From the NCBI GenBank assembly GCA_018266395.1, contig JAFEAM010000021.1, positions 124,001 to 188,000 on the forward strand: 64,000 bases of DNA. The letters run 5' to 3'. The stretch comes from Bacteroidota bacterium (lineage in GTDB: Bacteria > Bacteroidota > Bacteroidia > Cytophagales > Cyclobacteriaceae). The stretch's first letter is position 1; every line of letters begins with the position of its first letter. Below, in pieces: positions 1-64,000 of this stretch. The notes beneath the pieces are model-generated. The model saw only the letters and a program-made list of their open reading frames with translations, ran no database searches and had not been told where the DNA came from. The position numbers and the translations under genes are program-made.

Positions 1-1665
1 GATGTGGGTCAGGATTACAGGTTCCTGGGCGCCTATGCAGATGCCTATGCAACCCTGACCAAGAGCTATTCCATTGCCAAAAGCAGTCACAGGGTTCCTA
101 CTCATGGCGATTCGCTTATCATGGCAATTGCCCTGCACAACATGGGCAGCGTGTTTACAGAATTAGGTCAGTATGACATCGCCCTGTCGCACCTGACGGT
201 TTCCATGGAGTTAAGCAAGAAACTCAATGACAAGGAAGGAGAGCCCTACTCCTATTCAGAAATGGGCGAAGTGTACAGGAGAAAGGGGGACTTTGCAAAA
301 GCAGAAGAAGTTCTTCAGACCGGCCTCAGGGAGTCAAAGCTGATGAAAATCCGGTTATTGATACCCCGGATTATGACAACCCTGGCCCGACTCTATGCCG
401 ACCAGAAGGATTATATGAAAGCCCTTACCTATTATGATTCAGTTGAAAGCCAATGCACTGCAGTCAATAACCGGTATGGTCTTGCCTTAGGCAAGCTGGG
501 GCGGGGTAACGTGTTGAGCGTGTCCGGCAAAGAGGATGAAGCTCTTCAGCTTTACCTGGAGAGCCTCCAGATCTCCAAAGAGATGAATTCGCAAAACCTG
601 GAACTGGAATGTTATAAGGAGTTAAGCAAGTCTTATCAATCCCGTAAGGAATACGAAAAGGCACTCACGTATCTTCAGAATTATGAATCGCTGAAGGAGC
701 ACCTTTTCAGTGAATCATCCATTGAAAGACTTTTCCAGGACCAGGTCAGGTTCGAAACAGCCAACAAAGACACAGAAATTGCAGCCCTGAGTCAGCTCCG
801 AATGCAGCAGACCACCGAAATAAGACGGCAGGAACTGATTCAGAATGTTCTGGTAATTGTTATTGCCCTGGTTGTCATCCTTCTATTTACCGTGTACCGC
901 AGCGGAAGCCGCAGGAAAAGAATCAACAAACTACTGCTGGAACATCAGCAGGAAATCAAGCGTCGCTCTGCCGATCTGGAGCAATTGAACGAAGTGAAGG
1001 ACAAATTCTTCTCTATCATCTCTCACGATCTGCGGTCACCCATGAATGCGCTCGGAGCGACCCTGGATCTGCTGGAGCAACAGCACATTTCACCCGATGA
1101 ATTCCGCACCCTCACCAGGACACTTCGCAGCCAGTTCAATCATACGAGAACGCTGATCAATAACCTTCTCGACTGGACCCTGCTGCAAATGGACAAGTTA
1201 AAGATTCAGCCCGAGCGGATTGTTATTTCACAGAAAGTGACGGAGAGTTTCAAGGCCCTAAATGAACTCTTCCCGAAAAACATCACGATGGAGAACAACG
1301 TGGATGATGGGATCGAGGGATTTGCAGACCCAAATATTCTGAACCTCGTGCTCCGCAATCTCATACTTAATGCCATCAAGTTTACGCAGTCAGGTGGCCG
1401 CATCGAAGTATCCGCAATCAAAGGTGATAAGGAAATAACAATAGCTGTGGCCGACACCGGCATAGGCATAAGGCCGGAGATTCAGAAGACGCTTTTCGAA
1501 AAGACCAGCGGTTACAGTACACGCGGCACCGCCAATGAAAAAGGCACCGGACTTGGCCTGATCCTCAGCAAAGAATTTGTTGAAAAGAACGGCGGTCGAA
1601 TATGGCTTGAAAGCACACCTGAGAAGGGATCAACATTCTATTTCACCCTCCCCCGGGCAGTTTAG
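1..1665 (+). CDS. TPR-domain sensor histidine kinase (5' end cut by window)
   Basis: The reading frame is open from the first base, so the true start lies upstream. The first ~250 visible residues are helical tetratricopeptide repeats. A single membrane helix follows (about residues 278-298, counted from codon position 4), then a coiled coil and a HisKA domain with the H-box SIISHDLRSP, in which His341 is the likely phosphoacceptor. The ATPase domain has the N-box (NLILNAIKF), the G1 box (ADTGIGI) and the G2 box (GTGLGL). No receiver or DNA-binding domain follows, so it must signal to a response regulator encoded elsewhere. TPR kinases of this form, with a periplasmic or cytoplasmic TPR sensor, are common in Bacteroidota. 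The ligand is unknown. It ends 46-65 nt before nuoI but is probably a separate transcription unit. Confidence 0.9.
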   Translation, partial: DVGQDYRFLGAYADAYATLTKSYSIAKSSHRVPTHGDSLIMAIALHNMGSVFTELGQYDIALSHLTVSMELSKKLNDKEGEPYSYSEMGEVYRRKGDFAKAEEVLQTGLRESKLMKIRLLIPRIMTTLARLYADQKDYMKALTYYDSVESQCTAVNNRYGLALGKLGRGNVLSVSGKEDEALQLYLESLQISKEMNSQNLELECYKELSKSYQSRKEYEKALTYLQNYESLKEHLFSESSIERLFQDQVRFETANKDTEIAALSQLRMQQTTEIRRQELIQNVLVIVIALVVILLFTVYRSGSRRKRINKLLLEHQQEIKRRSADLEQLNEVKDKFFSIISHDLRSPMNALGATLDLLEQQHISPDEFRTLTRTLRSQFNHTRTLINNLLDWTLLQMDKLKIQPERIVISQKVTESFKALNELFPKNITMENNVDDGIEGFADPNILNLVLRNLILNAIKFTQSGGRIEVSAIKGDKEITIAVADTGIGIRPEIQKTLFEKTSGYSTRGTANEKGTGLGLILSKEFVEKNGGRIWLESTPEKGSTFYFTLPRAV

Positions 1666-1716
1666 AAGCGTCTGGCTATAACGGTCGTCCTGAAATGCCG
1701 ACCGGCCTTAATTGAC

Positions 1717-1724
1717 TATTTTTG
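1717..1724 (+). promoter_or_regulatory. Putative -7 element of the nuo operon
   Basis: TATTTTTG matches the Bacteroidota -7 consensus TAnnTTTG exactly. I see no clear -33 TTG at the usual 19-21 nt spacing. A start 6-7 nt downstream would fall near 1730, at one of the candidate GTG start codons of nuoI, which would make the message leaderless or nearly so. Confidence 0.35.
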
Positions 1725-1729
1725 CCCTT

Positions 1730-2365
1730 GTGAGTGCAGTGAGTCACATTTCCTCTGCCTGGTATTCCTTGCTGAAAGGTTTGAGTCTTACCTTCCGGCA
1801 TTTTACGGGAGCCACCCGACGCCGCGCCAGCATGCGCATCATGGATCCTGGCTACTTCACCGGTCAAAAAGGGATTGCCACGATAGAATTCCCGCATGAA
1901 AGGATTCCGGTGCCGGAAACCGGACGATACAAACTCCATAACGAAATGGATGATTGCATTGTCTGCGATAAATGTGCAAAGATTTGCCCGGTCAACTGCA
2001 TATCTATTGAGGCGATTCGTTCAGCGGAGGAATTTGGCAAAACTTCGGATGGCACACCCAAAAGGATTTATGCTTCGCGATTTGACATCGATATGGCCAA
2101 GTGCTGTTTCTGCGGTCTTTGCACAACCGTTTGTCCGACTGAATGTCTGACGATGACCCCGGACTACGACTACTCAACTTTCAATATCATTGATCACCTG
2201 GTCGGGTTTGGCAATATGAGCGAGGAGGATATTGCGCTCAAAAAGAAAGAGTGGGGTGAGCACATTGCACAGAAAACGACAGCTTCCGCCGCAACTGCAG
2301 TTCAGCCGAAGCCGGCACTCCACACAAGTTTCAAGCCCAAAATTCAGCCACCGCAAGGATCATGA
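1730..2365 (+). CDS. nuoI: NADH-quinone oxidoreductase subunit I
   Basis: Peripheral-arm iron-sulfur subunit of respiratory complex I, carrying electrons between the NADH arm and the quinone site at the membrane. Two complete CxxCxxCxxxCP motifs are visible (CIVCDKCAKICP and CCFCGLCTTVCP), which ligate clusters N6a and N6b. A short N-terminal amphipathic segment (AWYSLLKGLSLTFRHF) fits the family. The C-terminal tail is Ala/Pro/Lys-rich and variable. There is no ATG at the expected place: TTG 1712, GTG 1730 and GTG 1739 are all possible. I chose 1730 because of the promoter-like sequence just before it. It overlaps nuoJ by 4 nt (ATGA). It is the first gene of a nuoIJKLMN run, and nuoA-H are not in the window. 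Confidence 0.92.
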   Translation: MSAVSHISSAWYSLLKGLSLTFRHFTGATRRRASMRIMDPGYFTGQKGIATIEFPHERIPVPETGRYKLHNEMDDCIVCDKCAKICPVNCISIEAIRSAEEFGKTSDGTPKRIYASRFDIDMAKCCFCGLCTTVCPTECLTMTPDYDYSTFNIIDHLVGFGNMSEEDIALKKKEWGEHIAQKTTASAATAVQPKPALHTSFKPKIQPPQGS

Positions 2366-2862
2366 GTATAGGACAGGCAGGGCTGTATTTTTTTATGATA
2401 GTCGGAGGCATATCAGCCACGGCAATCCTCTTCACCCGAAATATCTTCCGCGCAGTGTTAATGCTGCTGGCAACCCTGCTTTCCACTGCAGCCATATATA
2501 TTCTTCTGGGTGCCGAATTTGTTGGCATTACCCAGATCCTGGTTTACGCCGGAGGAGTGGTCATCCTGCTGATTTTTGGCATCATGCTCACCTCAAGACT
2601 ATCCAACAAGCCTTTAAATATCAGCAGCCACAATCTCGCCGGCGGTTTGATCGGCAGTCTGAGCTTGCTGGCACTCCTGATCTTTTGCTACCAGGACCTG
2701 AACACGGTTTACCCATCGGGCATCATTACATATCCTGCCATTGGCATCTCTTTATTGACGGACTTCGCAGCTCCCTTTGAATTCTCGGCTATCTTGCTCC
2801 TGATCAGCCTGGCAGGAGCAGCCATAATTGCAGCCACCAATTTCAGAAGACATGAGCCCTGA
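2362..2862 (+). CDS. nuoJ: NADH-quinone oxidoreductase subunit J
   Basis: Small membrane subunit of complex I (166 residues, normal length), with five hydrophobic helices. The conserved third-helix region VGITQILVYAGGVVILLIFGIML matches the family's EAxxQVxVYxGAxMVLxLF segment, where the pi-bulge helix lies. Its ATG overlaps the nuoI stop and its end overlaps the nuoK start, so translation is likely coupled across the operon. It acts in the inner membrane as part of the proton-pumping arm. Confidence 0.92.
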   Translation: MSIGQAGLYFFMIVGGISATAILFTRNIFRAVLMLLATLLSTAAIYILLGAEFVGITQILVYAGGVVILLIFGIMLTSRLSNKPLNISSHNLAGGLIGSLSLLALLIFCYQDLNTVYPSGIITYPAIGISLLTDFAAPFEFSAILLLISLAGAAIIAATNFRRHEP

Positions 2863-3157
2863 TGCCCTTCTTTATTTTGCTGCCTGGATATTCTGTGTGG
2901 GAATTTGCCTGGTAATTGTCAAACGAAATACGCTTCTCATGCTGGTGGGAACCGAGCTCATGCTCAATGCCGCCAACGTCAACCTGGTTTATTTCAATTC
3001 CCGGAGTTCACTGCCGGACGGTGCCATGTTCGCCGTTTTTGTGATTGTTGTTGCCGTGTGCGAAGCAGCTGTTGGGCTTGCCATCATGATGCGGGTCTAT
3101 CATTTCTATCAAACCTCCCTTCCGGACCAAATCAGTGAACTGCGTGAAAGGACTTAA
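2852..3157 (+). CDS. nuoK: NADH-quinone oxidoreductase subunit K
   Basis: Membrane subunit of complex I, 101 residues from the ATG at 2852, with three helices. The two conserved membrane glutamates of the proton path are present (VGTELMLNAANVNLVYF and CEAAVGLAIMMRV). A longer frame from TTG 2828 exists, but its extra eight residues are atypical. The ATG at 2852 overlaps the end of nuoJ by 11 nt, as is usual in this operon. NuoK is homologous to MrpC and lies between NuoJ and the antiporter-like subunits in the complex. Confidence 0.93.
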   Translation: MSPDALLYFAAWIFCVGICLVIVKRNTLLMLVGTELMLNAANVNLVYFNSRSSLPDGAMFAVFVIVVAVCEAAVGLAIMMRVYHFYQTSLPDQISELRERT

Positions 3158-3171
3158 TTGAAGATGTTTCC

Positions 3172-5007
3172 ATGGCCTTAAACTTCGCCCTGATCTCCTT
3201 CCTGTTGCCTTTGGCCGGTTCATTGATCGTTACCATGCTCGCCCAAAACAGCCGAATAGCAGGGCGGATCGCCACATTGTTTACGGGTTCAGCAATGATC
3301 TCTTCGATTCTGCTGGCCTTCCAAAGCTGGATAATCCCAGTTTATGCACAGTGGCCCTGGTTCCAGACTGGCGGCAGCCAATGGTCTGTTGGAATGCTCA
3401 TCAATACTACATCGGTCCTGATGGGTGTACTGGTGTTGTTGATATCATTTTGTGTTCACCTCTATTCCATTTCATACATGAAAGATGAAAGGATGCAGGT
3501 GTCCTATTACGCGCGACTGGGACTCTTTACCGGTTCGATGACGGGAATCGTATTTTCCTCCAGTCTGGTTCAACTTTTTCTTTTCTGGGAATTGGTGAGT
3601 TTCTCTTCCTTTCTCCTTATTGGATACTGGTCCGAAAATCCGAGGGTTGTGCGGGCGGCAACCTCTGCCTTTTTTATGAACCAGATTGGTGATCTGTTAA
3701 TGCTGTCAGGAATTGTTCTCATAGGCATTGATAAAGGAACTTTGGATTTACCTGAACTCGGCGGACAGGGAACAATTGCCGTTTCTGCAGGGCTGCTATT
3801 ATTAGCCGGGATAATGGCCAAGTCTGCACAAATCCCTTTTCTAACCTGGCTTACCAACGCCATGGAAGGGCCCACACCTGTTTCCGCGCTTATCCACGCC
3901 GCAACCATGGTAGCCGCCGGCATCTATTTTATTATCAGGATACACACCCTCTTGCCATCAGAAGTACTGCAAATAGCGGCGCTTATCGGAAGCATCACCG
4001 GCCTGGCAGGCGGACTGGGCGCACTTGCTTCTTTTGATCTCAAGAGAATTCTTGCGTTCTCAACCATCTCGCAACTGGGTTTCATGCTTCTTGGGGGTAC
4101 AGCCGGAACACCTGGTGCGGCTATGCTCCATCTTTACACGCATGCAATTTTCAAAGCCCTGCTCTTCCTGACAGCTGGTGTAATCATTCATCAAACCAAC
4201 GAACAGGATATTCGAAAGATCGGTCAAATAAAATCACCCTTGCTCACGATTCCTTTGCTCATGGGTGCCGCCTCCATGATCGGCTTGCCTTTAACGGCAG
4301 GCTTCATTTCAAAGGAGACAATTATTGAGAGTCTCCATAGCGGATGGCCTCTTTGGTCAGCCCAGGCTGTCACCCTGTTGACTACGGTTTACACCACCAG
4401 GCTCATATACTTTCTTTTGGCAAAATCTTCCTCCCAGCCAACGCATTCCGGTAGGCCTGATGCATTCATGATGATGCCAGTTGCAGTATTAGCAGCGGGC
4501 TGTTTGTGGATTATTGTCAGCTGGTCGCCCGTCGATTTTTCCGGTTCACTGATGAGATCGTTGGACCAGATCCACAATTTTGAGCCTGGCATGATGACCT
4601 ATGTAACGCTGGCACTGATCATCTCAAGCGCCTCAGCCGCCTTCTTCTGGTTTCGACGGCAATCAACTGTGCCCGGAGTGAACGGCGAGGAAGACAATTT
4701 CGGATTGGATGTTCTTTATCGGAACCTGGGCTCCTGGCCTTTAATGCGCCTGTCCCTGGTTGCTGAATGGACAGACCAACGCTTGATCAACCCTGCTATT
4801 CATTTCATAGCTTACATACAAGTTGCATGGGCCCTTTTTACAGGATGGATTGATAAATGGGTTGTAGACGGGACAATAACTCTTATTACAGAAATAATAA
4901 TTGTCTCCGGGGACAGTCTGAGGATGTTTACAAGAGGGAAAATTCAATCTTATATCCTTTGGGCTTTCCTCATGCTTGTTATTTTTATCATTTGGATAAT
5001 AGCCTGA
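3172..5007 (+). CDS. nuoL: NADH-quinone oxidoreductase subunit L
   Basis: Largest antiporter-like proton-pumping subunit of complex I, 611 residues, close to the 613 of E. coli. The signature around the broken helices is clear: PFLTWLTNAMEGPTPVSALI followed by HAATMVAAGIY, with the conserved Lys and His of the proton channel nearby. The C-terminal third retains the long amphipathic lateral helix and a last anchoring helix. The ATG is 14 nt after nuoK. Confidence 0.94.
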   Translation: MALNFALISFLLPLAGSLIVTMLAQNSRIAGRIATLFTGSAMISSILLAFQSWIIPVYAQWPWFQTGGSQWSVGMLINTTSVLMGVLVLLISFCVHLYSISYMKDERMQVSYYARLGLFTGSMTGIVFSSSLVQLFLFWELVSFSSFLLIGYWSENPRVVRAATSAFFMNQIGDLLMLSGIVLIGIDKGTLDLPELGGQGTIAVSAGLLLLAGIMAKSAQIPFLTWLTNAMEGPTPVSALIHAATMVAAGIYFIIRIHTLLPSEVLQIAALIGSITGLAGGLGALASFDLKRILAFSTISQLGFMLLGGTAGTPGAAMLHLYTHAIFKALLFLTAGVIIHQTNEQDIRKIGQIKSPLLTIPLLMGAASMIGLPLTAGFISKETIIESLHSGWPLWSAQAVTLLTTVYTTRLIYFLLAKSSSQPTHSGRPDAFMMMPVAVLAAGCLWIIVSWSPVDFSGSLMRSLDQIHNFEPGMMTYVTLALIISSASAAFFWFRRQSTVPGVNGEEDNFGLDVLYRNLGSWPLMRLSLVAEWTDQRLINPAIHFIAYIQVAWALFTGWIDKWVVDGTITLITEIIIVSGDSLRMFTRGKIQSYILWAFLMLVIFIIWIIA

Positions 5008-5023
5008 CCAGAAGAAAAAGAGG

Positions 5024-6613
5024 ATGGGATTGCTGAGCCTTCTTATACTAGTTCCCGTAGCCACAGCGCTCGTCATCCTGGCGTTACCTCAGTCCCGGCC
5101 GACTTTCTTTCGCCTGTTTTCCCTTGTTGCAGTTTCAATTCAACTCATGATTCTGGGGGCCGGATGGTTCCGTTACAATCCCAATCAGACTGGCATGCAA
5201 TTAACAGAACATTATCCCTGGATTGAAGTGGTGTTGCGACAGGGTGAACGAGTCCATGCCGATTACCTGCTGGCTGTAGATGGAATGAGTGCTCCGTTGA
5301 TCGCTCTCTCAGTGGTTGTAATGTTTATAACAGTTGTGGCCAGTTTCAAGATTGTAAACAAGACCAAGTCCTATTTTGTCCTGCTTATGTTGCTGGATGC
5401 TGCTGTCATAGGTGCATTCAGTGCCCTTGACCTGCTATTGTTTTTTCTCTTCTTCGAGTTCATGCTTCTGCCGCTCTATTTTCTCGTAGGCATATGGGGT
5501 GGTCCCCGGAGGGAATATGCAGCTGTCAAATTTTTTCTCTACACGTTCTTCGGCTCCATTTTGATATTGATTGGAATCATTGTTATCCATATTTCCTTCA
5601 GGAGCCCGGGTGTTGCGGACCTAATACACACTTTCAATATTCTTGAACTCCAGGATCAGTCCAATATCATCGTTGGCTCGTTTCTTGACAGCGCACGCGC
5701 TTACAGTTGGGGTCCTCTGACCGCAAGGATGTGGGTTTTTATTTTGTTGTTCATAGGATTTGCCATCAAACTCCCGTCGGTACCTTTTCACACCTGGCTG
5801 CCTGATGCCCATGTTGAAGCGCCGACGCCCGTTTCGGTTGTGCTGGCTGCATTGGTACTTAAAGTCGGTGCCTACGGAATAATCAGGTTTACCCTTCCCA
5901 TTTTTCCCGGGGAAGCAGCCGCGTCCAGTACGGTTCTTGGGTTATTTGCTGTCATCAGCATCATCTATGGTGCACTCAATGCAATGGCAAGCAAGGATTT
6001 CAAACGACTGATCGCCTATTCATCTGTTTCCCATATGGGGTTTGTCTTACTCGGAGTTGCCTCCTTCAACGAGACAGGACTGAGTGGTGCAGTGTTTCAA
6101 CTGGTGAGCCACGGTATTTTGACGACACTCTTATTCCTGCTGGCTGGCGTATTGTATGACCGGACCTCCGACCGGACCATCAGCAATTATTCAGGGCTCT
6201 CCATCAAAATGCCAAAATACGGCTCGATCGTTTTGGTTACCAGCATGGCCTCTCTGGGCCTGCCTGCATTTTCAGGGTTCATTGCAGAATGGCTTGTTCT
6301 TACAGGCGCTTTTGATCAAACTCATCTTCCTGATTATGTGCCGCAATGGATGGGATTTGCAGCGACTTTCGGATTGTTGTTGGGTGCTGCCTATTTTATA
6401 TGGACTTATCAGCGGATGTTTCTGGGTGCATTCGGAACCACGTTAACCACCGCAAAAGACGAATTGACGGATTTGTACAGCAGGGAGATGGTCATGCTGG
6501 TCCCGTTGGTTGTCATGACGCTTCTGCTTGGAATATTCCCTCAGACGCTGCTTCAGTACATCAACACCTTTGCAAGTGCCTGGTTCAATCAAGTTTCGCC
6601 ATACCTGAACTGA
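5024..6613 (+). CDS. nuoM: NADH-quinone oxidoreductase subunit M
   Basis: Second antiporter-like subunit of complex I, 529 residues, about 14 helices. Family marks include the conserved glutamate in FFLFFEFMLLPLYFLVGIWG and the channel segment PFHTWLPDAHVEAPTPVSVV. The later RLIAYSSVSHMGFVLLG segment also fits. The start ATG is 16 nt after the nuoL stop. It sits in the inner membrane between NuoN and NuoL. Confidence 0.94.
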   Translation: MGLLSLLILVPVATALVILALPQSRPTFFRLFSLVAVSIQLMILGAGWFRYNPNQTGMQLTEHYPWIEVVLRQGERVHADYLLAVDGMSAPLIALSVVVMFITVVASFKIVNKTKSYFVLLMLLDAAVIGAFSALDLLLFFLFFEFMLLPLYFLVGIWGGPRREYAAVKFFLYTFFGSILILIGIIVIHISFRSPGVADLIHTFNILELQDQSNIIVGSFLDSARAYSWGPLTARMWVFILLFIGFAIKLPSVPFHTWLPDAHVEAPTPVSVVLAALVLKVGAYGIIRFTLPIFPGEAAASSTVLGLFAVISIIYGALNAMASKDFKRLIAYSSVSHMGFVLLGVASFNETGLSGAVFQLVSHGILTTLLFLLAGVLYDRTSDRTISNYSGLSIKMPKYGSIVLVTSMASLGLPAFSGFIAEWLVLTGAFDQTHLPDYVPQWMGFAATFGLLLGAAYFIWTYQRMFLGAFGTTLTTAKDELTDLYSREMVMLVPLVVMTLLLGIFPQTLLQYINTFASAWFNQVSPYLN

Positions 6614-6620
6614 AAGAGCC

Positions 6621-8096
6621 ATGCAATGGAGTGACAAAGTTCAGTGGGTTTTGGATAGTCTTTCTTTCCTTCACCCGGAGCTCGTGCTTTCCACCGGAGT
6701 CCTCTTGCTGTTATTTAGCTCCTTCATCCGCCGGCCCTCCTATGTGATCTTCCGGTGGATATCGTCATTGACCCTCATCATTGCATTGGCTTTGGTCATT
6801 GCAGAATGGCCTCAGCGACCACTTGCCCTTATGGTTGATATGTTGCGATGGGATGAATTTGCCTCTTCCATCAAGGTCATTATTCTTATCGGGGGACTCC
6901 TGAGTGTCTGGATGGGGCGTTCGTCATCAAGGCCCGTTTACACGGCGGAATACTTTATGCTGATTCTCTCTGTATGCCTGGGAGGTTCCTTGCTTGCCAT
7001 GAGCATGAATTTTCTGATGATGATCTTAAGCCTCGAACTTATGTCGATATCTTCCTACGTACTGGCTTCATTCAGACTCGACCGCCATGCTGCCGAAAGC
7101 AGCTTGAAATATTTTCTGTTTGGTGCAGCCCTGACGGGTGTCGCGATTTTTGGAATGTCCCTGCTATTCGGCATCACCGGTACGCTTGTTTTCTCTTCCC
7201 AGTCTTTCACGGAGGGATTGTTCAACCACCCAGGACCACTGACGGTCACAGCCGGGATTATGGTTCTTGCTGCACTGCTCTTCAAGATGGCCATTGTTCC
7301 ATTTCATTGGTGGGCACCTGATATTTATGAAGCCTCCCCAACTCCTATCGTTGCCCTTTTTTCGGTAGTACCTAAGGTGGCTGGCATGGCAGCAATTGTC
7401 AGATTAAGTCTTGCTCTCCATCTGTTTGGACAATCCTATGCGAGCTGGCAATGGATACTCTCCTCATTGGCAATTGTTACCATCATTATCGGTAACCTGG
7501 CCGGCCTGGGTCAACAGCATGTACGCAGGCTTATGGCATACTCATCCGTATCACAGGCCGGGTTCCTGCTGGCAGGCATCGCGACATTCACACCGCAAGG
7601 CATTCAACAATGTATCTTTTATGCGGTTACTCTTCTGGTGGCAAACTATCTTGTATTCGGCATGCTTGATCACTATGAAGAACGATACGGCATGCAGCTT
7701 ATCCGCGACTTCAGCGGACAGGGTCAGCAAAATGTGCTGGCAGGAATTCTGCTGACTTTTGGTCTTATCTCCCTCGTTGGACTGCCTCCTGCCGGAGGTT
7801 TTATGGCAAAATTTCTTGTTTTTGCCACTATCTTTAATGAGTACCAGGCAGGAGGTGAAGGCATCCTTTTGATACTCCTTCTGGTTGGCCTGCTGGGAAC
7901 TGTTCTTTCCTTGTTCTTTTATATGAAGATCCCCTACGCATTATATTTCCAGGCGGCACGTCATGAAGGCGCTGGCAAACACCGTCCCATGACCTATGGC
8001 ATTCTGGGGATCATTCTTGCCTCCTTACTTCTTCTGCTATTCGCATACCCGTCACTTTTGACCCTGTGGTTGAATAGACTTAACTTTGCGTTTTAA
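6621..8096 (+). CDS. nuoN: NADH-quinone oxidoreductase subunit N
   Basis: Third antiporter-like subunit of complex I, 491 residues. FHWWAPDIYEASPTPIVALF is the NuoN form of the channel motif and RRLMAYSSVSQAGFLLAG is the second conserved helix. It starts 7 nt after nuoM and is followed after only 5 nt by the PurF-like gene, so the latter is probably in the same transcript. Confidence 0.94.
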   Translation: MQWSDKVQWVLDSLSFLHPELVLSTGVLLLLFSSFIRRPSYVIFRWISSLTLIIALALVIAEWPQRPLALMVDMLRWDEFASSIKVIILIGGLLSVWMGRSSSRPVYTAEYFMLILSVCLGGSLLAMSMNFLMMILSLELMSISSYVLASFRLDRHAAESSLKYFLFGAALTGVAIFGMSLLFGITGTLVFSSQSFTEGLFNHPGPLTVTAGIMVLAALLFKMAIVPFHWWAPDIYEASPTPIVALFSVVPKVAGMAAIVRLSLALHLFGQSYASWQWILSSLAIVTIIIGNLAGLGQQHVRRLMAYSSVSQAGFLLAGIATFTPQGIQQCIFYAVTLLVANYLVFGMLDHYEERYGMQLIRDFSGQGQQNVLAGILLTFGLISLVGLPPAGGFMAKFLVFATIFNEYQAGGEGILLILLLVGLLGTVLSLFFYMKIPYALYFQAARHEGAGKHRPMTYGILGIILASLLLLLFAYPSLLTLWLNRLNFAF

Positions 8097-8101
8097 TCCT
8101 G

Positions 8102-9985
8102 ATGAGCGATTCCATACGCCACGAATGCGGAATAGCCTTGATAAGGCTCCGCAAACCATTGTCCTACTTTATCGAGAAATACGGGCCTACCTACGGGATG
8201 AACAAAATGTACATCTTGATGGAGAAACAGCACAACAGGGGGCAGGACGGGGCTGGAATTGCAAATATCAAAATTGACCAGGAACCGGGGCTACGCTACA
8301 TAAGCCGATATCGCTCCATGAAAAGTCAGCCGGTTGCCAGCCTGTTCAGGAAGATCGGCAAGAAGTACAGAAAGGCCCAAAAGGAAGGCGAAGAGAAATT
8401 CAGGGATGAAAAATGGCTGAAAAAGAACCTGGCCTTTTCAGGTGAGTTATGGCTTGGACATCTGCGATATGGTACACATGGCTACAACAGCATTGAAAAT
8501 GTGCATCCCTTTCTCCGTCAGAACAACTGGAGGAGCCGCAATCTTGTGATGGCCGGCAACTTCAACATGACCAATGTCGATGAATTATTCGATATTCTCG
8601 TGAACCTTGGGCAGCACCCAAAGGAGAAAGTGGACACCGTAACGGTGATGGAAAAAATAGGGCACTTTCTGGATGAAGAGGTACAAACCCAGTTTGAGAA
8701 ATACAAAGATCAATTCACCAACAAGGAGATCTCCGACATCATCGAAAATGAAATTGACATGCCCCGTATTTTGCGCAGAGCATGCAAGGATTTTGATGGG
8801 GGATACACCATGGCGGGACTTATCGGGTCAGGAGCGGCATTTGTGGTGAGGGACCCCAATGGCATACGTCCGGCCTACTATTATGCGGATGAAGAGGTGG
8901 TCGTGGTTGCATCCGAAAAACCAGCCATCAAGACTGCATTCAACGTGGAATACAGTCAGATCGAGGAAATCAAACCCGGTCATGCGCTTGTGGTTTCAAA
9001 AAGCGGGGATTATGCACAACATGCCATCATCACCGCCGGTGAAAAAAGGTCCTGCAGTTTTGAACGAATCTACTTTTCCAGAGGAAACGACCCAGACATC
9101 TACCGCGAGCGCAAAATGCTCGGCAAGTTGCTTGTGCCGCAAGTCCTCAAGGCCATCAACTTTGATTTGAAGAATACGATCTTTTCATACATCCCCAACA
9201 CCGCCGAGACTGCCTTTTATGGGATGATGGAAGAGATTGACCATTACCTCGTCAAGAAACAAACAGAAATAATCGTTGAAGGGAAACCATCGGTTGACTC
9301 GCTTGAAGATCTCCTGGCCTTCAGGCCCCGTGTGGAGAAGATTGTGATCAAAGACGCCAAACTGAGGACATTCATTTCAGACGACAGTTCACGTGATGAG
9401 CTGGTTTCTCATGTCTATGACACAACCTATGAAGTAGTAAAGAAAGACAAAGATACGCTGGTCGTAATTGACGATTCCATTGTAAGGGGCACAACGCTTG
9501 AAAAAAGTATTCTCCGGTTACTGGATAGACTGGGGCCCAAGAAAATTGTGGTCGTGTCGTCGGCACCCCAGATCCGGTTTCCTGATTGCTATGGCATTGA
9601 CATGAGCAGGATGGGTGACTTTGTTGCGTTCCGCGCAGTAATCGAATTGCTGAAAGAGCAAGGCAAAGATTACTTGCTTGGAGAAGTCTACGAACAATGC
9701 CAACGATCCTTCAGTGAAGACAAGCGAATCAACTATGTGAAGCGGTTGTACGAGCAGTTCAACTATGAAGAGATTTCCGACAAGATTGCGGATATCGTGA
9801 AACCTTCAGACATGGAGGCGGAACTGAAAATCGTGTTCCAGACCGTAGATGCGCTACATCGGGCCATACCTCAACACGTGGGCGATTGGTATTTCACAGG
9901 CGATTATCCGACTCCTGGCGGCATGATGGTAGCCAACAAATCCTACATCAACTACATGGAGGGACGGCTGGTGCGCGCGTATTAA
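8102..9985 (+). CDS. Long-form amidophosphoribosyltransferase-like protein (class II GATase + PRTase)
   Basis: Two domains are visible. The N-terminal Ntn glutamine amidotransferase has its nucleophile as Cys9 (RHECGIAL), so an eight-residue leader would have to be removed. RYGTHG, the GNFNMTN oxyanion-hole segment and RDPNGIRP follow. The C-terminal phosphoribosyltransferase has the PRPP loop VVIDDSIVRGTT (about residues 454-465). At 627 residues it is well above the 470-505 usual for PurF. There is an insertion rich in Lys/Glu at about residues 65-105 and extra C-terminal sequence. Either it makes phosphoribosylamine for purine synthesis or it is a paralogue with another acceptor. As I recall, many Bacteroidota carry such a long form. 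It lies 5 nt after nuoN and its stop is 2 nt from the convergent giant gene, leaving no room for a terminator. Confidence 0.82.
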   Translation: MSDSIRHECGIALIRLRKPLSYFIEKYGPTYGMNKMYILMEKQHNRGQDGAGIANIKIDQEPGLRYISRYRSMKSQPVASLFRKIGKKYRKAQKEGEEKFRDEKWLKKNLAFSGELWLGHLRYGTHGYNSIENVHPFLRQNNWRSRNLVMAGNFNMTNVDELFDILVNLGQHPKEKVDTVTVMEKIGHFLDEEVQTQFEKYKDQFTNKEISDIIENEIDMPRILRRACKDFDGGYTMAGLIGSGAAFVVRDPNGIRPAYYYADEEVVVVASEKPAIKTAFNVEYSQIEEIKPGHALVVSKSGDYAQHAIITAGEKRSCSFERIYFSRGNDPDIYRERKMLGKLLVPQVLKAINFDLKNTIFSYIPNTAETAFYGMMEEIDHYLVKKQTEIIVEGKPSVDSLEDLLAFRPRVEKIVIKDAKLRTFISDDSSRDELVSHVYDTTYEVVKKDKDTLVVIDDSIVRGTTLEKSILRLLDRLGPKKIVVVSSAPQIRFPDCYGIDMSRMGDFVAFRAVIELLKEQGKDYLLGEVYEQCQRSFSEDKRINYVKRLYEQFNYEEISDKIADIVKPSDMEAELKIVFQTVDALHRAIPQHVGDWYFTGDYPTPGGMMVANKSYINYMEGRLVRAY

Positions 9986-9987
9986 CT

Positions 9988-12900
9988 TCAGCGAACCACA
10001 AGTTTCTGCCTGACAATTTGCTGTTCAACAGCAATGGACAATATGTAGACTCCGGATATGCAACCCTCTGGCAGTTTGATCTTAACTTCCCGTTCAGTCA
10101 GGCTGCTGAACTGGAAATTCAGCACCTCCGCCCCGTTTATATCATGGAGAATAATCCACGCGGACTTTCCGAGGTCATCAGGCTCAAATTTCACATTGAA
10201 TGATCCTCCGGAAGCAGGGTTGGGATAGGCCTTCCAGCCCGCCGAGGATGGAACCTCCACCATAACCAGTTTTGAATACGTGTACCGACCATCAAAGTCG
10301 GTTTGGCGCAATCTGTAATACCAAATGCCAGGAAGCGGTTGAACATCCACTGCAGAATATTTTCTGGATAAGCCAGTGGTTCCTGCTCCCTTCACACTGA
10401 CAATGTCTTCAAAGCTCTCACTGCCCGATGTGCGCTGCACTGTAAAATAGTCATTGTTCAACTCTGATTCCGTAGACCAATTCAGGCTGACCGCTCCGGA
10501 TTGATAGGATGCTGTGAAATCGCGCAATTGGATTGGAAGGGGTGTGGCAGGATCCGTTACCACCCAAGGGGAAAAATTCGTAACCGCACTAATGGTTACA
10601 GTCGTTCCGCTGGCACTGGTATAACAGGTTCCTGTACCGCACAACGGGAAAGGAGGATCCCAGAAGAGGGAGGGATTCCATCGCTGGGCATTCAGTGATG
10701 ACGGCAATGATGTGGGTCTCTCTGCTGATGCAATGGTAAAGGTAATATCTGCTGTCGGCTTTGTGGTATATCCGTTAGGCGTAATAATCCAGAAGCGGTC
10801 AGCAACGGTGGCACCGGTTGGAGCGCCAGAAAGGCCGGTAACGGTCGGGGGATAAGGCTGGTTCTGCGTATTGAAGGTACGGTAGCTGGAGAATGAAAAA
10901 CCTGTACCCCCCGCCCCTGCTGTTGTCTTGTTCATCGTGAACGGAACATAATCTGCTGCAGCGGAGCTGTATCCGAAGGGAACAACGTAAGCACCGGTTG
11001 CTGTTCCAATATTCCATGTGACTACTCCATACGGTACACTTGCCGCACTAATGACCCGCTCTCCTTTAATGTAACCGGAGGTTCTTGTAATCGCTGCAGT
11101 AGCATTTGAAGTCAGGGTGATTGTCCTGCCAATATTGGACGCATCGATCAGGTCCAATCCTCCTTTCGTCAGGTTCAGGACATTGCCCACTGAAATATTG
11201 CCTGCCAGCTGGACAATATCAGTTGTGTTTGTTGTATTGATCGTAAGGTTATAGAAAGAGTTGGAGGAACTCCCGGTAATGAGTTGGGTAGTGACCTTGC
11301 CGGTAAATTCCACAGTGCTTGCAGAAGGTGTGAAGGTGCCATTATTAGCCCAATCCTTCCCTACCTTGATCTGTGGAATATTGGCGGCATTCATGGTGCC
11401 GGATAGCACGCTCAGTGCCCCACGGACATCCAGCATGGTGGATGCACCTGTCCCCACCAAGGTTGGGAGAAATGAAGATACAGCATCCCCCAGCGTAAAA
11501 TCTCCCATAACAGTCACGGTCGAGTTGGGAAGTGTATAAGTGCGATTTGCGGTGAAAGTCGCAGGGTTGTTCATTATCAGCAGATGGCCGTAAGTCTGCG
11601 CGCTGATATCCCTGGCACGGTCGGAGTTGTAGATTACGGTTCCAAAAGGCGCAACAGTACCAAGGTCGAAAGTATAGCCCGTGGGGAAAACAGGATTGGC
11701 TGCTGTGGTGATGATTTCAAAAGTACCACCAGCAGAGACCACGAAATTCTTGGTGCTATTACCTGTAATAGTAGCGTTGGACGCCAGTTGCATCCAGGCT
11801 CCATTATGCACCTCAATATTGCCAGTTACATTAGTGGATGTGAGTGCCGTTGTAATCATTAGTCCTGAACTGGCAGGGCTGGTGTTTTCGCTCCAAAGGT
11901 TGTTATAAACAAATGATGCGGCTCCTAAGGATGGGAAGGCAAGTGTCTGGCTCCCTGTCGTTTTATTATAGACAAAAGTGGAACCTGTTGCACCCGCTGT
12001 TGAGGTCAAGGTTCCTCTGTTATTTGGTAAAAATGAAACAGAACCTGAGAGGTAGGCTTTTGAGTTGTTCCCCATTGACAGAACAGCCTGTACTTCTCTT
12101 CCCGCTCCAGCGCCTGTTTTGAACTTGAGATTGTTAAGCGTAATGGTACCGCTTGTCAGGTTTACCTTACCAATCCTTGAAACGGTAGTACTGTTAGTTG
12201 AACCAATCGTTAGATCACCTTGCACCGTTGCTGAGCCGGCATCGATATTCCACGCGTCCGTCATAGCGTTGGCACCAGGCTGACTGACGGCTGCATTTGC
12301 CAGGACCGTAATTCCATTGGTGGCGAGATGCTGGAGCACCTGAACCTGAGCAATCGGGCTGGTGGCAGTGTTCACATCCAGTGTATAAATTTTGATGTTG
12401 TTCAGGTCCAGATTGATTGTGGTGGTGGCGGTATTGGTCAGGAATGAATTCCCGATGACCACCGCATCCACATCCGATACAGGCGAGTTATTACCCGGAA
12501 CCTGCTGTCGGCCATAAGTGCCCGTGGTGGTCGCACCTCCATAATTTGCGGTCAGTGTCAGATGAGTGTCGTCTGTAACGGAAGCCACCGTATAAGTCGT
12601 CCCCGGAGAAATGATAAGCATGAGCACGTCTCCACCTAGGGGATTCAATTCAGTAGTAAAGCTGGTGCTTATACCTGTGACAAGTGGGCTCCCGTTGGTA
12701 AGTGTAATGCTTCCTGTACGATACTGAATCCAGGTGGATGCCGCGCTCCAATTGAATGTGCCATTTGCCAACCGGTTCGTTATCGTGGTGGGGCTAACCA
12801 CCTGGCCAATCTCAAAGTCAACTCTGTCATTCTGGGGAAAGTTGGCAGAAGCGAAAGCAGTGAAAGTTGCAGAAGTTGCCGTGGAGGTAATAACAGGTAC

Positions 12901-15270
12901 TGCAGCATCCGTCCAGGTAAGGGTCGTGTTGTCATACGCACGGATGTAGGCCTTTGTAAAATCCAAAGCGCCGGGATAGTCGGCTACCACAAAATTCAGT
13001 ACGCCTGTCGCAGAAGTAAAGGCCACGGCAGGAGTTACCGCGTCTGAATTGGTAATGCTCCAAAAACGGTTCACCGTTCGGCTGGGCTCGAACTGACCTG
13101 AATAAATATCAGGACTGTCTCCATCGGTAGTACTCGCTGTTATGAATCCGGTTGTGTTGGTTACTGAATTCAAGGTAAGTGTCAAAGGTGCGTAGGTCGT
13201 GGATGTCCCCACAGGAAATGAGAGGGTCGGTGACCCGACGGCGTTAACAAGTCTCCTGCAATTCCCATCGATCCAACCTGTAGCAGAAGATGAAGTGATA
13301 GGAACCGCAGGGCCGGCAATAACATTGAATGAACCTGTTACAATATTATGCTTGGTAAAAGTAAGCCCCGTGACCACGGTCGCGTCTATCTGGAGCGTAA
13401 CGTCTGCGTTGACATTGTTTATTGTCAGGCTGGAAAAAGATGTTACAGTAGTTCCCCTGATTTCCTGCCCGGTTCCTGTTGTGAAGGCCACAATTGGTCC
13501 TGCTGCCGAGTATGTGGCTCCATTATTCTCCCAGTAGCCATTGGTTCCATTTATCGTCAGGGTCTTCCCATTGAAGTTTTCAAGCCCGCTGTTACCGACG
13601 TAGGAACCTGTTGTGATATTATTGGCAAATGTAGTGGCAGTCCCGCTTGATGAAGAGTACGTGAACGTACCTCCAATGGCAAGTACGGCATTGGAATTCA
13701 TCAAGCCCTGATTATTAATGGTGAGATCACCGGCTATTGAACTCACCCCTGACATGTTCACATTGCATCCTGCTGCTCCCGAAATCAGCACCTCCTGATA
13801 TGGCCAGTTTCCGCTACCAGCCGCGGTCTGCGCGCCTCCCCTGTAGAACTCAATAGTTGTACCGGCCGCAAGACTGTTGCCCGCACCGGTCAAGGCCGGA
13901 ACGGAACCTGCTGAAGACAGACGGAAAAGGCTTGTGCCGGTCATCGTTACGTTGGCCGTACCTGTCAGGTCTGAGCCTCCAGCCACATCTAGCGTTGTTG
14001 TTCCAGAAATCGCTACGTTATGACTAACGATGGTCGCTCCATTAACAAACTTGCTTGATCCATTGGAGCATACCAAATTGTAATAGGGCGTAACGCCATC
14101 TGAATAGATATTTTGATTGCCGGTTGAACTATATTCAACCGTGTTGTTTGTGGCGGAGAAATCCACAGTTCCGCTGTTAATGGTTACTGGATCTGTGCTG
14201 GCCGGAAAATAAAGGTATCCTGAGGTGCCATTTCCATTCTTGAATAATGAACCAGCTGAGTTCATTCGCAGAGGAGCATTGTTTCCTGTGCCTGCACCTG
14301 CTAGCCTGAGTATAGTAGAGTTTGTTACCGTAGAGGGGGAGTTGATCCGGAGCTGGGTCATCCCGATGGTGCCGTTTCCAGAAAAGGTGTAGTTCCCGGC
14401 AACATTCACGCGGTAACTGCCGGTACCGCCTGTTGGATCCGGCCATGTGCCATTATTTACAATGCTGCAATTGATTACCGGATCTTCTCCCACCAGGTCA
14501 TCCCATGTTCCGCCAAGCCCAACAGAGATCGTATTATTAAAAGTCTTCGTTCCCGCCGCCGATGCGGAATATTCAAAATAACCGGCGACTGTTGTTGTTC
14601 CATTCACGGTCAATGAAATCCGGCCAATCTTTGTGTGCTGACCCGCCACTCCGGCAAGTACAGAAAGATTCCCATTCACTACTATTGTTGCCGTTGAGCT
14701 GCCGTCCAGACTGCATCCGTCGGTAAGGTTCGCGTTTCCCTGGAAAGTGTACGTCTCCGTACTGCTTGCCAACCAGGCTGCGCCCGCTGCCATGATAAGA
14801 TTCCCAAGCGTCTTTGTACCGTTATTCGGTGCAAAGGGAGCAAAGGTGCCGTTGATGGTAAAGTTTTGGGCTGCAGGCTGAGTTACTGTTATGCCACTGA
14901 ATCCACCCTGCTGACCTGCAGGTACAACAAATCCGCTTTGGAGCGCGAGAGTCCGGTTCGCATTGTTTCCCGACACCTGGCTGGTGCCATTCATCGTCAT
15001 AATTCCGTTCACGGTAAGTGTCCGGTTATTGGTGGGAAAGTCAATGATAGCCGTGCCATTCATTGTCAGGGAAAGGCACGACCCGTTTACATCAATGCTT
15101 ACCGTTGCGCCGGAAGCAATGGTTACATCGTCTACCGCTGTCGGAACTACGCCGCCAACCCATGTACCGGTTGAGCTCCAATTGCCACCCACTCCGGTGG
15201 AAGTAATACTGGCCGCCTTTCCTGAGATAACAAGGATTATTATTGGAAACAACGTGAGTACGTATTTCAT
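9988..15270 (-). CDS. Giant secreted protein with type IX secretion sorting domain
   Basis: 1760 residues with a Sec signal peptide (KYVLTLFPIIILVISGKAA). It is followed by a segment of the STGTWVGGVVPTAVDDVTI type that is frequent at the N-terminus of large Bacteroidota surface proteins and resembles G8 or adhesin repeats. The bulk is Ser/Thr/Asn/Gly-rich beta-strand sequence with repeated units of the kind NGTxTVxGxFxxS. At about residues 840-960 a second STW-type unit is interrupted by a module (ITLTNGSPLVTG, TTYTVASVTDDTHLTL) like those seen in phage tail and other surface proteins. The last ~80 residues start with YPNPASGGSFNV and end KLVVR, the type A sorting domain recognised by the T9SS. 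It is probably exported and anchored or released at the cell surface, perhaps as an adhesin. The substrate is unknown. Confidence 0.85.
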   Translation of the reverse strand: MKYVLTLFPIIILVISGKAASITSTGVGGNWSSTGTWVGGVVPTAVDDVTIASGATVSIDVNGSCLSLTMNGTAIIDFPTNNRTLTVNGIMTMNGTSQVSGNNANRTLALQSGFVVPAGQQGGFSGITVTQPAAQNFTINGTFAPFAPNNGTKTLGNLIMAAGAAWLASSTETYTFQGNANLTDGCSLDGSSTATIVVNGNLSVLAGVAGQHTKIGRISLTVNGTTTVAGYFEYSASAAGTKTFNNTISVGLGGTWDDLVGEDPVINCSIVNNGTWPDPTGGTGSYRVNVAGNYTFSGNGTIGMTQLRINSPSTVTNSTILRLAGAGTGNNAPLRMNSAGSLFKNGNGTSGYLYFPASTDPVTINSGTVDFSATNNTVEYSSTGNQNIYSDGVTPYYNLVCSNGSSKFVNGATIVSHNVAISGTTTLDVAGGSDLTGTANVTMTGTSLFRLSSAGSVPALTGAGNSLAAGTTIEFYRGGAQTAAGSGNWPYQEVLISGAAGCNVNMSGVSSIAGDLTINNQGLMNSNAVLAIGGTFTYSSSSGTATTFANNITTGSYVGNSGLENFNGKTLTINGTNGYWENNGATYSAAGPIVAFTTGTGQEIRGTTVTSFSSLTINNVNADVTLQIDATVVTGLTFTKHNIVTGSFNVIAGPAVPITSSSATGWIDGNCRRLVNAVGSPTLSFPVGTSTTYAPLTLTLNSVTNTTGFITASTTDGDSPDIYSGQFEPSRTVNRFWSITNSDAVTPAVAFTSATGVLNFVVADYPGALDFTKAYIRAYDNTTLTWTDAAVPVITSTATSATFTAFASANFPQNDRVDFEIGQVVSPTTITNRLANGTFNWSAASTWIQYRTGSITLTNGSPLVTGISTSFTTELNPLGGDVLMLIISPGTTYTVASVTDDTHLTLTANYGGATTTGTYGRQQVPGNNSPVSDVDAVVIGNSFLTNTATTTINLDLNNIKIYTLDVNTATSPIAQVQVLQHLATNGITVLANAAVSQPGANAMTDAWNIDAGSATVQGDLTIGSTNSTTVSRIGKVNLTSGTITLNNLKFKTGAGAGREVQAVLSMGNNSKAYLSGSVSFLPNNRGTLTSTAGATGSTFVYNKTTGSQTLAFPSLGAASFVYNNLWSENTSPASSGLMITTALTSTNVTGNIEVHNGAWMQLASNATITGNSTKNFVVSAGGTFEIITTAANPVFPTGYTFDLGTVAPFGTVIYNSDRARDISAQTYGHLLIMNNPATFTANRTYTLPNSTVTVMGDFTLGDAVSSFLPTLVGTGASTMLDVRGALSVLSGTMNAANIPQIKVGKDWANNGTFTPSASTVEFTGKVTTQLITGSSSNSFYNLTINTTNTTDIVQLAGNISVGNVLNLTKGGLDLIDASNIGRTITLTSNATAAITRTSGYIKGERVISAASVPYGVVTWNIGTATGAYVVPFGYSSAAADYVPFTMNKTTAGAGGTGFSFSSYRTFNTQNQPYPPTVTGLSGAPTGATVADRFWIITPNGYTTKPTADITFTIASAERPTSLPSSLNAQRWNPSLFWDPPFPLCGTGTCYTSASGTTVTISAVTNFSPWVVTDPATPLPIQLRDFTASYQSGAVSLNWSTESELNNDYFTVQRTSGSESFEDIVSVKGAGTTGLSRKYSAVDVQPLPGIWYYRLRQTDFDGRYTYSKLVMVEVPSSAGWKAYPNPASGGSFNVKFEPDDLGKSAWIILHDINGAEVLNFQFSSLTEREVKIKLPEGCISGVYILSIAVEQQIVRQKLVVR

Positions 15271-15593
15271 GGGTTAGGTTATTGAACCAAAAGGTTGTCA
15301 AAATCAGAAGTACTTCGTCACCATCCAATCCATACGAAAAACCAGCCAAAAGAAACCAGGAGGTCAATTGGTCGGGCTCGCCATATCGATGGATCTTGCA
15401 AAATAGGGCTTTGGCCTCACAGCTTGAAATTCTTTGCCATTTGTTAGGAAGCCACGTAAGGTTTTAGATCAGATTGCAGAAATTCAATACCATCATAAGT
15501 GCTTAATTCAACCAGGCTGGCAGGTTAGGTTTGGATTAAGGCTATTGAAGTGCAGGACTTATGTTTTCAAACAGCTGGTTAATCACGGTCGCC
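15271..15593. other. Intergenic region between the giant gene and the GT9 gene
   Basis: About 320 nt between the start of the giant T9SS gene and the end of the glycosyltransferase gene, both on the reverse strand. It has only short frames with no recognisable product, no RNA gene and no convincing terminator hairpin that I can see. The only signal is the promoter-like sequence at 15299-15328. Confidence 0.5.
15299..15328 (-). promoter_or_regulatory. Putative promoter of the giant T9SS gene
   Basis: On the reverse strand TTG (15328-15326) is followed after 19 nt by TGATTTTG (15306-15299), one base away from TAnnTTTG. A start near 15292 would give a leader of about 22 nt to the ATG at 15270. 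Confidence 0.4.
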
Positions 15594-16604
15594 TCATGGA
15601 ATATAAAAGTCAAACGAAATCCCATTCATACACTTGAAATGACCTTTGGGGCATTTGTCATATCCGATCTTCGAGCAGGGACGGCAGCCGATCCGGTTGT
15701 TTTCCAGAATCGTGAACTTCGTCCGGTAAGGATACATGCCGAACGCAGGGATGGTATTTCCCCAGATGCTGAATACCTCCTTCCTGAAAGCGGCCGCTAT
15801 GTGCATCAAACCACTGTCGTGGGTGAATACATACCTGGCCTTCTTCACAATACTTGCAGACTGATTAATATTAAATTTTCCGCAAGCATTGTAAACCATT
15901 GCCTTCTTCTCAAGTCTCCGCAAGACATCCGCGGTTAACTCATCATCAGGAGAATGTTTAAAGAAATCCTCCACCACATTGCCATCCTGCTCATCCTCCT
16001 TGCCCCCCAACAGGACAACCGGCCGGTTAATTTTGTCACACAGTTCGATCATCCTTTTGACCGGGAGCCGCTTGGTTTGATGCTGACCCCCTATGGCATA
16101 GACCACGTAGCCATCCCTGAATGGTTCAGGAAGCCAATCCACAGGAATTTCGTCTTTCTCAGGAATAAAATAGTCCAGCCCCAATGCATCCATCTTTACT
16201 CCCAACTGCTCGACCGTCTTCATGTAACGATCCACAAGATGAACACCAGGCAGCCGGTTGATTTTAAAATTTACCATTAGCCACTTGGCAGCATTGAGCT
16301 TGTCGAAGCTGTAAACCTTTTTCGCGCCAAGTTTTCGTTTGAGAATAAAGGTCCGAAGGTTATGGTGTAGGTCAATGATACAGTCGAAATGTTCCTGTTT
16401 CAGCCTTTTTGCAAGTTCATCAAGGTCGTCTTCAAGCAGATGAAGTTTGTCCAAATAGGGATTAGACTCAAGCAGCGCCTTAAACTGCGACTTGGTTGCA
16501 TAGTGAAGTTCACAATCCTCCAGCTGGGTTTTCAAGGTCCGGATCACCGGCGAGGTCAGGACGATGTCGCCAATGGATGAAAAGCGGATGATGAGTACTT
16601 TCAT
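15594..16604 (-). CDS. Glycosyltransferase family 9 (heptosyltransferase-like)
   Basis: 336 residues of GT-B fold. The N-terminus MKVLIIRFSSIGDIVLTSPV is the hallmark of the ADP-heptose:LPS heptosyltransferase family, and the second domain carries the sugar-nucleotide motif HDSGLMHIAAAF. It would act at the cytoplasmic face of the inner membrane in lipopolysaccharide core or another surface glycan. The C-terminus is Cys-rich (CRPCSKIGYDKCPKGHFKC), as in several Bacteroidota members. There are no neighbouring LPS genes, so donor and acceptor cannot be named. It is divergent from the EVE gene. Confidence 0.85.
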   Translation of the reverse strand: MKVLIIRFSSIGDIVLTSPVIRTLKTQLEDCELHYATKSQFKALLESNPYLDKLHLLEDDLDELAKRLKQEHFDCIIDLHHNLRTFILKRKLGAKKVYSFDKLNAAKWLMVNFKINRLPGVHLVDRYMKTVEQLGVKMDALGLDYFIPEKDEIPVDWLPEPFRDGYVVYAIGGQHQTKRLPVKRMIELCDKINRPVVLLGGKEDEQDGNVVEDFFKHSPDDELTADVLRRLEKKAMVYNACGKFNINQSASIVKKARYVFTHDSGLMHIAAAFRKEVFSIWGNTIPAFGMYPYRTKFTILENNRIGCRPCSKIGYDKCPKGHFKCMNGISFDFYIP

Positions 16605-16623
16605 GCAGGAGGGGCAAAGAATA

Positions 16624-16631
16624 CAAAGTTA
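16624..16631 (-). promoter_or_regulatory. -7 element of the GT9 gene
   Basis: On the reverse strand TAACTTTG is a perfect TAnnTTTG element. The predicted start is about 7 nt further on, giving a leader of about 13 nt to the ATG at 16604. A matching -33 element is not evident. Confidence 0.45.
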
Positions 16632-16653
16632 ACCGAGGTTTTCAAGAATACCC

Positions 16654-16685
16654 TTTGCGGGGGTATCGGGCCCAAACTCAATTTG
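16654..16685 (+). promoter_or_regulatory. Putative promoter of the EVE-domain gene
   Basis: TTTG (16654-16657), a 20-nt spacer and TCAATTTG (16678-16685). The spacing is ideal for the Bacteroidota sigma factor and the -7 element has one mismatch. The predicted start is about 20 nt before the ATG at 16713. Confidence 0.4.
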
Positions 16686-16712
16686 CTATTTTAGAAGTTC
16701 AATCCTTAAACT

Positions 16713-17111
16713 ATGAATTACTGGTTATTGAAAACGGAGCCGGGAACATTTTCCTGGGGAGATCTTGTTCGCGATAAAAAGGCGGTATGGGATGGTGTCA
16801 GGAATTTTCAGGCAAGAAAAAACCTGAAAGCAATGGTTAAGGGGGATATGGCGCTAATTTACCATACGGGAGAAGAAAAGGCTGTGGTTGGTATCGCAAC
16901 CATTACCCGGGAAGGTTATCCCGAACCAAAAGATGAGGCCTGGACGGCAGTGGACCTGGCCCCTAAAAGGGCGTTGAAGAAACCGGTCTCACTCGCTGCC
17001 ATCAAGGCTGACAAATCACTTTCAAAAATGGTATTGGTGAAGGCGGCACGACTTTCCGTGCAACCTGTAAAGAAAGAAGAATTTGACCACATCCTAAGCC
17101 TGGGCGATTAG
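16713..17111 (+). CDS. EVE domain-containing protein
   Basis: 132 residues forming a single EVE domain, the PUA/YTH-like fold thought to bind modified bases in DNA or RNA. MNYWLLKTEPGTFSWGDL, WDGVRNFQARKNL and GDMALIYHTGEEKAVVGIA match the thymocyte nuclear protein 1-like family. It is cytoplasmic and the ligand is not established. It lies 7 nt upstream of the secreted paralogue pair, but a functional link is not apparent. Confidence 0.88.
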   Translation: MNYWLLKTEPGTFSWGDLVRDKKAVWDGVRNFQARKNLKAMVKGDMALIYHTGEEKAVVGIATITREGYPEPKDEAWTAVDLAPKRALKKPVSLAAIKADKSLSKMVLVKAARLSVQPVKKEEFDHILSLGD

Positions 17112-17118
17112 TCATTCA

Positions 17119-18687
17119 TTGAAGAGGAAAACCAGTATAGCGATCGGGTTCCTGCTGGCGGCCATAACGACTTACGGCCAGCTTGCACAACCTTTTCGTT
17201 TCGAGCAGGAAGTAAAGGAATCTGAAGAGGGATTCGTTGTCATTCCCATGAAAACAGAAGGATTGGCGCTGGTGAACGGCACCAACACCTACGAGCACGG
17301 TAAGCGGACATGGACCGTTGAAATCCTCGACACTACATTGACATCTCGTTGGCAGACTGGAGTACAACTGGAAAACACACAGAATTTCATTGGTTATGAG
17401 TATACTCCCGGGCACCTCTTCCTTCTTTTCAGATCAGGCGAATATCAGGGTCATAGCTTTCGGCTGGTGCAAATGAATTTGCACACTAAAGAGACCAGGA
17501 TCAACACCGTTGAATTCGAACTCAATTTCAGAATTGCCTACTTCACCGTGTGTGGCGATAACGCGGTCTTTGGTGGATATATCAACTCCGAGCCGGCGGT
17601 ACTTCTTTTTGACCAATCCAGTGAGCACCCAAAAGTATTGCCGGGCCTCTTTGTAAAGGACGTTGAACTGCTGGATGTAAGGGCAAATCAAAATGAAACT
17701 TTCAACATCATGCTGGTGGAGCGGAGAACCAAAGAAAAGGATATTCTGACCCTGAGGACGTATGACCATACCGGTCAACTGCTGCTGGACGAAAGTATGG
17801 AAGTGGATGCCAAATACAGTGTACTTTCAGCCATTACCAGTTCGCTGGAAAGGGAGGAGTTGCTGGTTGCTGGAACCTATGCCGAAGGTACCAGTAAACA
17901 GGCACTCGGCATCTTTACCGTTCAGATAGATCCCTTCAATGACGAGCGCATCCAGTATGTTGACTTTGCATCGCTTGAGCATTTCCTTGATTATCTCAAG
18001 CCGAAAAAGGCTTCAAAAATCCGGACGAAAGCCAATCAGCAGAAAGCAGCGGGGCTACCTCCGGACTACAGGCTTTATGCCAAGCCAATGCGGCTGGAAG
18101 AACGGGCTGATGGATATTATCTGCTGACTGAGTCCTACAATCCTTCTGGCGGGGGCAGCTCATACTGGCCGGGCTCATACTATTCACCCTACTATGGCAA
18201 TTACGGCGCATATCCCTCCTATAGTCCTTTCCGCAGGTATAATAGCTATTACGACCCGTTTCCCTATACAACATCCCGGAGTTATGATTTCAAGATGATT
18301 CAGTCTGCCGTCATCAAACTCTCGCCAACCGGCAAACCCGTAAAGGACCTCAGCATCAAGCTGGATGAGGTCAGGCAATCCGGACTGGAACAAATCAGCG
18401 ATTTTTTTGTTCATCGGGACAGCCTCTACCTTGCATTCAAGAAGGAGGGCAAGATCTATTATGTCAAGGAACATTCCGAAGGTGAGGAGGATTCGGTGAC
18501 CCGTGAACTGGTTGTCCGTTCCCGTGACGCTTCGGAAAAGACAGATGAAGAGGATGAGGGTTACCTGAGATATTGGTATGGTGAGAATTTCTATGTCTGG
18601 GGTTACCAGTACATCAAAGTGTACAAGTCGGAAGGAGTCGAAAAAAGGAATGTATTCTATGTCAACCGCATCAGCCCTGGCCATTAG
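17119..18687 (+). CDS. Secreted protein of unknown function, first of a tandem paralogue pair
   Basis: 522 residues with a Sec signal peptide (KRKTSIAIGFLLAAITTYG) and no membrane helix afterwards. I do not recognise a named domain. The start codon is TTG at 17119, since no ATG or GTG is available before the signal peptide. A Tyr/Ser/Gly/Pro-rich stretch (about residues 340-385) interrupts a beta-rich protein. It ends with WYGENFYVWGYQ and FYVNRIS. Its order of segments matches that of the next gene (KVLPGLF / KILPGFF, DFASLEHFLDYLKPKKASK / NFADLENFFNYMKAKKQKR, and the C-terminal WYGE motif), so the two arose by duplication. It is probably periplasmic or outer-membrane associated. Confidence 0.72.
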   Translation: MKRKTSIAIGFLLAAITTYGQLAQPFRFEQEVKESEEGFVVIPMKTEGLALVNGTNTYEHGKRTWTVEILDTTLTSRWQTGVQLENTQNFIGYEYTPGHLFLLFRSGEYQGHSFRLVQMNLHTKETRINTVEFELNFRIAYFTVCGDNAVFGGYINSEPAVLLFDQSSEHPKVLPGLFVKDVELLDVRANQNETFNIMLVERRTKEKDILTLRTYDHTGQLLLDESMEVDAKYSVLSAITSSLEREELLVAGTYAEGTSKQALGIFTVQIDPFNDERIQYVDFASLEHFLDYLKPKKASKIRTKANQQKAAGLPPDYRLYAKPMRLEERADGYYLLTESYNPSGGGSSYWPGSYYSPYYGNYGAYPSYSPFRRYNSYYDPFPYTTSRSYDFKMIQSAVIKLSPTGKPVKDLSIKLDEVRQSGLEQISDFFVHRDSLYLAFKKEGKIYYVKEHSEGEEDSVTRELVVRSRDASEKTDEEDEGYLRYWYGENFYVWGYQYIKVYKSEGVEKRNVFYVNRISPGH

Positions 18688-20200
18688 ACTCCTGGTTTGC
18701 GCATCGATAGCATTTTCCTACCCGTTATCAGCACAGGTAATTCAAAGTGGCAGGTTTGAATTACCGATTCAGGATGATGACCAGGAGAAATTCAGGGCTC
18801 ACCCACTCGGCGAAAACGGCATCATGCTCTTCAGAAGGAATCTGACCCAGCAGCAGGATCAACTGGAACTGATCAGGCTTGATACCGGGCTTCACCAGCA
18901 CTGGAGAGGTTTCATTGCCATTGACAGGAACTCAGTGATACTGAAGACACAATCCAGGCAAAACCTGTTCTTTGTGCTGTTGAAGGATCGCAACTATATC
19001 GGCGGAGATTTCAGAATTGTTGCTGTTCACATTGACAAGGGAAACTACGGCTACTATACAGTCAAGAACTATATACCCTTCTCCCCGTCAGAGTTTGTGC
19101 TTACAAACGAAGCTGCCATGATCGGGGGTTACTTCAATCTCCGGCCTATTGTGCTGTACTTCAGTTTCCAAAAACAACTTTCGAAAATTCTTCCTGGCTT
19201 CTTCAATCTTCCCGGTGAACTTAATCAGGTCAAAACCAATGAAGACGGATCAGTCGACGTGATCGTTAGTGCAAAGAACTATCAGAAAAGAAGAGGGCTC
19301 TGGATCAGAAACTACGATGCCCATGGTGAGCTGACCCGTACGGTCGTTCTTGAGCCCGAGGAAGACAAGCAACTCCTGTTTGGACGTTCCATTCATCTGA
19401 CCGACGGCAGTCAGATCGTGGCAGGCGTCTATGGAAGGTTTACGGAATATTCAAGAGGAATATTTGTCGCCTCAGTCAACAACAACGGGGATTACGCCAT
19501 CCGGTATTACAACTTTGCTGACCTTGAAAATTTCTTCAATTATATGAAGGCCAAGAAACAGAAAAGAGTCAAGGATCGGATCGAACGCAGGAAGATAAGG
19601 GGGAAGAAACTGAAGTTTAATTATCGGTTTCTGATTCATGATCTGATCCCCTACCAAAATCAATTCATTATGGCGGGTGAGGCTTTCTACCCACACTATA
19701 CCTACCCCAATCAGGCCAGCATTGCGGGACGATCCTTCGGCTATTACGGAAATTCTTTTGGACCAGGCAGCATGTATGTACCCACCAGAACCGACGTTAT
19801 CTTCGACGGCTACCAGTACACCCATGCCGCGGTTATTGGGTTGGCCAAGAACGGCAATTTGATTTGGGATAACAGTTTTGAGGTAAATGACGTAAGGAGC
19901 ATGCAACTGGAACAGTACGTAACTGTGAAAACAGAGCAGGATCGAATTGTCCTCATGTACCTGTTCAGGAACGCCATCAGGACAAAGATCATCAGGGACC
20001 GGGAAGTTCTGGAAGGCAAAAGCAATGACCAGATGAGAACTAATTTTACTGAAGAAAAGGTCGATGTGAAGAGTATAGAGAGTGAAAAACTGGTTTCATG
20101 GTACGGAGAATACCTCTATGCATTCGGAGTGCAAAAGGTAGTCGGCGACAACGGAAGATCCCGCCGCGTCTACTTCATCAACAAAATTACCTACCATTAG
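18650..20200 (+). CDS. Secreted protein of unknown function, second of a tandem paralogue pair
   Basis: About 516 residues from ATG 18650 (18659 is also possible), overlapping the end of the previous gene by about 30-40 nt. The signal peptide spans STASALAIRLLVCASIAFSYPLSAQ. A basic patch (KAKKQKRVKDRIERRKIRGK) sits at about residue 300, a Tyr/Gly-rich loop follows, and the C-terminus WYGEYLYAFGVQ and YFINKITYH mirrors the upstream paralogue. No catalytic motif is recognised. The tight overlap suggests co-expression and perhaps a heteromeric assembly. Confidence 0.72.
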   Translation: MYSMSTASALAIRLLVCASIAFSYPLSAQVIQSGRFELPIQDDDQEKFRAHPLGENGIMLFRRNLTQQQDQLELIRLDTGLHQHWRGFIAIDRNSVILKTQSRQNLFFVLLKDRNYIGGDFRIVAVHIDKGNYGYYTVKNYIPFSPSEFVLTNEAAMIGGYFNLRPIVLYFSFQKQLSKILPGFFNLPGELNQVKTNEDGSVDVIVSAKNYQKRRGLWIRNYDAHGELTRTVVLEPEEDKQLLFGRSIHLTDGSQIVAGVYGRFTEYSRGIFVASVNNNGDYAIRYYNFADLENFFNYMKAKKQKRVKDRIERRKIRGKKLKFNYRFLIHDLIPYQNQFIMAGEAFYPHYTYPNQASIAGRSFGYYGNSFGPGSMYVPTRTDVIFDGYQYTHAAVIGLAKNGNLIWDNSFEVNDVRSMQLEQYVTVKTEQDRIVLMYLFRNAIRTKIIRDREVLEGKSNDQMRTNFTEEKVDVKSIESEKLVSWYGEYLYAFGVQKVVGDNGRSRRVYFINKITYH

Positions 20201-20214
20201 GTGGTCAAATGTGG

Positions 20215-20222
20215 TATATTTG
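20215..20222 (+). promoter_or_regulatory. -7 element of pyrR-pyrB
   Basis: TATATTTG is a perfect TAnnTTTG. The predicted start is near 20229, only about 5 nt before the pyrR ATG, so no PyrR-type RNA attenuator can precede the gene. No -33 element is clear. Confidence 0.45.
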
Positions 20223-20233
20223 CCGACACTGGC

Positions 20234-20773
20234 ATGCAGAAAAAACTCATACTGGATTCCCAACTCCTCTCCATCACCATTGACCGTCTTTGCCAGGAAT
20301 TAGTTGAAAATCACGGAGATTTCGAACACACAGTTCTTCTGGGTCTGCAGCCCCGCGGCATATTTCTGGCCGAACGAATGAAGGAGAAACTGGATAAAAC
20401 AGTCAACCGTGATATTCCGCTGGGGTACCTGGATGCGACGTTCCACCGCGATGATTTCCGAAGAAGGGAAATTCCAGCCAGGGCAAGTGAAACCAAGGTT
20501 CCGTTCTTGATAGAGAATAAAAAGGTAGTACTTATCGACGATGTGTTGTTTACGGGACGCACCGTGCGTGCAGCCCTTGATGCCATGATTGCCTTCGGCA
20601 GACCTGAAAAAGTAGAACTGCTGGTGCTGATAGACCGGCGCCATACAAGAGAATTGCCCATCTCGGCAGACTATGTAGGTAAGTACGTTGATACACTTGA
20701 AAGTCAGCGTGTACTTGTCGAACTAGATGCTGCACAAAAACATCACAAAATCTGGCTTGTAAACAAGGATTAG
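20234..20773 (+). CDS. pyrR: Bifunctional pyrimidine regulator / uracil phosphoribosyltransferase PyrR
   Basis: 179 residues from ATG 20234 (normal PyrR length). An upstream in-frame GTG would add 11 unlikely residues. The PRPP-binding loop VVLIDDVLFTGRTVRAALDA and the N-terminal GLQPRGIFLAERM segment are those of PyrR. In Bacillus it binds pyr leader RNA and has uracil phosphoribosyltransferase activity. Here pyrB follows after 1 nt, which supports a pyrimidine role, but the leader is too short for the Bacillus mechanism. It may act as an enzyme or on another transcript. Confidence 0.87.
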   Translation: MQKKLILDSQLLSITIDRLCQELVENHGDFEHTVLLGLQPRGIFLAERMKEKLDKTVNRDIPLGYLDATFHRDDFRRREIPARASETKVPFLIENKKVVLIDDVLFTGRTVRAALDAMIAFGRPEKVELLVLIDRRHTRELPISADYVGKYVDTLESQRVLVELDAAQKHHKIWLVNKD

Positions 20774-20774
20774 C

Positions 20775-21701
20775 ATGTCAAAACTGAGTCAACCACACCT
20801 GCTGGGCATCAAGAACATTACCCGCGAGGACATTGAACTCATTTTTGAAACGGCTGACAATTTCAAGGAAGTGATAAACCGTCCCATCAAGAAGGTTCCC
20901 TCGCTCCGGGATGTCACAATCGCGAACGTCTTCTTTGAGAATTCCACGCGGACAAGACTGTCATTCGAGCTTGCGCAAAAAAGACTATCGGCAGACGTAG
21001 TCAACTTCTCAGCTTCGACCAGTTCAGTTAAGAAAGGCGAAACGCTGCTGGATACCGTCAACAACATCCTTGCAATGAAAGTCGACATGATCGTCATGAG
21101 GCATGCAAGTGTTGGCGCACCGCATTTCCTGGCCAGGCATATCAAGGCCAACATTATCAACGCCGGGGATGGTACCCATGAGCATCCCACCCAGGCTTTA
21201 CTTGATGCCTTCTCTATCAGAGAACGCTTCAGGAAGCTGGAAGGGGTCAAGGTCGCCATCATCGGTGACATACTCCATTCCCGGGTAGCACTGTCGAACA
21301 TTTTTGCACTCAACAAGCTGGGCGCTGAAGTTATGGTCTGCGGCCCTCCCACTCTGTTGCCCCGGCATATCGCCTCCCTGGGTGTAAAAGTGGAGTTGGA
21401 TTTGAAAAAGGCCCTGGAGTGGTGCGACGTAGCCAATGTTTTAAGGATTCAACTCGAACGGCAGCAGATAAAATACTTCCCTTCATTAAGGGAATATTCT
21501 CTCTATTACGGAATAAATCGCCCCATGCTTGACAGTCTGAAGAAGGACGTCGTCCTGATGCACCCTGGCCCGATCAATCGGGGGGTTGAACTAACCAGTG
21601 ATGCGGCGGACTCCCGGCAATCCATCATACTCGACCAGGTGGAGAATGGCGTTGCTGTCAGAATGGCGGTCATGTACCTCCTTGCCGGCGCAAATTCCTG
21701 A
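20775..21701 (+). CDS. pyrB: Aspartate carbamoyltransferase catalytic subunit
   Basis: 308 residues. It makes carbamoyl-aspartate from aspartate and carbamoyl phosphate, the committed step of pyrimidine synthesis. The carbamoyl phosphate loop FFENSTRTRLSFE and the HPTQALLDAF motif are intact, and the aspartate-binding region ends HPGPINRGVEL. No pyrI regulatory subunit follows, so it is probably an unregulated trimer. It is cotranscribed with pyrR (1-nt gap). Confidence 0.94.
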   Translation: MSKLSQPHLLGIKNITREDIELIFETADNFKEVINRPIKKVPSLRDVTIANVFFENSTRTRLSFELAQKRLSADVVNFSASTSSVKKGETLLDTVNNILAMKVDMIVMRHASVGAPHFLARHIKANIINAGDGTHEHPTQALLDAFSIRERFRKLEGVKVAIIGDILHSRVALSNIFALNKLGAEVMVCGPPTLLPRHIASLGVKVELDLKKALEWCDVANVLRIQLERQQIKYFPSLREYSLYYGINRPMLDSLKKDVVLMHPGPINRGVELTSDAADSRQSIILDQVENGVAVRMAVMYLLAGANS

Positions 21702-21758
21702 ACGGCCGGCTTACCTTTTTCGTTTAATTTGTAACCGCAGTATCAATCAGAGTTCCCT

Positions 21759-23129
21759 ATGATTTATAATTCCATCATCGAAACCATCGGCAATACTCCC
21801 ATGGTTCGGCTCAACAAACTTTCCAAAGGACTTCCAGGTACGATTCTGGTTAAAGTGGAATATTTTAATCCTGGCAATTCCACGAAGGACCGAATGGCAC
21901 TGAAGATGATCGAGGACGCTGAAAAGGCCGGAGTGCTCAAACCTGGCGGCACCATCATTGAAGGAACGTCAGGGAATACCGGCATGGGTCTGGCCCTCAC
22001 CGCTGTGGCCAAAGGTTACAAATGCATATTTACGATGGCGGATAAACAATCCCAGGAAAAGATCAACATCCTCAAGGCGGTAGGAGCCGAAGTGATTGTC
22101 TGCCCTACCAATGTGGAACCAGAAGATCCCCGATCCTATTATTCGGTTGCCAGAAAACTGAACAAGGATATTCCAAACTCTTATTATCCGAACCAATACG
22201 ATAACCTTTCCAATACGGCAGCACATTACGAAACGACCGGCCCTGAAATCTGGCAACAATCAGAGGGCAAGATCACACATTATGTAGCCACTGTAGGAAC
22301 AGGCGGTTCCATGTGCGGCACAGCAAAATACCTGAAGGAACAAAGACCGGACCTGGTCACAGTTGGCATTGACACTTATGGCTCCGTGTTCAAGAAATAC
22401 AAAGAAACTGGAATCTTTGACAAGAATGAGATCTATCCCTACCTGACTGAAGGTTTTGGTGAAGACATCTTACCCAAGAATGTCAACTTCGATGTAATTG
22501 ACCGGTTCATCAAAGTCACAGACAAGGATGGCGCGATTATGGCGAGGCGGCTATCGCGTGAAGAGGGGCTTTTTGTGGGATGGAGCAGCGGCTCAGCCAT
22601 GCACGGCGCACTGGAGTATGCCCGCGAATCCATGAAATCAGGCGATGTAATGGTCGTTTTGCTTCCCGATCATGGAACCCGTTACCTCAACAAAGTCTAC
22701 AATGACAACTGGATGAAGGACCACGGCTTCCTGGAAGAGCGGAACTTTGCCTCTGCCCGTGACATCATTCGCCGCAAGCAAGGCAAGAATGGATTATTCA
22801 CAGTGAACAAGGCCGCCAGCATTGGAGAGGCCATACGCATCATGAACCAGCAAGGTATAGACCAGGTGCCCGTTGTCGAGCAGCACGAGTTTGTCGGAAG
22901 CGTCGCAGCATCTAGTCTTTTGGGAAAAATCATTGAAGACCCGACGGTTACAGGCCGCCAGGTGGGCGATCTCATGGACAAGCCTATGCAGTTTGTAGCA
23001 CTTGATACCACCCTGGATGTACTCTCGTCAATGCTGAACAATAACAACAAGGCATTACTGGTTCGGGACGAGGCGGAGAAAGTGCACATCATCACCCAAC
23101 ACGATATCCTGCGTGCAATGACCGCCTGA
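21759..23129 (+). CDS. Cystathionine beta-synthase (PLP domain plus CBS pair)
   Basis: 456 residues. The N-terminal fold-type II PLP domain has Lys43 in GNSTKDRMA as the Schiff-base lysine, the substrate loop EGTSGNTGMGLA and GTGGSMCGTAKYL for phosphate binding. Residues ~335-456 form two CBS (Bateman) motifs, as in eukaryotic cystathionine beta-synthase, but there is no N-terminal haem domain. It condenses serine (or O-acetylserine) with homocysteine. Cysteine synthase activity cannot be excluded. No gamma-lyase gene is adjacent. It stands as its own unit after pyrB and converges on the OmpA-family gene 10 nt downstream. Confidence 0.88.
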   Translation: MIYNSIIETIGNTPMVRLNKLSKGLPGTILVKVEYFNPGNSTKDRMALKMIEDAEKAGVLKPGGTIIEGTSGNTGMGLALTAVAKGYKCIFTMADKQSQEKINILKAVGAEVIVCPTNVEPEDPRSYYSVARKLNKDIPNSYYPNQYDNLSNTAAHYETTGPEIWQQSEGKITHYVATVGTGGSMCGTAKYLKEQRPDLVTVGIDTYGSVFKKYKETGIFDKNEIYPYLTEGFGEDILPKNVNFDVIDRFIKVTDKDGAIMARRLSREEGLFVGWSSGSAMHGALEYARESMKSGDVMVVLLPDHGTRYLNKVYNDNWMKDHGFLEERNFASARDIIRRKQGKNGLFTVNKAASIGEAIRIMNQQGIDQVPVVEQHEFVGSVAASSLLGKIIEDPTVTGRQVGDLMDKPMQFVALDTTLDVLSSMLNNNNKALLVRDEAEKVHIITQHDILRAMTA

Positions 23130-23139
23130 GCAGGTGATG

Positions 23140-24432
23140 TCAGTGGCGGATTACCTCTACTTCAATGCGGTCGTTATAATTGGCGTACACGCTCGTCTGA
23201 GGATAGACCATCATCTTGCCACCCTCACCCTTCGTTTCGATTCGGTCTTCGCTTATTCCTTGTGAAATCAAATACTGCTTTGCGGTTTCTGCCCGATGCT
23301 GTGTGAGTTCCATGGCCGACCCGGATTTCTTTTGATTAGTCGGATCACTCTCAAAATATTTGGTGCTCTTGCCCAACATAATGATGTCCCTGTTCCCATT
23401 GCCATTGCTGTGGCCATGAATTCTGACCTTGTAAGCTTGATTCTCCTTCATCAACTCCGCTAGTGCCTCCATTTCAGGTTTGGATTGTGGTTGCATAATG
23501 GCAGAATTACGATAGAAGGTGACATTATTGAATTCGATGTAGTCTCCTCGTTTGGCCTTTTCCAACTCGATACGAATGATGATTTCTCCGTCAGGCCCGG
23601 TGTCATGAGTGGCGTGCTCAGGGTCCTTGTAGTCAATTAGGGTTTCAAAGACCTTATAGCCGGGAGCAACTGTTGTTACCTTGTATACGCCATCGGAATT
23701 TCTGGGTGCCGGCAGGTCAATCACTTCGTTGGCTTTGAATGCCTGGTATTGTGTTGCATGCTTTGAGGTGAGAAAGTGGATTTCACCACGTACCGGTTTG
23801 CCACTTTCCTTGCTAACGAACTCAAAATTGAAAAACCTTCCTTTTGCTACTTTCTTCTCCGCAGGTTTGGCTGTCACTGCAGAATCCCTTCGCGTGTTGT
23901 CCGTCACAACCGGTTTGACTTCCTCGGCGACAACTGCCTTTTGTGCAATTTCTGAATTGGTCTGTTGCTTCTCTTCCTTCACAACCGCCTTTTCCTCCTG
24001 GACCGGCTTCCTTTCTTCTTTTGCAGCAGCTACCGGCTTTTCTTCAGCGGTTGTAATCTGGTCGCCACCCAACTTTCCGGTAAATACCCATGCGTCCTTA
24101 AACTCAGATTCAATTCTGAGTTTATTCAGAAATACCCAGGCCCGCTTCCTGTCGGTTGTTGAGAACAGGTACACATAGTATAGATTCCTGCGTTCGTTGA
24201 TGCCATAACTTGCACTGAAGCCCTTGCCATTGGCAAAGGCAGTATACGATACCGCGTAATGCATTGGACGGTATACCCCAATGGTCACGTAGTATGCCTC
24301 TCCTTCATTGGCGATGCCTTGTGCTGCGGCATGACGGGAAAGCATGCACATGGCAGACATTAGCACCAGGAGGGTTGTTCTGGAAAAGGTATTCAATGGA
24401 TTTAAGGGGTGAAACTGCTTGAAAGGTAGCAA
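23140..24432 (-). CDS. SPOR-like/OmpA-family envelope protein, paralogue 1
   Basis: 430 residues from TTG 24432. TTG 24396 is an attractive alternative that leaves a cleaner signal peptide (NTFSRTTLLVLMSAMCMLSRHAAA). After it comes a SPOR-like domain (YYVTIGVYRP, YYVYLFSTTDRKRAWVFL), a Lys/Glu/Val-rich linker, a beta-sandwich like PEGA or carboxypeptidase-regulatory domains (GKPVRGEIHFLTSK, APGYKVFETLIDY) and a C-terminal OmpA domain (IHGHSNGNGNRDI, LTQHRAETAKQYLISQGI, TKGEGG). OmpA domains bind peptidoglycan and SPOR domains denuded glycans, so it probably tethers envelope layers. It is very similar to the next gene. Confidence 0.82.
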   Translation of the reverse strand: MLPFKQFHPLNPLNTFSRTTLLVLMSAMCMLSRHAAAQGIANEGEAYYVTIGVYRPMHYAVSYTAFANGKGFSASYGINERRNLYYVYLFSTTDRKRAWVFLNKLRIESEFKDAWVFTGKLGGDQITTAEEKPVAAAKEERKPVQEEKAVVKEEKQQTNSEIAQKAVVAEEVKPVVTDNTRRDSAVTAKPAEKKVAKGRFFNFEFVSKESGKPVRGEIHFLTSKHATQYQAFKANEVIDLPAPRNSDGVYKVTTVAPGYKVFETLIDYKDPEHATHDTGPDGEIIIRIELEKAKRGDYIEFNNVTFYRNSAIMQPQSKPEMEALAELMKENQAYKVRIHGHSNGNGNRDIIMLGKSTKYFESDPTNQKKSGSAMELTQHRAETAKQYLISQGISEDRIETKGEGGKMMVYPQTSVYANYNDRIEVEVIRH

Positions 24433-24534
24433 ATCTCGTCAGAATGCACCATCTCCTCCGGAGATTAATCATTAGATACAGGAAAACCCTCCTCGACTTT
24501 AAGCACCCAAACAAGACAACGTGGGTGTCGCCAT

Positions 24535-25707
24535 CTAGTGTCTGACGATCTCGATTTCTACCCGATCGTTATAGTTGGCGTAAACGCTAGTCTGAGGGTA
24601 GATCATCATTTTGCCCCCTTCACCTTTTGTCAGGATACGCTCGACAGATATTCCCTGAGAAACCAGGTAACGCCTTACGGACTCGGCTCTTAATTCAGTC
24701 AATTCAACGGCTGATCCGGATTTCTTGACATTGCTCGCATCGCTTTCGAAGAACTTAGTGCTCGTCCCCAGGGTGATGATATCGCGGCTTTCATTACCAT
24801 TGCAGTGCCCGTGCACCTTTACCTTGTAGTTCATATTCTCTTTCATCAGATCTACCAGGCCATCCAGTTCCAGTTTGGATTGAGGCTGCAGAATCACCGA
24901 ATTGCGATAGAACGCTACATTAGTGAATTCAATGTAATCTCCCCTCTTCGCCCTCTCCATAGCAATCGGAACAATGATTTCGCCGTCCGGACCAGTCCCG
25001 GATGATTGCGGGAGCGGATCCTTGTAGTTGATGAGGGTTTCAATGACTTTATAGCCGGGCGCAACTGTCGTAATCATGTAGACGCCATCAGCGTTCTTGG
25101 GGGCTGGCAGGTCAATCAACTCATTGGCCTTGAAAGCCTGATACTGTGTGGCCCTTTTGGATTCCTGAAAATGCAACTCCCCGCGAACCGGGTTCCCGTT
25201 ATCCTTATTTACAAACTGGAAGTTGAAGAACTTCCCTTTGGCAACCTTCTTCTCCTTAGGCTTTACCAGCGCAGAAGAATCCGGCTTGGCTTCCTCCTTC
25301 CTGGTGACTTCTTCAATAACCACCTTCTTCTCCTCAACCGGCTCCTTCTTCTCCTCCAGAGGTGTCTTTACTGTTACCGCTTCTTCTCCCAGCAAACCGG
25401 TGAAAATCCATGCATCCTTGAATTCAGTCTCAACCCTCAATTTGATCAAAAAGGCGTACGCTTTCCTCCGGTCCTCACTGTCAAAGACATAAACATAGTA
25501 GAGTTTCCGTTTGGGGTTCATGGCATAGTTGGAGAGAAACCCCAAATGATTGGCCTTTGCAGCCAGGCGGATGGCATTGTTTTGAACCCCGAACACGCCA
25601 ATGGTTACATAGTATCTTTCCCCTGGCCCCGCTTCACTTTGAGCCACGGACCGGTGACTGATGCCAATGAGTACCCCTACAACCACTGACAGGATGAACC
25701 CCTTCAT
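24535..25707 (-). CDS. SPOR-like/OmpA-family envelope protein, paralogue 2
   Basis: 390 residues with a clear signal peptide (MKGFILSVVVGVLIGISHRSVAQ). Same order as its neighbour: SPOR-like domain, charged linker (KKEPVEEKKVVIEE), middle beta-sandwich (GNPVRGELHFQESK, APGYKVIETLINY), OmpA domain (VHGHCNGNESRDI, LTELRAESVRRYLVSQGI). The two are close to identical in long C-terminal stretches (GEGGKMMIYPQTSVYANY), which shows a recent duplication. The linker is shorter here. It is divergent from the MORN-caspase gene, with 118 nt between starts. Confidence 0.84.
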   Translation of the reverse strand: MKGFILSVVVGVLIGISHRSVAQSEAGPGERYYVTIGVFGVQNNAIRLAAKANHLGFLSNYAMNPKRKLYYVYVFDSEDRRKAYAFLIKLRVETEFKDAWIFTGLLGEEAVTVKTPLEEKKEPVEEKKVVIEEVTRKEEAKPDSSALVKPKEKKVAKGKFFNFQFVNKDNGNPVRGELHFQESKRATQYQAFKANELIDLPAPKNADGVYMITTVAPGYKVIETLINYKDPLPQSSGTGPDGEIIVPIAMERAKRGDYIEFTNVAFYRNSVILQPQSKLELDGLVDLMKENMNYKVKVHGHCNGNESRDIITLGTSTKFFESDASNVKKSGSAVELTELRAESVRRYLVSQGISVERILTKGEGGKMMIYPQTSVYANYNDRVEIEIVRH

Positions 25708-25825
25708 ATGTTACAAGAGCTTATATGAATCCCTAAGGTAACAAATAATCGAAATCTTAACATGAGAGACCAGAGTCGTTTCATTTGATGTTGAATCCAA
25801 TTATTTTAGATACCGAAAAGGAAGT

Positions 25826-27664
25826 ATGCGATTCTTGATTTTCACCCTGGGCCTGATCATTACATCAGGCTTATATGCTCAGGAATGCCAGAAAGGTGAC
25901 TGTGTCAATGGCGAGGGCACCTATGTTTACAGCGATGGATCAAAATACATCGGGGAATTCAAGGACTCAAAATGCAACGGGTTCGGTATCATTTTCTATG
26001 CTAGCGGCGACAAATTTGTTGGAGAATTCAGGGACCATGCTGTAAGCGGGCACGGGGCCTGGTACTACAAGGGTGGCGAAGCTCAGCCGGGCTATTATGA
26101 CGACCGCAACAATTTTGTACTGTATAGCAGTCTGCAGACCGGTTGCCTTCAAGGAAACTGTGACACCGGCAGTGGCAGCTATCTTTGGACCGGGGGTGTC
26201 TATTACGTAGGGCAGTTCAGCAATTCTGAGCCCAACGGTTACGGTATCTGCTATTTCTCGGATGGTGGAAAATACGAGGGGCAATGGAAGGACAAGAAAT
26301 TTCACGGAGAGGGTACGTACTACAACGCTGAGGGAACCATCCAACGGGGAATGTGGATGGATCACAAGTATGTAGGCGCAACTTCCTCGACAGGAACAGT
26401 GAGTTCAACAGGCTGCATTTCCGGTAATTGTGAGAATGGGTTCGGCATCTACCGCTATGATGATGGCGGAGTCTATACCGGCGAATTCAAGAACGGATTC
26501 CGCGAAGGAACAGGTACTTATTATTGGGCAACCCGCGGTAAGTATGTCGGTGCTTGGGTGCAGGGGAATATGAACGGCCAGGGCACCTACACGGATGAAA
26601 ATGGTAAGATTCAGGCTGGAATATTCAAAGATGGCCAGCTCGCAACTTCAAGTGATGTTTCAGCTTTGCTGGCAGAAATACACTGGGAGGATCCGGTTAC
26701 AGCAACTTCCAAAGTACCCTATGCGACAGTGAACATCAAGGCTTGCATAAAATCGGAAACAGATGTTATAAGCGTACGAGGAATTCTCAACGGCAAGGTT
26801 GCCTTCACAGAAACTTCTTTTAAGGATGAGGCCCTTTCCGGGTGCAAAGTTGTACTCTCTAAAGCCATTAATCTTTCACCAGGCAGCAACTCGTTAAAAA
26901 TTACAGCTGAGAACAAGGCGGGTGTGGCAACCTCTTCAGATAGAACCATCGAGTTAATGGGTCAGACCAAACAGAAGCGCCTCGCCCTGGTCATAGGCAA
27001 CTCCAACTACAAAACAGCCAATGTGCTGAAGAACCCGCTCAACGATGCCAGATCAATGTCACACATGCTGGAGTCGCAGGGCTTTACCGTCATTTTGAAG
27101 GAGGACGTAAGTACCCGCGACCTGAAAATGGCTATCGATCAGTTTGGACGCAGACTAAAAGAGGAAAGTTTCAATGTGGGGCTTTTCTATTACGCAGGTC
27201 ATGGCATACAGGTTAAGGGTTCGAATTATCTTGTACCGGTGGACGCAGATATTCAGGATGAAGCTCAGGTGGAATATGACTGCGTACAAGCTGATCGCGT
27301 ACTCAGCTACATGGAAATTGCGGGCACAGAGGTAAATGTTATTATCCTGGATGCATGCCGCAACAATCCGTTCAAAAGGTCATGGAGCAGATCCACCGAC
27401 AGCGGAGGCCTGGCCTTCATGAATGCGCCTTCCGGAACGCTGATCGCTTATGCCACCGCCCCCGGGCATACTGCTGCTGACGGCACAGGACAAAATGGTC
27501 TGTATACAGAGGCGCTGCTGGAAGAAATGCAAAATCCAGATCTCTCCATTTTGCAGGTATTTCAACGGGTTAGGGCAAAAGTCTCCGAGAAATCCAGCAA
27601 AGGGCAAATTCCCTGGGAATCAACTTCCCTTACCGGTGACTTCTACGTTGCCAAACATCAGTAA
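25826..27664 (+). CDS. Secreted MORN-repeat protein with C-terminal caspase-like protease
   Basis: 612 residues with a signal peptide (MRFLIFTLGLIITSGLYAQ). Residues ~20-275 hold about nine MORN repeats in three groups, each beginning with a CxxGxCxxGxG unit (CQKGDCVNGEG, CLQGNCDTGSG, CISGNCENGFG). A beta-sandwich region follows (~285-375). Residues ~385-612 are a peptidase C14 caspase-like domain with catalytic His459 (YYAGHGIQV) and Cys511 (ILDACRNNPF), and the nearby SGTLIAYATAPG matches bacterial metacaspase-like enzymes. Those enzymes cleave after basic residues or process partners. The target here is unknown. It converges on an OmpA-family gene, and its other neighbour is also OmpA-family. 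Confidence 0.86.
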   Translation: MRFLIFTLGLIITSGLYAQECQKGDCVNGEGTYVYSDGSKYIGEFKDSKCNGFGIIFYASGDKFVGEFRDHAVSGHGAWYYKGGEAQPGYYDDRNNFVLYSSLQTGCLQGNCDTGSGSYLWTGGVYYVGQFSNSEPNGYGICYFSDGGKYEGQWKDKKFHGEGTYYNAEGTIQRGMWMDHKYVGATSSTGTVSSTGCISGNCENGFGIYRYDDGGVYTGEFKNGFREGTGTYYWATRGKYVGAWVQGNMNGQGTYTDENGKIQAGIFKDGQLATSSDVSALLAEIHWEDPVTATSKVPYATVNIKACIKSETDVISVRGILNGKVAFTETSFKDEALSGCKVVLSKAINLSPGSNSLKITAENKAGVATSSDRTIELMGQTKQKRLALVIGNSNYKTANVLKNPLNDARSMSHMLESQGFTVILKEDVSTRDLKMAIDQFGRRLKEESFNVGLFYYAGHGIQVKGSNYLVPVDADIQDEAQVEYDCVQADRVLSYMEIAGTEVNVIILDACRNNPFKRSWSRSTDSGGLAFMNAPSGTLIAYATAPGHTAADGTGQNGLYTEALLEEMQNPDLSILQVFQRVRAKVSEKSSKGQIPWESTSLTGDFYVAKHQ

Positions 27665-27675
27665 TGTTGCTAGGC

Positions 27676-28563
27676 TTATTGATTAACAGCCTCTACATCC
27701 ACGCGCACATTCGCTTCGGCCTTCGGGTCATCCACCTTATATAGAGGCTTCTTACCCCCCCAGGCTTTAATGGTCATGCGCTTCGTGTCAATGCCCTTGC
27801 TTACAAGGTAATCCTTTATGCAGTTGGCGCGCTGCTGAGACAAATCCTTGGCTGATCCGTAATCTTCCACGGTGTTATCCAATGTGAACATATCAGAGGA
27901 TGCATCTTTGCGACGAATGATTTTCCCTGGATCATTTCCATTGGTATGACCATGAATCTTGATTTTCAAATTGGGGTTCTCCTGCATGATCTTGACGAGA
28001 CGGTCAACTTCATATTTGGATTCCGGCCTCAGGATTGCTGCGTCTTTGTAGAAATATATGTGGTCAAGAGTTTCGACATCTCCCTTTTTCATGGTCGTCG
28101 TTTTCTTCTCAACCTCTGCCTTTATCTTTTCCTCCTTTTCTTTGGCCGGGTCCACTACTGGAACAGGCTTCACCTCTTCGACTACAACCACAGGCTGCTG
28201 CTTGACCTCTTCGATCACCGGCTCCTCCTTTTTTACTTCAGGCACTACCTTCGTAAAGACCCAGGCGTCCTTATATGAGGAGATTTCCCGAACACGCTCA
28301 GCCTCAATAACCGCATCCTCCTTCTCATCGGTCTGCATCACAAACACATAATAGAGATTCTTCCCGGCATTCAGGTCAACACTTGTTTTCAATTTGAATT
28401 TGGAAGCAGCTTGTTTGGACAACTGTTCTGCATTTTGCCTCTCGGCAAAGGCACCAATCACAACGACATAATTGCCCGGATCTTTAAGCGTACGCTGAGC
28501 ATTACCTGAAGAGACGAAACAGGCGACTGCGCACAAAGCCAAAACTATAGCACGGCTTATCAT
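27676..28563 (-). CDS. SPOR-like/OmpA-family envelope protein, paralogue 3
   Basis: 295 residues with a signal peptide ending SSGNAQ. It has the N-terminal SPOR-like domain (YVVVIGAFAERQNAEQL, YYVFVMQTDEKEDA), a Glu/Lys/Val-rich linker and an OmpA domain (IHGHTNGNDPGKII, LSQQRANCIKDYLVSKGI, WGGKKPLY). It lacks the middle beta-sandwich of paralogues 1 and 2, so it is a shorter and more distant copy. It is predicted to be periplasmic or outer-membrane associated and to bind peptidoglycan. The end is 12 nt from the convergent MORN-caspase gene. Confidence 0.83.
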   Translation of the reverse strand: MISRAIVLALCAVACFVSSGNAQRTLKDPGNYVVVIGAFAERQNAEQLSKQAASKFKLKTSVDLNAGKNLYYVFVMQTDEKEDAVIEAERVREISSYKDAWVFTKVVPEVKKEEPVIEEVKQQPVVVVEEVKPVPVVDPAKEKEEKIKAEVEKKTTTMKKGDVETLDHIYFYKDAAILRPESKYEVDRLVKIMQENPNLKIKIHGHTNGNDPGKIIRRKDASSDMFTLDNTVEDYGSAKDLSQQRANCIKDYLVSKGIDTKRMTIKAWGGKKPLYKVDDPKAEANVRVDVEAVNQ

Positions 28564-28694
28564 AGACGAAAAAATTAGGTGTACTACAAAGATTGTATGA
28601 GATCACCTCTAAATTTATTCAATTTCCCGCTAAATATTACATCAATTCGCACAATTGGTCCCATTTTCAGGACAAGGACTTGAATTCTAATGAA

Positions 28695-31064
28695 TCATTT
28701 GGAAGACAAGACAGTAAAGCGCCTATCCATCGTTTCGCCGTAGCTGTCGACAAGGGTGAGCGTATGATCTCCGGATCCTGGGTTAATTGGTAACTCATGA
28801 ACGCCTCTGGTTGATCCCAGATAGGAACCGTCCAGATGCCAGAAGACTGTTGCACTTTCATTCCGATGTGTCACCTGAACAACCATTGCTGAAGGAGACC
28901 CATCCAGTTGCACAGGGAGATAAACTCTAGCAAGCGGACGGGGATAAATGATGTCCATTGAAGCTACCATGGCAGGATCTGCACATCCCTTCCGATATGG
29001 CGGCAAAGGCTTATAATCCAGGTGGTGTTGCCGAAAATAGTATTCCTGAATTGGCGGGAGTACAAACCAATTTGCATCTGCCATTTCACCAGGATTTGCA
29101 CAGTCAGCATGAACCCTGAATCGATGATCCTTCGTCAAGTGCAGTTTCTGATGAAAAGAACACATCTGTGTGGACCGACCCTGGTATGGTACAAGAACAG
29201 AATCAATTGTTTCGCAATTGGCTGATGCTTTGTATCCGCTTTGTGCGCAAACCCCCAGCCTGGTCATTTCAGAAGTAGGGCAGCTAAACCAACCCTGGCC
29301 AGGAAGCACCGAAAAGATATTGAACATCAGGGGTGCCGCTGCTTCTGTTCCGGTGAGTCCAGGCCTTCCTTCACCATCGGCATTGCCGGCCCAAACTCCA
29401 ACCGCATACGCCGGAGTAACACCGATGGCCCAACCATCCCGCATGCCGAAACTGGTACCTGTTTTCCAGGCGATTGGCTGCCTGCTGGAAAAGTTATACC
29501 AGCCCGTTTCTTCGCCAGGCCTGCGCATCTCCTTTAGCGCCTCCCAGGCAGACCAGATTGAGGCTGCGCTCAAAGGAGACGAAACTGATCGATGTCCATT
29601 ACCGTCTTCTAAAGAGATTTCCTGCAACTGAAAAACCGGAGGATGTATGTCAGCCGGATCATATCTTTCCTTTCCGGGAATTTCAAAATACCGGAGCAGC
29701 ATGCGGCTGCAGGAAGCGTACATTCCCGTAAGATCCCACAACGTTCCTTCAGCGCCACCCAGAACAAGGGAAAGTCCATAATGATCGGGTCCGTTGTCAA
29801 GGGTGCTCATCCCGAGTGATTTCAATAGACGATGAAACTTCTCATACCGGTATTCACGAAGTTCCTGAACAGCAGGAATATTTAAAGAATGGCTTAATGC
29901 TTTGTCAGCTGGTATCACACCGTCATACTTTCTCGAAAAGTTCTTTGGTTCATACCCATTGATTACAACCGGTATGTCGCTCACCAGCGCAGCAGGAAGC
30001 AACTTTCCTTCATCGAGCATCGCTGCATAGAGAAATGGTTTGAGAATGCTTCCCGTGCTCCTTCGCGCGCGGACCATATCAACATCTTCATTATGCTGAA
30101 CACCTGCCAGGGTATTCCCCACGTATGCCAGCACAGCCCCCGTCCGGACATCCATCACCAAAGCGGCAGAATTGAAAATCTGATTGCCACTCATGTGTTC
30201 CTGCCAGGAATGAACCATGTCATTTACACGCACCTGCAAAGCCGCATCGAGAGTGGACAGAATTTGACGGCCCTCCAACCCTTCCCTGATGCTTCTGCTG
30301 AGAAGATGCGGCGCTTTCCTTGGAAGAGCGATCGGTGACGCCGGTACCGGTTCGGCAAGTGACAACTGCAAGCCAAGTGAGTCCAGTTCACCCTGTTGAT
30401 ACAATCGCACCAACAATCCGTTTCTCTTTTTCATGAGAGCCTGACGATTCCTGGATAGGTTTATCAGGGAAGGATTGTTTGGCAGCACAGCGAGCAATGC
30501 CGCCTCCGACCAGGAGAGATCCACAGGATCACGTCCAAAATACCTCCAACATGCAGCCTCGAGTCCAACTACATTTCCACCGAAAGGAGCATGGGCAGCA
30601 TATAGCGCCAGAATTTCATCTTTGGTGTAACGAAATTCCAGCCTCGTCGACAACAGTAACTCTGTGAGTTTATTCCACACATTCCGCTTTCGTCCCTGTC
30701 CCGACAGCCTGATGACCTGCATCGTCAAGGTACTGCCGCCACTGACTACCTGGCCGGCGAGAATGTTCTGCCGAATGGCTCTGCCCATGGCGAGAAAGTC
30801 AATACCCCAGTGGTTCAGAAAACGCTTGTCCTCAAAGGTGATGAGTGCTTTGGCAAATTTTGAAGGTACAACTGAGGCTGATGGAAACCTCCATTGACCG
30901 TCGCTTGCGATGGCCGCAGACAACAGTTGTCCGTTGCGGTCTTTTAATACTGTACTAAAGGGCCTGGGGAAGAGGTCAGAAGGAAGACAGAAGTAGTAAC
31001 CCAACACAGTGGCCAGCAAAAGGCTTGTCCATATGAGCTTCCTTTTTTTTGGCAGCAGGGTCAT
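28695..31064 (-). CDS. pbpC: Penicillin-binding protein 1C
   Basis: 789 residues: an N-terminal membrane anchor, a GT51 glycosyltransferase domain (FEDKRFLNHWGID with Glu78, GGSTLTMQVIRL), a transpeptidase domain with the SxxK motif SILK (Ser339, Lys342), SLN (SHSLNIPA) and KTGTSFG, then a BiPBP C-terminal domain. It would polymerise and cross-link peptidoglycan on the periplasmic side. PBP1C is typically encoded with a periplasmic alpha-2-macroglobulin, and that gene is present here at the head of the same operon, four genes upstream. Its ATG overlaps the stop of the preceding gene by 4 nt. Confidence 0.93.
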   Translation of the reverse strand: MTLLPKKRKLIWTSLLLATVLGYYFCLPSDLFPRPFSTVLKDRNGQLLSAAIASDGQWRFPSASVVPSKFAKALITFEDKRFLNHWGIDFLAMGRAIRQNILAGQVVSGGSTLTMQVIRLSGQGRKRNVWNKLTELLLSTRLEFRYTKDEILALYAAHAPFGGNVVGLEAACWRYFGRDPVDLSWSEAALLAVLPNNPSLINLSRNRQALMKKRNGLLVRLYQQGELDSLGLQLSLAEPVPASPIALPRKAPHLLSRSIREGLEGRQILSTLDAALQVRVNDMVHSWQEHMSGNQIFNSAALVMDVRTGAVLAYVGNTLAGVQHNEDVDMVRARRSTGSILKPFLYAAMLDEGKLLPAALVSDIPVVINGYEPKNFSRKYDGVIPADKALSHSLNIPAVQELREYRYEKFHRLLKSLGMSTLDNGPDHYGLSLVLGGAEGTLWDLTGMYASCSRMLLRYFEIPGKERYDPADIHPPVFQLQEISLEDGNGHRSVSSPLSAASIWSAWEALKEMRRPGEETGWYNFSSRQPIAWKTGTSFGMRDGWAIGVTPAYAVGVWAGNADGEGRPGLTGTEAAAPLMFNIFSVLPGQGWFSCPTSEMTRLGVCAQSGYKASANCETIDSVLVPYQGRSTQMCSFHQKLHLTKDHRFRVHADCANPGEMADANWFVLPPIQEYYFRQHHLDYKPLPPYRKGCADPAMVASMDIIYPRPLARVYLPVQLDGSPSAMVVQVTHRNESATVFWHLDGSYLGSTRGVHELPINPGSGDHTLTLVDSYGETMDRRFTVLSSK

Positions 31065-31510
31065 GGCATCCGGTTGGCATGGCGCGAAACCAGCCTCCAG
31101 ATATTCTTCTGGTCCCGTACATACACTTCAGTGTATCGCAGGTCCATGGTAAATAACTTACCTTCCGTAACCCCTTCAAATGTTCCGGTGCCGGTTACTA
31201 TTGCGGTCTGTTGTCCCCCTTTGCTGCTTTCCGGAAAAATTCTCACGGCTGACTCCTTGACCGATACCTTTTGATAGTTCAGTTTACCGGACCTGAGGTC
31301 TTCAAGTAAATCATGTTTGTTCTGCACCCAGCCGTTTGAATGAATGTACTGCAGCCTTTCATCCACCAGATTCCGAATTGAATCTTCATTCTTATTAATC
31401 ATCCATTGGAATTTCCTTCTGGAAAGTGACGCCACCGCCTGTTCATCGCGGGACTGCCCTTCCGCGAGGAGAGGAATCAAAAGAATGGAAGCAAAGAAAA
31501 TAAGTCTCAT
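31061..31510 (-). CDS. Secreted NTF2/SnoaL-like small protein (DUF4440-like)
   Basis: 149 residues with a signal peptide (RLIFFASILLIPLLAEGQS). The rest resembles the cone-shaped NTF2/DUF4440 fold: FQWMINKNEDSIRNLVDERLQYIHSNG, then a beta sheet ending YTEVYVRDQKNIWRLVSRH. Proteins of this type are often small-molecule binding or have no known activity. The catalytic residues are not evident. It lies 6 nt after the desaturase gene and overlaps pbpC by 4 nt, so it belongs to the envelope operon. Confidence 0.72.
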   Translation of the reverse strand: MRLIFFASILLIPLLAEGQSRDEQAVASLSRRKFQWMINKNEDSIRNLVDERLQYIHSNGWVQNKHDLLEDLRSGKLNYQKVSVKESAVRIFPESSKGGQQTAIVTGTGTFEGVTEGKLFTMDLRYTEVYVRDQKNIWRLVSRHANRMP

Positions 31511-31516
31511 GAATGG

Positions 31517-32527
31517 TCAGAATCCTTTTGCTGTGACGAGATCTGCATCGGGTTTGGACTCATCTGAAAGGGTCACCTTTCCTCTCTCATTGCGAACAAT
31601 GCGAAGGAACAGTGAGATGCGGTTATCAAAAAGAAACCGCAGCCAAAGTTTCGTCCACGAATAATGCGCCTTCAATGAGTCATAATATTCAGGCGCCAGT
31701 TTCTTCAGGTCGGGCAAACGGTTCCATGGAACCGATGGGAAATCATGATGCTCATTGTGATATCCCACATTGAATGCCACGGTGTTGAGGGGGCCATAAT
31801 AGCTGTACGTCTCCTGCTGTTCGTCCAGGGTAAGATAGTGTTCCTGGATCCACCTGGCACCAAGCGGATGAAGGCCAACAGAAAAGAAGAAGCTGAAGAG
31901 AAGGAAGAAGAAAGCTTTGGGTCCAAAGAGCATCCAGATTGCCACGTCAAAGGCAATCTGAACAATCCAGTTCGCGACAATCCATCCATCAACCGGCTTA
32001 ATTTCTTTAAGGCGTGCGACCCGTATGGTCTGAAATACCGGAAAGAATAACAACCACAATGCCTTCCCGAAGAAGGAGTGATTAATGAGTTTCGCCTCCC
32101 AATAATCCGGGAGGTCTCCGTCGAGCTCGTGTACTCCCTGGAACGCATGATGCTTGATATGGTAGCGGACAAAGGATATGGCACTGGGAAGGGTATGAGG
32201 CAAATTGGCGACAATGGCAGCCATAAGATTGAGGCTCTTATTCTTGAAAAGAAGATGATGGGTACACTCATGGATCATGACAAACAGTGCATGATTGATA
32301 AATGCGCCCCCCAGCCAGGCGGCTGCCAGAACAATCCACCAGGATGAGCCGCTTACCAGCCATGCTCCGGCCACCATCATCCCCACCAAAAGGAGGATTA
32401 TAATCATGGTGAGGGGGTTTCTGGAAATCAGGGTCTTTACTTCAGGGTGCTTCACCATGATCTCTCGGGTCCTGATACGATGAGGTTCCGGTGCGTTGGA
32501 AAAACGAAAATCTTCTTTAGTTGCCAT
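31517..32527 (-). CDS. Sphingolipid delta-4 desaturase-like membrane desaturase
   Basis: 336 residues from ATG 32527. Three histidine boxes for a di-iron centre are present: HECTHH (86-91), HIKHH (123-127) and HNEHH (257-261), with about four membrane helices between. Two segments point to the eukaryotic DEGS/DES1 dihydroceramide desaturases rather than to generic acyl desaturases. One is the N-terminal DFRFSNAPEPHRIRTREIMV followed by KHPEVKTL, like the Lipid_DES leader. The other comprises ETYSYYGPLN and NVGYHNEHHDFP plus the closing APEYYDSL. It would introduce a trans double bond in a sphingoid base or act on a related lipid, in the inner membrane and needing electron donors. It sits between an unknown gene and the NTF2-like gene in the operon. 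The substrate is inferred and not proven. Confidence 0.83.
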   Translation of the reverse strand: MATKEDFRFSNAPEPHRIRTREIMVKHPEVKTLISRNPLTMIIILLLVGMMVAGAWLVSGSSWWIVLAAAWLGGAFINHALFVMIHECTHHLLFKNKSLNLMAAIVANLPHTLPSAISFVRYHIKHHAFQGVHELDGDLPDYWEAKLINHSFFGKALWLLFFPVFQTIRVARLKEIKPVDGWIVANWIVQIAFDVAIWMLFGPKAFFFLLFSFFFSVGLHPLGARWIQEHYLTLDEQQETYSYYGPLNTVAFNVGYHNEHHDFPSVPWNRLPDLKKLAPEYYDSLKAHYSWTKLWLRFLFDNRISLFLRIVRNERGKVTLSDESKPDADLVTAKGF

Positions 32528-32555
32528 AGGAGGAAAACGCAAAATTAGCAAAGAA

Positions 32556-33215
32556 TCAGTTGGGTTGCCCAGGGCCAACATTTTTATCAAACCATTCCTT
32601 TTCCGAATCGGCATTTTTACCGACTAACACTTGTTTAGCTATCTTTTGTCTTGCCCTGTTGATTGCAGACGTAACAAGAGAATGCTCGACAAAGTCATCA
32701 TCTTTCATCCCAAGTTTCTCCATCATATCCAGGATATTTTTCGCCCCGAATTGCTGCAGCAAGGGAGACTCAAGGTGAAGGCAAAAGACTGGATTAACAG
32801 GACTATCCCTGTTGCCGGTAAGCACTTTCAATAATTCCTGCTCAGCAGACTTATCCGTATGATGGGTTGTGAAGAAGACCGCCAGACCTGGCTGATTTAG
32901 TGCTTCTTTCTGCAGCAACGACTGCATAGAACGCAAACGCAGAATATCACGTCCGGAAAAGGAATAAGCTACCAGTGCAGTCCGCGAAATTGCATGCATA
33001 TCATCTGTAACGACCACCAATGGAACCTGAAGGTCCGCAAGAAATTTTTCCACCCGCTGCCGGTCAATAGGAAAGAACGAGATGATGACTGGCAGCCGGT
33101 TCTCTTTCATCGCTACAAGAATTGCCTTCGCCAGCCCTTTGTAACACTCCTCTTCTGTTTTCCAGACCCTGTCGACATAACCAGGTTCTTTCTCTGCACC
33201 TGAAAACCAGCCCAT
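32556..33215 (-). CDS. Conserved cytoplasmic protein of unknown function
   Basis: 219 residues without signal peptide or membrane helix, and I do not recognise the family. It looks alpha/beta: strands such as LPVIISFFP, VPLVVVTDD and GLAVFFTTHH alternate with charged helices, and the C-terminus (INRARQKIAKQVLVGKNADS, then EKEWFDKNV) is helical. It starts 2 nt after the alpha-2-macroglobulin stop and ends 28 nt before the desaturase, so it is part of the five-gene operon. No catalytic motif is apparent. Confidence 0.65.
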   Translation of the reverse strand: MGWFSGAEKEPGYVDRVWKTEEECYKGLAKAILVAMKENRLPVIISFFPIDRQRVEKFLADLQVPLVVVTDDMHAISRTALVAYSFSGRDILRLRSMQSLLQKEALNQPGLAVFFTTHHTDKSAEQELLKVLTGNRDSPVNPVFCLHLESPLLQQFGAKNILDMMEKLGMKDDDFVEHSLVTSAINRARQKIAKQVLVGKNADSEKEWFDKNVGPGQPN

Positions 33216-33217
33216 AT

Positions 33218-36200
33218 TTATGGCATCAATTTCTTAACAACATCAACCGTTTGACCTCGCGTGCGGGAGTAAATTGACCTGTCATACATTGCCTCGCAAC
33301 TCACCGCAGGCAAATAGTAGGTTCCGGTATAGCTTGCAGTAAGCATCACACGATACGTAACTTTTCGGGCGGCCGGCAGATCGAAATAGGTGTAGACCCG
33401 ATCATCCCGGATATCCTGATAAGTCGGCTTGTCACCCGTAAGCCTATCTTCAGCCTCTTCCAGGCGAAGGTTATTGATTTCCCAGCCGGAAGGGAATATC
33501 TGTTGCAACACCATGTTACGGTAATCCCCCTTCAGCCCTGGATTGCTTACAGTCACCGTCGCAATAAATTCATCCCCCTGCTGCAGCCTGGCAGGATCAA
33601 GATAACCTCCGTCTGTTCTGCTGTATGCAATGTCCATCGCCAGGTTATTTTTTGCTTCCTGCTCCGCGCCCCTGGCAGGTGTCCCTCGTGTGATGATCCT
33701 GACAAACAACGGCCCCTGGGTCTGACTTTCTACAGACAAGCTTCCGGACTTGTTTCCCTCGATGGCAAGCGGCACTTGTGCCATGGGGAGGTCAGTGACT
33801 GCGGCCACGGTCTTCCCGGACCAACTGTAGTTAAACTTGAGGGGACCCCGCTTCTCACCTGCGGCAAATTGACTTACCGACTTCAGAGACCACGCAGTAG
33901 CCTGCGTACTCATCCAAAAATTGGTGTTGCTTAACGCCTGTGAAATGTCCTTCACCAGTTCAAATGCCTTGGATCGTTCGTTTAGCAAAAGAAGTGTTTC
34001 AAGTATGATGGCCTTGTCGCGTATGTCTGAGCCGTACGATCCGGCCAGTTCGGAATAAGGCTTCACGCTTGTGGCGAGATTGGCAGCCAGCGCCCTGGCC
34101 GTCTCAGCCTGGCCGGCTTTAGCGTAAGTAGCCACCAGCATCCATGCAGCAGTGAGCGGCAGGTTACCAGCTTCGCGCATCCTGTTCATCGATGCCATAT
34201 CCGGATCCCCTGCCAGTGCCAGGGTATACAAACGATAGGCTTGAATGAGTTCGCTGCTTTGACGTTCCCGATTCTTCCTCCAATCCAATGATTTTGCCCG
34301 CTGGTATTTTTTCCATCTGCGTAGCATTTCATTCGGTATGAAATAACCCTTTGCCTCAGCTTCAAGAAGGAAGTGCCCTGCGTAGGTAGAACCCCAGCTG
34401 TCTGAATCTTCGTTCCCTGGCCAATAGGAAAAACCGCCATCTCTGGTTACAAACAACTTGATACGCTCAACCGCTGCCTTCACATTGTTCTGGATGCTTG
34501 CCTTCTCTTCATCTGACAACGACTTTACCTGATGCAGGTACAATTGTGCAAATACCGCTGATGTGGTCTGTTCAATACAACCATGAGGATACTCCATCAG
34601 ATACCTGAGCCGCTGTCCGAGGTTGATAGCCGGTAACGTGGATAGTTCAAGTATTGCAGAGTTGGTGCCTGCCAGACCTACCGGAGTTATACTGCCGGAC
34701 CATGACTTTCCATTCTCCAAAAGCGCTTCGGTCACACTGGTGACGGGTGGATTAGGGTTACGCACTTCAAGATCTATGGCATCTGTAGCCTTCCATGCAC
34801 CCGAACTGGCATTGACCTCAATATGTACTGATCCCGTTTCACTTTTTACCGCCAGGTCAAAGTCGGTTGTTATATTGTCCCGATCCATTGTCACCGATCT
34901 GCTTGATTCTCCTGCCACAGAGGCGGGACCGGTAACTGTGATTTCAACCTTTACATTCTTTATACTCTTTTCCATGGTGAAAAGTGTAACCGGCAACGAT
35001 ACCTTCTCTTCTGGCCCAAGTACCCTGGGCATCGTAGCCAGCACCATCAGTGGCTTTCTTACAGGTGTGGCTTTCTCAGCAATACCGTATGCACCCTGAT
35101 AACCTGCCACTAGCATTGTTTTGACGCTGCCAATGTAGGAAGGCATAATAAAACGGTGTGTTTGTTCGCCTCCTTCCAACGTAAAAGGGCCCAGGAATTT
35201 CACCACAGGTTTAAAGCGATTAGCCCTCTCATCATCCTGGCTGCCTTTAAGCATCATGTCTCCCCCGATAGCAAGTAGCCGTTCCACCTTGCCGCCAAAC
35301 GCGCCTATGACTTCGTCATAAAGGTCCCATGTCTTTACTCCCAATGCCTCCCTTGCATAGAACCGGGACCAAACATCGGGTGTACGGTATCTTGTAATAT
35401 CAAGCAGTCCTTCATCCACCACAGCCAGTGTGTAAGACATTTTTCGTCTGGTCTTTTCGGAAACCCTGATCGTTACTTCCTGGCCAGGTTCCAGCACATC
35501 TGGCATTTGGATCACAGGTTCCAAATGCGTTTTCGAGTCTTCCACCATGATGGGAATGACGCCATACATTCGCATCGGAAGATCGTTGATCGTCTGAGCG
35601 TGTGGTTGGAGGAGTGTGACATGCGCATAAACATTGGGAGCCATTTCCGGGAGCACCTCAAAGCTGAATTTGTTATCACCCTTCCCGGTGTTGACCCAGT
35701 ACGTCTGCAGTACAGAACTTCCGCTTTCAATGCTGATAAGAGCGCGTCCATTGTCGCTGCCGGGTATGACCAGAGTGGCTTTCTCTCCTATTTGATAGGA
35801 TGGCTTGTCTGATGAAAAAGTCAACATGGTTGCACCCTGTGCTTCATTGCGTGCTCTTCCCGCCCATCCCGGCCAATCGACATAGATCACCTTAGCGGTG
35901 CTGTGATTGGAATCCATATCCCTGGCCCGTACCAGATACCGTCCCCATTCAGGATATTTAATGTTGAAGGACCATGATCCCTTTCCATTAACCGTACTAA
36001 TTCTTCCTGAAGCTACTGGTGTTGAGTTGGAGGCGGACATATAGTTGGCATTCCCCTCACTGTTATCCCACCACCATCTCCATTCCAGTTTCGAAATGGT
36101 TACTTCAATATTGGGTCTTGAAAGACCATTGCCGTTTGCATCAACGGTTACAATATCAACCTGATGGGTGGTGTCCGTCAACAACATTCCCCTTGCCTTG

Positions 36201-38782
36201 TCTCCCTGTGGCAAACGGATGCCGGTGAAACTTGGGTACGGATAAAACGGCAACACAAACCGGTCGATGCTGAAGTTACCGCTTTCCTCAAAGACCTTTC
36301 CGCGGAAAATGGCATTCATTACGCCGGGAGGATTGCCTTCCACAGCTAAAGTGGTATTCACTACCGCGTGCCCATCATCATCTGTATAACCTTCAAAGAC
36401 TTTCTTTGCCTCGCTCGTTACTTCGCGCGTGGGGTCATCAAATACAAAATCCGGATAGCGGTCAAACTTTGTCTGGCCTGCTGTCAGCAACACTTCAAAT
36501 TCTGCCTTCAGGTTTCTACCCGGTGCGCCATGCAGCCAGTTTACCTGCAACGAACCGGAAATGTTCTCATTACCAGCAGTGATTCTGTCCCTTCCAAAGT
36601 TCAGATCAATCTTTAGCCGGTTGGGCTTCACTGTCTCGATCTTGACTGTCTGTGTAAATGAAGTCCCGCCCACCTTGACGTTTGCAGTCCAGTTTCCGGT
36701 CGGCGCGTCAGGTGAAGTGGCTGTTGCAAATTTGTAAAAGCCATTCTCAGATGAAGATCGTACCAGCCGCTGCGTCACAAAGCCCTGGGGGTTTTTCAAC
36801 TCCATAACTACCGGATGTTGTTCAGGTAAAAGTTTGAGTTTGTCCTCGAGGAGAAAAGTGAGGTAGAGCGAATCACCCGGTCTCCATACACCTCTTTCAC
36901 CATAAATAAGTCCCTTGATTCCCCTGTTTACCTTCTCTCCTCCGACATCGAAGTTGCTGAGTGAAAGCGACTGCCCGTCTTCCAGTTTGAGATACCCTCG
37001 TTGCGCTTCGCTCTTGGCAATGACCACAAAAGGGTTTTGCTGACTGGTGATTACTGCCTTCCCGTCTGGTCCTGTGCTGGCGCTTCCGATGATCTCCTGC
37101 TGGAAATTATACAGCTCCAGTTGCACGCCCGACATCGGCTCAGTCGTTTTGAGATTATTAACGAACAGGTAAGTACTGCCATCACCACCCGACTTGGCGG
37201 TAAGTCCCAAATCGGAGGCTATTACATTTCGGCGTACGGTACGGTTGCTCGTGTAATAGGAGGAACTGCATGGATTGTCCCGCTCTTCCCACTGATAGTC
37301 GCTGTTGTAATAGTAATCCTCATAGGAGTCCCACGCGCTTTCCTCGTTCACCGGCTGATCCCAATTGTCAGCAACCTCAGGCTCCTCAGCGGACGCGGCT
37401 TCGGCACCGCTGCAATTATAAACTGAATAAGATCGTCTGAATCCGATCGACACCTGGTAAATGGCTCCCGGCTCTGATTGCACATACTTCGAAAGATCGA
37501 GAGTATAGCGATTCCATCGGCCAAGATCAGTCACGCCGGAATTCTCCAGTGAAAGCATCGTGCGAACCAAAGGTTTCCCCACCCTTCTCAGTTCCGAATT
37601 TCCTTCCAGATCGTTGACTTGAAGGAACTGCAAAACATTGGACTCAAAGATTCTGATGATTCTGACGTCAACCGATTTGAGATTAACAGCTTCAAAGGGA
37701 AGAATCATGCCATCGGAAGAAGGAAGTATGCTGCCTTTCCCCACAAACCTGACGCTGGGCGCCACTTGCTCAAAGGCCACATCAAAGACGCCGCCTTCGG
37801 CCATTCGATAATCAAGGATGTTGCGGATACCTGGCTCAATGGTAAGTGCCTTGGATCCTGTTTGACGTACAGGCGGATAAATATGAATTTCGTTCCCGCT
37901 GATTTCGTAGTCCAGCGAAGGAATGTCACTTATGGTGATTAGACCGTCCAGTCTTTGTCGGTCACTCAATGGATCAGAAAACTGAACGGTTACGAATTGA
38001 CTGGAGCCTTGTTCAACCCTCACCCCCATAACTTTGAAGTCGCCAAGTGCCGGTACCTCCACCATCTGCTCTTCCTTCTGGTCAACACCAAGAACTCCAC
38101 CGTCGGCTGAAATCTTTACCTGTGTTGAACCCTCGCCACGACTCACTTCCTCAACAGTGAAGTTGTGCTGTTTGCCTTCTCCCGTATGCACCCAATTAAC
38201 GGCAAGTATTTTCCCCGCTTGTTCGGCCATCAACATCTTCTCCACTGCCTCATTGGGCGCAAAGTCTGCAGTCTGCACAACGCCTTCAATCTTCTGGCGC
38301 TTCAGCTCTGTCTGCACATAGGGTTTCATCCGGTCAACCGACAGCGAGAAGTTCTGCGGAATGACCCGGACTGAATATTCCAGATTATGAAGCGAAGGAG
38401 GAACCTGTATGAGCTGGTACAGGGCAAAAGAGACTTCATAGACCTGGCCGGAACGCAACCGCTCCGATGGTCTGAATTCCACCGTGCGGTGATCCATCCA
38501 GACAGTAACCCCTTTTAATGAAGGGTTGAAGTCGAAGAGCCTGACTCCTGTTTCGCCCGGACTCACGGGCTCATCCGGGTCAACGGCAAGTGTGATGCGG
38601 AAGGTGGATCCGGAACTTACGACCCCTGCCGTGTAGGATGATATGTACTCGCCAAAGGCAGGATTAACGGTCGCAATAGCGGGACCCTTGCTTCCCGCGT
38701 TTTGAAAATATAAGATGCCCGCCAGGAGAACACCGACGGCCGCAAGGCCAAGAAGCACTTTTTTCCAGGGAAGTTGAGCCAT
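33218..38782 (-). CDS. Bacterial alpha-2-macroglobulin
   Basis: 1854 residues from ATG 38782. A single N-terminal membrane helix (KVLLGLAAVGVLLAGILYF) has no lipobox cysteine, so it is anchored by the helix rather than as a lipoprotein like E. coli YfhM. MG2-type macroglobulin domains follow and then the bait and alpha-2-macroglobulin domains. The thioester motif YPHGCIEQTT is intact (Cys1402), with the alpha-helical thioester domain and a C-terminal receptor-like domain. It is predicted to trap proteases in the periplasm. It heads the operon with pbpC, the known partner of this family, which suggests joint protection and repair of the envelope. Confidence 0.92.
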   Translation of the reverse strand: MAQLPWKKVLLGLAAVGVLLAGILYFQNAGSKGPAIATVNPAFGEYISSYTAGVVSSGSTFRITLAVDPDEPVSPGETGVRLFDFNPSLKGVTVWMDHRTVEFRPSERLRSGQVYEVSFALYQLIQVPPSLHNLEYSVRVIPQNFSLSVDRMKPYVQTELKRQKIEGVVQTADFAPNEAVEKMLMAEQAGKILAVNWVHTGEGKQHNFTVEEVSRGEGSTQVKISADGGVLGVDQKEEQMVEVPALGDFKVMGVRVEQGSSQFVTVQFSDPLSDRQRLDGLITISDIPSLDYEISGNEIHIYPPVRQTGSKALTIEPGIRNILDYRMAEGGVFDVAFEQVAPSVRFVGKGSILPSSDGMILPFEAVNLKSVDVRIIRIFESNVLQFLQVNDLEGNSELRRVGKPLVRTMLSLENSGVTDLGRWNRYTLDLSKYVQSEPGAIYQVSIGFRRSYSVYNCSGAEAASAEEPEVADNWDQPVNEESAWDSYEDYYYNSDYQWEERDNPCSSSYYTSNRTVRRNVIASDLGLTAKSGGDGSTYLFVNNLKTTEPMSGVQLELYNFQQEIIGSASTGPDGKAVITSQQNPFVVIAKSEAQRGYLKLEDGQSLSLSNFDVGGEKVNRGIKGLIYGERGVWRPGDSLYLTFLLEDKLKLLPEQHPVVMELKNPQGFVTQRLVRSSSENGFYKFATATSPDAPTGNWTANVKVGGTSFTQTVKIETVKPNRLKIDLNFGRDRITAGNENISGSLQVNWLHGAPGRNLKAEFEVLLTAGQTKFDRYPDFVFDDPTREVTSEAKKVFEGYTDDDGHAVVNTTLAVEGNPPGVMNAIFRGKVFEESGNFSIDRFVLPFYPYPSFTGIRLPQGDKARGMLLTDTTHQVDIVTVDANGNGLSRPNIEVTISKLEWRWWWDNSEGNANYMSASNSTPVASGRISTVNGKGSWSFNIKYPEWGRYLVRARDMDSNHSTAKVIYVDWPGWAGRARNEAQGATMLTFSSDKPSYQIGEKATLVIPGSDNGRALISIESGSSVLQTYWVNTGKGDNKFSFEVLPEMAPNVYAHVTLLQPHAQTINDLPMRMYGVIPIMVEDSKTHLEPVIQMPDVLEPGQEVTIRVSEKTRRKMSYTLAVVDEGLLDITRYRTPDVWSRFYAREALGVKTWDLYDEVIGAFGGKVERLLAIGGDMMLKGSQDDERANRFKPVVKFLGPFTLEGGEQTHRFIMPSYIGSVKTMLVAGYQGAYGIAEKATPVRKPLMVLATMPRVLGPEEKVSLPVTLFTMEKSIKNVKVEITVTGPASVAGESSRSVTMDRDNITTDFDLAVKSETGSVHIEVNASSGAWKATDAIDLEVRNPNPPVTSVTEALLENGKSWSGSITPVGLAGTNSAILELSTLPAINLGQRLRYLMEYPHGCIEQTTSAVFAQLYLHQVKSLSDEEKASIQNNVKAAVERIKLFVTRDGGFSYWPGNEDSDSWGSTYAGHFLLEAEAKGYFIPNEMLRRWKKYQRAKSLDWRKNRERQSSELIQAYRLYTLALAGDPDMASMNRMREAGNLPLTAAWMLVATYAKAGQAETARALAANLATSVKPYSELAGSYGSDIRDKAIILETLLLLNERSKAFELVKDISQALSNTNFWMSTQATAWSLKSVSQFAAGEKRGPLKFNYSWSGKTVAAVTDLPMAQVPLAIEGNKSGSLSVESQTQGPLFVRIITRGTPARGAEQEAKNNLAMDIAYSRTDGGYLDPARLQQGDEFIATVTVSNPGLKGDYRNMVLQQIFPSGWEINNLRLEEAEDRLTGDKPTYQDIRDDRVYTYFDLPAARKVTYRVMLTASYTGTYYLPAVSCEAMYDRSIYSRTRGQTVDVVKKLMP

Positions 38783-38857
38783 AGGAATGAATATAAGAAG
38801 AGGTGGAGACTGCAATTTACGCTCTGCAGGACAGATTTCCCCGGTTGTTTCTGTTCA

Positions 38858-38892
38858 TAAAAAAAGGGGCTGTCTCGATTTGAGACAGCCCC
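38858..38892 (-). terminator. Intrinsic terminator of the Phe/Tyr operon
   Basis: On the reverse strand the 11-bp stem GGGGCTGTCTC / GAGACAGCCCC (38892-38882 with 38876-38866), with a 5-nt loop, is followed by a run of T (38865-38858). It lies 32 nt after the stop of the DAHP synthase gene. It is about 80 nt before the alpha-2-macroglobulin start and so separates the two operons. Confidence 0.85.
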
Positions 38893-38923
38893 CTTTGGAT
38901 TGACTGTATTTATCGGTTTATAG

Positions 38924-40024
38924 CTACACCCGTTCCTCGACTTTGTTCATCACTTTAGTTTGCACCTGAATAGACTCGTGGTGTACGAGCCTCAGCAAAT
39001 CCCTGGTGAAACCCTCGTCGAGACCCATGGCTTTCCCCAGCGATACCCTTGTCTGCACAATCTCTTCCCATCTACCCACTTGCAGAATTGTCACGTTATT
39101 CTCCTTCTTATACTGGCCTATTTTCTCCGATATCTTCATTCGGTTGGCCAGCTTTTGCATGATCTCGTCATCCAGCTGGTCTATCTGCTCGCGAAGAAGC
39201 CCAAGGGTATCTTTGAAAGTTTTGTTGTTGGAAGACGACGTCCGCACGACGAGCCCTTCCACAATCTTTGCCAGGGCAGCCGGCGTTACTTGTTGCTTTG
39301 CATCACTCCAGGCCGCATCCGGGTTTAGGTGACTTTCAATCATCACCCCACTCATATCGAGATCCAGCGCCTTCTGCGACACCATGCTGATCAATTCACG
39401 ATTCCCTGAGATATGACTGGGATCGCATATGACCTCCAGGCCCGGGACGCGCGTTTTCAGTTCAATCGCCAGGTCCCACATCGGCGCATTGCGGAATGGG
39501 CCTTTGTCGAATGATGAGAATCCCCTGTGGATGGCAGCCATTCGCCTGATACCGGCCCGATTCAACCGCTCGATGGCGCCGATCCACAACTCCAGATCCG
39601 GATTCACCGGATTCTTCACCATGACAGGCACATCAACACCACGAAGGGCATCGGCAATTTCCTGCACCGAAAATGGATTCACCGTTGTACGGGCGCCAAC
39701 CCATAATATGTCCACTCCTGCCTTAAGGCAAAGTTCAACATGAGCAGCCGTGGCCACCTCCGTGGTGATGGGCAGTCCTGTTTCTTCCTTGGCCTTGACA
39801 AGCCACTGCAAACCTGGCTCCCCGGCTCCTTCAAACTGCCCCGGCCTGGTTCGCGGTTTCCAGATGCCTGCCCTAAGCGCATGCACTTTTCCTGTTGCCT
39901 TCAGTTGCTTGGCCGTGGTCAGCATTTGTGACTCTGTTTCTGCACTGCATGGACCGCTGATGACCAGGGGGCGATCAACCTTCAAAACTGAACTGATAGA
40001 TTCGAATTGCATATCCTTATTCAT
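38924..40024 (-). CDS. DAHP synthase fused to chorismate mutase
   Basis: 366 residues from ATG 40024. Residues ~1-265 are a class I-beta (KDO8P-like) DAHP synthase with VISGPCSAE, KPRTRPGQFEG, VGARTTVNPFSVQE, KNPVNPD and CDPSHISG. It condenses erythrose-4-phosphate and phosphoenolpyruvate to start aromatic synthesis. Residues ~275-366 are an AroQ-type chorismate mutase (LLREQIDQLDDEIMQKLANR, KISEKIGQYKKEN), which makes prephenate. The same fusion is known in Prevotella. Last gene of the operon, after tyrA (10-nt gap) and before the terminator. Confidence 0.93.
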   Translation of the reverse strand: MNKDMQFESISSVLKVDRPLVISGPCSAETESQMLTTAKQLKATGKVHALRAGIWKPRTRPGQFEGAGEPGLQWLVKAKEETGLPITTEVATAAHVELCLKAGVDILWVGARTTVNPFSVQEIADALRGVDVPVMVKNPVNPDLELWIGAIERLNRAGIRRMAAIHRGFSSFDKGPFRNAPMWDLAIELKTRVPGLEVICDPSHISGNRELISMVSQKALDLDMSGVMIESHLNPDAAWSDAKQQVTPAALAKIVEGLVVRTSSSNNKTFKDTLGLLREQIDQLDDEIMQKLANRMKISEKIGQYKKENNVTILQVGRWEEIVQTRVSLGKAMGLDEGFTRDLLRLVHHESIQVQTKVMNKVEERV

Positions 40025-40034
40025 GGTTAAAATT

Positions 40035-40922
40035 CTACAAAGAGGGCGCCAAAGATCTGGAAGCATGCTGGGCAGTTATGCCTTCCAGCACCGGTCTTAT
40101 TTTATTGGCTTCTGCCAGCATCTTATGAAGTTCCTTGGTATTCTTTTTCATCAGTAAATACTGGAATCGCTGCAAGTGCATGATATACTCCGCGAGCGCC
40201 TGTCCCAGGTATTCAGCATTTTGCTCAAAGATAGGCGCCCACATGTCAGGGGAGCTTTTCGCAAGCCTGACGGTTGAGGCAAATCCCGAACTCGCAAGGT
40301 TGAAGATGTTTTTCTCATCCTTTTCGATGTCAAGAACGGTTTGGCCCAGAAGAAAAGAACTTACGTGCGACAGATGTGAGACATAGGCTACATGCTTGTC
40401 ATGTTCCTCCGGCTCCATAAAGATACTCTTCATTCCCAGCGCCTCGAAAACCTTTTCTGCAAGTCTCATGGAAGAGGGGCTGGACTTATCCTGCTCACAA
40501 ATAATATTGACTTTGTTTCGGAACAATCCCGAAAAAGCGGAATCCGGTCCCGAGTTTTCTGTACCTGCGAGTGGATGGCAGGCAACAAACTGTCCACGGT
40601 TAGGGTGGCCAGCCACCGACCGGCAGATCGCTCCCTTGGTCGATCCCATATCAATCACCACACATTGCGGAGGAGTCACATCCAGAACCTGGGGCAACAA
40701 GGCACTAAGTGTATTGACCGGAATGGCCATTATGACCAGATCTGATTTTGAAAGAGAATCTCCGTCTGATTCATAAGCGTCAACCAGTCCAAGTTTCACT
40801 GCTTCGGCTCCGTTGGCTTCGCTTATGTCCACGCCTGTCAAATGAGTTGCCAAGCCTGATTTCCGGAGGTCGATGGCGGCACTTCCGCCGATAAGCCCCA
40901 AACCTATAATAGTTACTTTCAT
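40035..40922 (-). CDS. tyrA: Prephenate dehydrogenase
   Basis: 295 residues. It oxidises and decarboxylates prephenate to 4-hydroxyphenylpyruvate for tyrosine. The N-terminal Rossmann motif GLGLIGGS, the segment MGSTKGAIC and HPLAGTENSGP are typical, followed by an all-helical dimer domain with HLSHVSSFLLG. There is no fused mutase or ACT domain, because mutase activity lies in the next gene. Its start overlaps the aminotransferase stop by 4 nt. Confidence 0.92.
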   Translation of the reverse strand: MKVTIIGLGLIGGSAAIDLRKSGLATHLTGVDISEANGAEAVKLGLVDAYESDGDSLSKSDLVIMAIPVNTLSALLPQVLDVTPPQCVVIDMGSTKGAICRSVAGHPNRGQFVACHPLAGTENSGPDSAFSGLFRNKVNIICEQDKSSPSSMRLAEKVFEALGMKSIFMEPEEHDKHVAYVSHLSHVSSFLLGQTVLDIEKDEKNIFNLASSGFASTVRLAKSSPDMWAPIFEQNAEYLGQALAEYIMHLQRFQYLLMKKNTKELHKMLAEANKIRPVLEGITAQHASRSLAPSL

Positions 40923-42118
40923 GCGATCTCCCTGGTTACATGGTGATTCTTTGACTTTGATTTGGACCAGGCCTGAATACGCTTCAAGGCTTCCTCCAGT
41001 TTTTCAACAGGTGCACAAAGCGAGATACGCACATGGCTGGAGCCACCAGGCCCGAAAATGAAACCTGGGGTTATGAATACTTTTGTTGAATAGAGAATCT
41101 CATCGAGCCACTTCTCCACATCTACAACGTTCCGGGGTGCCCTTGCCCAGACAAAGAGTCCAGATTGTTTTTCAGCATAAGTGCAGCCGAGTACATCCAG
41201 CAACCTCTTCGCTATCACGCTTCTTCCGCGGTACACGGTATTGAGTTCTTCGAACCATGACTTTTCGCTCCGAAGCGCTTCAATGGCAGCATGCTGAAGA
41301 CCCAGGAACATGCCGGAGTCCATATTGCTTTTCACACGAAGCACAGCATCAATATGTTCCTTGCTGCCGGCAACCCATCCAATTCTCCAGCCCGCCATGT
41401 TGTGCGACTTGCTTAAAGAATTAAGTTCCATGGCAACATCAGAAGAACCGGGAATGGCCAGCATACTCTGGGGATGTTCGTTAAGGATGAGGCTATAAGG
41501 GTTGTCATTTACAATCAGGAACTGGTTCTTTTGAGCCAGTTCAATTAGTGTTGCTAACTCCTGCCTGCTGGCCACGCGGCCCGTAGGCATGTGAGGAAAG
41601 TTCACCCACATCAGCTTGACCTTGCTCAGATCCATCGACCTCAAAGCATCAAGATCGATTCCCCAGTCAAGATCTTCCTTCAATACATAAGTCCGGATTT
41701 TGGCTCCGGCCAGCCTGGCCACAGCTGCATAGGTTGGATAGCCGGGATCGGGAATCAAAACTTCCTCCCCTTCGTTGACAAATGCCATTGTGATGTGAAA
41801 GATGCCCTCCTTCGATCCCATGAGTGGAAGGATCTCCCTTTCCGGGTCAGGATGTACGCCGTAGGTCCTTTCGTAGAAGGCGCCAATGGCCTGTCGCAGG
41901 GCTGGAATGCCCTTGTAGTTCTGATATCCGTGATGACCGGGATTACGCGCCGAGGTTGTGAGGGCCTCGACTGTTGAATGAGACGGTGATAAATCCGGGC
42001 TGCCAATGCCCAGGTTGATAACCGGCAATTCCTTGGAGTCAAGGCTGCGCACTTCAGCCAGTTTTCTGCTGAAGTAGTATTCTTCGACGTCGGCTATGCG
42101 TTGAGCTGTCTGAATCAT
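40919..42118 (-). CDS. PLP aminotransferase, class I/II (probable aromatic or DAP-type)
   Basis: 399 residues, fold-type I. The Schiff-base lysine is Lys237 in SLSKSHNMAGWRIGW, and NLGIGSPDLSPS, YQNYKGIPALRQAI and NDNPYSLI fit the family. Sequence alone leaves open whether it is an LL-diaminopimelate-type enzyme or an aromatic transaminase. Position between pheA and tyrA argues for the last step of Phe and Tyr synthesis. It starts 3 nt after pheA. No transmembrane or regulatory domain is seen. Confidence 0.88.
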   Translation of the reverse strand: MIQTAQRIADVEEYYFSRKLAEVRSLDSKELPVINLGIGSPDLSPSHSTVEALTTSARNPGHHGYQNYKGIPALRQAIGAFYERTYGVHPDPEREILPLMGSKEGIFHITMAFVNEGEEVLIPDPGYPTYAAVARLAGAKIRTYVLKEDLDWGIDLDALRSMDLSKVKLMWVNFPHMPTGRVASRQELATLIELAQKNQFLIVNDNPYSLILNEHPQSMLAIPGSSDVAMELNSLSKSHNMAGWRIGWVAGSKEHIDAVLRVKSNMDSGMFLGLQHAAIEALRSEKSWFEELNTVYRGRSVIAKRLLDVLGCTYAEKQSGLFVWARAPRNVVDVEKWLDEILYSTKVFITPGFIFGPGGSSHVRISLCAPVEKLEEALKRIQAWSKSKSKNHHVTREIA

Positions 42119-42121
42119 TTG

Positions 42122-43003
42122 TTAAAATTTGATCTCTGCTTTCTTGTATTCGCCCAGTATGTTGAGGTTGCGTGTTTGACGCAGCACCAGCTGCAGGGCT
42201 GACTCGTAGTTCTTCCTTTTCTTCCACTCCAGGTCTACGTGAATGGAATATTCGCGCGGTTTCCCGATTATAGGAATGGATTGGATCTTGGTCAGGTTAA
42301 TGCTGTTTTCCTTGAATGACATCAATACATCTGCCAGGCTTCCGGCTTCATTGGCAACCTCGAAGGAAAGGGACGCTTTGTTGCTGTCGGTACCATTGGT
42401 TGCCTTCTTGGTGAGGATGAGAAATCGCGTAAAATTCTTCTTGTTGGTTTCAATGCGCTTTTCAATGATCTCCAATCCAAACTTGCGAGCCGCGTGTTCA
42501 TTGGCAATTGCACCGGTGTCACACAGCCTTAGGTCTTTGATTTTCTTTGCAGACAAAGCCGTGTCATCACTTTCCTTGATCTCCACTCCTGACAGCCTCT
42601 GCAGAAAATCACTGCACTGACGGATGGCCATGGGATGAGATTCTATGCTTTTCAAGTCTTTCATGGTCACCCCCGGCAATACCATCAGGTGAAGGTGAAT
42701 GGGCAGATATAACTCTCCCACAATGGCAAAATGATATTCTTGAAGAAGGAAATAGTTCGGAAGGATGCTCCCTGCGATGGAATTTTCAATGGCCATGACC
42801 GCATAATCGGCCCGGTCATGTTTCAGCGTTTCACAGAGACTGTGGAATGTAAGGCATTCAATGATTTCCAGTTGCGACTGAAAGTAGGTGAGCGCCGCCA
42901 CTTCATGGAAACTGGTGGCAATGCCCTGTATGGCTACCCTGAGTTTCTTTCGTGTTGCCGTCTTGCCTGTATGGTTTGTCTTCTGTGCCTTTGTCATTGT
43001 CAT
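42122..43003 (-). CDS. pheA: Prephenate dehydratase with C-terminal ACT domain
   Basis: 293 residues. It converts prephenate to phenylpyruvate. The catalytic domain shows AIENSIAGSILPNY, DTGAIANEHAARKFGLEI and the TRF motif in NFTRFLIL. A C-terminal ACT domain (about 208-290) should bind phenylalanine, but the usual ESRP motif reads QSIP and GALV reads GSLA, so feedback binding may differ. The ATG at 43003 immediately follows the U-run of the leader terminator, and a second ATG lies at 42997. First structural gene of the Phe/Tyr operon. Confidence 0.93.
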   Translation of the reverse strand: MTMTKAQKTNHTGKTATRKKLRVAIQGIATSFHEVAALTYFQSQLEIIECLTFHSLCETLKHDRADYAVMAIENSIAGSILPNYFLLQEYHFAIVGELYLPIHLHLMVLPGVTMKDLKSIESHPMAIRQCSDFLQRLSGVEIKESDDTALSAKKIKDLRLCDTGAIANEHAARKFGLEIIEKRIETNKKNFTRFLILTKKATNGTDSNKASLSFEVANEAGSLADVLMSFKENSINLTKIQSIPIIGKPREYSIHVDLEWKKRKNYESALQLVLRQTRNLNILGEYKKAEIKF

Positions 43004-43038
43004 TAAAAAGAAGAGTCCCGCTTTTTTGGCGGGACTCT
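43004..43038 (-). terminator. Attenuator terminator in the pheA leader
   Basis: On the reverse strand AGAGTCCCGC (43038-43029), loop CAAAAAA, GCGGGACTCT (43021-43012), then TTCTTTTT (43011-43004), directly abutting the pheA ATG. Stem of 10 bp with a U-rich tract, the form of an intrinsic terminator. Placed between a Phe/Tyr-rich leader peptide and the first gene, it is read as an attenuator. Confidence 0.85.
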
Positions 43039-43088
43039 GTTTGTTTTTCGTTTTGTGTTGCTACAAAATGCTATCCTTCAAGTCCCGC
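43029..43088 (-). promoter_or_regulatory. Antiterminator pairing of the pheA leader
   Basis: GCGGGACT (43088-43081, codons 17-19 of the leader peptide) is the perfect complement of AGTCCCGC (43036-43029), the main part of the terminator 5' arm. Adding a G-U pair makes 9 bp. A ribosome stalled on the Phe/Tyr codons would leave it free to pair and block the terminator. A ribosome reaching the stop codon at 43073-43071 would mask it. Confidence 0.75.
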
Positions 43089-43136
43089 TGAGGTTTGAAA
43101 AAAATAATAGTAAAAGTAAAATCGCCAGGTCTTCAT
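43071..43136 (-). CDS. Phe/Tyr leader peptide of the aromatic operon
   Basis: 21 codons from ATG 43136 to TAG 43071. Codons 6-13 encode FYFYYYFF, eight consecutive Phe/Tyr codons, after a Trp at codon 4. The peptide ends QTSAGLEG. It is too short for gene finders. It precedes a terminator and the operon that makes exactly these two amino acids, so it functions as the sensor of charged tRNA-Phe and tRNA-Tyr. Known analogues are pheL and hisL of enterobacteria. No homology search was done. Confidence 0.85.
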   Translation of the reverse strand: MKTWRFYFYYYFFQTSAGLEG

Positions 43137-43243
43137 GACTTTATAGCAGCAGCGAAGAAAGGCCAAAAAAGCGAAAACAACAACACTTCGCAGAATATTT
43201 GTACGGAATTCCTGACAAACTAACTACTGTTAGTGGGTTCTGA

Positions 43244-43274
43244 TTGATGGTCATGGGCCAATCCCATACATTTG
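43244..43274 (+). promoter_or_regulatory. Promoter of the small lipoprotein gene
   Basis: TTG (43244-43246), a 20-nt spacer and TACATTTG (43267-43274), a perfect TAnnTTTG. The predicted start is about 9 nt before the ATG at 43290. This is the best-formed Bacteroidota promoter I see in the window. Confidence 0.65.
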
Positions 43275-43289
43275 ACACAAACAAAGTAT

Positions 43290-43718
43290 ATGAACAGATT
43301 ATTACTTGTACTTGTACTCGTCCTGTTTGCCATGATTGCCTGCGGAAAGAAGCAACAGAACGATACAAAAGTCACCTCACTTCCAGAGGATCCAAATGCA
43401 GCCCTTTATGATGAACTGATGGAAATGCATGATCAGGTCATGCTGCGGTCCGATGAGCTTTACAAACTGAAACAGGAGCTGTTAAAGGATATCGCTTCTC
43501 ACCCGGATAAGAAACAGAAAGTAGACAGTGTGGTCTTGAAACTGGATTCAGCCAGCAACGCCATGATGGACTGGATGCATCATTTTGCGATGCCCGACAG
43601 CGCTGATGCAGAAGGCAAAAGGGTTTATCTGGAAAATGAGATGGAGAAAATGAAGAAAATCCGTGACATGACAGATGAATCTCTCGGTTTGGCCAGGCCC
43701 CTGTTGGAAAAGAAATAA
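43290..43718 (+). CDS. Small coiled-coil lipoprotein of unknown function
   Basis: 142 residues from ATG 43290. The lipoprotein signal NRLLLVLVLVLFAMIACGKK has a lipobox with Cys at residue 19, so it is lipidated and lies in the periplasm or outer membrane. The mature part is highly charged and helical (ELMEMHDQVMLRSDELYKLK, ENEMEKMKKIRDMTDE) and likely forms a coiled coil. I do not recognise a family. It is divergent from the pheA leader and converges on the SET gene with 4 nt between. Confidence 0.78.
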   Translation: MNRLLLVLVLVLFAMIACGKKQQNDTKVTSLPEDPNAALYDELMEMHDQVMLRSDELYKLKQELLKDIASHPDKKQKVDSVVLKLDSASNAMMDWMHHFAMPDSADAEGKRVYLENEMEKMKKIRDMTDESLGLARPLLEKK

Positions 43719-43722
43719 TGAC

Positions 43723-44226
43723 CTAACTACTCTTCTTTTGACGCTTGGCCGCCATATGATGTGGCAGTGTGACCTTCTTTCCCGACTTACCTGCGCGCTG
43801 CTTTGCCCTCTGATCTGAGTGGATATTGTACCGGATCGCCTGCCAGTATTCCTTTCCGTAGTCGACAAGGATTTCAGCACGCGCCGGAATATCTTCGGTT
43901 GCCACTATAAAGCAGCGCTTTCCTTCGGTCTCGTATTCTGAATTGTTCCGGATTCCTTTTATCCGCACAATACCTTTCGCATCATTGGCATAATGGGCCA
44001 CCGATTTCTTGGTCTTCCAGGCGTCGATGACATAATTCCGGTTAAAGTAGAATACGTATCCGTTGCGATCATCGGACATCTTTTCCACTTCCTTCCACGT
44101 CATCACTTCACCTTTGTACTCAACAATCTTTTTCCCTTTCCTGATGGGAACTTTGGTAAACAAGCCCTTTCCTGCTCCGGGAAGTGTGGACCGTTTTGTA
44201 TAGAGATACTTTTCCAGTAAAGCCAT
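43723..44226 (-). CDS. SET-domain protein (putative protein methyltransferase)
   Basis: 167 residues from ATG 44226. The SET core shows GKGLFTKVPIRKGKKIVEYK, the pseudoknot region YANDAKG and RNNSEYE, and the C-terminal EILVDYGKEYW, which matches the ELxxDYG motif. The usual NHxCxPN sequence is replaced, so the cofactor site is altered and activity is uncertain. A basic C-terminal tail (KAKRQKKSS-type) may bind nucleic acid. SET proteins methylate lysines in eukaryotes, and bacterial ones have few known targets. It lies 65 nt after leuA on the same strand and could be read through from it. Confidence 0.8.
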   Translation of the reverse strand: MALLEKYLYTKRSTLPGAGKGLFTKVPIRKGKKIVEYKGEVMTWKEVEKMSDDRNGYVFYFNRNYVIDAWKTKKSVAHYANDAKGIVRIKGIRNNSEYETEGKRCFIVATEDIPARAEILVDYGKEYWQAIRYNIHSDQRAKQRAGKSGKKVTLPHHMAAKRQKKSS

Positions 44227-44291
44227 GAATAAATGCCGCGCAAGGTAAACCTGCACGGTTGCATCACCAAAAAATTCCGGCTGCCGAGGTG

Positions 44292-45452
44292 TTATTTCTG
44301 CAGAATCTCCAGGTTGGTGACCAGCGTTACAAGATCTGCATCATGCACCATCTTCTTTTCGTCAGCAACAAGAAGGAAATTCTCGTAAAGTGTGTTGAGT
44401 TCATCGCCCTCGACATGGTAGCCTAACAGCTCCACCCTGTGCTTCAGTGCCGCCCGCCCGCTTCTGGCCGTAAGTACAATGGAGGATGACGGTACCCCGA
44501 CATCAGCAGGGTTCATGATTTCATAATTCTCAGCATGCTTGAGAAATCCATCCTGATGGATTCCTGACGAGTGCGCAAAGGCATTTCGTCCCACAATGGC
44601 CTTATTGGCCTGTACCGGCATCCGCATGGTGCTGCTCACCAGCTGACTCAGTTCATAAATCCTCTCTGATTTGATATTGGTATGAAGTCCGAGATCCTTG
44701 TGCACCTGTATGATCATGGCAACCTCCTCCAGTGATGTATTGCCTGCCCTTTCGCCGATGCCGTTCATGGTTACCTCGGCCTGGCGGGCGCCATGAGTGA
44801 GGCCGGCAATGGTATTGGCTGTAGCCAACCCAAGGTCATTATGACAATGAACCGAAATCACCGCTTTATGAATATTGGATACGTGATCAAAGAGATATTG
44901 AATCCTCTTTCCGTAAAGATCCGGAAGGCAATAACCGGTAGTATCCGGAATATTCACGACGTCGGCGCCGGCCGCGATTACAGCTTCCGTCAGTTGAGCC
45001 AGAAATACCAGGTCGGCACGACCTGCATCCTCGGCATAAAACTCAACTTCGTAGCCCTTTTCCTTTGCATATTTCACTGCCCACACGCCCTGTTCCAGCA
45101 CCTGCTCACGCGTCGACTTGAATTTGTGTTTGATGTGAATATCAGACGATCCAATACCCGTATGGATTCTGCCTTTGGCGGCGTGGTTCAGTGCTTCTGC
45201 AGCTACATCAATGTCATCCTTCTTTGCTCGGGTCAATCCGCATACCGTGGGGATTTTCACCGCCTTAGATATTTCCACCACCGACAGGAAGTCGCCCGGG
45301 CTGGAAATAGGGAAGCCGGCTTCAATCACATCCACACCAAGCGCTTCCAGCTCACGTGCGATCATGATCTTCTCTTCCGTCGAAAGCTGGCATCCGGGAA
45401 CCTGCTCTCCGTCGCGGAGTGTGGTATCGAAAATCTGAATTCTTTGACTCAT
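44292..45452 (-). CDS. leuA: 2-isopropylmalate synthase, short form
   Basis: 386 residues. It condenses acetyl-CoA with 2-oxoisovalerate, the first step of the leucine branch. [16 protein letters not shown], the divalent-metal [12 protein letters not shown] site and [14 protein letters not shown] are clear. The C-terminal LeuA dimer/leucine-binding domain of the ~510-520 residue enzymes is absent, so allosteric leucine inhibition may be lacking. A homocitrate- or citramalate-type enzyme is possible, but its place in a leuCDBA operon favours LeuA. Last gene of that operon. Confidence 0.9.
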
Positions 45453-45476
45453 ATGATTTAGGCTTAAGGTGGTGGT

Positions 45477-46571
45477 TTACGAATGGATCGTTTCTTTTTG
45501 ATGAATCTTGCCGCATACGCGCTGACCCATGAGATGGGTGTTCAGAACCTTTTCTGTTGGGGTATCTTTTTCAGCGATATCTACCGTCCGAAATCCTTCT
45601 GCCAGGGTCTGCTCAACGGCATTGATCACAGCATTAGACTCTTCCTTCATCCCGAAAGAGATATCAAGCAGCAAGGCAGCTGACAGAATAGAGGCAAGCG
45701 GATTGGCAATTCCCTTGCCCGTAATATCATGGGCACTTCCGTGGATAGGTTCATACAATCCAACCTTGTCGCCGACGGACGCAGATGCCAACATTCCCAT
45801 CGACCCCGCGATTTGCGAGGCCTCATCGGTGAGGATGTCTCCAAACAAGTTACCTGTAACGACTACATCAAAGCTCCTGGGATTCTGAATCAGTTTCATG
45901 GCTGCTGCATCCACGAACTGATGCTCAAGGGCAACATCGGTGTACTCGCGGCTTACCTGGTTTACCGTTTCACGCCACAGGCGCGAACTCTCCAGCACAT
46001 TGGCCTTGTCCACGCTGGTCACTTTCTTGCGGCGGGTACGAGCTGCCTGAAAGGCCTTGTGTGCAATCCTTTCGACCTCGTAGCGATGATAGATCATCGT
46101 ATCATAGGCCGTATTGTTTTCATTCATCCGGCCCTTCTCGCCGAAGTAGACGTCACCCGTTAATTCTCTGAAAAAGAGAATGTCGGAACCCTTCAATACT
46201 TCGGGCTTGATACTGGAGGCCCCGAGTAGCTGGTCAAATAATTTGATGGGTCGAAGATTTGCATAAAGCCCCAGTTCCTTTCTCATCTTCAACAAGCCTT
46301 GCTCCGGTCTGACTTTTAGCGTCGGGTCATTATCGTATTTGGGATGGCCCACTGCGCCAAACAGAATCGCGTCGCATGACTTCAGTTTGTTGAGTGTGGC
46401 GTCAGGCAGAGGACTTCCTGTCTTCTCTATGGCTGCATGACCGATGAGTGCATTGTCAAATTCAAAAGTATGACCGAATATCTCTGCAATCCGCTCGAGG
46501 ACTTTCCTGCCTTCAGCCGTCACCTCAGCACCGATTCCGTCTCCAGGTAATATGACTATCCGTTTCTTCAT
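45477..46571 (-). CDS. leuB: 3-isopropylmalate dehydrogenase
   Basis: 364 residues from ATG 46571 (the upstream ATG 46598 lies within leuD). NAD-dependent oxidative decarboxylation of 3-isopropylmalate. Conserved ILPGDGIGAEV, substrate-binding VRPEQGLLKMRKELGLYANL, and EPIHGSAHDITGKGIANPLA are all present. It starts 7 nt after the leuD stop and is followed by leuA after 24 nt. Confidence 0.95.
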   Translation of the reverse strand: MKKRIVILPGDGIGAEVTAEGRKVLERIAEIFGHTFEFDNALIGHAAIEKTGSPLPDATLNKLKSCDAILFGAVGHPKYDNDPTLKVRPEQGLLKMRKELGLYANLRPIKLFDQLLGASSIKPEVLKGSDILFFRELTGDVYFGEKGRMNENNTAYDTMIYHRYEVERIAHKAFQAARTRRKKVTSVDKANVLESSRLWRETVNQVSREYTDVALEHQFVDAAAMKLIQNPRSFDVVVTGNLFGDILTDEASQIAGSMGMLASASVGDKVGLYEPIHGSAHDITGKGIANPLASILSAALLLDISFGMKEESNAVINAVEQTLAEGFRTVDIAEKDTPTEKVLNTHLMGQRVCGKIHQKETIHS

Positions 46572-46578
46572 TTTGTTG

Positions 46579-47166
46579 TCATGAGTGTGCTTGATCATAA
46601 GTCCTGATATCTTCCCTGATACTTAACAGGTAATCGATGTCGTCGTAGCCATTGATCAAGCAGGTCTTTTTGTAAGGATTGATTTCAAACTTTGCGGTGT
46701 CTCCGTTTTCAAGACGTACTTCCTGGGATTCCAGGTCAACTGTGAGCTTAGCTGCAGGCTTCTGATGTACCATAGCGAATATCTTTGCCAGGAATTCATC
46801 TGACACCACAACCGGCAGTAAGCCGTTGTTCAGCGCGTTGTTCTTGAAGATGTCGGCATAGAAACTTGAGATCACCACGCGGAAACCATAATCATAAATG
46901 GCCCACGCGGCATGTTCCCTGCTGCTGCCACAGCCAAAGTTCTTTCCGGCCACCAGAATCTTACCGGAGTATCTTGAGTCGTTAAGAACAAAATCCTTGA
47001 TCGGTGCACCAGTGCTGTCATACCGCCAGTCCCTGAAAAGATTGTCGCCAAAGCCCTCGCGGGTGGTGGCTTTCAGGAAGCGGGCAGGAATAATCTGATC
47101 CGTATCCACATTTTCGGATGGAAGAGGTACAGCCGTACTCGTCAGTGTACTGAATTTCTCCTTCAT
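46579..47166 (-). CDS. leuD: 3-isopropylmalate dehydratase small subunit
   Basis: 195 residues from ATG 47166 (an upstream ATG at 47187 overlaps leuC). With LeuC it isomerises 2- to 3-isopropylmalate. The swivelling domain signature [14 protein letters not shown] and [15 protein letters not shown] are canonical. It starts 5 nt after leuC. Confidence 0.94.
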
Positions 47167-47171
47167 GCTGA

Positions 47172-48578
47172 TCAATCTTGAATCCATTCCCTTACATCCG
47201 ACACCTTTCCAGTGATGGCTGCAACTGCCGCACTCAGAGGACTCGCGAGAAAAGTCCTTGACCGCGGTCCCTGCCGTCCTTCAAAATTCCGGTTTGAAGT
47301 AGATACGCAATACTTGCCTTCGGGAACTTTGTCTTCGTTCATACCAAGGCATGCGGAACAACCGGGACTTCTCAGTTCAAAGCCTGCGGCAGCAAAAATC
47401 TTGTCCAGTCCTTCTTTCCGAGCCTGTTCTTCAACCTGCTTCGATCCCGGAACCACCCAAACCTCAACATGCTCCGCTTTCTTTTTTCCTTTAACAATGG
47501 ATGCCACCTGACGCAGGTCCTCCATGCGGGCATTGGTGCAACTTCCTATAAAAACATAATCAACAGGTTTGCCAAGTAGTACGCTTCCAGGCTCCAGTCC
47601 CATATAGTCCAGGGATTTCCTGAACGACTGTTGCTCATTGATTTCTTTCAATTCTTCTACCGTTGGGATGCGGTCCGTTACCCGCATGCCCATGCCCGGA
47701 TTGGTTCCGTAGGTAATCATGGGCGCAATGTCAGCCGCATCATATTGAAGGGTCTTGTCATAGGCCGCCCCTTCATCGCTGCGGAGAGATTTCCACTCTT
47801 CAACTTTCTTATCGAACGCAGTGCCTGTCGGAGCAAATTTTCTTCCCTTGATGTAGTTGAATGTTGTTTCGTCGGGCGCAATCAATCCCCCTCTGGCGCC
47901 CATCTCGATGCTCATGTTGCATATGGTCATGCGCGCTTCCATTGAAAGTGCACGAATGGCTTCTCCCGCGTATTCAACAAAATAACCAGTAGCGCCACTT
48001 GCCGAAATCCTGGATATGATATACAGGATGATATCCTTGCTGACCACTCCCTTACCCAGCCTTCCATTGATTTCAATCTTCAGGGTCTTCGGCTTGTACT
48101 GAAGTATACTTTGCGTAGCCAGCACTTGTTCAACTTCGCTTGTACCGATACCGAATGCGATGGACCCGAAAGCGCCATGCGTAGAGGTATGGCTGTCGCC
48201 GCATACTATGGTCATGCCGGGCAGGGTAAGACCCAACTCAGGTCCGATGATATGCACAATGCCCTGGAAGGGATGGCCGAGGTCATATAATTCAACCCCA
48301 AACTCTTTGCAATTCTTACGCAGGGTTTCCACCTGGTGACGGGAAAGTGCCTCCTTGATCGGCAGATGCTGATCCTTTGTAGGAACATTATGATCTGCTG
48401 TGGCAGTAGTACGGGACGTGTTGAACACCGGGATGCCACGTTTGCGAAGACCATCAAAAGCCTGAGGGCTGGTGACCTCGTGGATAAAATGGCGGTCAAT
48501 AAAGAGGGCGTCCGGGTAACCAGCTGCACGCTTCACAACGTGCGACTCCCAAATCTTTTCAAATATCGTTTTCGGCAT
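47172..48578 (-). CDS. leuC: 3-isopropylmalate dehydratase large subunit
   Basis: 468 residues from ATG 48578 ([13 protein letters not shown]). Aconitase-family enzyme. [29 protein letters not shown] and the later [15 protein letters not shown] provide the three cysteines for the [4Fe-4S] cluster. First gene of leuCDBA. The leader in front of it carries a terminator-like hairpin and a 16-nt element shared with the ilvE leader. Confidence 0.95.
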
Positions 48579-48586
48579 TACGCTAC

Positions 48587-48602
48587 AACAATCGTTAGTT
48601 TG
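48587..48602 (-). promoter_or_regulatory. 16-nt element shared with the ilvE leader
   Basis: Reverse-strand CAAACTAACGATTGTT, identical to 57268-57253. It lies 8 nt before the leuC ATG and after the terminator hairpin. The same order and spacing at ilvE suggest a conserved leader function, for instance an RNA element or protein site. The function is inferred only. Confidence 0.6.
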
Positions 48603-48613
48603 GGCAGGCCTAT

Positions 48614-48657
48614 TAAAAACGAATCGCCCTGTCAGAATCATGATTTCTGACAGGGCG
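48614..48657 (-). terminator. Terminator-like hairpin in the leuC leader
   Basis: Reverse-strand CGCCCTGTCAGAA (48657-48645) pairs over 13 bp with TTCTGACAGGGCG (48637-48625), 7-nt loop, followed by ATTCGTTTTTAAT. It lies about 35 nt before the leuC start. By analogy with pheA and ilvE it may be an attenuator. Upstream, codons ATC CTC ATC TTC GTA ACC GCA GGA (48693-48670) resemble a leader peptide, but no start codon is in frame. Confidence 0.6.
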
Positions 48658-48760
48658 GATCGGTCTTTTTCCTGCGGTTACGAAGATGAGGATTTTTGAT
48701 TTACACCATCACGTTCCCCGCCGAAAATATTTTATCACTTACAAGTGTTAGTTCAGCAAA

Positions 48761-49174
48761 CTATAACAGTGTTGCATCAGAAGTGATGGCTACCTTCAGG
48801 GCTTTTGAGATGATACAATTCTTCTCTGCGCCTTTTGTCACCTCAGCAAACTTCTCTGCTGTGATGCCAGGAACTTTCCCTTTTATGGAAAGATGAATTC
48901 CGACAATGTCAAGACCTTCCATGCTCAATGTCGCAGTGGTATCCAGTGAGGTGGTGGTAATTCCCTGCTGCGCAAAAGTCGCGCTGACAGCCATGGTAAA
49001 ACAACCTGCATGTGCAGCTGCCAGCAGTTCCTCCGGGTTGGTACCCACGCCGTCTTCAAACCTGGTCTTGAAGGAGTACTGTGTTTTGTTGAGCGTTGTG
49101 CTTTGGGTGGATACGCTGCCCTTGCCGGCCTTGAGATCGCCTTCCCAGTGGGCCGATGCGGTTCTTTTGATCAT
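48761..49174 (-). CDS. OsmC/Ohr-family peroxide reductase
   Basis: 137 residues from ATG 49174 (longer frames upstream are unlikely). It matches OsmC: AHWEGDLKAGKGSVSTQS, GTNPEELLAAAHAGCFTMAV with Cys58, and Cys120 in KNCIISKALK. These two cysteines reduce organic hydroperoxides. Cytoplasmic. Downstream of a HAD gene (91-nt gap) and upstream of the leu leader, probably its own unit. Confidence 0.9.
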   Translation of the reverse strand: MIKRTASAHWEGDLKAGKGSVSTQSTTLNKTQYSFKTRFEDGVGTNPEELLAAAHAGCFTMAVSATFAQQGITTTSLDTTATLSMEGLDIVGIHLSIKGKVPGITAEKFAEVTKGAEKNCIISKALKVAITSDATLL

Positions 49175-49265
49175 AATGGTTGAGTTGATTTTTGTTGATG
49201 TTTCATTAACCAATTTAACCGCTAAGCGCGGAATTTGTTTCAATCGTTCCTGCTTCCAGAATTTG

Positions 49266-50039
49266 TTACCACCAGGGAAGCGGGAACTTGATTTCATTCA
49301 CTGATTCCACCACCATGTCGGGCTTGAACGCAAACCGGGTGAGGTGCTCACGCTTGGTAATTCCGCTCAGCACGAGCACCGTCTTGTAACCCATTTGCAC
49401 ACCACCCCTGATATCGGTATCCATGGTGTCGCCGATAATGGTGGTTTCGGCTGCTTCCAGGCCAAGTGCCTTTCGGGCAGCGCGCATCATCACCGGACTT
49501 GGCTTGCCAATCACGAAAGCCTTGATGCCAGTAGCCTCTTCAATCATGGCCGCCGTTGCCGCAATACCAAGATTGTCCCATCCCTTTTTCTTGGGAGACG
49601 GATCCCGATTGGTAATCACAAATTTGGCGCCATTGAGTATCATATCCACTGCACGCTGAACCATCTCCAGCGTGAAGTTCCTTCCTTCTCCGAGCACAAC
49701 GAAGTCCGGATCCGTATTGACCAACCTGATGCCATGGTCGTGCAAACTCGACAACAATCCACCCTCTCCCAACACAAAGGCCGTGCCTCCGGGTATCTGA
49801 CTGGCCAGAAACTTTCCGGTGGCCATGGCACTGTTGAAGACATGGTCCTCTGTAACTTTGATACCCAGCCGGTCAAGCTTGCGTACGGCTTCCAGCCGGG
49901 TACGCTGACTGTTATTGGTCATGAACATGAAAGGGATGCGCTCATTGAGCAAACGTGCAATGAACTGATCCGCTCCTGGTATGAGCGAATCACCACCATA
50001 CACGACTCCATCCATATCAATCAAAAGTCCCTGTGCCAT
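49266..50039 (-). CDS. HAD-superfamily phosphatase, NagD type (HAD-IIA)
   Basis: 257 residues. Motif I is LIDMDGVVYGG with the nucleophile aspartate, TNNSQRTR is motif II, and GDTMDTDIRGG is motif IV. The middle cap domain places it with NagD, PGP and 4-nitrophenyl phosphatases. The substrate (a nucleotide or sugar phosphate) cannot be told. It is 198 nt downstream of the ilvA stop, a gap in which I find no gene or RNA. Confidence 0.88.
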   Translation of the reverse strand: MAQGLLIDMDGVVYGGDSLIPGADQFIARLLNERIPFMFMTNNSQRTRLEAVRKLDRLGIKVTEDHVFNSAMATGKFLASQIPGGTAFVLGEGGLLSSLHDHGIRLVNTDPDFVVLGEGRNFTLEMVQRAVDMILNGAKFVITNRDPSPKKKGWDNLGIAATAAMIEEATGIKAFVIGKPSPVMMRAARKALGLEAAETTIIGDTMDTDIRGGVQMGYKTVLVLSGITKREHLTRFAFKPDMVVESVNEIKFPLPWW

Positions 50040-50237
50040 AGCTGTCTAAAATCTAAAGTTACGATAGGGGCCGCCTTATGCATCATCGCATGATCAAAAA
50101 TTCTAAACAAACGAGTGCAAGCAGGGATTACGTATAAGACTGAACATAACATGGCTTTCACATCCCACTTACCCATACCTCGGAAGAATACCCAGAATAA
50201 GACCGACTTGAATGAGCTGCGTGTAAGATTCAGTCGA

Positions 50238-51491
50238 CTATACGAGATATTCAAACAGATTTTCCTGTTGATTTACCTCCGTCACATTCAGCTTGTGTGC
50301 CTTCATGCGCTCAAGGAGGGCATCGTAATCTTCCCTTGACTTCACTTCGATCCCGATCAGGGCTGGTCCTGTTTCCTTGTTGTGTTTTTGAATGAATTCA
50401 AACCGCACGATGTCATCGTTGGGGCCCAGTATGTGATTAACAAATTCTTTCAACGCTCCGGGCCGCTGGGCAAAGCGAACGATGAAGTAATGCTTCAGAC
50501 CTTCGTAGAGCAGCGAGCGCTCCTTGATTTCCTGCATCCGGTCAATATCATTGTTTCCGCCACTCACAATGCAGACCACCTTTTTTCCCCTGATCAGATC
50601 TGCGCAAAGATCAAGCGCCGCAATGGACAATGCTCCGGCCGGCTCCGCCACAATGGCATCTTCATTGTAAAGACGCAGGATTGCACTGCTTACCTTTCCC
50701 TCAGGCACCAGAAGCACATCCGTGAATGCATGCTGCGTGATGGCAAAAGTGAGGTCACCAACTTTCTTCACAGCGGCGCCGTCTACAAATCGCTGGATCT
50801 TGTCAAGGGTCACTGGTTTTCCTGCCTCCAGTGCAGCTGTCATGGAGGGCGCACCCAGAGGCTCTGCACCAATTAATTTGATATGCGGGGCATGCTTCCT
50901 TATGTATGAGGCTACTCCTGCGGCCAGCCCTCCACCTCCAACCGGAACAATGATCACATCTGTTTCCGGGAGGTCCTCCAGGATTTCCGCCGCCACAGTC
51001 GCTTGCCCTTCGATAATGTGCGGATGATCAAAAGGGGGAACAAACACTTTGTTGTGCTCATGGGCAAAGGCAAGCGCATATCCCTGGCATTCATCAAAGG
51101 TATCTCCCACCAGAACGATCTGAACGTGATCACCACCGAACATCTTTACCTGGTTGATCTTCTGCCCGGGTGTAATGCTGGGCATATAGATTACTCCATG
51201 GATATTCAGCTTCCTGCAGGAATACGCCACTCCCTGGGCATGATTGCCCGCACTGGCACACACCACACCACGCTGCCGTTGATCCAAATCAAGTCCGGAC
51301 ATCAAGTGGTACGCTCCCCTGATCTTGTAGGATCTTACCACCTGGAGGTCCTCTCTCTTGAGGTAAATGGCGGCACTATACTTTTCCGAAAGCTTGGCAT
51401 GATAGGCGAGCGGTGTTTTCCAGGCAACGCCCTTAAGACGTTCGCGGGCACGCCCAACCTCCACCTCCGGCATCTCAGAAAAAGTGTTCAT
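50238..51491 (-). CDS. ilvA: Biosynthetic threonine ammonia-lyase
   Basis: 417 residues. It deaminates threonine to 2-oxobutyrate for isoleucine. Lys56 in VRSYKIRGAYHL forms the Schiff base, and SAGNHAQGVAY and VGGGGLAAGVASY bind PLP. A single C-terminal ACT-like domain (YFIVRFAQRPGALKEFVNHI, then GP) replaces the two of E. coli IlvA, so isoleucine control may differ. Last gene of the ilv operon, 13 nt after ilvC. Confidence 0.93.
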   Translation of the reverse strand: MNTFSEMPEVEVGRARERLKGVAWKTPLAYHAKLSEKYSAAIYLKREDLQVVRSYKIRGAYHLMSGLDLDQRQRGVVCASAGNHAQGVAYSCRKLNIHGVIYMPSITPGQKINQVKMFGGDHVQIVLVGDTFDECQGYALAFAHEHNKVFVPPFDHPHIIEGQATVAAEILEDLPETDVIIVPVGGGGLAAGVASYIRKHAPHIKLIGAEPLGAPSMTAALEAGKPVTLDKIQRFVDGAAVKKVGDLTFAITQHAFTDVLLVPEGKVSSAILRLYNEDAIVAEPAGALSIAALDLCADLIRGKKVVCIVSGGNNDIDRMQEIKERSLLYEGLKHYFIVRFAQRPGALKEFVNHILGPNDDIVRFEFIQKHNKETGPALIGIEVKSREDYDALLERMKAHKLNVTEVNQQENLFEYLV

Positions 51492-51504
51492 GAATCAGAA
51501 ATGA

Positions 51505-52575
51505 TCAATTGATCATGCTGGCCTCAACTTTTTCTTTCTCCGGTCGCAGTGACCGTACAGCGGCGCCTGCCTGCCAGAGTTCACTCTCGCGCAGTTCCTT
51601 GAGCTCGGCTGCAAGTTTCTCCCTGTAATCGGGCTTGCTGCAGGTGTCAATGGTTCGTTTGGCTTCAGCACCTGTGGCCACACTCTGGTACAGCTCCTGG
51701 AATACAGGTAGTGTAGCAGCTCTGAATTTCTTCTTCCAGTCCAGTGCTCCACGCTGTGCCGTGGTTGAGCAATTGGCATACATCCAGTCCATACCATTTT
51801 CAGCAACGAGTGGCATAAGACTTTGTGTCAATTCTTCAACCGTTTCATTAAATGCCTCAGAGGGAGAGTGACCATGCGAACGCAATACTTCGTATTGTGC
51901 TTCAAAGATTCCGGCGATGGCGCCCATAAGCGTTCCGCGTTCGCCGGTGAGGTCAGAATATACTTCTTTCTTGAAATCCGTCTCGAAGAGATATCCGGAA
52001 CCCACTCCAATGCCAAGGGCGATCACCCGCTCACGTGCGCGGCCGGTGGCATCCTGGAAAATGGCAAAGCTGGAATTGATTCCTTTGCCTTGCAGGAAGA
52101 GCCTGCGTACGGAAGTACCCGATCCCTTGGGCGCGGCCAAAATCACGTCCACATCTGCGGGAGGAACAATTCCGGTTTGTTCCTTGAAGGTAACACCAAA
52201 GCCGTGCGAGAAATAAAGGGCTTTTCCTTTTGTGAGGAAAGGCTTGATCACCGGCCATGATTCAATTTGTCCAGCGTCGGAGAGCAAAAACTGTATGATC
52301 GTACCCTTTTGGACAGCCTCTTCAATATCAAATAATGTCTTGCCGGGCACCCATCCATGCTGAATGGCCTTCTCCCATGATTTACCTCCCTTGCGTTGCC
52401 CCACAATCACATTGAATCCGTTATCACGGAGGTTGAGGGATTGGGCAGGTCCCTGGACACCATAACCGATGATCGCAATGGTTTCATTGCGCAGCACCTG
52501 CAGTGCTCTTTCCATGGGAAATTCCTCCCGTGTTACCACTTCTTCCAGGGTTCCGCCAAAATTGATTTTTGCCAT
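51505..52575 (-). CDS. ilvC: Ketol-acid reductoisomerase
   Basis: 356 residues, class I. NADPH-dependent isomeroreduction of acetolactate and acetohydroxybutyrate. IGYGVQGPAQSLNLRDNG is the cofactor motif (GxGxxG variant), and the helical domain follows (GERGTLMGAIAGIFEAQYEV). The position in the BCAA operon is clear. The gap to ilvN is 55 nt. Confidence 0.94.
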   Translation of the reverse strand: MAKINFGGTLEEVVTREEFPMERALQVLRNETIAIIGYGVQGPAQSLNLRDNGFNVIVGQRKGGKSWEKAIQHGWVPGKTLFDIEEAVQKGTIIQFLLSDAGQIESWPVIKPFLTKGKALYFSHGFGVTFKEQTGIVPPADVDVILAAPKGSGTSVRRLFLQGKGINSSFAIFQDATGRARERVIALGIGVGSGYLFETDFKKEVYSDLTGERGTLMGAIAGIFEAQYEVLRSHGHSPSEAFNETVEELTQSLMPLVAENGMDWMYANCSTTAQRGALDWKKKFRAATLPVFQELYQSVATGAEAKRTIDTCSKPDYREKLAAELKELRESELWQAGAAVRSLRPEKEKVEASMIN

Positions 52576-52630
52576 ACGTTTGTTTGATTATTCGTTTTTC
52601 AAAATCCGGTAATACGATTTGTTGATTAGT

Positions 52631-52921
52631 TTATTCCACGTCCACGATACGCTCGCTGGCGTCCGTGTAGACGCTGCTGCCCTGCGCGACAATCACCTCA
52701 TCCACTTCGATCAGTTTCTCCAGCTGATATTTCACCTTCTCCACCAGATCGGGTGTTGTGTAGACCAGCATGAGAACGCCACCCCTGCGAAAGTCAGTCT
52801 CAATTTCATGTGCCATAAGCTTACGGATGCGGACCCTGCGTCGGTTCAGGATATTGATGATGCGGTTCAAAACAGAGAAGTTGTTCTCTGCTGCGAGCGA
52901 TATGGTAAAGTCCTGTTTCAT
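52631..52921 (-). CDS. ilvN: Acetolactate synthase regulatory subunit, short form
   Basis: 96 residues containing one ACT domain (FTISLAAENNFSVLNRIINI), with the RRRVRIRKL segment typical of the small subunit. Longer IlvN/IlvH proteins have a second domain of about 80 residues, so this resembles IlvM. It binds IlvB and may give valine sensitivity. Its ATG overlaps the ilvB stop by 4 nt. Confidence 0.9.
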   Translation of the reverse strand: MKQDFTISLAAENNFSVLNRIINILNRRRVRIRKLMAHEIETDFRRGGVLMLVYTTPDLVEKVKYQLEKLIEVDEVIVAQGSSVYTDASERIVDVE

Positions 52922-54687
52922 GATTTTACTTCCGGCGCCTCCAATAAAATTTCCGATACTGCAGCTCCCGACGGAACCATGGGGAACACATTATCTTCCC
53001 TTCCCACTACGGCTTCCAGCAGGAATGCCCCAGGAGCCGCGAGCATTTCCGTCAGAGCATCCGAAAGATCATCGCGATGATCTATTTTCCTTCCGGGAAT
53101 TCCGAAAGCATCTGCCAATTTGATAAAGTCAGGGTTCTCCATCTCTGTGAAAGAGTAGCGTTTGCCATGGAAGAGCTGCTGCCACTGCCGCACCATGCCC
53201 AGGAAGTTGTTGTTCAAAACCAGGATCTTCACCGGCACTTTATACTGCATGATGGTGCCCAACTCCTGAACAGTCATCTGAAACCCCCCATCGCCTGCAA
53301 TGGCGATCACCTGTTTTTCTGGTGAGGACAATTTCGCACCGATCGCTGCCGGTAACGCGAAGCCCATGGTACCGGCACCCCCTGAGGTGATGCTCGTGCG
53401 GGCCTTTTTATAGTTGTAATAGCGCGCCGTCACCATCTGATGCTGTCCGACATCCGTGACAATGGTTGCCTCGCCATTGGTCATCGCGGAAAGCATGTTG
53501 ATGACTTCTGCCATCATCAGCGGCCCGGAGGGATTGAATTCATGGTGAACGACTTTCTCGTATTCAATTTTTTCATATTCCCGGAACGTCTGAATCCACT
53601 GGTCGTGTCTTCTGGTATCACACCGTCCGGTGAGCGCTGTCAATGCTTCTTTTGCATCCGCATGGACCGACACATCGGCCTTGATGATCTTGTTAATCTC
53701 AGCCTTGTCGATGTCTATATGAATAATCTTTGCCTGGCGCGCATACTTGCTCACGTTGCCTGTCACACGATCGTCAAAGCGCATGCCCAGTCCAATCAAT
53801 ACATCACACTCGTTGGTATTCAGGTTCGGTCCATAGTTGCCGTGCATGCCCAGGTAACCGGCATAATTTGGATGATCGGTTGGAAAACAGCCGAGCCCCA
53901 GCAGCGTGCACGCAACGGGTATACCGGTCTTTTCCGAAAATGCAATCAACTCTTTGGATGCTCCCGAGAGGAGAACCCCCTGCCCTGCAAGGAGGTAAGG
54001 TCTCTTCGCATTGTTGATCAGATCGACAGCCTGTTCTATCTGGTTCATTTGCAGGACAGGCCTGGGTTTGTAGGTGACAATCTTCTCGCACCGCTTGTAC
54101 TCAAACTCGTCGATCATCTCGTTTTGTGCATTCTTGGTGATGTCCACCAGCACCGGCCCAGGTCTGCCTGTTTTAGCGATGTAGAAAGCCCTCGCAACCG
54201 CAGATGCAATATCTCCGGCTTCAGTCACCTGCACATTCCATTTCGTTACCGGAATGGTGGTGTTGATTACATCGGTCTCCTGGAAGGCATCGGTTCCCAA
54301 CAGATGAGCAAACACCTGACCGGTGATGCACACCACCGGAGTGGAATCAATCAACGCGTCCGCAAGTCCTGTGACGAGGTTCATTGCACCTGGTCCAGAC
54401 GTAGCAACGGCCACACCCACTCTGCCGGATGCCCTTGCAAAGCCCTGCGCTGCATGAATGGCTCCTTGCTCATGCCGAACCAGTACGTGATTCAGCTTGT
54501 CAGCATAATGATACAATGCATCATATACCGGCATGATTGCGCCACCAGGGTAGCCGAACAACACATCCACACCTTCGCCCACAAGGCAACGCAATAATGC
54601 CTCAGCTCCTGAAATCTTTGTTGTTGTGCGGGCAGGCATTTCTTCAGCCAACACCTTTTTTTTATCCTTCGTCAGTAACGCATCCAT
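52918..54687 (-). CDS. ilvB: Acetolactate synthase large subunit
   Basis: 589 residues from ATG 54687, or 573 from ATG 54639, which would avoid the 26-nt overlap with ilvD. The thiamine diphosphate enzyme makes acetolactate and acetohydroxybutyrate. [18 protein letters not shown] carries the catalytic glutamate. [14 protein letters not shown] with [12 protein letters not shown] is the ThDP-Mg motif, and the FAD region is in between. Confidence 0.95.
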
Positions 54688-56341
54688 CGGCAGCGGTTTT
54701 CACTTGTTTGGCATACTTGTATAACACGCCACTGGTCACTCTCAGTGCGGGCGCTTTATAGTGCGACCTTCTGATCGCCAGGGTTTTTTCGTCCACCAGC
54801 AAATTCAGTTGTCGCTTTTTGACATCTATTTCAATCCAGTCTCCGTCTTCAACCAGACTCAGTAATCCTCCGTCAAACGCTTCAGGAGTAATGTGGCCAA
54901 CCACGAATCCATGCGTGCCTCCTGAAAAGCGTCCATCGGTTATCAGTGCCACATTCTTGCCCAAACCTGCACCCATGATCAGGGAGGTGGGCTTCAGCAT
55001 CTCAGGCATGCCCGGCGCTCCCTTGGGTCCGACAAAACGGATCACCACCACATCTCCTTCCTTTATCCTTCCCGATTGGATGCCTGCCAGTAATTCGAAT
55101 TCGCCATTGAATACGCGAGCCGTCCCCTTGAACCGCTCTCCTTCTTTGCCAGTGATCTTGGCAACTGATCCCTTCGACGCCAGATTCCCGTAAAGGATTT
55201 GAAGATGACCCGTCTTTTTGATCGGACGTTCCATTGGCATAATGACATCCTGCGAATTGAAGTCTAGCGGTTTTACGGTCTCGAGATTTTCGCGGATCGT
55301 CTTTCCGGTAACCGTGAGGCAATCTCCGTCGAGAAATCCTTTATCAAGCAAATACTTCATCACCGCCGGTGTTCCACCGATTCGGTGAAGATCTTCCATG
55401 AGATACTTACCGCTGGGTTTGAGATCTGCGAGGAGTGGCGTTTTGTCGGAAACACGTTGAAAATCCTCCTGCGTTAAATGCACGCCTACACTCTTGGCCA
55501 TGGCAATGAGATGGAGAACAGCATTCGTGGATCCTCCAAGTGCCATCACAATCGTGAGAGCATTGTCAAACGCCTGGGGAGTCATGATATCCCGGGGCTT
55601 GATGTCATTCTTCAGCAAATGCTTGATCGCGGCGCCTGCCTCGCTGCACTCTTGTGATTTCTCCTTGCTTAGCGCGGGATTGGACGATGAATAGGGAAGA
55701 GACATTCCCAATGCTTCGATAGCCGATGCCATGGTATTGGCTGTGTACATACCGCCACATGCACCAGCTCCTGGACATGCATGCTGTATAATTCCCTTGT
55801 AATCTTCATCCCCAAGCTTGTTGGCAAGCTTCTCGCCCAGTGCCTCAAATGCAGACACGATGTTAAGCGATCTTCCTTTCCAGTTTCCGCCGGCAATCGT
55901 ACCGCCGTATACCATGATGGCCGGACGGTTCAACCTTCCCATGGCGATGAGTGAACCAGGCATATTTTTATCGCAGCCTACAACGGCGATAAGCCCATCA
56001 TAATATTGTGCACCGCATACGGTCTCAATGGAATCAGCGATGACCTCGCGGCTCACGAGTGAATATCGCATTCCCTCCGTGCCGTTCGACATTCCATCGC
56101 TTACTCCAATAGTGTGAAAGATCAATCCTACAAGTTCCTGGTCCCATACCGCCTGCTTCACCTCCCCCGCCAGTGCATTCAAGTGCATGTTACAGGTGTT
56201 GCCGTCAAAACCGGTACTGACTATACCTACCTGTGCTTTCTTGAGATCGTTCTCATTGAGGCCAATGCCGTAGAACATCGCCTGAGATGCCGGCAACGTG
56301 GGGTCCTGGGTAAGGGTCTTGCTGTATTTGTTCAATTCCAT
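54662..56341 (-). CDS. ilvD: Dihydroxy-acid dehydratase
   Basis: 559 residues. It dehydrates 2,3-dihydroxy-3-methyl acids to the oxoacids of valine, leucine and isoleucine. The iron-sulfur cysteines are in VGCDKNMPG and [31 protein letters not shown] near the C-terminus is diagnostic. It lies 6 nt downstream of ilvE. Confidence 0.95.
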
Positions 56342-56347
56342 GAAGTA

Positions 56348-57241
56348 CTAAACGATAACGTAGCTGTAGCTCCGGTCGAGGACGATATTGTGATAAGCTT
56401 CCTGGATTACGGCGCCAAGAGATTTCTTCCAGGCTTTCCGGAAAGGCTGACCATCGATGGACTCAATGGTCGTGACCTCGGCCGCCGTACCACAGAAAAA
56501 TGCACAGTCTGCGTCGAAGAGCTCTTCAGGTTTGAAGAACCTCTCCTCTACCTTGATATCAAGTTCATGACATATTTCCAACACCGTTTTGCGGGTAATT
56601 CCGGGGAGTATGCTGCCAAGGGGTGGTGTGAACAGTTTACCATGTTTTTCAAAAAAGAAATTGGCGCCCGGGCCTTCAGCAACATTTCCATTGATGTCCA
56701 GCATAAGAGCTTCATCGAAGCCCCGCTCTTTCGCTTCCATAGTGGCCATGATGGAGTTCACGTAGTGTCCGCATGCCTTTGCTTCCATTTTAAGCGACTT
56801 GGGGTTGGGCCGCTGAATGCCGGAGATGCACACCTTGAGCGAGGAGTGACTGAAGTATTTGCCCCAGTCCCAGGCGGCGATCATCAACGATACTTCTTTG
56901 GGAGCTGTGAGCGACATGTTGGGGCCGCAGAAAACCAGAGGACGCAGGTAAGCATTGGCGAGACCGTTGCGCTCCAGCACCTGGTAGGAGATCTGGGTCA
57001 GTTCATCCACAGAATAATCGAACGGAATGCCAAGAAGCTGACAGCTGTGGCGCAGCCTTGCGTAGTGTTCGAAAGGTTTGAAAATCTTAGTGCCATGAAC
57101 AGTCTTGTAGGACCGGATACCCTCAAAGGCGCCATAGCCATAGTGCATGGTTTGGCCGAACAGATCCGTGCGGGCCTCTGAGGCCTTCACGAATTTTCCA
57201 TCGAAAAAGATAATCGTGTTATCGTCGTAGTAGTGAGCCAT
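56348..57241 (-). CDS. ilvE: Branched-chain amino acid aminotransferase (class IV)
   Basis: 297 residues from ATG 57241 (the longer frame from upstream runs into the leader). PLP fold-type IV, with GQTMHYGYGAFEGIRSY, YLRPLVFCGP and LDINGNVAEGPGANFFF for the cofactor. It performs the last step of Leu, Ile and Val synthesis. First structural gene of the ilvEDBNCA operon. It follows the leader peptide, the terminator and the 16-nt element. Confidence 0.93.
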   Translation of the reverse strand: MAHYYDDNTIIFFDGKFVKASEARTDLFGQTMHYGYGAFEGIRSYKTVHGTKIFKPFEHYARLRHSCQLLGIPFDYSVDELTQISYQVLERNGLANAYLRPLVFCGPNMSLTAPKEVSLMIAAWDWGKYFSHSSLKVCISGIQRPNPKSLKMEAKACGHYVNSIMATMEAKERGFDEALMLDINGNVAEGPGANFFFEKHGKLFTPPLGSILPGITRKTVLEICHELDIKVEERFFKPEELFDADCAFFCGTAAEVTTIESIDGQPFRKAWKKSLGAVIQEAYHNIVLDRSYSYVIV

Positions 57242-57252
57242 ATGATATTTAG

Positions 57253-57268
57253 AACAATCGTTAGTTTG
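57253..57268 (-). promoter_or_regulatory. 16-nt element shared with the leuC leader
   Basis: Reverse-strand CAAACTAACGATTGTT, identical to 48602-48587, 11 nt before the ilvE ATG and after the terminator. It occurs only in the two branched-chain operon leaders as far as I can see, and not in front of pheA. Confidence 0.6.
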
Positions 57269-57281
57269 TCGCAACTTCCTG

Positions 57282-57313
57282 AAAACAAAACCGCCCCGAT
57301 TTTGTCGGGGCGG
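57282..57313 (-). terminator. Attenuator terminator in the ilvE leader
   Basis: Reverse-strand CCGCCCCGA (57313-57305), loop CAAAA, TCGGGGCGG (57299-57291), then TTTTGTTTT (57290-57282). Nine bp, GC-rich stem with a U tract interrupted by one G. It lies about 40 nt before the ilvE ATG and 25 nt after the leader peptide stop. Confidence 0.85.
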
Positions 57314-57352
57314 CCTGATCTTTCAACTTATAAATGGATCAAAACCACCCCG
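57306..57352 (-). promoter_or_regulatory. Antiterminator pairing of the ilvE leader
   Basis: CGGGGTGG (57352-57345, in the last codons Ala-Gly-Trp of the leader peptide) can pair over 8 bp, one of them G-U, with CCGCCCCG (57313-57306) of the terminator 5' arm. It would form when the ribosome stalls on the Leu/Val/Ile codons and be masked when the ribosome reaches the stop. Confidence 0.75.
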
Positions 57353-57446
57353 CGGTTTGCAGAATAATAATGACCACCACCAGCAAAGCACGTTGTGCCA
57401 ACCTCTGCAGTAAATTTCCAATCCTCGGAATGCTCAACAACTTCAT
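57339..57446 (-). CDS. Leu/Val/Ile leader peptide of the ilv operon
   Basis: 35 codons from ATG 57446 to TGA 57339. Codons 21-29 encode LLVVVIIIL, so all three branched-chain residues are tested in one run. It ends QTAGWF. A longer frame upstream is possible (to 57530), but the internal ATG fits a leader better. Comparable to ilvL of enterobacteria, which contains VVVIII. It precedes an attenuator terminator. Confidence 0.83.
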   Translation of the reverse strand: MKLLSIPRIGNLLQRLAQRALLVVVIIILQTAGWF

Positions 57447-57465
57447 GTTTTGCCTGTTGTGGTTA

Positions 57466-57496
57466 CAAGAATCAATAAAAATGACATGACATTCAA
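57466..57496 (-). promoter_or_regulatory. Weak promoter candidate of the ilv operon
   Basis: Reverse-strand TTG (57496-57494), a 20-nt spacer and GATTCTTG (57473-57466), which departs from TAnnTTTG at two positions. A start 6-7 nt further would give a leader of about 13 nt before the leader peptide ATG. Confidence 0.25.
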
Positions 57497-57593
57497 TCCT
57501 TTTCAGGAAAATATTTGGAATACACGTCATTAACGAATGTTAGGTAGATCATACTTCTCGTAACTTGTCCATCTCACAAGACAAAACTGAAAT

Positions 57594-57986
57594 ATGAATC
57601 GATTGCACTTCCTCCGTTTCGCTGCTTCATTGTTGGGTGTGGCGGGACTTACTAGTTTTGCAGCCGCATCCCCAAAGCGCATGTTGTCTCATCATGTATT
57701 CTTCTGGTTGAAAAACCCCCAGAGCGAGGCCGACAAGGCAAAACTGATTGAAGGGCTACAAACCCTCCGCAAGATTGAGACGGTCAGAGAGATCCATCTC
57801 GGGGTGCCTGCTTCCACCGAGCAGCGCGATGTAGTGGATCATTCGTACAGCGTTTCGGAATTGATCTTCTTTGATGACGTGAAGGGACAAAATACTTACC
57901 AGGACCATGCGATCCACCAGGCCTTCGTCAAGAACTACTCCCACCTTTGGAATAAGGTGGTGGTATACGATGCCATGGATATTTGA
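57594..57986 (+). CDS. Exported Dabb (stress-responsive A/B barrel) protein
   Basis: 130 residues: a signal peptide (NRLHFLRFAASLLGVAGLTS), then a dimeric alpha/beta-barrel ferredoxin-like domain beginning LSHHVFFWLKNP and containing the REIHLGVPA and YQDHAIHQAFV features of Dabb. Such domains bind small molecules or act in ring and oxygen chemistry, and the ligand is unknown. It converges on the FAD monooxygenase gene with 7 nt between. Confidence 0.83.
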   Translation: MNRLHFLRFAASLLGVAGLTSFAAASPKRMLSHHVFFWLKNPQSEADKAKLIEGLQTLRKIETVREIHLGVPASTEQRDVVDHSYSVSELIFFDDVKGQNTYQDHAIHQAFVKNYSHLWNKVVVYDAMDI

Positions 57987-57993
57987 AATCACG

Positions 57994-59145
57994 TCAGCAA
58001 TCAAACTTTACATTGTAAAGCGATTTCAACTGCCGGGTAACTACAGACGGAGGAATCAGTCTTAACAGCGAATTCCTTACGGCTATACCCATACGGTTTT
58101 CCCATTGCGCGAGCTTTCCGAATTTCCAGGACTGATCGACAATCCATGTTGTTCTCGGGAGCCGGTGCCTTTCAAATCTGCTGAACGCTTCCAGTGGTTC
58201 ATATTTAAGAAGCGTCTTTGCCAGTGTCGCTGCATCCTCTATCGCCATGCAGGCGCCCTGGCCCATGTTGGGAGTTGTGGCATGCGCTGCATCACCCATC
58301 AGCAGTACCCGGTCGAAAGCAAAGCGATTCATCGGTTGAAGATCAATGATGTCGCCCCAGATGAGTTGTTCATCCCGGGTCCGCTTCAATATTTCCTGAA
58401 TCGGATGATGAAAGTCGCCAAACTCGCTCAGTAGATCTTTCGTGGTGAAGGCTTTCAAACGCTGATCCTGTGCTCCTGCATTAAGGGTGGCAAACCAGTA
58501 GACTCGGTTCCTGGTAAGGGGAACAATTCCGAAGCGTTTACCTGGTCCCCATGTCTCGGACATTTCATCCCAGTCAAAGTCAGAAGGCAGGTCATCGATA
58601 ACGGCACGCCAGCAGGTGTAGCCGGCATAGCGGGGTAAGCTTCCCGGAACCAATTGCTTCCGGACAGCAGAGTGTATGCCGTCGCAGGCGAGCAGATAGT
58701 CAGCGGAGACTTCCGATCCATCCTGGAACTTTGCTTTTACTTCTTTCTCATCCTGCATGAATGACTGCAGGGTCTTTCCCAGCATGAGGGTTCCGGGCTG
58801 AAGCAGAGATAGAAGTACTTCATGAAGATCTGCCCGGTGAATGGTAAAGTTGTGAATGACGCCCAGCTGGGAAGAGATCAGCTCTGAATTGGTGAAGCTG
58901 ATAACCTTGCCGCGGTGGTCCTTGCCATACATGCGACGCATCTCTTTTCCAGCGCCAATTATTTCCTTGTCGATACCGATGGATGCAAAAGCCTTGATGG
59001 CATTGCCGGCCAGTCCCAGTCCGGCACCCAGTGGCCTGATCTCATTCGCTGATTCATAAACGACAGCGTTCAGCCCTGCCCTCTGCAGAGCGATGGCCGT
59101 AGTGAGGCCACCAATACCTCCTCCAATGATGATGAATGTAGACAT
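57994..59145 (-). CDS. FAD-dependent monooxygenase (PHBH/UbiH type)
   Basis: 383 residues from ATG 59145. FIIIGGGIGGLTTAIALQRAG binds the ADP part of FAD, LLACDGIHSAVRKQL is the DG motif, and LMGDAAHATTPNMGQGACMA is the GD motif. It hydroxylates an aromatic or related acceptor using NAD(P)H and oxygen. The substrate is unknown. The longer reading frame upstream has an unlikely leader. It is divergent from the glycosyltransferase gene. Confidence 0.88.
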   Translation of the reverse strand: MSTFIIIGGGIGGLTTAIALQRAGLNAVVYESANEIRPLGAGLGLAGNAIKAFASIGIDKEIIGAGKEMRRMYGKDHRGKVISFTNSELISSQLGVIHNFTIHRADLHEVLLSLLQPGTLMLGKTLQSFMQDEKEVKAKFQDGSEVSADYLLACDGIHSAVRKQLVPGSLPRYAGYTCWRAVIDDLPSDFDWDEMSETWGPGKRFGIVPLTRNRVYWFATLNAGAQDQRLKAFTTKDLLSEFGDFHHPIQEILKRTRDEQLIWGDIIDLQPMNRFAFDRVLLMGDAAHATTPNMGQGACMAIEDAATLAKTLLKYEPLEAFSRFERHRLPRTTWIVDQSWKFGKLAQWENRMGIAVRNSLLRLIPPSVVTRQLKSLYNVKFDC

Positions 59146-59287
59146 GCGGACTTGAACGGATGGAAATATTGAAAGTTGGCATTTGATTGCAAAAAGTGCT
59201 GATCGAATAAAGTTGCCTTTGCGCCCGAACCTGTCGTTCTTTGCATCCGGCAGCCACCGAAGATTCCCTATCGACCATCTACCTCGC

Positions 59288-60187
59288 ATGTCATCAACTT
59301 CAACGGTCACTTTTCATCCGGCACAAAGAACCGGCGATGAAGTTTTTTCCATCCTGATTCCAACCTGGAATAATCTTGCTCATCTGAAGTGCTGTGTGGA
59401 AAGCATCAGGAAGAACTCTTCGTTGCGGCACCAGATCATCGTGCATCTCAACGAAGGCACCGATGGTTCATTGGAGTGGGTCAAATCGCAGGGACTGGAT
59501 TATACGAAGTCTGATCAAAATGTGGGCGTTTGCTACGGGTTCAATGCACCCTCTGCTCTCGCGCGCTGCGAGTACATTCTGCTCTCGGATGATGACTTCT
59601 ACTTTGCACCCGGCTGGGATGAATCCCTGATGGAAGAAATCCGGAAGGCTCCAGCGCCACTCTTCTGCATTTCCGGAACGATGATAGAGCACACCAAATC
59701 AAGGAACAGCTGTGCGATGGCACCCCATGATTTCGGCAAAACGGTTCAGTCGTTTGATGAGGCCAGGTTTCTGAAGGAATACATGAACATACCCTTTGGA
59801 GACTGGAATGGCAGCAACTGGTATCCGCTGGTGATGCCCCGTTCACTCTGGATTCTGATCGGCGGACTCAGTGTTGAGTTCTCCCCTGGCATGGGCTCCG
59901 ATCCCGACATGATGATGAAACTGTGGCATGCTGGTGTTCGATACTACAAAGGGGTGAGCAGCTCGAGGGTATATCACTTCGGGTCGAAGACCACGGCAAG
60001 GATCGTTCACAATAATGCGAACAAGCAATTCCTGCACAAATGGAATATATCCATTTCGACATTGTACAAATTCATGCTTAGGATGGGCGAGCCTTTTGCA
60101 GGCACACTCGCAGGACCGCGCGAAGGCGGCGATTATCAGCGCAGGATTATACGAGACCAGATCAAGAAGGTGATCGGACTCAGCTGA
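59288..60187 (+). CDS. Glycosyltransferase family 2
   Basis: 299 residues from ATG 59288. The GT-A domain starts FSILIPTWNNLAHLKCCVES and has the DxD-like LLSDDDFYFAPGW for the metal and nucleotide sugar. No transmembrane helix is evident, so it is a cytoplasmic enzyme acting at the membrane surface. It probably adds a sugar to a glycan. It converges on the DegT gene with only 1 nt between, and together they suggest a surface polysaccharide role. Confidence 0.85.
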   Translation: MSSTSTVTFHPAQRTGDEVFSILIPTWNNLAHLKCCVESIRKNSSLRHQIIVHLNEGTDGSLEWVKSQGLDYTKSDQNVGVCYGFNAPSALARCEYILLSDDDFYFAPGWDESLMEEIRKAPAPLFCISGTMIEHTKSRNSCAMAPHDFGKTVQSFDEARFLKEYMNIPFGDWNGSNWYPLVMPRSLWILIGGLSVEFSPGMGSDPDMMMKLWHAGVRYYKGVSSSRVYHFGSKTTARIVHNNANKQFLHKWNISISTLYKFMLRMGEPFAGTLAGPREGGDYQRRIIRDQIKKVIGLS

Positions 60188-60188
60188 C

Positions 60189-61337
60189 CTACCAGCCAGC
60201 CTTAATCACATTACATATGTATTCCACGTCCTCCACCTTCATGTGGAGGTGCAACGGCAATACTATATAGTTATCCTCGATAGCGTCCATGAAAGGCAGA
60301 TCGTCTCTCCTCCCGCCCAGGATGGAATACCGGTCATTCCGGTAGTGAACCTGGCCGGACTCAATTTTCTTTTCACGGAGTTTCCTCATGAAATCCTCGC
60401 GACGTTCTACGAGAGCCGTAAGCAGCCATGCCGCATGGGTACGATCGGTTGCATCAACGCCCAGCAACTTGATACCCCTGGCTCCTGCCAGTTCCTTGCG
60501 ATAGACTTGAAACAAGTTCTGCCTGTATGCGAGTGTCTTGTCAAATTCATGAAGGGCGGCAAGACCCATGGCGGCGCCGATGTCTGTCATCTGGTATTTA
60601 TATCCAACTTCCCAGATGTCGTTCTCCCAGATTCCCTTTTGTTTATTGGATCGGTCTATTCCAAACCAGCGAATACGTTCGGCCTTAGGCATGAGATCAT
60701 GGTTCCTGATCGTCAGCATGCCACCATCTCCTGTTGTTATATTTTTGATCGCCTGAAAGGAGAACATTGTGAAATCTGAAATCGAGCCAATCGGTTTTCC
60801 TTTGTAGGTGGCTCCCAAGGCGTGAGCTGCATCCTCGATGATGGGAATCCCGTGTTCCTTGGCCAGTGCTGTGAGCTCGTCCATATCACAGGGGAGTCCG
60901 CCATAGTGCACACAAACGATGGCCTTCGTTTTGTCGTTGATCAGTTCCCGTACATGGTTGACATTAATATTGAGTGTCTCCGGATCCACGTCGGCAAACC
61001 GGAATTTCACTCCCATATAAAGAAACGGGATGGTAGTGGCCGTGCACGTAAATACGGGTGTGATGACTTCATCCCCCTCCTTCAGACCGGCCAGGATGTA
61101 GGCCAAGTGCAACGCATCGGTACCTGAACCAACAGCCAGCGCGCGGTTGCCCTGACCGAATTTTGCTTCGAACTCCTTTTCAAATCGGGCTACCCGCGGA
61201 CCCTGCCCGATCCAACGACCCTTCAAAACCTCCGTGACAGCCTCAATGGCAGATGGCGGAACGTGCGGATAAAACAAAACAATTCCCTCTCCTTCCTGCA
61301 TGACAGGAAGTTCATTCATGGGCTTCTCCTTGGACAT
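60189..61337 (-). CDS. DegT/DnrJ/EryC1/StrS-type sugar aminotransferase
   Basis: 382 residues, fold-type I PLP. Lys198 in FSFQAIKNITTGDGG is the cofactor lysine, and GSGTDALHLAYILAGLKEGD and EDAAHALGATYKGKPIG match the family. It would form an aminodeoxy-sugar nucleotide. With the convergent GT2 gene it points to an aminosugar-bearing glycan. It has a good promoter and a palindrome in its leader. Confidence 0.9.
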   Translation of the reverse strand: MSKEKPMNELPVMQEGEGIVLFYPHVPPSAIEAVTEVLKGRWIGQGPRVARFEKEFEAKFGQGNRALAVGSGTDALHLAYILAGLKEGDEVITPVFTCTATTIPFLYMGVKFRFADVDPETLNINVNHVRELINDKTKAIVCVHYGGLPCDMDELTALAKEHGIPIIEDAAHALGATYKGKPIGSISDFTMFSFQAIKNITTGDGGMLTIRNHDLMPKAERIRWFGIDRSNKQKGIWENDIWEVGYKYQMTDIGAAMGLAALHEFDKTLAYRQNLFQVYRKELAGARGIKLLGVDATDRTHAAWLLTALVERREDFMRKLREKKIESGQVHYRNDRYSILGGRRDDLPFMDAIEDNYIVLPLHLHMKVEDVEYICNVIKAGW

Positions 61338-61346
61338 CAGATTTAT

Positions 61347-61360
61347 CTCTTAATTAAGAG
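61347..61360. promoter_or_regulatory. Perfect 14-bp palindrome at the DegT promoter
   Basis: CTCTTAATTAAGAG lies 4 nt downstream of the -7 element (reverse strand) and 10 nt before the start codon, overlapping the predicted start of transcription. A dimeric repressor could bind there. The regulator is unknown. Confidence 0.45.
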
Positions 61361-61363
61361 GCC

Positions 61364-61371
61364 CAAAGTTA
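61364..61371 (-). promoter_or_regulatory. -7 element of the DegT-type aminotransferase gene
   Basis: Reverse-strand TAACTTTG matches TAnnTTTG exactly. The predicted start is at about 61358 and the leader is about 20 nt. A -33 TTG is not obvious. Confidence 0.5.
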
Positions 61372-61445
61372 GGGATAAATGACCTTCTAAATTCCTAATT
61401 GCAGATTACTGATTTGCAATAAGGTTAACGGAACTAGGACAACCT

Positions 61446-62081
61446 TTATAGGTTTGGTTGAGGCGTAGTCCGAAGATAAGGCTTGATCCGCTTGTGTCCT
61501 TTGGGGAATTTCTTGGGAATGTCCTCATCCTTCACCGCCGTTGTAATGATTACATCCTCACCCTGTTTCCAGTTTGCAGGCGTGGCCACGCTGTATCCTG
61601 CGGTAAGCTGTAAACTGTCGATCACGCGTAGCAGTTCATCAAAATTCCGACCCGTCGAGGCCGGGTACGTGATCATGAGTTTGACTTTCTTATCGGGCCC
61701 GATGACAAACACGGATCGCACAGTGAATTTGTCGCTCACCTGAGGGTGTACCATGTCGTAGAGGTTCGCCACTTCAAACTTCGGGTCGGCTATGATCGGG
61801 AAGTTGACGTGAGTATGCTGTGTCTCGTTGATATCGCCAATCCACTCTCGATGAGATTCAACAGGATCGACACTCAATGCCATCACCTTTACATTACGTT
61901 TGTCGAATTCATGTCGGAGTTTAGCTACTGCACCCAGTTCGGTGGTGCAGACCGGTGTGAAATCTGCAGGGTGTGAAAACAACACACCCCAGGAATTTCC
62001 AAGGTAGTTGTGAAACTGAATCTTGCCCTCTGTGGTGTCCGCCGCAAAATCAGGCGCTACGTCTCCTAAGTGTAAGCTCAT
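61446..62081 (-). CDS. 1-Cys peroxiredoxin (Prx6 type)
   Basis: 211 residues. The peroxidatic Cys45 lies in HPADFTPVCTTELG, with the conserved Arg in the later segment. The long C-terminal region (DEDIPKKFPKGHKRIKPYLR) and the absence of a clear resolving cysteine place it in the Prx6 group. It reduces peroxides. It follows an Rrf2 regulator on the same strand, which suggests redox control. Confidence 0.91.
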   Translation of the reverse strand: MSLHLGDVAPDFAADTTEGKIQFHNYLGNSWGVLFSHPADFTPVCTTELGAVAKLRHEFDKRNVKVMALSVDPVESHREWIGDINETQHTHVNFPIIADPKFEVANLYDMVHPQVSDKFTVRSVFVIGPDKKVKLMITYPASTGRNFDELLRVIDSLQLTAGYSVATPANWKQGEDVIITTAVKDEDIPKKFPKGHKRIKPYLRTTPQPNL

Positions 62082-62102
62082 GACTGAATGGGTTTAAGGT
62101 AA

Positions 62103-62134
62103 CAAACATAGTTAAACTCTACTGATTTTGTAGA
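62103..62134 (-). promoter_or_regulatory. Peroxiredoxin promoter with an upstream dyad
   Basis: Reverse-strand TATGTTTG (62110-62103) is a perfect -7 element. Just upstream the dyad TCTAC-N7-GTAGA (62134-62118) occupies the spacer region where a repressor would interfere with polymerase. The Rrf2 gene begins upstream of it, and it is the obvious candidate to bind. Confidence 0.45.
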
Positions 62135-62147
62135 ATTAAAAAACATG

Positions 62148-62582
62148 TTACACTTTACCCAGTTCCTTCTCTCTTTGGACAATTTGGGCCAATGTGCTGC
62201 CGGAAAGAACCCTGAGGGTTTCGTCGCGGACCATAGAGAAAGCGTCACGGATTCCGCACGTCTTCTCATCGCGGCATTCTTCGCATGGTTCGTAATAGTT
62301 GTAGGACACACAAGGCAACAGTGAAATGGCTCCATCCATCAACCGAATGATTTCGACAAGGTTAACCTCCTCGGGAGATTTGTATAAATAATACCCCCCG
62401 CCTTTTCCTTTCTTGCTGTGAAGGATTTTGGAATTCTTCAGTTCAAGCAGGATCGCCTCGAGAAACTTCTTAGGGATGTGCTGACTTTCTGCGATATCCT
62501 GGATGTGAACCGGGCCCTGCTGATATCGTTCGGCGAGGTAAACCAGTGCATGGATGGCATATTTGCACTTTTTCGACAGCAT
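62148..62582 (-). CDS. Rrf2-family transcriptional regulator
   Basis: 144 residues from ATG 62582. A winged helix (CKYAIHALVYLAERYQQGPV, IPKKFLEAILLELKNSKIL, KGKGGGYYL) is followed by a Cys-rich loop: Cys91, Cys100, Cys103 and Cys109. This resembles the IscR/NsrR iron-sulfur ligand region, though the spacing differs. Likely senses oxidative or nitrosative stress or iron-sulfur status. It lies just upstream of the peroxiredoxin gene. Confidence 0.9.
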   Translation of the reverse strand: MLSKKCKYAIHALVYLAERYQQGPVHIQDIAESQHIPKKFLEAILLELKNSKILHSKKGKGGGYYLYKSPEEVNLVEIIRLMDGAISLLPCVSYNYYEPCEECRDEKTCGIRDAFSMVRDETLRVLSGSTLAQIVQREKELGKV

Positions 62583-62608
62583 CGGGGGCAATATAGATTT
62601 TTTGCCAC

Positions 62609-62616
62609 TATTTTTG
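62609..62616 (+). promoter_or_regulatory. Possible -7 element for the tRNA-Thr
   Basis: TATTTTTG is an exact TAnnTTTG on the forward strand, about 56 nt before the tRNA. Its start would be near 62622, giving a precursor with a ~50-nt 5' leader. No -33 element is seen. Confidence 0.3.
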
Positions 62617-62671
62617 CCCGGCCTTCGTCATCGACTAAAGGCGATTGTTGTCGTCCATTCTTATCTGCTAA

Positions 62672-62743
62672 GCCGGGGTAGCTCAGGGGTAGAGCAGCTG
62701 ATTCGTAATCAGCAGGTCGTGAGTTCAAATCTCATCCCCGGCT
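62672..62743 (+). tRNA. tRNA-Thr (anticodon CGT)
   Basis: Complete cloverleaf of 72 nt. The acceptor stem is GCCGGGG/CCCCGGC, the D-stem GCTC/GAGC, and the anticodon stem GCTGA/TCAGC with loop TTCGTAA and anticodon CGT at 62704-62706. The T-stem is GTGAG/CTCAT with loop TTCAAAT. The discriminator base is T and CCA is not encoded. Its 3' end is followed at 74 nt by the integrase gene of a mobile element, so it is the likely attachment site. Confidence 0.95.
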
Positions 62744-62794
62744 CTGTTGATTCACAGGCAATTACACCAAGTTTCAGCAAGTTCACTTTTCTGT

Positions 62795-62815
62795 GAATGG
62801 TACGGGGAATGGTAC
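62795..62815. repeat. Direct repeat GAATGGTAC x2
   Basis: GAATGGTAC (62795-62803) and again (62807-62815) with spacer GGG, immediately downstream of the integrase stop and in the gap to the tRNA. Such repeats may be integrase binding sites near the element end. Confidence 0.6.
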
Positions 62816-62817
62816 AT

Positions 62818-64000
62818 TTATTTCTTCACTGATAAAGCCTTGATATCATCCAGATGGGCGTCGATCTTGTCGAGTTGCTCATCCTCGAATTGCGCCAGAT
62901 AGATTTCGGTCGTCTTCACGTTTGAATGCCCCATTGCTTCCTGGATCATCTCTGTGGAGGTGCCGGCATGCTTTGATATCGTGGCCCATGAGTGACGGGC
63001 ACAGTAGAAAGTAATCGTCTCAGGCGAAGGGATCTTCAGGTCCCCGCATATCTCCTGCAGGTCCTTGTTTGTGTGCAGCGCTTTCTTCTGGATGGCCCAG
63101 CGCTCCTGTATGGCCGTGGCGTACTTCTTGGTTAGGATCGGGAAAATGTAGCCTGCACCGGTGAAATGGTTCTTGCGGTAGTAGTTGATGAGCTCCCTCA
63201 CCAGGCCCCGGATAGGGATATTGAATGCCCGGCCGTCTCCCCTGGATCTGGAGGTCTTCGTCTTGGACCTGATGTAGCGGATCCGGTCGCCCTCGATGTT
63301 CTCAAGGGTGAGCCTGGAGAGGTCCACAAAGTTCATCCCTCGCGTCATGTAGGAAAAGATGAAGTAATTCCGGGAATGCCATTTCCGGGTGCCCTCCTCC
63401 AGTGGCTTGTTGATGATGGCTTCCATTTGCTTGCGGCTGAGTGCGCGCTTTGCCGTCACTTCTGTCTTCACTTTGTACTTTCCGAAAGGATAGTTCTCAG
63501 GCTTGGCCAGTCCCAGGTCAATGGCCCGGTTGTAGATGGCCCTCAGATGCCTCATGTAGACAGCCACGCCATTGACAGAGCAGCTTTTGAGGAGGCGCCC
63601 CTCGAACTTTTCCAGGAAGGTCATATCAACGTCAACAAATAGCAGGTCCTTGCCTTTGCGGAAGGTGTGCAGCGCATTTCTCAGGGTCTTGGTTATGCGA
63701 TAGGTCCCGGCCCGGTCGGATTCCTGCAGGCGCTTGATTTCCTCATCCAGGAAGACCAGGACCCGGCGCATATTGGAGTTGACAAAGAACTCGGATTCAA
63801 ACCGGTCAAAGCTGAATTGCTTTTCACTCTCCTGGAACTCGGTGAGGATCTTCTTTGCCTTCAGCTCGAGGGCATTGAGCTTGATATTCTCCTCCTGGTT
63901 CTTGATGTATCGGCCGATATCCTCGTTCCACTTCTCGCTTGTCGTCGGGGGACCAATCGTGTAGTATTTCCTGCGATCCATGAAGCTGATCCGCAAGCAA
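62818..64000 (-). CDS. Tyrosine-type site-specific integrase (start beyond window)
   Basis: At least 392 residues, open to the window end, so the N-terminus is probably cut. The visible part begins in the arm-binding domain (RRKYYTIGPPTTSEKW). The core-binding domain follows, then the catalytic domain with Arg in MTRGMNFVDL, Lys in RYIRSKTK, Arg-His in FYCARHSWAT (Tyr where HxxR has its His, as in many Bacteroidota enzymes), His in GHSN and the nucleophile Tyr in TTEIYLAQF. It reads towards the tRNA-Thr, as in integrative elements inserted in tRNA genes. Confidence 0.9.
   Translation of the reverse strand, partial: CLRISFMDRRKYYTIGPPTTSEKWNEDIGRYIKNQEENIKLNALELKAKKILTEFQESEKQFSFDRFESEFFVNSNMRRVLVFLDEEIKRLQESDRAGTYRITKTLRNALHTFRKGKDLLFVDVDMTFLEKFEGRLLKSCSVNGVAVYMRHLRAIYNRAIDLGLAKPENYPFGKYKVKTEVTAKRALSRKQMEAIINKPLEEGTRKWHSRNYFIFSYMTRGMNFVDLSRLTLENIEGDRIRYIRSKTKTSRSRGDGRAFNIPIRGLVRELINYYRKNHFTGAGYIFPILTKKYATAIQERWAIQKKALHTNKDLQEICGDLKIPSPETITFYCARHSWATISKHAGTSTEMIQEAMGHSNVKTTEIYLAQFEDEQLDKIDAHLDDIKALSVKK

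Follow-up and report, generated by a model that had tools for sequence, protein, structure and literature searches.

The analysis of the region upstream of pheA in the window (the whole stretch of 64,000 nucleotides considered here) indicates that a classical ribosome-mediated transcription attenuator very probably controls the operon formed by pheA, an aminotransferase gene, tyrA and a gene for DAHP synthase/chorismate mutase. Indeed, the region combines a short open reading frame in which codons for the amino acids made by the operon follow one another, a predicted intrinsic terminator lying between this leader and the first gene, and an antiterminator that excludes the terminator and that, from its pairing, covariation and position, appears to be placed for release by stalling at the control codons. 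Attenuation had already been proposed in a first-pass annotation of this DNA, and the proposal is strengthened by the conservation of leader and terminator and by the covarying antiterminator, terminator and protector helices described below. The coordinates of all the elements are reported in Table 1.

Table 1. Elements of the predicted attenuator, the downstream operon and the upstream dyad (positions in the window)
Feature	Position	Strand	Basis
Dyad CTAACnnnnGTTAG, operator-like, 83 nt upstream of the leader ATG	43220..43233	.	conserved in the genus
Leader peptide ORF, 21 codons + TAG, MKTWRFYFYYYFFQTSAGLEG	43071..43136	-	direct reading; equivalent ORF at 21/21 genus loci (one frameshifted)
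Control codons F-Y-F-Y-Y-Y-F-F, eight consecutive	43098..43121	-	direct reading
Local protector hairpin: 43102-43095 with 43081-43074, plus 43093-43091 with 43086-43084	43074..43102	-	fold
Segment B, antiterminator 5' arm, codons 17-19, GCGGGACTT	43080..43088	-	B:D covaries across relatives
Small A/U-rich hairpin (TTTTGT...ACAAAA), between leader stop and D	43051..43068	-	fold prediction only
Segment D, antiterminator 3' arm and terminator 5' arm, AGAGTCCCGC	43029..43038	-	direct reading, covariation
Segment E, terminator 3' arm, GCGGGACTCT	43012..43021	-	direct reading, covariation
Terminator U-rich tail TCTTTTT, then A, then the first pheA ATG	43005..43011	-	direct reading
pheA, prephenate dehydratase (PDT, PF00800); candidate starts are the in-frame ATGs at 43003 or 42997	42122..43003	-	
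Class I/II aminotransferase gene (PF00155)	40919..42118	-	
tyrA, prephenate dehydrogenase (PF02153, PF20463)	40035..40922	-	
DAHP synthase + chorismate mutase gene (PF00793, PF01817)	38924..40066	-	

The strands involved follow each other along the RNA in the order A (first codons), B, C (end of the leader), D and E; D pairs with E in the terminator and with B in the antiterminator, whereas A and C pair at the base of a protector hairpin. Direct reading confirmed the reverse frame of 21 codons with its FYFYYYFF run, as well as the 10-bp terminator running up to the pheA start, the U-rich tail ending at 43005 and the first in-frame ATG lying at 43003. The perfect 8-nt complementarity between a leader segment and the terminator 5' arm was also recovered, representing 8 of the 9 pairs that we found between B (43088-43080) and 43037-43029, the last of which is a G-U. 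As predicted from the sequence, the arms D and E enclose a 7-nt loop, and the two competing helices are balanced in the window (-18.5 kcal/mol for B:D vs -18.1 for D:E). These observations are exact and beyond chance. In all six frames of the 64 kb, the FYFYYYFF run is the sole stretch with at least five successive Phe/Tyr codons, runs of at least six were never obtained in 60 Markov-simulated windows, and shuffling the leader tail 200 times never reached the leader-to-terminator pairing of the window's locus (L001). The 133 nt folded alone gave z = -2.19, with 6 of 200 shuffles folding equally well or better.

The Pfam families of the four downstream genes are those of Phe/Tyr synthesis, as the first-pass annotation had implied, and the pathway matches the control codons. 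Upstream, the closest gene (43272-43718) points away from the leader, and no minus-strand ORF of at least 80 aa ends between the leader and 43548, so that the hairpin is unlikely to be the terminator of an upstream gene. Separately, we observed that the hairpin at 43012-43038 is terminator-like on the plus strand too, and that no obvious plus-strand gene ends there.

In the mechanism that we propose, a ribosome would trail the RNA polymerase through the 21-codon leader. With both charged tRNA-Phe and charged tRNA-Tyr plentiful, it would reach the stop codon and cover B, D would pair with E, and transcription would terminate before pheA. With either tRNA in short supply, the ribosome would stall within FYFYYYFF, the free B would pair with D, E would be left without a partner and the operon would be read. 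In most relatives, the protector (A with B and C) would hold B as long as the leader carries no ribosome, and termination should therefore be the default state. We infer the transcription start, the termination, the stalling, the response to Phe and Tyr and the two-amino-acid OR logic from the arrangement of these elements.

The anatomy of the region is conserved within the genus. A pheA protein search of 39 genomes gave a match in 21 of the 25 genomes of the genus (the window's own included), and at all of these 21 loci an FY-rich leader and a terminator precede pheA. This agrees with the expectation, put forward in the first-pass annotation, that relatives should have conserved Phe/Tyr codons and covarying stems. 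Twenty of the leaders are intact (e.g., MNTQRFYFSFYFYPALPGLDRESLC and MNRNRFYFFYFFYQTRVGLEGESVC); that of L016 carries a one-base frameshift within the run, probably a sequence error, since its pheA also has stops. Most of the genus leaders share an RFYF motif, and a Trp codon occurs within the run in five of the 21 (L010, L012, L013, L017 and L019).

The distance from the end of the hairpin to the start of the pheA match is not kept in the genus, ranging from 9 to 78 nt. This speaks against the idea that the hairpin acts mainly on translation, shutting off pheA initiation except when the ribosome on the leader stalls or reinitiates. It is true that the window's hairpin tail runs up to the first ATG and that reinitiation after leader ORFs is hypothesised in the available part of PMC4833913; however, 67 nt separate the leader stop from the first pheA ATG in the window, vs the Bacteroidetes peak of 11-14 bp given in the same part of that paper, and we regard a mainly translational role as very unlikely.

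A second conserved element of the genus is the dyad CTAACnnnnGTTAG, which occurs with at most one mismatch at 20 of the 21 loci (15 of them exact), 68-88 nt before the leader ATG; the shuffled control gave a mean of 0.15 and a highest value of 2, and only three exact sites exist genome-wide. The dyad likely binds a protein or belongs to the promoter, and it might represent a second layer of control. Its recurrence in a roughly constant place might even suggest that a DNA-binding regulator acting there is the only control of the operon, the leader being decorative, but this is highly improbable, since the parts of the attenuator are kept and covary in other families, and since a second control layer is compatible with the first one.

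Outside the genus, we took as a named set the best 80 of at least 591 confirmed pheA loci, a choice that makes the set lean towards close relatives; it consists mostly of Cyclobacteriaceae-type MAGs and of Sphingobacteriaceae (Pedobacter, Mucilaginibacter, Sphingobacterium). Also in this wider set the expectation held for the leader, which is present at 74 of the 80 loci; the covariation of the antiterminator, terminator and protector pairings among relatives is described below. Seventy of these leaders start with ATG and were found with a fixed detector, and four, with GTG or TTG starts, were recognised by eye; no leader was detected at the remaining six loci of the best 80 (L125, L133 and L137-L140). 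A terminator was detected in 68 of the 70 leaders found by the detector, which in control runs responded to 6 of 80 reverse complements and to none of 80 stretches taken from within the gene. Phe and Tyr codons are nearly equally represented in the 70 leaders (281 vs 273, with at least two of each in every leader), which is consistent with either amino acid controlling an operon that makes them both.

A broader survey found pheA in 88 of 99 genomes (51 of 59 genera). For 49 genera, not counting the window's own and g16, we read a single genome each. The leader was detected in 13 of them, that is, in 11 of the 13 genera of the window's class and in 2 of the 36 outside it (3 of 49 when reverse complements were read as a control), and no leader was detected in 36 of the 49, including two of the window's class. 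The two loci outside the class (L180 and L195) have a pheA scoring like those of the window's class (1.8e-109 and 3.7e-123), which suggests that operon and leader may have been transferred together. In the outgroup L022 (the same region as L160), the leader lies 315 nt before the pheA match.

We also searched with a covariance model, R1, built from 20 genus leaders with a structure made of A:C and D:E and not including B:D; its matches, as well as the alignment A5 derived from it, therefore lean towards these two helices. Run on 395 genomes of the phylum with filters under which weak matches are lost, R1 gave matches in 29 at E <= 0.001. Among the 30 R1 loci read, 14 have pheA downstream (the window's own included) and three a DAHP synthase gene; 13 have no match to pheA, tyrA or DAHP synthase, L040 giving a weak aminotransferase match only, and these 13 include Ile/Thr leaders, one Met-rich leader and probable chance terminators. 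FY-rich leaders precede DAHP synthase rather than pheA at L041, L057 (1501-1643) and L035 (1501-1640). L057 belongs to genome G113 of the sister genus g17, in which no leader was detected at pheA (L159). As a side observation, L079, on a contig labelled as a 'Legionellaceae bacterium' MAG, carries a Bacteroidota-like pheA with an FY leader; this contig is probably misbinned.

Covariation was analysed for the three helices. Permutation tests for B:D and A:C were run on 23 chosen representatives of 36 loci, L016 being left out of these tests and of the alignments A2 and A5, and L008, nearly identical to L006, being left out of A5. The sum of B:D pairing within each locus was 451.5 vs a permuted mean of 385.2 (SD 13.2), a value that none of 5000 permutations equalled, and the 12 loci outside the genus alone were matched by 5 of 5000; in 4 of the 36 loci (L004, L035, L038 and L049), B:D was no better than in shuffles (p > 0.05). 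For A:C, the own-locus sum was -246.7 vs -187.2 in permutations (reached in none of 5000 overall and in 2 of 5000 for the loci outside the genus), with a weak signal within the genus alone (176 of 5000). The 68 named loci gave -629.0 vs -442.8 (SD 18.2; 0 of 3000). Taken individually, A:C was non-significant in 14 of the 36 loci and in 35 of the 68 named ones, the other 33 being significant.

As for compensatory changes, RNAalifold gave only 7 pairs on the alignment A2, in which MAFFT misplaced D in several rows, and the model-based alignment A5 was used instead; it contains 35 loci, namely 19 of the 21 of the genus, three from the R1 search and 13 of the first 18 named ones. Over 35 sequences drawn from the genus and from the named loci closest to it, A:C together with B:D showed 53 two-sided changed cells vs 21.1 in shuffled data, and A:C together with D:E showed 74 vs 22.4. 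The alignment A6, made of 35 named Sphingobacteriaceae-type loci, gave 27 vs 13.0, all in A:C; the number of pairs with two-sided change was 6 vs 4.5 in this set, a value reached by 90 of 500 shuffles. B:D never varies on both sides in the Sphingobacteriaceae-type loci, which are thus uninformative for this helix.

The same data bear on the possibility that what is conserved is a small functional FY-rich peptide, the terminator being unrelated to it. The RFYF motif shared by most genus leaders might be read in this sense; however, length, C-terminus and stop position of the peptide vary, base pairing is kept by compensatory change, and the matching of B to D holds across families in which the peptides differ, and we consider this explanation highly improbable.

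In 42 of the 68 loci, the last base of B is also the first base of the stop codon, so that a terminating ribosome would sit over B. Moreover, when only the leader RNA preceding D was folded, half or more of B was paired in 63 of the 68 loci. Covariation and folding before D together point to an RNA with the three classical competing structures, the third of which, the protector hairpin, had been missed by the first-pass annotation and is strong in most relatives, as well as in E. coli pheA. The window is different in this respect. Its local hairpin joins the final control codons to the leader tail and thereby keeps part of B paired, and its fold before D amounts to -7.9 kcal/mol in total vs -13.9 to -25.4 in 14 relatives. 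The A:C base helix is absent in the window (-3.5 kcal/mol, with 98.5% of shuffles equal or better; p = 0.985), as well as in L020, L032, L036 and L043; in the congener L032, where A:C is -5.8 kcal/mol (p = 0.505), the leader likewise stops early. Given this weak protector, basal read-through in the window may be higher, that is, the switch may work with a leakier default.

The relation between A:C and B:D admits a different interpretation, in which the two helices form together as an H-type pseudoknot. In such a case, A:C would stack on B:D throughout the class, an untranslated or stalled leader would be in the ON state, and only full translation, with both Phe and Tyr supplied, would lead to termination. 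The order A-B-C-D does make the helices cross; C starts 0-2 nt past B in 48 of the 68 loci (shuffled-C mean 14.8, highest 23), so that stacking is possible, and in many Sphingobacteriaceae the 3' strand of A:C adjoins B with no gap. A:C overlaps with B in 29 of the 68 loci vs 31.9 in shuffles, a result that favours neither interpretation. A rough energy sum for the pseudoknot has a median of -24.9, near that of A:C plus the terminator (-4.8 and -20.3), but it relies on a borrowed penalty. Some sort of precedent would exist in the LEU element of Actinobacteria, for which the available text of PMC1262725 proposes a pseudoknot in the leader-peptide region. Nevertheless, in most loci at least half of B is paired before D exists, and A:C therefore looks like a part of the protector and not like a partner of B:D; furthermore, E. 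coli pheA has the same segment order and is classical, and the window itself lacks A:C. On the basis of the E. coli order and of the pairing of B before D, the pseudoknot was demoted from main reading to alternative, and both as a general model and as a version valid for the whole class we judge it improbable.

The classical attenuator thus has its closest known counterpart in the pheL-pheA region of E. coli (RF01859, Phe_leader). Once fetched and folded, this sequence displayed the same order of control codons, antiterminator arm, 3' strand of the protector and terminator arms, with a long protector that encloses and partly pairs the antiterminator arm, and with a terminator placed before pheA, as here. 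Differences exist as well: in the window the antiterminator arm is part of the leader ORF, and in E. coli it comes directly after the leader stop; the control codons of pheL are for Phe and not for Tyr, whereas the window's leader mixes both; and the window's operon, unlike E. coli pheA, also holds tyrA and DAHP synthase. In E. coli, regulation by Tyr is handled by TyrR. The Thr leader (RF00506), whose control amino acids are Thr and Ile, likewise couples a single leader to the control by more than one amino acid, with other amino acids and another operon. The trp attenuator of E. coli (RF00513) follows the same protector/antiterminator/terminator logic according to the available part of PMC1183508, with other control codons and in another branch of the pathway.

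No Rfam family reaches its cut-off at the leader site of the window, and annotation pipelines relying on Rfam would therefore overlook the attenuator. For RF01859, the gathering cut-off of 55 bits was missed by both the window (27.5) and L006 (38.9), so that the element would work like the Phe_leader family, yet cannot be assigned to it by the rule of Rfam; for the Trp_leader family RF00513, the window scored 18.1 bits vs a cut-off of 41. The family RF04180 (BTnc231) was rejected as a candidate, L006 scoring 31.1 bits vs a cut-off of 80.4 and none of 12 family loci matching proteins of the aromatic operon.

Regarding Bacteroidota, our literature search found no experimental study of leader attenuation in this phylum. 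The abstract of Vitreschak et al. 2004 (FEMS Microbiol Lett 234:357) reportedly mentions attenuators in Bacteroidetes/Chlorobi. In the accessible part of PMC7366714, which describes BTnc231 as a Northern-validated Bacteroides sRNA, only sORFs reminiscent of leader peptides are reported for Bacteroides thetaiotaomicron. Signs of leader-peptide attenuation before amino-acid operons of Flavobacterium psychrophilum are presented as predictions in the sections of PMC9723704 at hand, together with a structured pheA 5' element that is conserved across Flavobacteriaceae genera and has no Rfam match. As here, this is a structured region before pheA in Bacteroidota; the text compared gives neither the codons nor the pairings of that element, nor a Cytophagales copy. 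Hence, the suggestion of the first-pass annotation that the attenuator could be new in Bacteroidota stands in part: it is new as a described member, but predictions were already contained in PMC9723704, as far as the text compared goes. It is well supported that the attenuator is classical in mechanism, widely kept in the window's class and not new as a kind. Its presence in most of the surveyed genera of the class would offer a clean test system in named strains (Pedobacter, Mucilaginibacter, Sphingobacterium), and it would show a single leader sensing two amino acids for a whole branch of the pathway.

Other leader-like regions were observed as well. In the window, a strong hairpin with a T-run lies at 48612-48658, just upstream of the leuC operon; no leucine-rich leader was obvious there by eye, and the hairpin may simply end the upstream gene. 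Ile/Thr-rich leaders with terminators are found at L045 and L047 (about 1501-1636 in both) and at L040; those of L045 and L047 give sub-threshold matches to the Rfam Thr_leader, and the gene directly after the L047 leader looks like thrA/aspartokinase. Lastly, L058 bears a Met-rich leader (...MAMRMMMRMKIFVCEGM) at 1501-1644, with a terminator, directly before a gene (1729-3063) that looks like an O-acetylhomoserine sulfhydrylase, and it is possible that this region represents a methionine attenuator in Bacteroidota.
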